The position numbers and the translations under genes are program-made. A stretch of DNA of 27,478 nt from a virus. The stretch spans positions 1 to 27,478 of IMG/VR virus record IMGVR_UViG_3300043395_001598; one strand, given 5' to 3'. The notes beneath the pieces are model-generated. The model ran no database searches. It had not been told where the DNA came from and saw only the letters and a list, made by a program, of their open reading frames with translations. Positions 1 through 27,478 of this stretch are shown piece after piece (positions within the stretch are counted from its first letter, which is position 1; the number at the start of each line of letters is the position of its first letter).

Positions 1-1105
1 CCATCAGGAAGTAGTTGCCACCCCATGCTTTAACGACAGCCCAGGCGAACTCATCAGAGCCACCGCCGGATGGATCGAGTGCCATGACGGTGGGAACTTC
101 ATCAACGTGAATGGTTCCCTCGGTCTGAGCCGGGCGGTAGAAGCGTGGATCGTGGGCCATGCCAACACAGGGCAGGTCTTCCAACGCAAGGTGTTTGCCC
201 TTTTCGTACATCAGCACCTCCGGTAGGTACTGATCAACGGTCATCACCATCAGGTCCCCGCAACGGAGGGGGTAACGCTCGATGTCCGAGAGGGTGGCGT
301 CCAGGAGGAACTGGAGCTTCCACTGCATCGGGGACATGGATAGCTCCCGCTGCAACAGCTCGTCTTCACTGAAGCGGGTGTCGGTGGGGCGACCGGTGGC
401 CAGGCCCACCCGTTTATCAATCAACGGTGCCAGTGCCCCCTTGTAGGGAGTGGTGTCACCAGGGACCCTGGCGGGCCACATCCGCATTTCGTAGTTCAGG
501 TCCCGCTGCAGAGCGAAGTAGATCGAGTCGGTGCTGCTGTGGGGTGTACCCAGGTAGACGATCTCTGGACCCTCGCCGGGCTTGAGGATGGCCTCCAGCT
601 CGTTCAAGCTGTTCCGTAACTTCTCACGTTGGACTTGCGTGAGACAGGTCTGGGGTGTTTCGCAGTCGTCAACCAGGATCGTGCTGGCACGGGAGCCGGT
701 GATCTGTCCGGTGATTCCCGCAGCGCGGACACTGGGGCTCTGCTCGATGTGCTGACAGGTGCCGACATCGAAGTTGATACGGCTGTAGCGACCGTCATAG
801 CTATTGGGCTGCATGTGCTTCAGCCATGACACCCGGCCAATGGTCTGCAGCAACCAGGCAGTCATGGCCTCCGATCTGGACATGGAGGCACTGATGATCA
901 GGATCTTCTCGTCCGGTTCGTGGTACAGCTTCCACAACAGGTACATCGCTGACAGGGTGGACTTCCCGCAGCCACGGAATGCAGCAATGACGCGGCGCTT
1001 GGGACCGTTCTCCAGGTAGTCCAGGATCTGCAGCTGCACCGGTGTTGGCGCCTGTGCCATTGACAGCTCACGCATCAACAGCGTGGTGAACTGACTCAAT
1101 GGCAT
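1..1105 (-). CDS. terL: Terminase large subunit, T7 gp19-like (partial, C-terminus off left edge)
   Basis: ATPase and nuclease of the DNA packaging motor, which docks on the portal and cuts concatemers. I read 368 codons from ATG 1105 with no stop before the window edge. Visible motifs: a Walker A-type loop AFRGCGKST at residues 42-50, Walker B STILVDDCE at about 141-149, a motif III-like YLGTPHS at about 184-190, and the start of the RNase H-like nuclease domain at VMALDPSGGGSDEFAW (Asp344). T7 gp19 is about 586 residues, so roughly 200 residues are missing. The start follows a hairpin terminator (1123-1142) and has no clear Shine-Dalgarno. A GTG five codons upstream is an alternative. It is the last visible gene of the minus-strand block, opposite to the virion genes. 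Confidence 0.93.
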   Translation of the reverse strand, partial: MPLSQFTTLLMRELSMAQAPTPVQLQILDYLENGPKRRVIAAFRGCGKSTLSAMYLLWKLYHEPDEKILIISASMSRSEAMTAWLLQTIGRVSWLKHMQPNSYDGRYSRINFDVGTCQHIEQSPSVRAAGITGQITGSRASTILVDDCETPQTCLTQVQREKLRNSLNELEAILKPGEGPEIVYLGTPHSSTDSIYFALQRDLNYEMRMWPARVPGDTTPYKGALAPLIDKRVGLATGRPTDTRFSEDELLQRELSMSPMQWKLQFLLDATLSDIERYPLRCGDLMVMTVDQYLPEVLMYEKGKHLALEDLPCVGMAHDPRFYRPAQTEGTIHVDEVPTVMALDPSGGGSDEFAWAVVKAWGGNYFLM

Positions 1106-1122
1106 TGGTTGTGTCACAAGAA

Positions 1123-1142
1123 AGCCCCGGTTTCCCGAGGCT
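1123..1142 (-). terminator. Hairpin terminator between the 272-aa gene and terL
   Basis: On the minus strand this is an 8-bp stem, AGCCTCGG paired with CCGGGGCT (one G-U), closed by a GAAA tetraloop and followed by TTCTTGT. It lies 18 nt downstream of the stop at 1161 and 17 nt upstream of the terL ATG, so it sits in the terL leader. It could be a partial terminator or attenuator, or a terL promoter could overlap it. Confidence 0.7.
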
Positions 1143-1160
1143 AGTGAACGATGTCAACTG

Positions 1161-1979
1161 TTAATCACGCTTGGCCAGCCTCCCGAGGTTCCTGGCGTCA
1201 TCACAACTGATGCGTTCCTGGCTCCACTCAACCTCGCCGCTCCATCCGTTCCGCATTAACAACTCACGGATTTCAACACCGATGGATTCATTCCCGGTGA
1301 TGGAGTAGCCGTCTTCTGTCATTGAGACAGCAGTAAGCGTGGTGGCATCAGCGTGACTGCGCCAGTTGCCCTTGACCTTGATGCCCTGCTTCTGGGCAAC
1401 GTTGGTCAGGTGCTGGGGCACCATCGTGGTCACCCCTTTCACCAGCTCAGCCCGAGTGCGCTGGAAACTTTTGCCCTGCTGCTCAATGCGAGAACAGGCC
1501 CGGCGCTGGTGGGTGAGGTTCTTAGCCCGAGCAGTAGCTCGATCCAGCAGATCCTCCCTGCCCTTCATCTGGTGAATGGCTCCACGGAAGCCAACACCGG
1601 TGATCAGGTTCAACCAGCGCCGGGCCTCAGGGGTTCTGCTGTTGGCCTCAGATGCGGCGTAGACGATCAGCTTGGCGATGTAGCGGTCGCTGATTGCCCC
1701 GGCCTGCCACTCCCGCTGAATGCCCGCCACTGAGACCCCTTCCCCTGCAAGCCATTTCAGCAGTTTTGGGCGTTTTGCCATCCGGTCATCACGCAGGCCA
1801 AGACCCTGCTTGAGAGTCATCCTGTCCATACCGGTGATCCGGGCGACCGCCGACTGGCTACCGAAATAGCACTGCCTCTCCTGATTCCAGGTCAGTTCAG
1901 ACAGGATTTCATCGAGATCCCGCTTCATTCGCTCGTCATCCGCTTGGATCAACGACTGAAGCTGCTGTAGAATTGCCAT
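1161..1979 (-). CDS. Hypothetical protein, possible helix-turn-helix DNA-binding protein (272 aa)
   Basis: I do not recognise the family with confidence. Residues 40-62 (GSQSAVARITGMDRMTLKQG) read like a helix-turn-helix with the usual A-x3-G spacing. The middle (about 75-140) is helical and ends in a segment TGVGFRGAIHQMKGRE that resembles C-terminal parts of phage regulator or antirepressor-type proteins, but only loosely. A basic stretch follows. The open frame extends upstream to 2093, but that extension runs through a strong terminator hairpin (2016-2046), so I chose ATG 1979. ATG 2009 is a second option. Its place beside terL and the divergent region would fit a regulator, which is inference. 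Confidence 0.7.
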   Translation of the reverse strand: MAILQQLQSLIQADDERMKRDLDEILSELTWNQERQCYFGSQSAVARITGMDRMTLKQGLGLRDDRMAKRPKLLKWLAGEGVSVAGIQREWQAGAISDRYIAKLIVYAASEANSRTPEARRWLNLITGVGFRGAIHQMKGREDLLDRATARAKNLTHQRRACSRIEQQGKSFQRTRAELVKGVTTMVPQHLTNVAQKQGIKVKGNWRSHADATTLTAVSMTEDGYSITGNESIGVEIRELLMRNGWSGEVEWSQERISCDDARNLGRLAKRD

Positions 1980-2015
1980 ACGTATGTTGAATGCTGGCAA
2001 GCTCAGCATACAGTG

Positions 2016-2046
2016 AAAAGCCCCTGGATCACTTCCGGGGGCTTTT
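2016..2046. terminator. Strong bidirectional hairpin terminator
   Basis: A 12-bp stem, AAAAGCCCCTGG (2016-2027) paired with CCGGGGGCTTTT (2035-2046, one T-G pair), with a 7-nt loop. On the plus strand it is followed by CCTTTT, and on the minus strand the paired arms themselves supply a T-run. It separates the 91-aa membrane protein gene from the 272-aa gene, both on the minus strand, so it should end transcripts coming from 2193 and force a separate promoter for the 272-aa gene. Confidence 0.75.
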
Positions 2047-2192
2047 CCTTTTGCGCTTGCGCTTGCGGGATGGTTGAACGGTGTCACCATCACCCCGCAA
2101 CGCTTTCTCTTCCTGTAGCTGCTGAATCAACTCCACCCTCCCAGGCGGCTCCCCTGGCCCTCCATTCCCTGGATCCAGCAGCTCAGTCCAGT

Positions 2193-2468
2193 TCACACCT
2201 CAAACTTCCCGTAGTACCGCTGCGGCTTCTTCCCACCATCCATCGCAGCAAAGCCCAGGAACACCAGGCTCAACGGGAAGAGCGCAATCATCGCTATCGC
2301 ACCAGCCAGCATCAAACCGGAGTAGGCCACGTAGCCCACAGCCAGACCACCAACGGCAACAGCAACATCAGATCCACTGGCCTCTGCCTTCTCTCGCTCC
2401 AGTACCGCCGCCGAACGATCCCCCCGGTAGGGGTTTGCGTAACGCACTTCAACAGGTGTCAATGCCAT
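2193..2468 (-). CDS. Small membrane protein, unknown function (91 aa)
   Basis: The N-terminal half is soluble and charged. Residues about 35-72 hold two hydrophobic segments (VAVAVGGLAVGYVAYSGLML and AIAMIALFPLSLVFLGFAAM), then a short basic tail KKPQRYYGKFEV. This suggests a two-pass inner-membrane protein. I chose ATG 2468 because TGAACCTTGTAA, the motif also found before several early plus-strand genes, directly abuts it; a GTG four codons upstream lies inside that motif. No family recognised. Early expression is suggested by the shared motif. A holin role cannot be excluded, but a better holin candidate lies beside the tail fibre at 26809-27093. Confidence 0.65.
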   Translation of the reverse strand: MALTPVEVRYANPYRGDRSAAVLEREKAEASGSDVAVAVGGLAVGYVAYSGLMLAGAIAMIALFPLSLVFLGFAAMDGGKKPQRYYGKFEV

Positions 2469-2479
2469 TACAAGGTTCA
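2468..2479 (-). promoter_or_regulatory. ACCTTGYA leader motif, minus-strand copy
   Basis: TGAACCTTGTAA immediately precedes and overlaps the ATG of the 91-aa gene. It has the same spacing as the integrase copy at 6042-6053, where TGAACCTTGCAA also runs into ATG. This is the only copy I found on the minus strand. Confidence 0.5.
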
Positions 2480-2517
2480 CTGCTCAACAGGTCAATCATA
2501 CACCACTGTCAACAACA

Positions 2518-2943
2518 TCACCAGTGACGCCTGGCCTCCCTCGCTGCCCGCTGCTCCCTGCCCCACTCCCTACGTCGCGCTAAATCCCCAGCCCAGCTCA
2601 CCTGTCCAACCTGCACCCGCCTCTGGTTCACCCCCGGAGCCAGCTCCTTCAATGGCTCCCCTATCTCCGCAATCCTCTCCTCCGCCCTCTGGTCCTCCTC
2701 TGCCTTCAACCGGTAGTACCTCACTCCAGCCTTCTGCCGAAACCACTTGATCCGGTTCTTCAGCAACCCATACACCGCCCTCGTGTTCACGCTCCAAGGC
2801 CCCACCGGATCCTTCTCCCTCATCCGCTGTATCACCGCTCGACACTCCGACTCGCTCATCCCAGCCACCTTCAACTCCCACTTCTCCATTACCTCCCTAT
2901 TTGGCTTTAACCGATGCACCCCCATTGCAACATCACCCACCAT
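2518..2943 (-). CDS. Hypothetical basic protein (141 aa)
   Basis: First gene of the minus-strand early block. It begins at ATG 2943 with GAGGGG a few bases upstream as a plausible ribosome binding site. The protein is rich in Arg, Glu and Lys, with helical stretches such as SESECRAVIQRMREKD and a strongly basic C-terminus (RRREWGREQRAAREARRHW). A tryptophan-rich middle (WSVNTRAVYGLLKNRIKWF) could bind nucleic acid. No family recognised. The product of the overlapping frame at 2570-2881 is Gly/Glu-rich and looks like a shadow. Confidence 0.6.
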   Translation of the reverse strand: MVGDVAMGVHRLKPNREVMEKWELKVAGMSESECRAVIQRMREKDPVGPWSVNTRAVYGLLKNRIKWFRQKAGVRYYRLKAEEDQRAEERIAEIGEPLKELAPGVNQRRVQVGQVSWAGDLARRREWGREQRAAREARRHW

Positions 2944-3019
2944 TGACCCCTCACCCTATCAAACCCTGTCAACCCTTGACATTCACCCGATTTTAGGCTC
3001 CACTTACGATCACCCCCCA

Positions 3020-3059
3020 GTGTGGCTCCTGACATAAGGAGCATCCTTATTCGCCACAC
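3020..3059. repeat. Nested and mutually exclusive hairpins
   Basis: Outer 7-bp stem GTGTGGC (3020-3026) with GCCACAC (3053-3059). Inside, either GCTCCT (3025-3030) pairs with AGGAGC (3037-3042), or ATAAGGA (3034-3040) pairs with TCCTTAT (3044-3050). The two inner stems share bases, so only one can form at a time. Confidence 0.55.
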
Positions 3060-3106
3060 GCAGGGGGCCCTCCACTCCACACGGCTCCCCTCTCCCGCAA
3101 CTCCGA

Positions 3107-3126
3107 TAGGTCCCAAAACGGACCTA
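3107..3126. repeat. Inverted repeat, 7-bp stem
   Basis: TAGGTCC and GGACCTA separated by CAAAAC. The repeat is perfect and there is no T-run, so a terminator is unlikely. Confidence 0.5.
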
Positions 3127-3201
3127 ATCCCTGTGCGGCTGTACGCATACACGGGACCGCGGACTTCCCCCCATGGGGGTGGGTGATAACGCACCTGGGG
3201 G

Positions 3202-3241
3202 CCGGTGCACCACACCTAGGCCACACCTGGGGTTGCACCGG
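3202..3241. repeat. Inverted repeat, 8-bp stem with inner direct repeats
   Basis: CCGGTGCA (3202-3209) pairs with TGCACCGG (3234-3241). The loop contains CACACCT twice (around CACACCTAGGCCACACCT). Confidence 0.5.
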
Positions 3242-3401
3242 ATCACAAGTCCGGTTAAACACACCATCACTCAATCCACCCCGGTTGATAACACTTTCCA
3301 TCCACACTTCATCGCTCCTCATCTGCACAAACATACACACACCCGACCCACGGAGTAACACAAAGCCCTGTAACCTCTGAAGTTACTTCAATGTATCTTC
3401 A

Positions 3402-3433
3402 AGGGATGCATAGGGGATGCATAGGGGATGCAT
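3402..3433. repeat. Tandem repeat, unit AGGGGATGCAT, about three copies
   Basis: Copies lie at 3402-3411 (one G shorter), 3412-3422 and 3423-3433. Each contains the palindrome ATGCAT. The 11-bp period places the copies on one helix face, as in iterons or regulator sites. Confidence 0.7.
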
Positions 3434-3502
3434 GGATTGAAACCTTGGTTACATAGCGACGCTGCAGTGAATGGAGGACTTGCCCGAGTGAAACGAGGGT
3501 GA

Positions 3503-3523
3503 GTTGTTCCGGTGAGGAACAAC
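3503..3523. repeat. Inverted repeat, 8-bp perfect stem
   Basis: GTTGTTCC and GGAACAAC around the loop GGTGA. Confidence 0.55.
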
Positions 3524-3989
3524 GAGTCCGGAATGAACGCCCGCAGCCTTAGTGCTTCTGGGTGCATTAAGGGTATGGATAAATGGATTAAGGATTTAAA
3601 GGCTGTTTGGCTGTTATCTAAGAGCTACTTCGTAGGTGCACCTAGGTATCAATGAGGGTGCATTGAGGAATCAGGGATGCAGTGGTGGTGTATCTGGTGG
3701 TTCAACAGGGTGAGTGAGCCAGTCCGGAGGAATGCACCATCCTGTTGTGGCAAGGGTTTTGGTTGGGCGGAGGTTGAACAGCAGGCCATCGGCCTACGGC
3801 CTCAGGCCCTGCGGAGGTTGTTTGAACAGCCGAACAGCCACACCCTGCGGTCTGGTGCTCGCTGCGCTCGACACCAGCCCTGCGGGGCTGACAGCCAACA
3901 GCCGGAACAGCCTTAGAGGGGGAAGAGGCGAAGAGAGGCCAGGGGATGCGAGGGACCGTCAGCCGCGGGCGTTCTTCAGGTCTTGGCAG

Positions 3990-4008
3990 CTGATGGCAAA
4001 GCCATCAG
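3990..4008. repeat. Inverted repeat, 8-bp perfect stem with AAA loop
   Basis: CTGATGGC and GCCATCAG around AAA. No T-run follows. Confidence 0.5.
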
Positions 4009-4099
4009 GCCACCCTCGCTGCGCTCGGGGTCGACCTTCATCACTGCGGCACACCGGGAGCGTCTAGAGGGAGAGGCCGACTGTTGAACGGGCCGCAGG

Positions 4100-4136
4100 C
4101 CTAGGTGCTCCTAGGAGCACCTAGGGAGCACCTAGG
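4100..4136. repeat. 26-bp perfect palindrome plus an extra half-site, four CCTAGG boxes
   Basis: 4100-4125 reads the same on both strands: CCTAGG, TGCT, CCTAGG, AGCA, CCTAGG. It is followed at 4126-4136 by GAGCACCTAGG, repeating the right half. It lies about 20 bp upstream of the candidate early promoter, so it may be an operator. A shorter relative, TAGGTGCACCTA, is at 3634-3645. Confidence 0.7.
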
Positions 4137-4157
4137 CGGGGGGTGTGGTGGCGACTG

Positions 4158-4186
4158 TTGACAGGGCGCAGCCCATGTGCTCTCAT
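4158..4186 (+). promoter_or_regulatory. Candidate host sigma-70-type early promoter
   Basis: A perfect -35 TTGACA (4158-4163), a 17-bp spacer and TCTCAT (4181-4186), matching TATAAT at 4 of 6 positions, placed about 50 bp before the first early gene. It is the best candidate for host RNA polymerase to start the early genes before phage RNA polymerase is made. The palindrome at 4100-4125 lies just upstream. Confidence 0.5.
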
Positions 4187-4228
4187 TGGTGCATGAGGCA
4201 TCAATGCCTCAGTGAGAGAACCTTGCAA
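4180..4228 (+). promoter_or_regulatory. Leader hairpin plus ACCTTGYA motif, copy 1
   Basis: Outer stem CTCTCA (4180-4185) with TGAGAG (4213-4218). Inner stem TGAGGCA (4194-4200) with TGCCTCA (4205-4211), loop TCAA. AACCTTGCAA follows at 4219-4228. The same topology, with different stem sequences, appears before the next three early genes. Confidence 0.55.
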
Positions 4229-4236
4229 CCGTGACC

Positions 4237-4518
4237 ATGACCCGCATCACAGCCGATCATCTCCAGTACTGCCTCAGCTGCGTTAACGAGGCGCTGGGCT
4301 TGCCGCTCCAGTTCCACAAGCCAGGCGAGGGTTTTGTTGTTGGAGCGCTTCGCCTAGTGCGCTGGGACGGCCAGTACCACCTGATGCGCATCGAAAACAA
4401 CGCTGGGGCCGGAGAGGACCTCAGCGGTGCTTGCAACGCGCCTCAGATGAAGCTCTTCCTGGCTGGCATTCAAAACGGCCACTACTTGAGCAGCGGACGC
4501 AAAGCAGCTCGCCTCTGA
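4237..4518 (+). CDS. Small conserved-type phage protein, early gene (93 aa)
   Basis: The sequence MTRITADHLQYCLSCVNEAL begins a helix, followed by strands (GFVVGALRLVRWDGQYHLMRIENN), a segment typical of a widespread family of 80-100 aa phage proteins (substrate unknown): SGACNAPQMKLFLAGIQNG, matching the usual helical C-terminus with a PxxM/xxF pattern. The function of that family is not established. I chose ATG 4237 over GTG 4231 because such proteins often start MTR. It is the first plus-strand gene, right after the candidate early promoter and hairpin motif. Confidence 0.75.
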   Translation: MTRITADHLQYCLSCVNEALGLPLQFHKPGEGFVVGALRLVRWDGQYHLMRIENNAGAGEDLSGACNAPQMKLFLAGIQNGHYLSSGRKAARL

Positions 4519-4590
4519 CGCCTTCCTGTTGCCCGCTGGTCACCGTTGCCAGTGGGTGACACCTAGAGGCCCTGACCGTGAACCTTGCAA
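4511..4590 (+). promoter_or_regulatory. Leader hairpin plus ACCTTGYA motif, copy 2
   Basis: Outer stem GCCTCT (4511-4516, overlapping the preceding stop codon) with AGAGGC (4565-4570). Inner stem GTCACC (4539-4544) with GGTGAC (4555-4560). AACCTTGCAA follows at 4581-4590, eight bases before the next ATG (4598). Confidence 0.5.
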
Positions 4591-4597
4591 CCAGCGA

Positions 4598-4819
4598 ATG
4601 GCCTTCCCTCAGCCTCTCTCCTATGACCGCTCCGAAGTGCTGCATTTCAGCGACGGCAGCACTGGCGTTCACTGCGTCACCGTGTGGCGCGATCTCACCG
4701 GCAAGCTGCCGCAGGCCAGTGAGCGACTGCTGCAGGCCTGGCAGGACCTGAACCCTGACGTTGTGGGCGTGTCATTCGCCTATTCGCGCCCGCGCTGTGA
4801 CGTGTGGTGGCTGGGCTGA
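4598..4819 (+). CDS. Hypothetical early protein (73 aa)
   Basis: No family recognised. The protein starts MAFPQPLSYDRSEVLHFSDG and reads as a small alpha/beta fold with strands (GVHCVTVWRDL), a helix (QASERLLQAWQDL) and another strand (GVSFAYSRPRCDVWWLG). The frame is open further upstream to 4529, but that part would lie inside the leader hairpin and before the ACCTTGCAA motif, so I chose ATG 4598. It is followed directly by the first 71-bp repeat. Confidence 0.6.
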   Translation: MAFPQPLSYDRSEVLHFSDGSTGVHCVTVWRDLTGKLPQASERLLQAWQDLNPDVVGVSFAYSRPRCDVWWLG

Positions 4820-4821
4820 GC

Positions 4822-4892
4822 CCTGAAGCTCCTACTGAGGCCCTACGGGGCTTCTCTAGGAGCCTCACCGGCTCCCAACCGTGCACCTTGTA
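4822..4892 (+). repeat. 71-bp leader repeat, copy A (hairpin plus GTGCACCTTGTA)
   Basis: 67 of 71 bases are identical to 5160-5230, without gaps. Outer stem GCTCCTA (4828-4834) with TAGGAGC (4857-4863). Inner stem GAGGCCC (4837-4843) with GGGCTTC (4848-4854), loop TACG. It ends in GTGCACCTTGTA, 11 bases before the next ATG (4904). Confidence 0.8.
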
Positions 4893-4903
4893 ACTGCTGA
4901 ATC

Positions 4904-5164
4904 ATGCCAAAACTCACCACCATCCCAGCCGCAGCCCCAGTGCAGCTATGGCCGGTCGAAATGGCTCCCAGCGCTCAGCTGATGGCTGACATACGTGCCG
5001 GGATCCGCAAGCTCGATGCCCTAGGAGCGACAGGCCACGCTGACTACTGGGTGCAGGAGCTGCACCGCATCGATGGCCACCCAATCGAGCGCCGGTGGAC
5101 GGCTGGCGCACTGCGGCTAATCGAGCGAGACGTGATCCAGGCCGAGCTTGAGACCGGGGCCTGA
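4904..5164 (+). CDS. Hypothetical early protein (86 aa)
   Basis: No family recognised. A Pro/Ala-rich N-terminus (about residues 1-25) precedes a mainly helical body: SAQLMADIRAGIRKLDALG, HADYWVQELHRIDGH and AGALRLIERDVIQAELETG. The start is ATG, shortly after the 71-bp leader repeat. The stop lies inside the beginning of the second repeat copy, so this gene plus leader looks like one unit of a repeated gene-leader design. Soluble, presumably early expressed. Confidence 0.65.
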   Translation: MPKLTTIPAAAPVQLWPVEMAPSAQLMADIRAGIRKLDALGATGHADYWVQELHRIDGHPIERRWTAGALRLIERDVIQAELETGA

Positions 5165-5230
5165 AGCTCCTACTGAGGCCCTACGGGGTCTCTCTAGGGG
5201 CCTCACCTGCTCCCAACCGTGCACCTTGTA
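5160..5230 (+). repeat. 71-bp leader repeat, copy B (hairpin plus GTGCACCTTGTA)
   Basis: Second copy of the 4822-4892 element. Outer stem GCTCCTA (5166-5172) with TAGGGGC (5195-5201, one T-G pair). Inner stem GAGGCCC (5175-5181) with GGGTCTC (5186-5192). Three of the four differences from copy A fall in stem arms and keep pairing, which supports a structured RNA. Confidence 0.8.
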
Positions 5231-5236
5231 CTCACG

Positions 5237-5497
5237 ATGAAAGCCCTTTTTGGATCACTCCTGGCCCTTGGCTGCGCAGCCTTGGTGCTCGGTGAGCGCC
5301 CAGACAAAACGCCAATCCGCTCCGCGGCTCCTGTTGCTCCTGTGTCAACAGTGAGCTATCAACCGGCCCTACAGGGCTTCGCTGATGAAGTGGCCGCTAG
5401 TGATGCGATTGTGCAAGCCAACCATCAGGCCCGGCAGTTTGAGCAGCTTCAACGCGAAGTGCGGCAGCTGGAATCACGTCTTGAGATCGGTTACTAA
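5237..5497 (+). CDS. Small exported protein with signal peptide and C-terminal coiled coil (86 aa)
   Basis: The start MKALFGSLLALGCAALVLGE has a lysine followed by a long hydrophobic core, so it is a signal peptide or membrane anchor. A near-lipobox (ALGC) is present but not ideal. The middle is Pro/Ala/Val-rich, and the end (QANHQARQFEQLQREVRQLESRL, in heptads) forms a short coiled coil. I chose ATG 5237 over the GTG at 5219, which lies within the leader repeat. It may act at the cell envelope, for example in superinfection exclusion. That is inference from topology only. Confidence 0.65.
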   Translation: MKALFGSLLALGCAALVLGERPDKTPIRSAAPVAPVSTVSYQPALQGFADEVAASDAIVQANHQARQFEQLQREVRQLESRLEIGY

Positions 5498-5499
5498 TC

Positions 5500-5670
5500 A
5501 TGGACACTGAAACCCTGATTGCGCACCACGTGGAGGCCTTGATTGGCCTCGGTTGGCGGTGGGAAGGCCGCGGCCTGATACCCACATGCCGGACTGCTCA
5601 ACTGTTGACAGCGGAGCAACGTAAAAAGCTGTCACAAGAGCTCATCAATCAACCACGCGAGGCAGCATGA
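5500..5670 (+). CDS. Hypothetical small protein (56 aa)
   Basis: The reading frame starts ATG 5500, just after the preceding stop, and encodes MDTETLIAHHVEALIGLGWR, then WEGRGLIPTCRTAQLLTAEQ, ending KLSQELINQPREAA. Mainly helical and soluble. Its stop overlaps the next ATG (ATGA at 5667-5670), a typical translational coupling. Together with the preceding gene it fits an operon without extra leader elements. No family recognised. Confidence 0.55.
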   Translation: MDTETLIAHHVEALIGLGWRWEGRGLIPTCRTAQLLTAEQRKKLSQELINQPREAA

Positions 5671-5888
5671 AGTATTCATTGCTGGGATACGTTATTGGCT
5701 CCATTGCTGCGTTGTATTCAGTGCAGCTCGGAGACCCACAATTTGTAACCAAAACGCACCTTGAAACCATTTCGCAACATCTGGCTCCCAGTGGACTTTT
5801 ATCTGGGCATCAGCAGCAACCATCGGCGGCTGCTAGAGGTACCCACTGTTACGGTTCAATCTGCCAGGACGTGGGCAGTAAGGATTGA
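5667..5888 (+). CDS. Hypothetical small protein with N-terminal membrane segment (73 aa)
   Basis: Starts at the ATGA overlap with the preceding gene. The N-terminus MKYSLLGYVIGSIAALYSVQ is a likely signal anchor, and the rest is polar with two cysteines near the end (THCYGSICQDVG). A second frame (5761-5946, TTG start) overlaps the 3' half and also looks protein-like (hydrophobic patch TLLFSVCIIVDF), so a frameshift or a pair of overlapping genes is possible. No family recognised. Confidence 0.45.
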   Translation: MKYSLLGYVIGSIAALYSVQLGDPQFVTKTHLETISQHLAPSGLLSGHQQQPSAAARGTHCYGSICQDVGSKD

Positions 5889-6040
5889 GTGGACGTTGCT
5901 ATTCAGCGTGTGCATCATCGTCGATTTTTCGCCGGTGAAGTTGTAACGCACTCTGCAGCAGTCTGCGGCAAATCAGCCACTTAAACCCTGTCAATGATTC
6001 AACCGAAACTGTTGACCTTGGATTAGCTTTGCAGTGGTGA

Positions 6041-7387
6041 GTGAACCTTGCAATGTCCGATCTATCCAAGCTCCACGCGGGGCTTCTCTTCTGTCTCCAT
6101 CAGCACCCCCAGTTGCGCATTAGCCAACTTCACATGCTGTTGACCATTGCCCTCAAGCCTGGCCAAACCCAGACCGAGCTGGCGATGGCCTGCGATCTGA
6201 CCCTCTCCGCCGTCTCTCGGGCGATGGATGTTCTGGGTAGTTCCGGGAGGCGAGACAAGATCAGCTCTGCCCGTATGGGTTGGGTTGAAACCCGCAGGAA
6301 CCAAGATGACGACCGGATTTTGCAGGTTTATCTAACCAAAAAGGCCACGAGTTTGTATCACTATTGGAGGCAATGGTTTATGGCAGTTCGATTCTGCCCA
6401 GATCGGAACAGGTGGAGAGTGCAGTTCAAGCGTGATGGAAAGCGCATCAGCAGGGACTTCCTCACCGAACGGGAGGCCGCGGAGTGGGAAGCGGGGGCTA
6501 ACCCAAAGGATCCCAGCCCCGTCCTGGAGGTGCGCCAACAGCGCCACCAAGAGGGCACCCTGGGCGACATGGTGCGGGTCTGCGCCAGTGCTGATTGGGC
6601 CGGTAAGGATCCCAGCCAGCTGGAGAACGCAGCCCGTCTGGCCAAGCTGATGGGACCCCGTACTCACGTCAGCGAGTTGACCATGCGGCGGCTGGATGAC
6701 CTAGTGGAGGACCTGCGGGCCAGTGGCCTCAGCAACACCACCATTAAGAAGTACATCAGCGCTGTCAGCGTGATGTTGAAGCGGGCCTGCCGTCTTGGGT
6801 ACATCGCGGCCATGCCGTTGATGCCCGAGAAGCGCACCCTCAAATCACCAGAGCCCCGTGATTTGGTGATCCGTGATGAGTGGATGGCTGCCCTATTGGA
6901 TGCCCTGGAGCGCAAGGAGAACCGGCTCTCGCTGGGCCTCACCATTTTTCTGCGTGAGATGGGTTGCCGTGTTGGTGAAGCTCTTGACCTGACATGGGAC
7001 CGGATTGACCTGGCCAAAGGCGAGGTTCAGTTCGTCAAAACCAAGGGCGCCATGCCCCGCAGGCTGCCACTCACCAAGCCTGCCCTTGGTGTGGTCAAAA
7101 CCATGCAGGCGCGGGGCCTGGAGACGGTGTTCCCGATCCATTACGGCACGTTCCTGTTGCACTACAGCGATGCCAAACATGAGGCCTGCGATCGGCTGGG
7201 CCTCGGCCCCACGGTCCGCAAGGAATGGGTCATCCATACCCTGCGGCACACCCGGATCACGGAGTTAGCTGCCAATGGCCACGCTGCTCCGGCCATTCAG
7301 GCATGGGCTGGGCACAAGTCGCTGTCAGTGACGCAGCGGTACATTCACGCTGCTGGTATCAACTTGGCATCCCTGGCACACTGTTGA
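6041..7387 (+). CDS. int: MarR-like domain fused in frame to tyrosine-recombinase integrase (448 aa)
   Basis: Site-specific recombinase for insertion into and excision from the host chromosome. Residues about 5-110 are a MarR-type winged helix: GQTQTELAMACDLTLSAVSR is the helix-turn-helix and RRNQDDDRILQVYLT the wing. From 114 on it is a complete integrase: an arm-binding strand domain (about 114-150), a core-binding helical domain (about 170-265) and a catalytic domain with Arg310, Lys333 or Lys335, His399, Arg402, His425 and nucleophile Tyr434 (HTLRHT and RYIH boxes). A strong GGAGG at 6366-6370 lies 9 nt before Met114 (ATG 6380), so a separate 335-aa integrase could also be made. The outer start may be GTG 6041 or ATG 6053. 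It stands directly before the candidate attP and the RNA polymerase, as in integrase-bearing cyanopodoviruses. Confidence 0.92.
   Translation: MNLAMSDLSKLHAGLLFCLHQHPQLRISQLHMLLTIALKPGQTQTELAMACDLTLSAVSRAMDVLGSSGRRDKISSARMGWVETRRNQDDDRILQVYLTKKATSLYHYWRQWFMAVRFCPDRNRWRVQFKRDGKRISRDFLTEREAAEWEAGANPKDPSPVLEVRQQRHQEGTLGDMVRVCASADWAGKDPSQLENAARLAKLMGPRTHVSELTMRRLDDLVEDLRASGLSNTTIKKYISAVSVMLKRACRLGYIAAMPLMPEKRTLKSPEPRDLVIRDEWMAALLDALERKENRLSLGLTIFLREMGCRVGEALDLTWDRIDLAKGEVQFVKTKGAMPRRLPLTKPALGVVKTMQARGLETVFPIHYGTFLLHYSDAKHEACDRLGLGPTVRKEWVIHTLRHTRITELAANGHAAPAIQAWAGHKSLSVTQRYIHAAGINLASLAHC
6042..6053 (+). promoter_or_regulatory. ACCTTGYA leader motif before the MarR-integrase gene
   Basis: TGAACCTTGCAA runs directly into ATG 6053, exactly as in the minus-strand copy at 2479-2468. 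No clear hairpin precedes this copy. A TTGACC box is at 6012-6017, but the matching -10 is poor. Confidence 0.45.
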
Positions 7388-7392
7388 ACGCT

Positions 7393-7438
7393 GTCTCATG
7401 TTTGAGACGCATGGTGCATTGTGCACCAGGGTGCACCA
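7393..7438. repeat. Inverted and direct repeats beside attP, candidate integrase arm sites
   Basis: A 6-bp hairpin GTCTCA-TGTT-TGAGAC lies at 7393-7408. It is followed by TGGTGCA (7412-7418), its inverse TGCACCA (7422-7428), and TGCACCA again (7432-7438). Three copies of one heptamer within 30 bp, between the integrase stop and the attP core, fit protein-binding arm sites. Confidence 0.5.
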
Positions 7439-7473
7439 ACAAAACCCTGAGGGGGTCTAGCAATCTGGCGAAT

Positions 7474-7492
7474 GCAGCGGACTCATAATCCG
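7474..7492. other. Candidate attP core resembling a CAU-anticodon tRNA arm
   Basis: GCAGCGGACTCATAATCCG has the form of a tRNA anticodon arm: stem CGGA/TCCG around the loop CTCATAA with anticodon CAT. This matches elongator tRNA-Met or tRNA-Ile2. No acceptor or T arm fits around it, so it is not a tRNA gene. Its position just 3' of the integrase gene is where cyanopodovirus attP sites are known. Integration at a host tRNA gene would put integrase and RNA polymerase at opposite prophage ends. Confidence 0.6.
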
Positions 7493-7555
7493 AGGCAAGA
7501 TTGACAGAACGCAAATACCAGGCCCTATCAGGGATTTCCACTGAGATCTCTGAGA

Positions 7556-9943
7556 ATGCCCGATCAACAGTTGAACGCCGTCAAGGAGCCCCTGCACCAA
7601 CAGCTGGAGCTGGAATCCTGGTGCAGAAGTACAGGTGCAGACCGCATCCTTTCCACCAAGTGGGAGAAGGGTGCCAGCGGCACATTGACTCAACGCTTGG
7701 CCACTCTTTACCTGGAAAAAGTGCTGGAGATCTATGACAAATCTCACCGCACACCAGGCCGACAACAACACATCTGGGCGTTGATGAGTGACAAGAAAAG
7801 TGTTATTCATGTTGCCCTTGAAACCCTGGCCTATGTCATAGGCAACCTCAACGAGGAACGCCCCTTCACACAGCTCGCCACAACCATCGGTAAACGGGCT
7901 GAATACGTGCTCTGGCTACAGCACCCCCAATGGGGCAAATCCATGCACCTACAGGGCCTCAAGCTGGCCACCAACAACGACCTGAACATGGGCTTGGTGC
8001 GTAAGCGCCTCATCGATCAGGGCTTCCGTAAGGCCGCGGCCTATCACCCCCTCAAGCACGTTGAGCGTGCTGCCCTCGGTGCCTTCTTTATCGAGTGCAT
8101 TGCCGAGAGCACCAAGATGGTGGAGGTGGTGATGAAAACGGTGCACCGCAAGCGGCACCGCTGGGTTCGCTACACACCCCTCTACTGGCAGTTCCTGGAC
8201 CGGTGGAAGGATGCCGTGACCATGTTCCGGCCCCTCTACATGCCGATGATGGTGCCGCCCAGGGAGTGGACTGGGCACACCGGTGGTGGGTACCTGAGCA
8301 TCGCCACCCAGGTCAGCCCGGTGGATTGGGCACGCTGGCCTGAGGTGAGCAAGCGGATGCAACCCTGCGTTCTGGACAGCATCAACCTGCTGCAGGACCA
8401 GCCCTATCAGATCGATGAAATTCAGATGGGGCTGCTCGAAGCCTGTTGGAACTTGGGCCACCAGGTGGGCAGCGTCCCATCCAGACATCGCATTCCGGAA
8501 CCGGTTGACAATGAGTACAAGGTGAAGGGCCTGGGTCCCAGCGCCTACTGGAAAGCGGTCTGGAAATGGAAGTCAGATCAGCGCCGTGACGGTGAACGCA
8601 GCCGAATCGTGAACACCCTGGTTGCACACCGCCGCCTCGGTGATGCCCGGCCCCTCTGGTTTGTCCATCACATGGATCACCGTGGCCGGGTGTACAGCCG
8701 TGGATCACAGCTCAACATCCAAGGTCCCGATCACCAGCGATCGTTGATGCAGTTCGATGAACGCAGCCCGATCAAGGGGCATGAACGGGAGTTTGCCTGG
8801 AGTCTGGGCGGTGCACTGGGCCTCGCGCCGGATCCCAAAGAACGGGAGCGGTACCTGGACACGATGAGCGCAGCCATCGTCAAGGCGGGCAACGATCCCC
8901 TCGGCAGCCTTGCCTACTGGGCTGACGTGAAGGAACCGTGGCGGTTCATCCAGCTGTGCCGTGACTGGGCCAGCTACATCGAGAACCCTGGATACCAGAG
9001 CGGCACCATCCACTGGTTGGATCAAACCTGCTCCGGCTGGGGACACGTGGCTTGCCTGACCGGTGATGCCCAGCTGGCCCAGTACACCAATGTCACAGGC
9101 CGTGCCTCGGCTGACCTGTACACCGGCCTCGGGAAGCTGGTGGTGGCCCGGTTGAAGTGGATCAACGAGAACGAGGAGATGGATGAGCGCCGCACCAAGG
9201 CTGTGACCTGGTGGTGCAAGCACGTGATCCCCCGTTCGTTGTGGAAGAAGGTGCTGATGCCGATCATCTATGGCCGCAGCTACCTGTCCCTGGCTGACAC
9301 CATCAAGCTGTACTTGAGGGATGAGGTGGAGGACTTCCTCACCGAGGAAGGACTGCGCATTGTGGACCTGGCTCTGGTGTTGGCCACGATCACAACCAAG
9401 GTGGTGAATGAAGCACTGCCCAACGTGCGTGATCTGTCGCGCTGGCTCACCCAGTTGAGCAACATGCAGATCGATGCCGGTCATCGGGCGTACTGGTTCA
9501 CACCCAATGGACTGGCGGTTGAGTGTTATCAGTCCGATAGCAGGCAGGATCAGATCGAGTTAGCCCTCGGCAGGCGCACCATCTCAGTGGGTGTGCGGGA
9601 TGCCACGGGTTGCCCGGTCAATAAGCGGCGCACCAGCCGGAAACTTGTGCCTGATTTTGTGCACAGCATGGATGCTGCATTCCTGCAGCGGTTCGTTGCT
9701 CATTGGGCAACGTATGACCATCCGATTGCAACGGTTCATGACTGTTTTGGCACCACGCTGGAGCACGTCGGAACGCTGCAGTCAGAGCTGAATGATCAGT
9801 GGCATCGGTTCTATTCCGTAGACCACCTGACGAGGCACCAGGGCATGGTTGAGATGGTGCTCGGGAAGGAGGTGCCAGCACCCCCGATTGTGGGGACGCT
9901 GGACCGGAGCAAGGTGGGGGAAAACCCATTCCTCTTCAGTTGA
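7556..9943 (+). CDS. T7-like single-subunit DNA-directed RNA polymerase (795 aa)
   Basis: Transcribes middle and late phage genes from phage promoters. Hallmarks of the family: motif A MDHRGRVYS with catalytic Asp374; LDQTCSGWGH, matching the T7 LDGSCSGIQH segment; motif B KKVLMPIIYG with Lys564 and Tyr572 at the same 8-residue spacing as T7 Lys631 and Tyr639; PDFVHSMDAAFL; and motif C HDCFGTT with catalytic Asp729 (T7 HDSFGT, Cys replacing Ser). It is somewhat shorter than T7 RNA polymerase (883 aa), with the loss mostly before motif A. The C-terminus ends NPFLFS, a relative of the T7 FAFA foot. It stands just after the attP, with TTGACA at 7501 but no good -10. Confidence 0.96.
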   Translation: MPDQQLNAVKEPLHQQLELESWCRSTGADRILSTKWEKGASGTLTQRLATLYLEKVLEIYDKSHRTPGRQQHIWALMSDKKSVIHVALETLAYVIGNLNEERPFTQLATTIGKRAEYVLWLQHPQWGKSMHLQGLKLATNNDLNMGLVRKRLIDQGFRKAAAYHPLKHVERAALGAFFIECIAESTKMVEVVMKTVHRKRHRWVRYTPLYWQFLDRWKDAVTMFRPLYMPMMVPPREWTGHTGGGYLSIATQVSPVDWARWPEVSKRMQPCVLDSINLLQDQPYQIDEIQMGLLEACWNLGHQVGSVPSRHRIPEPVDNEYKVKGLGPSAYWKAVWKWKSDQRRDGERSRIVNTLVAHRRLGDARPLWFVHHMDHRGRVYSRGSQLNIQGPDHQRSLMQFDERSPIKGHEREFAWSLGGALGLAPDPKERERYLDTMSAAIVKAGNDPLGSLAYWADVKEPWRFIQLCRDWASYIENPGYQSGTIHWLDQTCSGWGHVACLTGDAQLAQYTNVTGRASADLYTGLGKLVVARLKWINENEEMDERRTKAVTWWCKHVIPRSLWKKVLMPIIYGRSYLSLADTIKLYLRDEVEDFLTEEGLRIVDLALVLATITTKVVNEALPNVRDLSRWLTQLSNMQIDAGHRAYWFTPNGLAVECYQSDSRQDQIELALGRRTISVGVRDATGCPVNKRRTSRKLVPDFVHSMDAAFLQRFVAHWATYDHPIATVHDCFGTTLEHVGTLQSELNDQWHRFYSVDHLTRHQGMVEMVLGKEVPAPPIVGTLDRSKVGENPFLFS

Positions 9944-9967
9944 CAGCATTCAACAACGTCGTATCAT
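9940..9967 (+). promoter_or_regulatory. Candidate sigma-70-type promoter upstream of SSB
   Basis: TTGACA (9940-9945), a 16-bp spacer and TATCAT (9962-9967, 5 of 6 match to TATAAT). The -35 overlaps the stop region of the RNA polymerase gene. This would let host polymerase read the replication genes independently. Confidence 0.5.
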
Positions 9968-9982
9968 TCATGCAGCGGGCAT

Positions 9983-10009
9983 TGAGGCACGAGTGTGGTA
10001 CTCGCCTCA
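9983..10009 (+). repeat. Hairpin in the SSB leader
   Basis: TGAGG-CA-CGAGT (9983-9994) pairs with ACTCG-CCTCA (10000-10009) as a 10-bp stem with a 2-nt bulge and loop GTGGT. It resembles the TGAGGCA/TGCCTCA hairpin before the first early gene and the GAGGC/GCCTC hairpin before the capsid gene. It may be an RNA processing site or a phage promoter neighbourhood. Confidence 0.5.
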
Positions 10010-10050
10010 TGTAAGTCCCGCCGCCCACAGTTCACTCATCGTTACCCAAC

Positions 10051-10644
10051 TTGGCACCTAAACACGTCACCCCTCTGGGCACCATCGTCTTCGGCGCTCT
10101 CTGTGATCCCCGCGAAAACCCCAACAGCGGAAAGATCGAATGGAACCTTGGATTTGTTCTATCCCTGGCTGACTCTGAGCCCCTGATGGAGGCCATCGAG
10201 CAGGCCCTGGCTGATAAGCGTGCATCCGATGCTCGCTTCCCTGCCACCAACGACAAGCTCAAGATGCCCTACCGCATGAGCACCAAGAAGCTGGAAGACG
10301 GCAGCCGCGAAGACGATCCAGACAACCTGCTCTGGAACTTCAAGCGGATGGCCCAGTACCGCACCAAGACAGGCGACATCAAGAACAACACCCGCCCGTC
10401 CATCTATGACAGCCGCGGCATGGTAGTCACAGAGTCCGTCAGCTCCATCCCCGGCGGCACCACCGGCAAGGTGATCTTTGAGGTGTACTGCTACGACATG
10501 CCCGGCACCAAGGGCGTGCAGCTTCAGCTCCTGGGTTTCCAGATCGCTCAGCTGAAGACCACCCAGGTAGAACTGCAACCCATTGAGGGTGGCTGGATCA
10601 GCGAAGAAGCTGACCCGATCGCTGCTGCTCTGGCTGCCAGCTGA
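10051..10644 (+). CDS. Single-stranded DNA-binding protein, T7 gp2.5-like (197 aa)
   Basis: Coats ssDNA during replication and recombination and, in T7, contacts helicase and polymerase. The N-terminus MAPKHVTPLGTIVFGALCDP and the central KMPYRMSTKKLEDG segment fit the OB-fold of this family. The C-terminus is acidic only in part (ISEEADPIAAALAAS), unlike the long acidic tail of T7 gp2.5. No in-frame ATG precedes the conserved start, so I use TTG 10051; no Shine-Dalgarno is visible. It is the first gene of the replication module, preceded by a promoter candidate and a hairpin, and it overlaps the next gene by one base (TGATG). Confidence 0.85.
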   Translation: MAPKHVTPLGTIVFGALCDPRENPNSGKIEWNLGFVLSLADSEPLMEAIEQALADKRASDARFPATNDKLKMPYRMSTKKLEDGSREDDPDNLLWNFKRMAQYRTKTGDIKNNTRPSIYDSRGMVVTESVSSIPGGTTGKVIFEVYCYDMPGTKGVQLQLLGFQIAQLKTTQVELQPIEGGWISEEADPIAAALAAS

Positions 10645-11186
10645 TGCTCGATCGCTACAACAGGCGGCTCCGGTCCCGCAAGGATCGTGAACACCGGTCC
10701 CAGTTGGAGCAACAGGTGGAGGAGGCTCTGGTATCCCAGGGCCTCGCCCCCCAGTACGAAACGGAAAAGTTCTCCTACGTCCTGCACCGCAAGTACACAC
10801 CCGACTTCAAGGTGGGTGAGGTGTACGTGGAGGTGAAGGGATGGTGGCCATCGGCGGAACGCACCAAGTTCCTCGCGGTGATCATGAACAACCCTGGCCT
10901 GCCCATCTTTGTTGCACTTCAACGTCCTCATCTGACGTTGAGCAAACAAAGCAAGACCACTTATGCCCAGTGGTGCACTAAGCACGGCATTGCCTGGTGC
11001 CCCATCCCCATCCCACCTGACTTCATGCAGCAATGGCTGAACGGTGCACGTCCCACCTTCCATGTCCCGGCCCCGAATGCGAAAGCACAGACGCAGCGAC
11101 TCAGTACCCAGACGGTTCTGTTTTCTGCTTCTCCTGTCAACAGCGGTACACAGCTGACGGAAAACCTTGGAACAACAGATCAATGA
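10644..11186 (+). CDS. Endonuclease I, T7 gp3-like Holliday junction resolvase (180 aa)
   Basis: Resolves branched DNA and, in T7, degrades host DNA. The active-site pattern YTPDF-x5-VYVEVKGWW at about residues 52-69 is the family signature (Asp, then Glu-x-Lys; T7 Asp55, Glu65, Lys67). Residues about 131-180 have an odd composition (Pro, Thr, Gln-rich) and are encoded by DNA that also encodes the primase zinc finger in another frame. T7 gp3 has 149 residues, so this tail is an extension. Its stop codon sits in an ATGA with the internal Met51 codon of the primase-helicase. It starts at TGATG after SSB. Confidence 0.9.
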   Translation: MLDRYNRRLRSRKDREHRSQLEQQVEEALVSQGLAPQYETEKFSYVLHRKYTPDFKVGEVYVEVKGWWPSAERTKFLAVIMNNPGLPIFVALQRPHLTLSKQSKTTYAQWCTKHGIAWCPIPIPPDFMQQWLNGARPTFHVPAPNAKAQTQRLSTQTVLFSASPVNSGTQLTENLGTTDQ

Positions 11187-12694
11187 GCCTGCTTGATGAG
11201 TTCAAATCCAAGAACATTAGGACTGACGCGCCAGCCGCCAAGTCGTCCCTGATCACATCAACTCCATTTATCACCCCGGTTCGTGGCATCACTGAGCGAA
11301 CAACTCGCTTGTATGACTACGGCGTTGGCAAGTACAGGCAGGAGGGGGCGCATGTCGCCAACCTCCGGGACAGCAACGGCCTGGTGGTTGCCCAGAAGAT
11401 CCGTTATGGCGACAAGAAGTTTGCCGTCATTGGAGAGGGTGACCAAGACAAGCTCCAGATGTTTGGCCAGCACATTGGAAGCGAAGGCACCTTGGTCATC
11501 ACCGAGGGTGAGCTTGATGCCATGTCGGTGCATGAGGCACTCACCCTCCGCCGCATCAAAGGGAACTATGTAGTTGTTTCACTGATCAATGGGGTGGGCT
11601 CGGCCAAGAAGAACACCACAGCACAACTGTCCTGGATCCTCGGGTTCAAGCGGGTGGTGGTGTTCATGGACATGGATGACCCAGGCCGCAAGGCTGCTGC
11701 CACTATTGCCGAGCTGGTTGGCCCTACTGCTGCTGTGGTCGGTGCCTTCCCTTACAAGGACGCCAATGAAGCATGGCAAGCCCATGACCACCAGGCAATT
11801 CTCGATGCCGTCAACAACGCCAAGATCCAGCGTCCTGACGCCATCATCCACGCGCCCGATCTCCTGGAGAGGGTGCTCAAGCCAGAGCGCAGGCAGGGTC
11901 TGCCATTTCCATGGAAAGGCTGGAACAAGGTCACCGAGGGGATGAAGCCCGGCCAGCTGATCATGATCAGTGGTGGCACCGGGATTGGGAAATCCCTGTT
12001 CACCCGCAGCATCGCGCTGGATCTCTGCCGCAACGGCACCAACGTGGCGTACATCGGCCTGGAGGAGAGCTGCGAAACCAGCCTGGAGCGGATGCTGTCA
12101 GAGCAGATGCAAACCCCGCTCTACCGGGATACCCCGGAGCAACGTGCACTGCGCGATCCGGAGGAGATCAAGGCCGCACTCGATCAGTTTGCCGGCCACC
12201 TGTATCTGTTGGATAAGTTCGGCAGCGATGACTTCGACTCTTTTGTTGCCACCGTTAAACATTACGTGCTGGCTGAGCAATGCCCGGTCATTGTCCTAGA
12301 TCACTTCTCATTGTTGGCTGATGGTATTTCCCTTGCTACTGATCAGCGGCGGGCTATTGATCGTTGCATCAAAGATCTCAAGACGCTCTGTGTTGAACTC
12401 AACTTCACCATGCTCGTCGTCTGCCACCTATCGAGATCGACAGGCATTGGCAAACCGCATGAAGAAGGAGGCGAGCCCACACTTGCCGAACTACGAGGAT
12501 CTCATTCCCTAGCGCAGATCCCCGACACGATCGTGATGCTGGTTCGCAACCCTAGGGCAGAGGATTCACGCGAGGCTAACACTACTCATTGCTGGATCAA
12601 AAAGAACCGCGTGACTGGGGTGCTTGGTGAGATGTCCAAGCTTGAGTATCACCCAAGGCTTTGTGTTTTCACCGAAACAGAGGTGGCTGTATGA
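11033..12694 (+). CDS. Primase-helicase, T7 gp4-like (553 aa)
   Basis: Makes RNA primers and unwinds the fork. An N-terminal zinc ribbon has Cys11, Cys16, Cys32 and Cys35. The TOPRIM domain has EGELD (158-162) and DMDDPGR (213-219). The RecA-like helicase domain has Walker A GGTGIGKS (314-321), a Walker B region CPVIVLDHFSLL and LVVCHLSR, as in T7 gp4. The length is close to the 566 aa of T7. The first 51 codons overlap the gp3-like gene by 154 nt. Met51 (ATG 11183) lies directly after the zinc ribbon and overlaps the gp3 stop as ATGA, so a short form like T7 gp4B is likely. It overlaps the next gene by ATGA as well. Confidence 0.95.
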   Translation: MAERCTSHLPCPGPECESTDAATQYPDGSVFCFSCQQRYTADGKPWNNRSMSLLDEFKSKNIRTDAPAAKSSLITSTPFITPVRGITERTTRLYDYGVGKYRQEGAHVANLRDSNGLVVAQKIRYGDKKFAVIGEGDQDKLQMFGQHIGSEGTLVITEGELDAMSVHEALTLRRIKGNYVVVSLINGVGSAKKNTTAQLSWILGFKRVVVFMDMDDPGRKAAATIAELVGPTAAVVGAFPYKDANEAWQAHDHQAILDAVNNAKIQRPDAIIHAPDLLERVLKPERRQGLPFPWKGWNKVTEGMKPGQLIMISGGTGIGKSLFTRSIALDLCRNGTNVAYIGLEESCETSLERMLSEQMQTPLYRDTPEQRALRDPEEIKAALDQFAGHLYLLDKFGSDDFDSFVATVKHYVLAEQCPVIVLDHFSLLADGISLATDQRRAIDRCIKDLKTLCVELNFTMLVVCHLSRSTGIGKPHEEGGEPTLAELRGSHSLAQIPDTIVMLVRNPRAEDSREANTTHCWIKKNRVTGVLGEMSKLEYHPRLCVFTETEVAV

Positions 12695-13194
12695 CCAGAA
12701 TAGTTTCCACTACGTGCTCGCAATGTGGCCTTGCAAAAACCAGCTACACCCGACCATCCGATGGCCGGGTTGAGTGGAGATGCTATCCGTGCCACAACGA
12801 AAAGATGAGGGCGCTTTACGCCTCTTCTCCAGAGCGCCGAGCAAGCGTGGCTGCAGCAAGAAAGCGAAGACGCGCCATCCCTGAGAAACGAGCCCTGGAA
12901 TCCAGGCAATTCAAGGAGGCTCACCTTCGCCGCAGGTTTGGTATTGGGCTGAAAGACTACGAGGCATTGCTTGAAAAGCAGGGAGGCAAGTGCGCTGTTT
13001 GCAGTAGCACCAACGCAAAGGCGCCGAAAGGTGGCAGTGCCTTCCATGTAGACCACTGCCATCAAACGGGAAACATCCGCGGCTTGCTTTGCTTTGACTG
13101 CAACAGCGGGATAGGGAAACTAGGCGACAACCTTGAGGGCCTCATGCGGGCGGTCCGCTACTTAGAGGCCATTGAAAACCACGCTGCCTTCTAG
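12691..13194 (+). CDS. Endonuclease VII-like HNH nuclease (167 aa)
   Basis: The C-terminal half has the recombination endonuclease VII signature: CAVC, then HVDHCH (the His-Asp-His catalytic core) and CFDCN. The two Cys pairs bind structural zinc. The N-terminus has a second probable zinc site (CSQCG and CYPCHN) and a basic helical linker rich in Arg/Ala (VAAARKRRRAIPEKRAL). Start ATG 12691 forms an ATGA overlap with the helicase stop; the frame is open upstream to a TTG at 12661. T4 endonuclease VII resolves branched DNA, but many such stand-alone genes are mobile HNH nucleases. It stands where T7-like phages carry DNA polymerase. Confidence 0.85.
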   Translation: MTRIVSTTCSQCGLAKTSYTRPSDGRVEWRCYPCHNEKMRALYASSPERRASVAAARKRRRAIPEKRALESRQFKEAHLRRRFGIGLKDYEALLEKQGGKCAVCSSTNAKAPKGGSAFHVDHCHQTGNIRGLLCFDCNSGIGKLGDNLEGLMRAVRYLEAIENHAAF

Positions 13195-13196
13195 CC

Positions 13197-13457
13197 ATGG
13201 AGTACATCCACCCAGAGTACATTCATCCAAAATACCTGACAACTGAACCGTTGCCCGACGGTTACTACCGAATCTCTGGCCAGTACATCAACGACCTTTA
13301 TGACCATGCCATCCAAAACTTCAACGAACAATCCGCCAAGTGGGAAAAAGGGAGCTACCCCTACACCTACGCTCAAGCCTTCTGGAACGGATACGGAGCA
13401 GCCATGGCAGGACTCAGGGATTGCGCAAGACAATTCCCTGTTGATCCGCAGGTGTAG
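13197..13457 (+). CDS. Hypothetical protein (86 aa)
   Basis: Starts with a short internal repeat EYIHPEYIHPKY, then an aromatic-rich helical body (YYRISGQYINDLYDHAIQNF, YTYAQAFWNGYGAAMAGL). No family recognised. ATG lies 2 nt after the HNH stop, so it belongs to the same operon. An overlapping frame (13300 on) reads as protein only in its last 65 codons, which I list as a separate gene. Confidence 0.65.
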   Translation: MEYIHPEYIHPKYLTTEPLPDGYYRISGQYINDLYDHAIQNFNEQSAKWEKGSYPYTYAQAFWNGYGAAMAGLRDCARQFPVDPQV

Positions 13458-13461
13458 TGAC

Positions 13462-13656
13462 GTGTACTGGTTTCCAGATTCGCGCTATGGCCTTAGCCAC
13501 ACTCACCGTATGGCTCAAGTCTTTCTTGAATTGGCCAACGAAATTGAAACGTGGGCACCGGACAAGAGAGAAGCTCCGCTCTGTTATCGGACGGTGCTGG
13601 ATGTCGCTGACCGTTTACGCAGGCACGCCGTTGAACGAAAGCCACTGGATCAGTGA
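13462..13656 (+). CDS. Hypothetical protein, GTG start (64 aa)
   Basis: The sequence after GTG 13462 is YWFPDSRYGLSHTHRMAQVF, then LELANEIETWAPDKREAP and a helix TVLDVADRLRRHAVERK. This end reads like short phage proteins with a leucine-rich helix. The frame is open further upstream, but that part (13300-13461) is Pro/Thr/Ser-rich and shadows the previous gene. AGGTG precedes the GTG at a suitable distance, and the gene begins 4 nt after the previous stop. No function assigned. Confidence 0.5.
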   Translation: MYWFPDSRYGLSHTHRMAQVFLELANEIETWAPDKREAPLCYRTVLDVADRLRRHAVERKPLDQ

Positions 13657-13660
13657 CACG

Positions 13661-13870
13661 GTGGCGCTGCAGTGCTTTGACCGTGATGGTCACCCGCCTG
13701 TGTACGTGGGTTCAATGGGTGATGGAAAGTCTGAAGCGTTCTATGCGCTGGGCGATCTTGCCCATTGGTTTATGGAGATGGGGCTGGACATGCAAGACCC
13801 CATCTGGGATTTCATTGATCAACTAGCAACTCAGGAACTAGCCGATGCCACTGAATCAGATGACGCCTGA
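13661..13870 (+). CDS. Hypothetical acidic protein, GTG start (69 aa)
   Basis: Starts GTG 13661, four bases after the previous stop. The sequence begins (V)ALQCFDRDGHPPVYVGSMG and continues as an amphipathic helix (EAFYALGDLAHWFMEMGLDM) with an acidic C-terminus (ELADATESDDA). The frame extends upstream to a GTG at 13457, but that part is out of place, being the shadow of the preceding gene. No family recognised. It overlaps the next gene by 26 nt. Confidence 0.5.
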   Translation: MALQCFDRDGHPPVYVGSMGDGKSEAFYALGDLAHWFMEMGLDMQDPIWDFIDQLATQELADATESDDA

Positions 13871-14135
13871 TTGCCCCGGTTGTGGGGCATGGGTCACCAA
13901 GGTGATCCTGACCAAGCTTGATGATGAGTGCGAGAACGTCGTGCGTCGCAGGCACTGTGAATACTGTGGCCACCGCTTCTACACCAAGCAGCACCACGAG
14001 GAGCTGGTGGAAGTGAAGTGGGTTAGCGGAAAGAAAGGCAAGGCCACGATCCCAAGGGTGACCAAGGTGTTGCCCACTCCATTCAAGGGCCAGGTGTCTG
14101 AACCGCTGCCCGTCCGGGTGAAGGGGGCGGCATGA
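13845..14135 (+). CDS. Zinc-ribbon protein, possible transcription regulator (96 aa)
   Basis: Residues 10-13 (CPGC) and about 38-41 (CEYC), followed by GHRFYTKQH, form a zinc ribbon of the kind seen in NrdR and transcription factor N-termini. The C-terminal half is basic and Pro/Val-rich. Starts considered are ATG 13845 and ATG 13860 (MTPDCPGCG), both overlapping the preceding gene. The gene ends with an ATGA overlap into the exonuclease gene. It could bind nucleic acid or RNA polymerase. The exact role is unknown. Confidence 0.65.
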   Translation: MPLNQMTPDCPGCGAWVTKVILTKLDDECENVVRRRHCEYCGHRFYTKQHHEELVEVKWVSGKKGKATIPRVTKVLPTPFKGQVSEPLPVRVKGAA

Positions 14136-14944
14136 GGATCCTTCTTGATGCGGACATGCTGCTGTTCCGTGCGATGGCAGCAACCGAGGTGGAGGTGGAG
14201 CTGGCTCCTGATGTGTGGACCAGACACAGCGAGGCGGGTCATGCCAGGGAGATGTACTGGCAACAGCTGCATAGCTGGTGTCACCTGCTGGGGTGTGAGC
14301 TAGGTGATGTGTGGCACTGCTTCACCGATCGCAGTGCATTCAGGCGGGACCTGTTCCCTGGGTATAAGGCCAACCGGAAATCACCCAAGCCGATTGGCTA
14401 CAAGCACCTACGGGCTGAACTGCTGACCGAGGACACGGCGTTCATGTTCAGCAAGATTGAGGCGGATGACCTGATGGGCATCTTTGCCACGATGTCAACA
14501 GGCGATGAAGTGGTGATTGCATCAGGCGACAAAGACTTGATGCAGATACCTGGAGTACACTTGTGGCTAGATACAGGGAGGGAGGTAGAGCCTGAAGATG
14601 GACTTGTGGTTGAACGAAGCGGTGACACCATCATCAAGCGGAACACGGATGAACATGCAGAGCGCTTTACGTACCAACAGATCCTCACGGGTGACGCGAC
14701 CGACGGCATCCCCGGTTGCAAAGGGATGGGTCCAGTTGGAGCCCGCAAGCTCGTCGATGGATTTGACCTCGCAGACCCTGTGGGTTGCTGGGAAGCGATT
14801 GTTCGGGCGTATGAAACGAAGGGGAAAGTGGAGCAGCCATCCGACTTCGCAACGCAACAGGCCCGACTGGTGAGGGTGCTGCGTGCTGGGGAGTACAACT
14901 TTGATACACACGAGGTGAAGCTATGGAATCCCCCGACGCACTGA
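14132..14944 (+). CDS. 5'-3' exonuclease, T7 gp6-like, FEN family (270 aa)
   Basis: Removes RNA primers and degrades DNA 5'-3'. The FEN/PIN hallmarks are in order: MRILLDADMLLFRA (Asp6, Asp8), DRSAFRRDLFPGYKANRKS (helical gateway), KIEADDLMGI (acidic pair), IASGDKDLMQI (acidic), and GDATDGIPGCKGMGPVGARKL, the helix-3-turn-helix DNA-binding motif. T7 gp6 is about 300 aa. The start follows GGGGGCGGC, and ATGA overlaps the previous stop. In T7 it lies downstream of DNA polymerase, which is not present here. It overlaps the next small gene by 22 nt. Confidence 0.92.
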   Translation: MRILLDADMLLFRAMAATEVEVELAPDVWTRHSEAGHAREMYWQQLHSWCHLLGCELGDVWHCFTDRSAFRRDLFPGYKANRKSPKPIGYKHLRAELLTEDTAFMFSKIEADDLMGIFATMSTGDEVVIASGDKDLMQIPGVHLWLDTGREVEPEDGLVVERSGDTIIKRNTDEHAERFTYQQILTGDATDGIPGCKGMGPVGARKLVDGFDLADPVGCWEAIVRAYETKGKVEQPSDFATQQARLVRVLRAGEYNFDTHEVKLWNPPTH

Positions 14945-15105
14945 AGCGCATCATTGCATCGAAGCTTGATGATGAAATGCTTGATGCACTAGATGAGTTG
15001 TTTCCAGAGCGGACGCCAGAGTTGACTGACTCACTCGATCAGGTTCGGTACGCTTCTGGTCAGAGGTCTGTCATTCGATTCCTGCGGGGATTGGTTGATG
15101 GATAA
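14923..15105 (+). CDS. Hypothetical acidic small protein (60 aa)
   Basis: The sequence MESPDALKRIIASKLDDEML is followed by DALDELFPERTPELTDSLDQ and a basic helical end. It is mostly acidic in the middle. GAGG lies 6 nt before the ATG. It overlaps the exonuclease 3' end by 22 nt. No family recognised. It sits at the junction between the DNA metabolism and virion modules. Confidence 0.55.
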   Translation: MESPDALKRIIASKLDDEMLDALDELFPERTPELTDSLDQVRYASGQRSVIRFLRGLVDG

Positions 15106-15126
15106 GCAATTCATCCCCTCCCTGCC

Positions 15127-16005
15127 ATGGGCAAGAAGCAACAGAAGCAGCAGGCCAAGATCCAGCAGGCCATCACCCAAGCCGGATCTGATGGCAAGAT
15201 CAGCGCCTCAGAATTACAAAAGGTCTACCGGAAGTTTGGTCAAGCTGCTATCGCTGAACAGCTGGCTCCCTATGCCCTCGGCAATCCCAATGTCGAACTA
15301 GGCAAAGGAGCGAGAGACCTCACTGGTGTCAGAGCAAAGAACGGTGTTGCCACCTACACACCACGTGAATGGCAGGCCTTCGGCCGCACATCTGGCACCG
15401 TCAAAACCCACACCGCGGATGCCAGCGGTCTCAGCCCACTGTTCCTGAGTAACGCTTCCGGTGGCTACACCTACATGGGTGCTGGTGCTGGTAGCAACGC
15501 AGCCAATGGCGGTACCACTGCTGACGGTGGCACCCCTGGTGCTGTCCCCAACGACGGTTCCTACAAGAGCATCGAGAGCCTGTACCAGCAGCAGATGGAT
15601 GCAGCTCAGGCCAAGATCGATGAAATGCAGGCCAAGCAGGCAGAAGAAATCAGAACACTCACTGTTGACTTCGGCAGCCAAATCACCGGCATCCAAAGCG
15701 CAGCTGATCAACGGGTGAATCAACTTCGTGATCTGATGTTGATTCAGCAGCAGCAGGCCGCCTCAACCCAGACACTGCTTCAGCAACAGGCGCAGGCTGC
15801 ACAAACTGCCTACCAAGAACAGGCACGCCAAGCTGCTGCACTCAGCAAGGCATACATCCCAGCGGTGGAGCAAAGTGCAACCACTGCCGCACTGGGTGAT
15901 CAACGCAATACCAACAATTCAACCAATAACACCCTCAGCTCCCTGGCCATTGTCAGTGGCCTGGGTACCAACTCGAATCTCCTCGCTGGCCTGCAACTCG
16001 CCTGA
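15127..16005 (+). CDS. Virion-associated structural protein, unknown (292 aa)
   Basis: First gene of the structural module, directly before the portal. Basic N-terminus (GKKQQKQQAKIQQAITQ), an EF-hand-like SDGKISASELQKVYRKFG, then a Gly/Ala/Ser-rich region (about residues 105-145), then a long Gln/Ala-rich coiled coil (about 150-245). Genes of this general design occur upstream of the portal in cyanopodoviruses, where they are usually virion proteins of unknown role. It is linked to the portal gene by a TGATG overlap at 16003-16007. No enzymatic motif seen. Confidence 0.7.
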   Translation: MGKKQQKQQAKIQQAITQAGSDGKISASELQKVYRKFGQAAIAEQLAPYALGNPNVELGKGARDLTGVRAKNGVATYTPREWQAFGRTSGTVKTHTADASGLSPLFLSNASGGYTYMGAGAGSNAANGGTTADGGTPGAVPNDGSYKSIESLYQQQMDAAQAKIDEMQAKQAEEIRTLTVDFGSQITGIQSAADQRVNQLRDLMLIQQQQAASTQTLLQQQAQAAQTAYQEQARQAAALSKAYIPAVEQSATTAALGDQRNTNNSTNNTLSSLAIVSGLGTNSNLLAGLQLA

Positions 16006-17612
16006 TGAAAGACACCGCTGAATCCCGCTGGCGGGACCTGGAGCTATTCCGTAGCCAGTATCTGCGTCGTGCCATCGACTGCTCGGCACTCACTGTTCCA
16101 ACCCTGATCCCTGAATCAGATCAGAATTACGGGTGGACTGGACAGCAGTTCAACAAGCTCCCCTCCCTCTACCAAGGTGCTGGTGCCAGGGGTGTGAGCA
16201 ACCTCAGCGCCAAGCTGCTTCTTGCCCTCTATCCCCCCAGCCAACCCTTCTTCCGGTTGGTGATGGACCGCGGCCAGTTGGAGGAATACATCGGCCAGAG
16301 CGGTGCCGATCCCAACCAGTTGATGAGTGAGCTGGACATTGCGTTGTCCTCCATGGAGCGGCAGATCCTGCAGCGCATGGATCAACTGCAATCACGGCCA
16401 GCGTTGTTTGAAGCAATCAAGCACCTGATCGTGGGTGGTAACGCCCTGTTGTACGTGGGTGGTGACACCATCCGGATGTACGGATTGCGCAGCTTCTGCG
16501 TTGATCGTGATCCTGATGGCAACGTGACGGAGATGGTGATCCGTGAACTGGTGTCACCCCGTCATCTACCGGCTGGTGCTGATCACCAAGGCGAGGATGA
16601 TAAGGACGCTGAGGAGCTGTACACCCACGTCAGCATTGATCCCCAGGGTGGCGACAAGGCGGTGCAGTGGTACCAGGAGTACGACGGCAAGCGCATCCCT
16701 GGTACGGCTGGCTTTAGCAAGTTGGAAACCAGCCCCTGGATTCCACTTCGCCTAAACCGGATCGCTGGTGAGAGCTATGGCCGCGGCCTGGTGGAGGAGG
16801 TGCTCGGTGATCTCCAGAGCCTGGAGTCATTGAGCAAAGCAATCGTGGAGGGCAGCCTGATTGCGGCCAAGGCCATCGGCCTGGTCAACCCCAATGGCAC
16901 CACCCGTGCTGATGTATTGGCTCGGGCTGAGAACGGGGCAATAGTTGCGGGTAACGCAGCTGACGTTGAGTTCCTGCAGGTGCAGAAGGCCAACGATTTT
17001 GCGACAGCGTTGCAGACCATGCAGCTGATCGAACGTCGGTTGAACTTCACGTTCCTCTCCAACGAGGCGATGCAACGCGATGCGGAACGGGTGACAGCAG
17101 CCGAAATCAGGTTGATGGCAGAAATGCTGGAAGCTGGCCTCGGCGGGGTGTACAGCCTGTTGAGTGCAGAGCTGCAGATCCCATTGATTCGGCGGGTAAT
17201 GCACCTGATGGAACGTGGTGGTGAACTGCCGCCGGTACCCAAGGGATTAGTGGAACCACAGGTGACCACGGGCCTGGAGGCTATTGGCCGCGGCAATGAC
17301 AAGCAGCGGCTGACTGACTTCCTGCAGGTGGTGGCAGCGAGCATCGGACCGGAGCAGTTCTTGCAGTACATCAACCCCAGCGAATTGATCCGCCGCTATG
17401 CAGCGTCAGACGGTATCGACATTGCGGGACTGGTGAAATCCGAACAGGACATGCAAGCTGAAATGGCACAGCAACAGCAGGTACAGTTAGCGCAGCAACT
17501 CACACAAGGAGCTGTTGACAATGGACTCACCAGTCCGCCGCAGCCGCAGCCAGCTGCCGCCCCTCCAACAGGAGGAACAGGAGCACCAGCCCCAGCAGAA
17601 GCAGGCGTCTGA
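16005..17612 (+). CDS. Portal protein (head-tail connector), T7 gp8-like (535 aa)
   Basis: A dodecameric ring at the capsid vertex through which DNA is packaged and ejected. The length matches T7 gp8 (536 aa). Recognisable elements: an N-terminal helix with RWRDLELFRSQYLRRAIDCS, then YGWTGQQFNKLPSLYQGAGARGVSNL-type text where T7 gp8 has TDYRTPWQAVGARGLNNLAS, ALYPPSQPFFRL, and the C-terminal Gln/Pro/Ala-rich tail. The internal FLSNEAMQRDAERVTAAEI segment is a strong family match. The start overlaps the preceding stop (TGATG). Confidence 0.95.
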   Translation: MKDTAESRWRDLELFRSQYLRRAIDCSALTVPTLIPESDQNYGWTGQQFNKLPSLYQGAGARGVSNLSAKLLLALYPPSQPFFRLVMDRGQLEEYIGQSGADPNQLMSELDIALSSMERQILQRMDQLQSRPALFEAIKHLIVGGNALLYVGGDTIRMYGLRSFCVDRDPDGNVTEMVIRELVSPRHLPAGADHQGEDDKDAEELYTHVSIDPQGGDKAVQWYQEYDGKRIPGTAGFSKLETSPWIPLRLNRIAGESYGRGLVEEVLGDLQSLESLSKAIVEGSLIAAKAIGLVNPNGTTRADVLARAENGAIVAGNAADVEFLQVQKANDFATALQTMQLIERRLNFTFLSNEAMQRDAERVTAAEIRLMAEMLEAGLGGVYSLLSAELQIPLIRRVMHLMERGGELPPVPKGLVEPQVTTGLEAIGRGNDKQRLTDFLQVVAASIGPEQFLQYINPSELIRRYAASDGIDIAGLVKSEQDMQAEMAQQQQVQLAQQLTQGAVDNGLTSPPQPQPAAAPPTGGTGAPAPAEAGV

Positions 17613-17631
17613 GTTACCGCCTGGTACGAGA

Positions 17632-17659
17632 GCCCTTCCCTACCCCAGTGGTGAAGGGC
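17632..17659 (+). repeat. Hairpin between portal and scaffold genes
   Basis: GCCCTTC (17632-17638) pairs perfectly with GAAGGGC (17653-17659), with a 14-nt loop. It lies 20 nt after the portal stop and before the scaffold start. Without a T-run it looks more like an RNA processing or stability element than a terminator. Confidence 0.45.
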
Positions 17660-17674
17660 ACATGATTATTCGGG

Positions 17675-18370
17675 ATGGTTTCAACCATGCCTGAAGTGCA
17701 GATGGGAATGGATAGCAGCCCAGCTGAGGTTTCAGCTGTTGCTGAGGAGTCGGCCAAGGTTGAAGCAGCCCGTGCTGAGCTGTACGACGAGGCGGCTGAG
17801 AGCAGCGGGCTGATCCTTGGGAAGTACCAGTCTGTTGATGACCTGGCCTCGGCGTACCAGAGCCTGCAGGCTGAGTACAGCCGGCTGAAGGGCGGAGTGC
17901 CCCAACAGCAGCAGCAACCTGTTGACCAGGAGGCTGAGCAGGGTGAACCGGACGAGGAGGAGGAAGCACCTGCTCCTGCTGTTGATGCCGAGAAGGCGCA
18001 ACGGATTCGGGACAGCATCATGCAGCAGGCAGGAGGTGAGCAGCAGTACCAGCGGATTGCTGGGTGGGCATCGCAGAACCTGCCTGAGGAACGGGTGACA
18101 GCATTCAACAATGCGCTGGCTAATGGTGATGAGGGTGCAATCCTCAATCAACTAAAGGGATTGCAGTATGACTTCATGATGACCAATGGGTATGAACCCA
18201 AGCTGTCAGGTGGTCGTGCACCATCGTCTGAGATCAAGGGTTTTACCAGTGAAGCTCAGGTGGTGGAAGCAATGAATGACCCTCGCTACAGCGGGACCAA
18301 CCCTGATCCGGCATACATCCGTGAGGTTGAAAGGCGGATTGCTGTTAGCAACGTCTTCCAGTCGCGTTGA
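17675..18370 (+). CDS. Scaffolding protein, T7 gp9-like (231 aa)
   Basis: Guides capsid assembly and is then released. The protein is highly acidic with Glu/Ala/Gln-rich helices (DEEEEAPAPAVDAEKAQRIR), a position between portal and capsid as in T7, and a C-terminal helix-turn-helix-like tail with basic residues (IREVERRIAVSNVFQSR), the usual capsid-binding end. It is shorter than T7 gp9 (307 aa). ATG 17675 is used; ATG 17687 with GGATGG 8 nt upstream is an alternative. Confidence 0.88.
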   Translation: MVSTMPEVQMGMDSSPAEVSAVAEESAKVEAARAELYDEAAESSGLILGKYQSVDDLASAYQSLQAEYSRLKGGVPQQQQQPVDQEAEQGEPDEEEEAPAPAVDAEKAQRIRDSIMQQAGGEQQYQRIAGWASQNLPEERVTAFNNALANGDEGAILNQLKGLQYDFMMTNGYEPKLSGGRAPSSEIKGFTSEAQVVEAMNDPRYSGTNPDPAYIREVERRIAVSNVFQSR

Positions 18371-18387
18371 TGTTGGTGTAGAACTAT

Positions 18388-18468
18388 GGGCAGATCCAAC
18401 ATCACGGTTCTGCCCTAGGCCCGGTACGCCGATACCCCAGGAGCAAGGAGTGAGAGGCGTGATGCCTC
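18388..18468 (+). promoter_or_regulatory. Two hairpins in the capsid gene leader
   Basis: GGGCAGA (18388-18394) pairs with TCTGCCC (18409-18415). GAGGC (18454-18458) pairs with GCCTC (18464-18468) around GTGAT. The 138-nt gap is the longest within the virion genes before the capsid. The following ACCTGTAAACCCTGATC (18479-18495) loosely resembles the early ACCTTGYAAC leader motif. A phage promoter is expected here in a T7-like phage, but I cannot define its consensus. Confidence 0.45.
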
Positions 18469-18508
18469 GCTGTTGATCACCTGTAAACCCTGATCATGGA
18501 GACCGACG

Positions 18509-19546
18509 GTGGCTGCACCTGACGTAACTCTGTCCAGGCCCGGTGTAATTAACAACGACTCGGGCACCTGGGCAAAAGACAATGCTCTGTTCCTGAAAGT
18601 CTTTAGCGGCGAAGTGCTGCAGGCTTTCAAGCGCAACTGCATCTTCTCTGGCTTTGTCCAAGAGCGCACTATCCAGAACGGTAAGTCCGCTCAATTCCCT
18701 GTCACTGGCCGTTTCACTGCTCGGTATCACACACCGGGCAAAATGATCGAAGGCCAGGGCAACATGGCCCAGAACGAAGTGGTCATCAAGATCGACGATC
18801 TGCTGATTGCAGACGCCGCTCTGTATGACCTGGACGAGGCCAAGAACCACTACGACATTCGCAGCATCTACTCCAAGGAGCTGGGTCAAGCCCTGGCTCG
18901 TGAGTACGACAAGCGCATCGCTCGTGTGCTGACCCTTGGCGCTCGTGTTTCCACCAGCGACCTGACTGCCAACCTGCCTGCAGGTCTGAGCCCCGACGAT
19001 CCGTACCGGGTTGGTACCCGGATCGACATCAACAAGGCCACTCCGACTCCCGATGATCTGGTTGCCAGCGTCTTCGCTGCTGCCCAGGCGCTGGACGAGA
19101 AGGACATCCCTGCTGATGGCCGCGTCCTGGTGTGCAGCCCGGAGATCTACTACACGCTGATTCAGTCAAGCCGTGCAGTGAACTTCGACTTCAACCAGCA
19201 AGGCGCGAACGGTTCCTACAAGGAAGGCCAGATCGCCAAGCTGGCTGGGTTCAACATCTACAGCAGCAACCACGTCAAGCAAGGCAATGTCACCGCTAAG
19301 GCTGGTGAACAGGGCTACACCTTCGGTGGTGCTGACACTGTTCTGTCCTCTGTGAACATGAGCAACACCAAGATGCTCGCCTTCCAGAAGGGTGCAGCCG
19401 GTGTGCTGAAGCTGCGTGATCTGTCGATGCAGATGACCGGTAATGACTACAACGTGATGTATCAGTCTACGTTGATGGTTGCACGTTATGCGTGTGGCTT
19501 CGGCATTCTTCGCCCCGAGTGCGTGGTGGAAATCCACAACGGTTGA
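18509..19546 (+). CDS. Major capsid protein, T7 gp10A-like (345 aa)
   Basis: HK97-fold shell protein. The length equals T7 gp10A. Segments FLKVFSGEVLQAFKRNCIF, KSAQFPVTGRF and GQGNMAQNEVVIKIDDLLIA follow the T7-family pattern of FSGEVLTAF, KSAQFPVLGR and L-IDGLLTADVLI. The C-terminus ends YACGFGILRPECVVEIHNG. GTG 18509 is the start, with GGAG 7 nt upstream. An ATG 13 nt upstream is in another frame. A strong terminator follows directly, as Tphi does in T7. No sign of a gp10B-type frameshift extension was found, because the stop is followed at once by the terminator. Confidence 0.96.
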   Translation: MAAPDVTLSRPGVINNDSGTWAKDNALFLKVFSGEVLQAFKRNCIFSGFVQERTIQNGKSAQFPVTGRFTARYHTPGKMIEGQGNMAQNEVVIKIDDLLIADAALYDLDEAKNHYDIRSIYSKELGQALAREYDKRIARVLTLGARVSTSDLTANLPAGLSPDDPYRVGTRIDINKATPTPDDLVASVFAAAQALDEKDIPADGRVLVCSPEIYYTLIQSSRAVNFDFNQQGANGSYKEGQIAKLAGFNIYSSNHVKQGNVTAKAGEQGYTFGGADTVLSSVNMSNTKMLAFQKGAAGVLKLRDLSMQMTGNDYNVMYQSTLMVARYACGFGILRPECVVEIHNG

Positions 19547-19571
19547 GTCACTCTCAACCAGAGGCAAGATG

Positions 19572-19596
19572 GGGGGCAGAGATGCCCCCTTTTTTT
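19572..19596 (+). terminator. Rho-independent terminator after the capsid gene
   Basis: Stem GGGGGCA (19572-19578) with TGCCCCC (19583-19589), loop GAGA, then seven T (19590-19596). It is the counterpart in position of the T7 Tphi terminator. The last T is directly followed by the ATG of the next gene. Confidence 0.9.
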
Positions 19597-20085
19597 ATGG
19601 CCATCACTATCACCACGATCAACCCACCCGCAGTGAAGACTGCGTTGGCCTGGGATTGGCAAGCCGCACAAGACGATGACCCGATGGCAGAAGTGCCGCT
19701 GGTCACCCTGGCTGCTGACCTGAAGACCGGAACTGTTGGAGCAGCTGGCACTCCCAGTGCTGCACCGACCTACACCGTGACTGGCGTGAATGGCCTGGTT
19801 GCTGCTGGTGGCGCCCAGACCAATGGCGTGAAGCTGGCTTACCTGGCAGCTGGTCGCAGCCTGGCGGTGACTGGCAACGGCACCAGTGGCGCTACTGCCA
19901 AGACCGGCCTGGCTACTACCGGTGGCGGTGGCACTGGTCTGACTGTTGACCTCATTGCCGCAGGCGGTGTGGTGACTGGTGCTGTGGTGAAGAACTCCGG
20001 TACCGGTGCCTACAAGATCGGTGACGTGATCACCATCGCCAAGGCCACAGCCGGTACTGGTACCGACGTAACCCTGGTGATCTGA
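19597..20085 (+). CDS. Virion protein, beta-rich, possible head decoration or fibre-like protein (162 aa)
   Basis: A Gly/Thr/Ala/Val-rich sequence of short strands. The C-terminal part (GTGLTVDLIAAGGVVTGAVV followed by NSGTGAYKIGDVITI) looks like a beta-structured virion domain found in many phages. It stands between capsid and tail-tube genes. I chose ATG 19597, which touches the terminator T-run. The frame is open upstream to 19492, but that would overlap the capsid gene and cross the terminator. It overlaps the next gene by one base (TGATG). The role could be capsid decoration; this is inferred from position. Confidence 0.7.
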   Translation: MAITITTINPPAVKTALAWDWQAAQDDDPMAEVPLVTLAADLKTGTVGAAGTPSAAPTYTVTGVNGLVAAGGAQTNGVKLAYLAAGRSLAVTGNGTSGATAKTGLATTGGGGTGLTVDLIAAGGVVTGAVVKNSGTGAYKIGDVITIAKATAGTGTDVTLVI

Positions 20086-20711
20086 TGACGGAACTAGAGG
20101 CGATCAACACGCTGCTTGGCGTCATCGGTGAAGCGCCGATCGATCGCCTCAGTGACATCACGGTGAATGAGATCACCGACAGTGCCCTGGCTCGCCGCAC
20201 CTTGCATGAGGTGAGCCGGGATGTGCAGGCCGAGGGCTGGAGTTGGAACACCGACCGCAACGTGGAGTTGCAGAAGGACACCAGCGATCAGTTCCCGATC
20301 AGTGACGACGCACTGGCGGTGATCTTCTCTCCCAACCGCTACCCCGACATGGAGTACGTGGCACGGGGAGACAGGGTGTATCACCGTTTCAAGCGGGTGT
20401 TTGACTTTGGCAAAAACATGACTGGTCCACTGTTGGTGGATCGCATCGTCATGAAGCTGCCATGGGATCACCTGCCTCATGCGGCACAGCAGTACATCAC
20501 GATTCGTTCCGCTCGTATCTACAGCGATCGGTACGTCAACTCCAACATCATCTACACCTATACGGCACAGGATGAGGAGTATGCCCGCGCCATGTTGATC
20601 CGTGACGAGGAGCGTCACCTGAACAACAACCTGCTCTGGGGTAATGACCGGGGCATGGGCAGTGGGCTTGGTTACATCCCAGCTGAAGGCACCCGTTTCC
20701 GGACACGTTGA
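20085..20711 (+). CDS. Tail tubular protein A, T7 gp11-like (208 aa)
   Basis: Forms the adaptor ring between portal and nozzle. The start MTELEAINTLLGVIGEAPID followed by VNEITDSALARRTLHEVSR and GWSWNTDRNVEL is a clear match to the gp11 family. T7 gp11 is 196 aa. Its ATG overlaps the previous stop (TGATG), and its own stop overlaps the next ATG (TGATG). The helical C-terminus ends RFRTR. Confidence 0.95.
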   Translation: MTELEAINTLLGVIGEAPIDRLSDITVNEITDSALARRTLHEVSRDVQAEGWSWNTDRNVELQKDTSDQFPISDDALAVIFSPNRYPDMEYVARGDRVYHRFKRVFDFGKNMTGPLLVDRIVMKLPWDHLPHAAQQYITIRSARIYSDRYVNSNIIYTYTAQDEEYARAMLIRDEERHLNNNLLWGNDRGMGSGLGYIPAEGTRFRTR

Positions 20712-23329
20712 TGGCACGCAAATCCAACCTGACCCGCCAGATCAGCAAGCCACCTGGCGGCCCTGTTGAAGGGAAGATCGACACGCTCATCCAGGGCGTG
20801 TCACAGCAGCCCAAACACCTGCGTGTGGTGGGTCAGGGGGAGGAGCAGATCAACGGCTGGAGTAGCCCGATTGAAGGGCTGTGTAAACGCAATCCGTTGC
20901 GGTTGGTCGGCAAGATCCTGCCGACTCCCGTGACGGACTTCTACCTGGAGATGATGCCAGTCATCTCGGGTGAGCGATACAGCGTCATGGTCTACCCCGA
21001 GGGTGGTCAGACCAAGCTGCTGATCACGTTGAACGGTGCGCCAGCTCAGTTGAGCATCCATGGCACGGGCATGAGCGCCACGCCAGCGCAGCTGATGGAC
21101 CCAGCGCTGCAGATCGCAGGGACTGGCATCACCGCTAGCAACACCAGCTACCTGTACAACGCAGCTGGTGAGTACCAGAAGAAGTACGTATTGATCAACA
21201 ACGGTCCACTGGGCCTGCTGTTGAACCGCGAAAAGGTGGTGACTATGTCTACTGCCACCGCACCAGCAGCAAGGAATGAGGCGCTGCTGTTTGTCCAGGC
21301 TGTGGCGTATGAGGTCAGCTACAAGCTGAGCCTGGATGGCACGGTGGTTGGCACGTACACCACACCGAAGGCAAGCGATACCAACAACCAGCTGAGCACG
21401 TCAACCGTGGCGACAGAGCTGGCCAAGTTCATCACCGCAACGACTGGGTACCAGGCCACCGTTGATCGGCATGTGGTCTGGGTGCGAAAGACAGACGGCA
21501 GCAGCTTCACCATCAACCTGGATGATGGCCGCGGCAACAGCATGGCTCGTGCTGTGAAAGGCAGCGTCACCAGCACAGCTGAGTTGCCAGTGGTGGCACC
21601 GAATGGATTCATTGTCACCGTCAGCTCGGATCCCAGCCAGACGGTTGATGACCGCTACCTGAAGTTCACCACGATTGACGGTGGTGCAATGGGTAATGGC
21701 AGCTGGGCAGAGACGTTGAAGCCTGGGCTGACGTATCAGATCAATCAGGACACGTTGCCCCTGGTGATTTATCGCAAGGCACCAGGTGTGATCTTTGTTG
21801 GTCCTGCTGATGGCAGCACCCAGACCATGACGGTTGGGGGTGTCACGCATAGCTACACCTTCCCGAAGTGGGGAGAGCGATCAGCTGGCGATGAGACAAC
21901 GGTGCCGAACCCGGCGTTTATCGGGAAGACGATCCGTGATCACGTGCTGTTCCGTGGCCGGTATGTGATGGCTGCTGGCCAGAGCGTGGTGTTCAGCGAG
22001 GTTGACCAGGTCTTCAACTTCTTCCAGGACAGCAGCGTTGCGCTGACTGCAAAGGATGGGTTCAGCGTGCTGGCCGTCAGCGAGGTGAGCAGTGAGCTGA
22101 ACTGGTTGCTGCCAGTGGATGAGAACCTGCTGGCGTTCAGCCAGTATTCGCAGTTCCGTGTGTCACCAGCTGACGCGGACGTGTTGACGGCAACGACGGC
22201 GATCATCCTGCGGCTGAGCAACCTGCAGATGAATCCGCACATTCGGCCAAAGCTGGCTGGACCGCAGGTGTTGTTTGGGACGAATGAGTTTGGGTATAGC
22301 CACTTTCGTGAGTACAGCTTCTACGACACACCGCAACGCAGATCAGGGTTGAACCTAGGTGGCAGCAACGATGTCTGCGCCAACATTCCCAAGTACATCG
22401 AAGGGTTAGTAACGCACTGGGATATTGGGGAGACGATCGACTTTGCGGTGTGCTCAACGCCGAAGGATCGCAAAACCCTCTATGCGTACAAATACTTATT
22501 CCAGTCTGGTAACTCCGGCCTGTCCAAGGCGCAGTCCAGCTGGAGCAAGTTCCAGTTCGGCGGTGATGTTCGCTGGGTCAAGTTCATGGACAACGAGCTG
22601 TGGTTGGTGTTGACCTACCCAGACGGGACCTACACCGCTCACATCACATCGGATGAACTGGAGGTGGTTGACAGCATCCAGCCCCACCTGGATCGGCTGC
22701 TGCTGTACCCGGAGTGCAATACGGATGGACCGGCCAGCAACAACGTGACGGCCAGCTATGACCCCGATACCAGGCTGACCACGTTCACCCTGCCGTATCG
22801 GATCAGCGGTACTGCCAGGGCTGTGGTGCGGTACACCGAGTCAACCCGTGAGGGCCTGCTGTTGGGCAGTGCCAGCAGTGGGAACCAGATCGTGTGTGGC
22901 CTGCATGGTGACTGGACTGGGATGAAGGTGGCGTTTGGCGAGGACTACGAGTTCCGGTATGAGTTCACCACCCCGTATGTGGAGAGCAGGGACCAGGCGA
23001 GAAGTCGGATCGTCGGGAAGCTGGACGGGCGCACCCAGCTGTTGACCTTCAGTACATTCCACTTCAACACAGGGAGGTATGACGTGCGAGTGCAACGACA
23101 GAACCGTCAACAAGGCAGTGTGCATAAATTCCGTGGTCGTCACATTAACTTGATGAACAACCAGTTAGGGACAGAAACAAGTCATGTTGAGACTGGTCAG
23201 TTCAAAGTTCCCATCTATTGTCAGAACACAGCCTGTCGCATCTTTGTGGAGTCAAACAGCTGGTTACCGCTGACGATCACTGGAGCCATGTGGGAGGGTT
23301 CCTATTCCAACCGTTCAAAGGGAGGTTGA
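20711..23329 (+). CDS. Tail tubular protein B, T7 gp12-like nozzle (872 aa)
   Basis: Builds the tail nozzle. The N-terminus contains IDTLIQGVSQQPKHLRVVGQ then GEEQINGWSSPIEGLCKRNP, the family hallmark of nozzle proteins (T7: GVSQQ..RRCQ..NA..S.VEGL.RRP). The length is larger than T7 gp12 (794 aa). ATG 20711 is used; a TTG immediately before it also opens the frame. It is directly coupled to gp11 (TGATG) and followed four bases after its stop by the internal protein gene. Confidence 0.95.
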   Translation: MARKSNLTRQISKPPGGPVEGKIDTLIQGVSQQPKHLRVVGQGEEQINGWSSPIEGLCKRNPLRLVGKILPTPVTDFYLEMMPVISGERYSVMVYPEGGQTKLLITLNGAPAQLSIHGTGMSATPAQLMDPALQIAGTGITASNTSYLYNAAGEYQKKYVLINNGPLGLLLNREKVVTMSTATAPAARNEALLFVQAVAYEVSYKLSLDGTVVGTYTTPKASDTNNQLSTSTVATELAKFITATTGYQATVDRHVVWVRKTDGSSFTINLDDGRGNSMARAVKGSVTSTAELPVVAPNGFIVTVSSDPSQTVDDRYLKFTTIDGGAMGNGSWAETLKPGLTYQINQDTLPLVIYRKAPGVIFVGPADGSTQTMTVGGVTHSYTFPKWGERSAGDETTVPNPAFIGKTIRDHVLFRGRYVMAAGQSVVFSEVDQVFNFFQDSSVALTAKDGFSVLAVSEVSSELNWLLPVDENLLAFSQYSQFRVSPADADVLTATTAIILRLSNLQMNPHIRPKLAGPQVLFGTNEFGYSHFREYSFYDTPQRRSGLNLGGSNDVCANIPKYIEGLVTHWDIGETIDFAVCSTPKDRKTLYAYKYLFQSGNSGLSKAQSSWSKFQFGGDVRWVKFMDNELWLVLTYPDGTYTAHITSDELEVVDSIQPHLDRLLLYPECNTDGPASNNVTASYDPDTRLTTFTLPYRISGTARAVVRYTESTREGLLLGSASSGNQIVCGLHGDWTGMKVAFGEDYEFRYEFTTPYVESRDQARSRIVGKLDGRTQLLTFSTFHFNTGRYDVRVQRQNRQQGSVHKFRGRHINLMNNQLGTETSHVETGQFKVPIYCQNTACRIFVESNSWLPLTITGAMWEGSYSNRSKGG

Positions 23330-23332
23330 GTC

Positions 23333-24481
23333 ATGGCGTTCTGGGCAGCAGCAGGTGCACTCCTTGGCCTTGGTTCCAGCATCATTGGTGGTGCACAGCA
23401 GCAGAGTGCTGCACGTGCGGCCAATGCAGAAGCTAAGAAGATTGCCAAGGCGCAGTACAAACGTGCGCTGAAGGAATGGGAAATCGACTGGTGGCAGCAA
23501 AGGTCCAACTGGATGTGGCAGACCGCCCAGGTTGAAGCGCAGCGTTACGCAGAGCGGCAGAAGGAATCAGACCACAACTGGCGGGCGCAAAAGCTGATCG
23601 ACTCAGCGATGGAGAACGTCGCAGTCAACAGTCAGGCCATCCAGGACCGGTACATCACGGAGGAAAACCTGCGTGCTGTGCAAGTTGGTAGCGAGTACGG
23701 ATACAAGATGGACCAGCTGGCTGCCACGTCAGGCGAGACGGTGCGGCAGTACATGGCATCGATCCGGGATGCTGCGCTGCAATCAATGCAGACGGTGAAT
23801 CAGACGGAGCGTGAGGGCCAAGAGCTGATGAGTTCGTTGGTCTTTGAGCAGCAGAAGGATCAGCTGCAGTGGGAGATGGGTCAGGTTGCTGCTGTCATCG
23901 ACCAGGCCCAGGTTGCAGCGACAGCCTCTGCACGGATGGGCGGCAGCGGCAGTGCTGATCGACTAGCGATGAATGTGGCGCAGAAGCTGGGTCAGACCTG
24001 GGGGCAGATGCAGCTGCAGTCTCAGAGCAGGCAGGCCCGACTGGGGTTGATGAACAGTGCCATGCAGGGTGAGACCGCAACCCAGCTGGGCCGCATGGCG
24101 CTATCGATGCAGGACCAGGCCGAGAAGATCCGGTACACCAACAACAAGTACGTGTCTGACGCGAACTATGAGACGGGTGTATTCCGCGACCTGACGATCC
24201 CGAGCTTCACACTGGCTGGTCGTCAGGGCGCAAGGGAGATGAAGGCGCTGCAGATCCAGACGCAGGGTGTGCTGAATGAAGCATCCATGCCGTATCGGAA
24301 GTCAATCATCTTTGATCCACTGGAGCCGATCAAGGGATTAAAGCCGAAGTATCAAGCACCAACCAAGGTGTATGAACCGAGCACTGCGGGCATCATTGGC
24401 AACTCAATCCTGGGTGGCATCCAGGGTGCAATTAACCTTGGCACCTACACCAAGGCTGATGGCACAATGGGCTGGAGATGA
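23333..24481 (+). CDS. Putative internal virion protein, T7 gp14-like in position (382 aa)
   Basis: The N-terminus MAFWAAAGALLGLGSSIIGG is a glycine-zipper hydrophobic segment as in T7 gp14, which is ejected into the outer membrane. The rest (about 25-280) is a long Gln/Ala/Arg-rich helical region, then a beta/coil C-terminus with a Gly-rich end. T7 gp14 has 196 aa, so this is almost twice as long and may also do part of the job of gp15. SD GGGAGG precedes ATG 23333. Last large virion gene on this strand. Confidence 0.8.
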   Translation: MAFWAAAGALLGLGSSIIGGAQQQSAARAANAEAKKIAKAQYKRALKEWEIDWWQQRSNWMWQTAQVEAQRYAERQKESDHNWRAQKLIDSAMENVAVNSQAIQDRYITEENLRAVQVGSEYGYKMDQLAATSGETVRQYMASIRDAALQSMQTVNQTEREGQELMSSLVFEQQKDQLQWEMGQVAAVIDQAQVAATASARMGGSGSADRLAMNVAQKLGQTWGQMQLQSQSRQARLGLMNSAMQGETATQLGRMALSMQDQAEKIRYTNNKYVSDANYETGVFRDLTIPSFTLAGRQGAREMKALQIQTQGVLNEASMPYRKSIIFDPLEPIKGLKPKYQAPTKVYEPSTAGIIGNSILGGIQGAINLGTYTKADGTMGWR

Positions 24482-24511
24482 TACAGTTGACATTGATCAA
24501 CAGTATTAGTC

Positions 24512-24913
24512 ATGGCAACACTGAAGGGGAAGGACCTGCTGCGTTACTTGGATGAACATCAAGGTGAAGACCGCGACAAGGTGATCGAAGGCGCTGGTTA
24601 TGTCATCCGGCGCAATGGTCGCCTCAGCCTGCAGCGCACCAAGTTCTTTGAAGCCCTGGCCGCGGCCAATGGTCATGAGCTTGGCCCCGTGTTGACTGAG
24701 CGCAGCGAAGGTGGCAAAGAAGCCACCTACCGCCTCAAGGTTGGCCCTAAGGGTCTAGTCCCTGTCAGCCGTGCTTATACCGATCAGTGCGGCATGAAGC
24801 CCGGCAGCTACGTCCGTGTCGTCGTTGAAGAGAACTGCATCGTGCTGGAGCCAGACGATGACGCTACCCCTGTTGCAACCCCACCAGTGGCATCGCTGGC
24901 AACCATTGCCTAG
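24512..24913 (+). CDS. cyAbrB-like transcription regulator (133 aa)
   Basis: Residues 1-53 (GKDLLRYLDEHQGEDRDKVI, GAGYVIRRNG, KFFEALAAANG) match the N-terminal domain of cyanobacterial AbrB-type regulators, which typically read LTGKELLxKVKELG, RACGYV and FYEALLEAKG. Residues about 73-115 form a SpoVT/AbrB-like swapped-hairpin domain (YRLKVGPKGLVPVSRAYT, GMKPGSYVRVVVEENCIVLE). cyAbrB proteins act on nitrogen and carbon metabolism genes in cyanobacteria. It lies after the virion genes with a 30-nt spacer that contains TTGACA (24487) and the palindrome TTGATCAA, and it ends with its own terminator. This moron-like layout suggests independent expression. Confidence 0.85.
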   Translation: MATLKGKDLLRYLDEHQGEDRDKVIEGAGYVIRRNGRLSLQRTKFFEALAAANGHELGPVLTERSEGGKEATYRLKVGPKGLVPVSRAYTDQCGMKPGSYVRVVVEENCIVLEPDDDATPVATPPVASLATIA

Positions 24914-24940
24914 CTTGCCGTTGAGCAAAGTTGAGGGGCT

Positions 24941-24960
24941 GGGGGCTACGGCCCCCTTTT
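24941..24960 (+). terminator. Rho-independent terminator after the AbrB-like gene
   Basis: Stem GGGGGC with GCCCCC, TACG loop, then TTTT. The next start codon (24965) begins four bases later, the same abutting layout as at 19596. Confidence 0.8.
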
Positions 24961-24964
24961 CAAC

Positions 24965-25183
24965 ATGACCCAAGACACGTTGATCGGGCACGAGAAATGG
25001 CGTGACGCTTGGCTCTGGTATCGCGGTGCCCCACACCAGCAAGCTGCGATCAACAAGCTCTACGCCCACATCCTTGAGCTACCGGGTGGTGCCTGCCTGC
25101 TGGCCAAGCACGCGGAATGGTTTGAGGACTACCGCAGCAAGGAGAAACTCCTCCACGACTTCATGCACCCTGACGGTCACTAA
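24965..25183 (+). CDS. Hypothetical protein (72 aa)
   Basis: The sequence starts MTQDTLIGHEKWRDAWLWYR and is helical and rich in Trp/His/Lys; residues about 50-72 are acidic then basic (EWFEDYRSKEKLLHDFMHPD). No family recognised. The ATG lies just after the terminator of the AbrB-like gene, so a separate promoter or readthrough is required. First of a run of tightly packed small genes. Confidence 0.6.
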   Translation: MTQDTLIGHEKWRDAWLWYRGAPHQQAAINKLYAHILELPGGACLLAKHAEWFEDYRSKEKLLHDFMHPDGH

Positions 25184-25186
25184 CCC

Positions 25187-25357
25187 ATGATCATCACCGT
25201 CTGCATCCCCCCGCCACCACCTGTCACCGCCCCGGTGGAACAGCTCAGCACGTGCCGTAGCTTCCATAGCGCTGAAGCACTTCAGCGTTGGTTGCAACAG
25301 CAGGGAATAGAAGCCACCTGCGCTGCCATTAATTGCGGAGACTGGCGATGGCCTTGA
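25187..25357 (+). CDS. Hypothetical Pro/Cys-containing small protein (56 aa)
   Basis: The frame starts ATG 25187, three bases after the previous stop. It encodes MIITVCIPPPPPVTAPVEQL, then STCRSFHSAEALQRWLQQQG and IEATCAAINCGDWRWP. A polyproline stretch is followed by a helix and four cysteines in total spread over the chain. It is shadowed by a longer minus-strand frame that I consider spurious. It overlaps the next gene by 10 nt. No family recognised. Confidence 0.5.
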   Translation: MIITVCIPPPPPVTAPVEQLSTCRSFHSAEALQRWLQQQGIEATCAAINCGDWRWP

Positions 25358-25560
25358 CTAACGCACTTTCACCCGCCGCTCGCGCCATCGTGGAAGCGTT
25401 CGAGGAGCGCTACGAGCGACTTGGCCCGCTGGAAGGCAACTGGCAGGAGGTTTGCTTAGCTGCTGCGCTCACCGCCTTGGCGGTGCGCATCAAGGGCGCC
25501 GACGACATCCGCCAGGACGTGCTTGACATTGTTAACGAATTGGAGCAATTCAATGGCTGA
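25348..25560 (+). CDS. Hypothetical protein with LSPAARAI N-terminus (70 aa)
   Basis: Starts MALTNALSPAARAIVEAFEE. The motif LSPAA-x-A is shared with two later genes (25728, 26105), suggesting a small paralogous set. The rest is a single helical domain (LAAALTALAVRIKGADDIRQ, then DVLDIVNELEQF). ATG 25348 is preferred to the upstream GTG/TTG-type start at 25333. The next gene starts 8 nt before its stop. Function unknown. Confidence 0.6.
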   Translation: MALTNALSPAARAIVEAFEERYERLGPLEGNWQEVCLAAALTALAVRIKGADDIRQDVLDIVNELEQFNG

Positions 25561-25735
25561 CCACAAGTTTGTGCCACTGGACACGCTGGAGAATCGCCTT
25601 GGCGATGCCCTTGGTCTAGCAATCGCCATGATCCGCAAGCCCGAAACCATCGACAACAAAACCATGGCTCAGATCGAAGCACCGTTCAAGGAATGGTGCG
25701 ACGGTCTCGTTGATGGAGGATTGCTCGATGACTGA
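25553..25735 (+). CDS. Hypothetical protein (60 aa)
   Basis: Begins MADHKFVPLDTLENRLGDAL and continues helical to DGLVDGGLLDD. GGAG lies 7 nt before ATG 25553, and the start overlaps the previous stop by 8 nt. The open frame upstream to 25523 is a shadow. No family recognised. Confidence 0.55.
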   Translation: MADHKFVPLDTLENRLGDALGLAIAMIRKPETIDNKTMAQIEAPFKEWCDGLVDGGLLDD

Positions 25736-26108
25736 CCTCTCCCCCGCCGCTCGCGCCATCCATCTTTCTATGACTGAACAACACCCCATCACCCCACCGT
25801 CGGAGCTGGTGCGGCAGTGGCTGGAAGAGCTATACGGCGGTCCAGTTTCTGTGATTAGCCCGTTTGATCAACGCGTCCTTATAGCTGTCGCCCAATGGGG
25901 CGCCGACCAGGAGCTGGAGGCGTGCCTTAGGTATGCAGGTGACAACGGACTTTCGCTTAGTCGTATGCGTGCCACCCGCCGCCCCAAGTCGCCGAGCTTG
26001 AAGGAGCAATCCATTGCCCTGCTTGATTTGATCCAAGGCAACAAAGATTCTTGGCAGCTTGAAGACTTGGACGTGGTTCGCCGCGCACTGGAGGCGCTTC
26101 CTGAATGA
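25728..26108 (+). CDS. Hypothetical protein with MTDLSPAARAI N-terminus (126 aa)
   Basis: ATG 25728 with a strong SD (GGAGG at 25716-25720). The N-terminus MTDLSPAARAIHLSMTEQHP shares its first 23 coding bases with the gene at 26105. The middle (SELVRQWLEELYGG) and the basic Ser/Arg region (SLSRMRATRRPKSPSLKEQS) precede a C-terminal helix. The LSPAA set is found in runs of small genes in cyanobacterial phage-like DNA (from memory), with no known function. Confidence 0.6.
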   Translation: MTDLSPAARAIHLSMTEQHPITPPSELVRQWLEELYGGPVSVISPFDQRVLIAVAQWGADQELEACLRYAGDNGLSLSRMRATRRPKSPSLKEQSIALLDLIQGNKDSWQLEDLDVVRRALEALPE

Positions 26109-26320
26109 CTGACCTCTCCCCCGCCGCGCAGGCGGTATTGGATGCCGCTGAAGATGATTGCATTCACCCCACCGATTTGCACAAAATCGTTGCCGCCGCA
26201 CTGCGGGCTGCTGCGGATCAGGTGGTGCCTGGATCTCCGAACATGAGCCTAAGTCTGTTGCTGGTGCGCCATCGCCTCCACGCCATCGCTGCCGAGCTGG
26301 AGGCTCATGGCGAAGCGTGA
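26105..26320 (+). CDS. Hypothetical protein with MTDLSPAAQAV N-terminus (71 aa)
   Basis: Starts MTDLSPAAQAVLDAAEDDCI, a common pattern in small cyanobacterial/cyanophage proteins. The rest is helical (HKIVAAALRAAADQVV, VRHRLHAIAAELEAHGEA). It overlaps the previous stop (ATGA) and the next start by 14 nt. Third member of the LSPAA set. Function unknown. Confidence 0.6.
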   Translation: MTDLSPAAQAVLDAAEDDCIHPTDLHKIVAAALRAAADQVVPGSPNMSLSLLLVRHRLHAIAAELEAHGEA

Positions 26321-26642
26321 CACCCTCCGGCTCAGCCAACACCAATCGGTTGAGACCTACAGAGACCACAGCGGTAGAGCCTTTGTTGCCTACAGCGGTG
26401 GTGCCAGCGTCTTCATCCGGGACATCGCTGAACTACGCCGGTTCCTCAAGATCCCAAAGTCCATCCCCATGCGGGAAAGCCTGGAGTCCTGGCTGGCCAG
26501 CTTGGCTGACATGGATGCTGCTAAAGGAAAGCCCGCCAACCTTGAACAAGACAGGGCCTTGTTAAAGGCGACGGGGTTCGGGCCAGAAGCACACGCCGAT
26601 GAGGGTGAAGACCCTACGGCTAACACCAAGATGATCACATGA
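26307..26642 (+). CDS. Hypothetical protein (111 aa)
   Basis: Begins MAKRDTLRLSQHQSVETYRD. A mixed strand/helix body (AFVAYSGGASVFIRDIAELR) is followed by helices (ESLESWLASLADMDAAKGKP) and an acidic C-terminus. GGAGG lies 7 nt before the ATG. No family recognised. It overlaps the next gene by four bases. Confidence 0.6.
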   Translation: MAKRDTLRLSQHQSVETYRDHSGRAFVAYSGGASVFIRDIAELRRFLKIPKSIPMRESLESWLASLADMDAAKGKPANLEQDRALLKATGFGPEAHADEGEDPTANTKMIT

Positions 26643-26785
26643 TCAGCTTCCTCCTAGTTGTACTGCTGGGTTCTGTCCTCATCAACGTATTGCTCGTTGC
26701 GTTCCGGTTGGAGGATGAACGGTGGACACGGGACGTTGATCGGCGGAACCGTGAACGTGATCTGTGGAATCGTTGGCGGGATTGA
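26639..26785 (+). CDS. Small membrane protein with charged tail (48 aa)
   Basis: An N-terminal membrane helix (ISFLLVVLLGSVLINVLLVA) is followed by a highly charged tail (RLEDERWTRDVDRRNRERDL then WNRWRD). It starts at ATG 26639, overlapping the previous stop. Topology alone would allow a small spanin-like or regulatory membrane peptide, but no family is recognised. Last plus-strand gene before the convergent minus-strand block. Confidence 0.5.
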   Translation: MISFLLVVLLGSVLINVLLVAFRLEDERWTRDVDRRNRERDLWNRWRD

Positions 26786-26808
26786 ATACACCCACCCGCA
26801 ATAGGTAA

Positions 26809-27093
26809 TCATCGTTCTGTTGGTGGATGCGGAGCCACGGGCACTAAAAGCGCCAGGATAATTTCAAGGAGTTTGTTGGTATTCGCTTCCACTTTTTGCC
26901 TCACCTCTGGGCACACATCAGTGAACTTCACGGCCTCTTTCACTGTGCCTTCTTTCCGCAGGGTTTCCATTTCTCCATAAAGGGCCTGCTCACAGAACTT
27001 CAAGCTGTGAAAGTTGGTGATAACGCTGCCCAGCAACAGCACGACCAACATGCCCAGCAGTGCAGTAGTTGTGGTGATGCGGGGGAGGGGCAT
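26809..27093 (-). CDS. Putative holin-like small membrane protein (94 aa)
   Basis: Two hydrophobic segments, residues about 11-28 (ALLGMLVVLLLGSVITNF) and about 75-91 (LLEIILALLVPVAP), flank a charged middle with Cys34 and Cys61. It lies directly downstream of the tail fibre, just as the class II holin gene 17.5 lies after tail fibre gene 17 in T7. A strong SD (GGGGAGGAAGG) 8 nt before ATG 27093 sits in the 18-nt gap from the fibre stop. A spanin subunit is the alternative. Function is inferred from position and topology. Confidence 0.6.
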   Translation of the reverse strand: MPLPRITTTTALLGMLVVLLLGSVITNFHSLKFCEQALYGEMETLRKEGTVKEAVKFTDVCPEVRQKVEANTNKLLEIILALLVPVAPHPPTER

Positions 27094-27111
27094 TGGTTGT
27101 ACCTTCCTCCC

Positions 27112-27478
27112 CTAGTTCACCTTGATGAAGTAGTTGACGGCGTAGGACTTGGGCTTGGTTTCAGCATCACCGCCGCCTGTGATTTGAACGGTGTGGGTGT
27201 GAGCGCCATCGGTGCTTGTGTATGGGTTTGCGCCGCTCCAATCGCTCCAGTTGGAGACACGTTTGTTGGACCCCATGAGCTTGCTCCCGTACCAAATTGC
27301 ATCGCCACCCCATGAAGCCGCACCGTTGGTGTGGTTGTGATCACCTGTGTTGTTGGTTGTACCTGTGAACGCGGTGTTCGGTCGCTTCGTTGAGTCGCCA
27401 CTAAACGCATTCAGCGCACCGCCGTCCCAACCAGACAGGCTCTGCCCAGCCATCCGCAGGAAGGAGCCCCGCAGGTCA
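27112..27478 (-). CDS. Tail fibre C-terminal part, collar-type receptor-binding tip (partial, N-terminus off right edge)
   Basis: The frame is open to the window edge. The C-terminus has the typical fibre-tip text: DLRGSFLRMAGQSLSGWDGG, DHNHT and GAHTHTVQITGGGDAETKPK, then SYAVNYFIKVN. His-rich DHNH and HTHT repeats commonly bind metal ions in phage fibre tips, and the TKPKSYAVNYFIKV ending is a common phage fibre and collar ending. The real start is outside. It is followed by the holin-like gene, as in T7. It presumably determines host recognition. Confidence 0.85.
   Translation of the reverse strand, partial: DLRGSFLRMAGQSLSGWDGGALNAFSGDSTKRPNTAFTGTTNNTGDHNHTNGAASWGGDAIWYGSKLMGSNKRVSNWSDWSGANPYTSTDGAHTHTVQITGGGDAETKPKSYAVNYFIKVN

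Follow-up and report, generated by a model that had tools for sequence, protein, structure and literature searches.

The question raised by this locus is whether a phage has combined a MarR-type transcriptional regulator and a tyrosine integrase in a single polypeptide, or whether two neighbouring genes only appear as one. The locus lies in a linear stretch of 27,478 bases, positions 1-27,478 of the IMG/VR virus record IMGVR_UViG_3300043395_001598, which was analysed as a whole and is called the window here. Positions 6041-7387 of the plus strand indeed form an open frame of 448 amino acids with no stop between a MarR-like N-terminus and a complete tyrosine integrase, as had been described in the first-pass annotation. 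We consider it highly probable (roughly 94%) that the locus contains a normal pair of overlapping genes, marR and int, from an integrase-bearing T7-like cyanophage, and that one A missing from 6338-6342, through a real or an artefactual loss, joined the two frames.

Two domains in one open frame

The marR-like part comprises the N-terminal ~101 codons (6041-6342, plus strand). Residues 1-113 of the window frame matched the MarR profile PF01047 (9.3e-07, above the gathering cut-off when scanned alone), which identifies the winged helix-turn-helix of this family, and the transcriptional regulator profile phrog_9665 (4.5e-11). The closest homologue, from contig L001, is 92% identical over residues 1-103, and its structural model resembles the MarR structures 3bpx and 4zzl (Foldseek E down to 5e-05). 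Over codons 1-101, dN/dS was 0.07 in comparison with L001 and also 0.07 in comparison with the relative L002, indicating that selection on the MarR protein persists or ceased only very recently. The conserved start of marR is probably the ATG at 6053 and not the GTG at 6041, because the Ala-Met encoded there is common to more distant relatives. A MarR-like domain had been assigned to residues of about 5-110; the match to the family holds, but true homology ends at around residue 101-103 of the fused frame and the remainder of the assigned segment is out-of-frame marR DNA. In MarR proteins, the C-terminal helix that follows the wing is part of the dimer interface. This helix corresponds to residues 100-114 in the L001 MarR model (KKGQEFVSLLGAM), whereas the window frame has KKATSLYHYWRQWF in their place and retains the homologous sequence only out of frame.

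The second part, int (6380-7387, plus strand), encodes a tyrosine integrase of 335 amino acids with its own ATG. Residues 114-448 of the fused frame matched the Phage_integrase profile PF00589 (2.3e-19) and the integrase family phrog_1 (1.2e-45), and structural matches include lambda integrase, P2 integrase and XerA. All catalytic residues of tyrosine recombinases (R, K, H-x-x-R, H/W and Y) are present and aligned with those of the relatives, in the motifs CRVGE (Arg), VKTK (Lys in TK), HTLRHT (H-x-x-R-H), GHKS and QRYIH (final Tyr). Both domains of the initial description were thus recovered by profile matches.

The Shine-Dalgarno sequence GGAGG at 6366-6370 (plus strand), inside marR, precedes the ATG of Met114 at 6380 by 9 nt, exactly as had been noted, and a GGAG-like motif occupies the corresponding position in those close relatives whose genes overlap. 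In L001, int is a gene of its own and begins at the corresponding ATG. Judged by this conservation, GGAGG and Met114 are the regular int start and not a relic of a fusion, in agreement with the proposal that the frame contains a ribosome site and a start codon from which the integrase alone could be made.

The junction and its counterparts in relatives

The two frames meet in an A-run at 6338-6342 (plus strand), within Lys-Lys-Gly codons. DNA alignments show AAAAA in the window and AAAAAA in L001, and the relatives keep the marR frame at this position. Consistent with one missing base, the int ATG lies 330 nt from where the marR match starts in the window, compared with 331 nt in the close relatives L001-L005. 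The linker between the domains, residues 102-113 of the fused frame (ATSLYHYWRQWF), consists of marR DNA translated out of frame. When the old marR frame is followed instead, translation and comparison with L001 and L002 reveal the remnant of the marR 3' end at 6343-6435 (plus strand), which encodes GHEFVSLLEAMVYGSSILPRSEQVESAVQA and closes with the TGA at 6433-6435. The conserved marR tail GHEFVSLLEAMVYGSS is still encoded in this frame, and its stop gives a 56-nt overlap with int, a length also found in L001 and L002.

A scan based on alignments gathered 80 loci, and with profiles of both proteins 61 non-identical marR-int pairs were readable, three annotated phages included. None of these 61 pairs forms a fused frame, and marR and int were separate in all that were examined. 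Overlaps of more than 4 nt were found in 21 pairs, with int in the +1 frame in every one of them (21/21), and in the close group int begins inside the 3' end of marR, sharing 17-56 nt with it in the +1 frame, and has a GGAG-type ribosome site within marR. In the nearest contig, L001 (IMGVR 3300032221_000163), whose integrase is 98% identical to that of the window, marR (5001-5396) and int (5341-6348) are two ORFs in different frames. The same layout of two separate ORFs is seen in L002 (87% integrase identity), L003/L004 (64%) and the fosmid phage S39-C11. A pattern scan for further contigs with the junction of the window returned L001 alone, that is, one very close relative.

The first-pass annotation had proposed a fusion of two adjacent genes into a gene for a long regulator-recombinase. 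Adjoining genes are indeed joined in one frame here, and the expectation that marR and int are neighbours in T7-like phages agrees with the identical gene order in the relatives, but the long gene did not withstand the comparison: in related genomes the domains are consistently separated by a stop and a shift of frame, a layout from which the window differs by one base. From these alignments, the regulator-recombinase fusion is very probably a private one-base frameshift in a single contig and not a conserved biological feature. The region is better described as two overlapping, probably translationally coupled genes followed by a likely attP.

Error, recent mutation or fusion protein

Most likely, the fused frame arises from a sequencing or assembly error or from a very recent mutation and does not represent a new kind of protein, and a consensus error and a recent real mutation appear about equally likely as the cause of the missing A. 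We would put at even odds that one base of the A-run was lost in sequencing or assembly and that the true genome has two genes like its relatives. The difference is a single, isolated and uncompensated one of 1 nt in a homopolymer, it is found in one metagenomic contig, and the layout is intact in all relatives; however, five A form only a short homopolymer, short-read errors are uncommon in such runs, and no second error of this type was seen in the contig. Elsewhere, the main genes shared with the L001 contig, among them those for RNA polymerase, primase/helicase, portal, capsid and tail, match it over their full length, indicating that the missing A is an isolated change, and for this reason a generally error-ridden contig was rejected. 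The gap at 6342 is the only isolated single-base gap in the stretch of marR, int and RNA polymerase, in which the others are compensating pairs, and across the nucleotide alignment most of the remaining single-base gaps likewise form nearby compensating pairs in diverged stretches. The absence of disruptions in other main genes also speaks for a real, recent natural frameshift by which the phage, or part of its population, lost functional MarR (truncated or fused) while Int is still produced from its own start. To this explanation we assign slightly less than even odds. A change in marR that is unique to the window, where a mostly conserved proline is replaced (RRNQ instead of RRNP), points in the same direction, whereas the strong purifying selection on the rest of marR and the intact old tail and stop argue against it and imply that any loss of marR must be very recent; moreover, a consensus error explains the difference equally well. 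If the deletion is real, it would most simply be a marR loss or truncation allele in which the C-terminal helix is gone and int keeps being expressed from its own start.

Two further explanations would give the fused frame a function. Programmed frameshifting or transcriptional slippage might produce a MarR-Int fusion throughout the group, the window then representing the slipped form, and both the A-run of the window and the six A of L001 are slippery in principle. However, the run is not conserved across relatives (AAAAAAGG, AAAAAGGG, CCAAAAGG, AAGAAAGG, CCATCTGG), and among 19 close relatives, 16 have a stop codon in the int frame no more than 15 nt (5 codons) before the int ATG, so that slippage at that place could not yield a fusion. 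With no conserved slippery run and with stops just before int in the relatives, a conserved programmed frameshift or slippage was rejected, and we regard it as the least probable of all the explanations. Scarcely more credible is a selected bifunctional protein, in which DNA binding by the MarR domain directs or gates integration and int is also made from the internal start. The frame is open across the junction, and AlphaFold placed a helix over residues 100-113 followed by an arm-binding-like fold, although at low confidence (pLDDT about 60-70 at the junction; pTM 0.43 for the 448-aa frame). On the other hand, the absence of a fusion from all 61 relative pairs led us to reject a conserved fusion, the linker is wrong-frame marR DNA that takes the place of the MarR C-terminal helix, and the old marR frame and stop are still preserved in the window. 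We consider it correspondingly improbable that the five-A allele is real and maintained in the phage population, with a MarR-Int protein of 444-448 amino acids beside the short integrase and the regulator domain targeting or gating the recombinase.

The integration module and its probable host

Seen as an overlapping gene pair, the locus represents a known arrangement, the marR-int-RNA-polymerase module that integrase-bearing T7-like phages carry, cyanophages included. The order marR, int, phage RNA polymerase was found in the window, L001, S39-C11, S-SRP02 and Bylgja; in the window, the module is followed by a T7-type single-subunit RNA polymerase gene at 7556-9943 (plus strand; phrog_414, 2.8e-114; PF00940, 5e-41). 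Pseudomonas phage LUZ100 and T7-like phages of Pelagibacter and Agrobacterium share with the window the succession of a MarR-like gene, a tyrosine integrase and a phage RNA polymerase. In LUZ100, marR and int are transcribed as one operon and MarR was proposed to act in the choice between lysis and lysogeny (PMC10134795). In contrast to the LUZ100-type module, marR and int of the clade described here share 17-56 nt, with int in the +1 frame, and a missing base has turned this overlap into one open frame in the window. The uncultured phage MedDCM-OCT-S39-C11 (Krakvirus, AP013549) resembles the window in the order marR, int, RNA polymerase, with a marR/int overlap of 20 nt in the +1 frame, but differs in having two annotated genes and shares about 40% protein identity. 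No CAT-tRNA-type attP was found in S39-C11 by motif scan.

A putative attP lies 63 nt after int in the window, at 7451-7492 (plus strand). Its 42 nt agree at 41 positions with the 5' half of a Synechococcus and Cyanobium gene for a CAT-anticodon tRNA; int is thus accompanied by a sequence that matches a tRNA gene of the presumed host. The 28-nt core of this site occurs exactly in 39 cyanobacterial genome loci, mainly of Synechococcus and Cyanobium, and ARAGORN predicted tRNA-Met(cat) at 38 of them. The presence of the core in tRNA genes of these genera suggests a picocyanobacterial host. No prophage was found beside the 39 tRNA sites in the stretches of at most 8 kb that were inspected. The half of the CAT-anticodon tRNA is also present in L022, L023, L030-L036 and L039, whereas the close relatives L024, L025, L026, L028 and L029 carry a half of tRNA-Leu(TAA) instead, which suggests that the attachment site was switched within one integrase clade.

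P-SSP7 and S-TIP37, like the window, encode a tyrosine integrase, and immediately downstream of it lies an attP that corresponds to the first half of a host tRNA gene. In S-TIP37, both int and attP are needed for integration, and stable lysogens were not found for T7-like cyanophages (PMC8776855). The attP of the P-SSP7/S-TIP37 system matches tRNA-Leu, as do all attP sites found in a search of 24 T7-like cyanophage genomes, while that of the window matches the CAT-anticodon tRNA; MarR is not mentioned in the study of this system, whereas the window has a marR gene (PMC8776855).

Several repeats lie near the putative attP. An inverted repeat, GTCTCA-TGTT-TGAGAC, follows int at 7393-7408 (plus strand), and the downstream alignment contains related sequences in close relatives. 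Between int and attP, at 7413-7437, there are GGTGCA/TGCACC repeats, for which relatives have a similar layout with different sequence. The inverted repeats at 7393-7408 and 7413-7437 are possibly candidate sites for the regulator or for the arm-binding domain of the integrase. A direct repeat (ACTGTTGAACGCTGTC / ACAGTTGAACGCCGTC) at 7380-7395 and 7567-7582 flanks the putative attP, its copies overlapping the end of int and the start of the RNA polymerase gene, respectively, and counterparts can be recognised in several relatives.

Outside the module, the window, whose region 12694-14132 drew attention in this respect, gave no match to family A DNA polymerases (PF00476), and neither did seven related records taken whole (G001, G004, G005-G007, AP013549 and MW822601), of which some may, like the window, be fragments. 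The window carries genes for a primase/helicase, a ssDNA-binding protein, an endonuclease and an exonuclease, although it lacks a PF00476 match. A small protein with an NrdR-like zinc ribbon (PF22811, 2.1e-09) is encoded in the replication region at 13845-14135.

In its normal form, marR would stop at 6433-6435 and int would be translated in the +1 frame from GGAGG (6366-6370) and the ATG at 6380 inside the marR 3' end, so that one mRNA would give rise to two separate proteins, MarR and Int. Int would then recombine the putative attP (7451-7492) with the CAT-anticodon tRNA gene of a picocyanobacterial host, and MarR presumably controls the polymerase of the phage as well as the choice between lysis and lysogeny.

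Recognizing the fused frame as a one-base frameshift keeps it out of catalogues of new fused regulator-recombinases and supplies a corrected annotation for the marR-int region. If the mutation is real, it would represent a natural loss of the proposed lysogeny regulator, and such a loss of MarR would favour lytic growth or a deregulated RNA polymerase.

Follow-up and report, generated by a model that had tools for sequence, protein, structure and literature searches.

A T7-like phage lineage of picocyanobacteria that lacks the DNA polymerase gene and probably replicates with a host polymerase

The window, i.e., the whole stretch of 27,478 bases analyzed here, is likely to come from a temperate T7-like phage infecting Cyanobium/Synechococcus-type picocyanobacteria, a member of a lineage without a T7-type DNA polymerase that uses a polymerase of its host. 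Two traits of T7-like Autographiviridae are present, namely a single-subunit RNA polymerase and the T7 order of replication and head-tail genes, whereas a third, the family A DNA polymerase, is absent. This gene is widespread in T7-like Autographiviridae but not universal, as the cyanopodovirus group MPP-C (P-SCSP1, P-SCSP2), published in 2022, demonstrates (PMC9860041).

Absence of a DNA Polymerase Gene

The region between the primase-helicase and exonuclease genes contains the following features.

11033..12694, plus strand: T7 gp4-type primase-helicase without the acidic C-terminal tail, ending ..CVFTETEVAV (phrog_239, E = 7e-134; tail comparison)
12686..13182, plus strand: 497-bp insertion carrying the HNH gene, within the last codons of the primase-helicase (empty site in L004-L006)
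12691..13194, plus strand: Endonuclease VII-type HNH gene, ATGA overlap with the primase-helicase (PF02945, E = 4.5e-24; phrog_2914, E = 1e-32)
13197..13457, plus strand: small gene A (conserved in relatives)
~13441..13656, plus strand: small gene B, probable TTG start (codon-position substitutions; S-SRP02 homologue)
~13661..13870, plus strand: small gene C, probable GTG start (codon-position substitutions 10/5/26 vs. L004)
13845..14135, plus strand: stand-alone NrdR-type zinc ribbon (PF22811, E = 2e-9)
14132..14944, plus strand: T7 gp6-type 5'-3' exonuclease (phrog_107, E = 1e-55)

The original prediction placed no polymerase in this 1.44-kb interval and no polymerase motif anywhere in the window, and profile searches agree on both points. 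The family A profile PF00476 gave no match in the window or in 30 further records (relatives and named phages). A custom profile built from 10 T7-like polymerases and searched against all six frames with filters off recovers all 11 polymerase-bearing control phages at E < 1e-180 and gives no E-value below 2 in the window, its relatives, S39-C11, P-SCSP1u, P-SCSP2, S-SRP02, and S38-C3. Family B and C polymerases and a sliding clamp are likewise absent from the window, its relatives, and S39-C11; the only hits of these searches were sub-threshold ones in the P-SSP7 control. A phage-encoded clamp for the capture of host Pol III was considered and dropped, as no clamp was found, and the S-SRP02 gene annotated as "DNA pol III beta" gives only a sub-threshold match.

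The polymerase is also absent from approximately 40 relatives, four of them self-closing circles, and from the public genome S39-C11. The gap between primase-helicase and exonuclease spans 23-1507 nt in 47 polymerase-less loci (some being one contig counted twice) vs. 1884-4394 nt in 11 polymerase-bearing phages.

Host Assignment and Phylogenetic Placement

Other genes of the window, as well as the attachment site, are listed below.

2..1117, minus strand: terminase large subunit (TerL), cut by the window edge (77% to S39-C11 TerL)
6041..7387, plus strand: MarR-like wHTH read through into a tyrosine integrase (PF00589, E = 3e-19; two ORFs in G002)
7452..7492, plus strand: attP core, the 5' half of tRNA-Met(CAT) (36-bp core in 39 cyanobacterial genome contigs)
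7556..9943, plus strand: T7-type RNA polymerase (phrog_414, E = 3e-114)
10051..10644, plus strand: gp2.5-type ssDNA-binding protein (SSB), C-terminus ..ADPIAAALAAS, not ..DF (PF21265, phrog_112)
10644..11186, plus strand: endonuclease I (PF05367, E = 7e-22)

The att site was located by reading the sequence after the integrase, GGGGGTCTAGCAATCTGGCGAATGCAGCGGACTCATAATCCG, whose 36-base core carries one C/T ambiguity; neither tRNA nor Rfam searches of the window were informative. All 39 genome contigs with this core are named cyanobacteria, mostly Synechococcus, Cyanobium, or Vulcanococcus, and the core lies within tRNA-Met(CAT) in all six loci tested. Since attP is the 5' half of a cyanobacterial tRNA-Met, the host is assigned to cyanobacteria, which bears out the predicted cyanobacterial T7-like phage. 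Other relatives carry the 5' half of an apparent tRNA-Leu(UAA), read by eye, at this position. The MarR-like and integrase parts, a single ORF in the window, are split into two overlapping ORFs in G002, among others. The fusion arises because an A-run near 6338 is one A short, through a genuine frameshift or a mistake in the assembly.

In a concatenated tree of six genes (TerL, portal, capsid, two tail tube proteins, and exonuclease), the window groups with S39-C11 (bootstrap 100); the polymerase-bearing P-RSP2 is nearest to them (73), and MPP-C falls outside (96). A clade of the window lineage with MPP-C is rejected (AU p = 0.002), whereas one with S-SRP02/S38-C3 is not (AU p = 0.37). Membership in the reported polymerase-less group, as originally suggested, is thus rejected.

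Uncultured phage MedDCM-OCT-S39-C11 (Krakvirus S39C11, AP013549) resembles the window in gene order, in MarR plus integrase, in the missing polymerase, and in the reversed TerL and reversed tail/internal virion block common to the window lineage. It differs in its gap, which holds no HNH gene and no match to small genes A-C or the zinc ribbon. Given protein identities of 42-77% (TerL 77%, capsid 75%, primase-helicase 52%, RNA polymerase 42%), the window is unlikely to belong to the genus Krakvirus in the ICTV sense. MPP-C shares with the window the T7-like type, the cyanobacterial host, the exonuclease directly after the primase-helicase, and the absence of both DNA polymerase and ribonucleotide reductase; however, its genomes measure 37.3-37.9 kb, compared with ~41.9-43.3 kb in the self-closing relatives of the window (itself a fragment), its tail block is not reversed, and its helicase tail is partly kept. 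S-SRP02 and MedDCM-OCT-S38-C3 (Stopalavirus) also lack the polymerase and carry the NrdR-type zinc ribbon, and S-SRP02 has a homologue of gene B, but in neither phage was a primase-helicase detected.

Two further observations concern these phages. The S-SRP02 gene annotated as "DNA polymerase I" (L064 22389-23129) matches the 5'-3' exonuclease only and has no polymerase domain; a published tree used a "DNA polymerase" gene for S-SRP02 (PMC8790148). P-RSP2 (L065) is the opposite of the window: the lineage profile finds no T7-type RNA polymerase in it, and the DNA polymerase is present.

The polymerase absence in this lineage, its helicase tail, and the helicase clade described below appear to be unreported in the literature searched; this search, which was not exhaustive, returned no paper naming Krakvirus or discussing the missing polymerase of S39-C11. 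Cyanopodoviruses are routinely counted and classified by their DNA polymerase gene. With a second, separate polymerase-less lineage, such marker surveys overlook more phages than could be concluded from the MPP-C report.

History of the Polymerase Loss

Gene-by-gene comparisons disagree on whether the window lineage and MPP-C form a group: RNA polymerase, TerL, portal, and capsid reject it, whereas primase-helicase, exonuclease, SSB, and tail proteins do not. A tree of 107 helicases unites all polymerase-less ones in a single clade (SH-aLRT 96.8; FastTree support 0.63), including those of three T7-like contigs (L206, L211, and L218) that have no polymerase, an exonuclease abutting the primase-helicase, and a helicase ~35% identical. 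These contigs may represent additional polymerase-less groups.

The polymerase could thus have been lost once, in a replication module later exchanged between virion backgrounds, and not separately in MPP-C and the window lineage. The helicase clade and the helicase, exonuclease, and SSB trees, none of which rejects a common group, make such a history plausible, but we consider it somewhat doubtful, as four other genes (TerL, portal, capsid, and RNA polymerase) reject the clade and the helicase tree itself does not reject an alternative with P-RSP2 (AU 0.074). Both counts of independent losses are possible, the helicase tree suggesting one and the virion genes at least two. The question concerns history and is compatible with the use of a host polymerase. 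A broader proposal, that a single polymerase-free T7-like module (SSB, tail-less primase-helicase, and exonuclease) arose once, was rebuilt for the host Pol III replisome, and moved between virion backgrounds, is tentative and would be rather doubtful at present.

Proposed Replication with a Host Polymerase

A replicative polymerase is required at forks that a phage helicase opens; as this phage encodes none, we infer that a host enzyme must act. Dependence on the host polymerase, part of the original prediction, is the only sensible reading of the missing gene. In the proposed mechanism, the phage, keeping its RNA polymerase, gp2.5-type SSB, endonuclease I, primase-helicase, and exonuclease, would open and prime its own forks, DNA would be synthesized by a recruited host polymerase, most likely Pol III, and the phage helicase, SSB, and nucleases would work with this enzyme.

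The T7 gp4 helicase uses an acidic C-terminal tail to bind basic patches on gp5, and deleting this tail lowers processivity (PMC12593628); the contact is also covered in PMC7231222. Such a tail, consisting of 2-7 acidic residues after the conserved core and ending in an aromatic residue or DE, was found in 17/17 named polymerase-bearing phages and in 0/50 polymerase-less rows, and the primase-helicase of the window ends in EVAV. In a wider search of 69 classifiable loci, the strict tail rule held for 33/62 polymerase-bearing and 0/7 polymerase-less loci; these counts, drawn from related and hence not independent sequences, suggest a trend between tail and polymerase presence but no strict rule.

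The missing gp5-type contact probably favors Pol III over Pol I. Host Pol I, host Pol III, and an unrecognized enzyme were the options offered by the authors of the MPP-C report (PMC9860041). In the window lineage, Pol I is an unlikely choice: it is a family A enzyme, as is the product of the missing T7 gp5-type gene, but the helicase tail that holds the gp5-type enzyme in T7 is gone. Pol I is, moreover, mainly a repair enzyme. The absent tail provides a concrete, testable sign of a change of partner from phage to host polymerase, and it bears on a question left by PMC9860041, namely by what means T7-like phages without a polymerase replicate their DNA.

Most SSBs of the lineage, like that of the window, end without the usual acidic-Phe terminus (..DF). 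The SSBs of S-SRP02 (L064 18985-19653) and S38-C3 (L069 4910-5590), phages with neither polymerase nor detectable primase-helicase, end in EEIPF and DDDMPF, respectively. These ends resemble the bacterial SSB tail DDDIPF, which recruits host replication proteins.

Completeness of the Analyzed Genomes

As a fragment, the window breaks off within TerL at one end (base 2) and within a tail-fibre-like gene at the other (base 27477), and it falls roughly 14-15 kb short of its relatives. Since it is incomplete, the absence of the polymerase from this individual genome rests on the relatives. The closest long relative, G002, many of whose core genes show 92-97% amino-acid identity, spans most of the absent stretch, including the tail-fibre and internal-virion block. 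Among the relatives, G011 has an identical 25-bp end overlap, and its ends adjoin in other genomes; G005, G012, and G018 have 92-99% identical end redundancy and appear to close as circles. The four constitute units of ~41.9-43.3 kb. S39-C11 was deposited as complete. Because the complete relatives and G002 have no polymerase, the gene is missing from the whole lineage and not merely from the fragment.

A polymerase too diverged to be recognized, or encoded in the unsequenced part of the genome, is very unlikely. The window does lack those 14-15 kb, and several large proteins have no family match and could in principle hide an enzyme; however, unfiltered searches of the complete relatives and G002 were negative, the small genes of the gap are only ~69-96 codons long, and the large unassigned proteins sit in the tail/internal virion block, outside which there is no candidate of polymerase size. 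In G002, the other large genes encode a tail fibre, an internal virion protein, or proteins without a family match.

Insertion of the HNH Gene

The HNH gene is a small late insertion and no substitute for the polymerase. In L004 and L005, the primase-helicase ends in ..GTTGCTGCCTTCTAG, and L006 has the same end but with TGA. The window has 497 extra bases ahead of GCTGCCTTCTAG, the former primase-helicase end, which now terminates the HNH gene (13183-13194), and the helicase has gained a new end overlapping the HNH start (ATGA). The border of the insertion may move by 3 bp owing to a GCT repeat. The insertion occurs only in the window and in one identical contig (L003/L117) and is absent from other relatives; the next best matches to the HNH gene are 39-52% identical.

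An HNH gene had been predicted in the polymerase's interval, which is correct for its position; that it occupies the polymerase's place does not hold, given the empty site and the HNH-less relatives without polymerase. Although it sits in the interval that normally holds the polymerase, replacement or destruction of the polymerase gene by the HNH gene is practically discounted and was rejected as an explanation, since the site is cleanly empty in L004-L006 and other relatives with this interval have neither gene.

Phage Endonuclease VII-type HNH genes (PF02945) share with this gene the domain and the arrangement as a small free-standing gene beside a replication gene, but here it lies at the very end of the primase-helicase; the closest full-length phage matches are ~40% identical. 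As in the class of HNH and homing endonucleases, the insertion has an empty site in relatives. Homing with co-conversion of flanks was not retained, as no clear signature was seen: the dip in identity to G002 beside the insertion recurs elsewhere. The other dips lie at 11200-11600, in the primase N-terminal part, and at 15000-15900, in the gene before the portal, where the window is ~60-68% identical to G002 vs. ~93% around. To judge from this pattern, both blocks are probably products of mosaic exchange.

Small Genes of the Interval

The predicted contents of the gap, an endonuclease VII-like HNH gene and a zinc ribbon, were confirmed by Pfam and PHROGs matches. For the three small genes between them, the number was right, but their borders as longest ORFs were not: by codon-position substitutions against four relatives, the frame of ORF 13300 codes in 13457-13653, and that of ORF 13457 is coding only after ~13657. 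The first 100 bases of gene A, probably misaligned against L004/L005, were excluded from this comparison. In relatives, the small genes directly follow the primase-helicase, without the HNH gene.

No match to ribonucleotide reductase (PF02867) was found in the phages carrying the NrdR-type zinc ribbon (window lineage, S-SRP02, and S38-C3), and that this protein might release host nucleotide synthesis is only an idea. The zinc ribbon gene (13845-14135) is kept in most relatives and also occurs, with extra sequence, in S-SRP02 and S38-C3.
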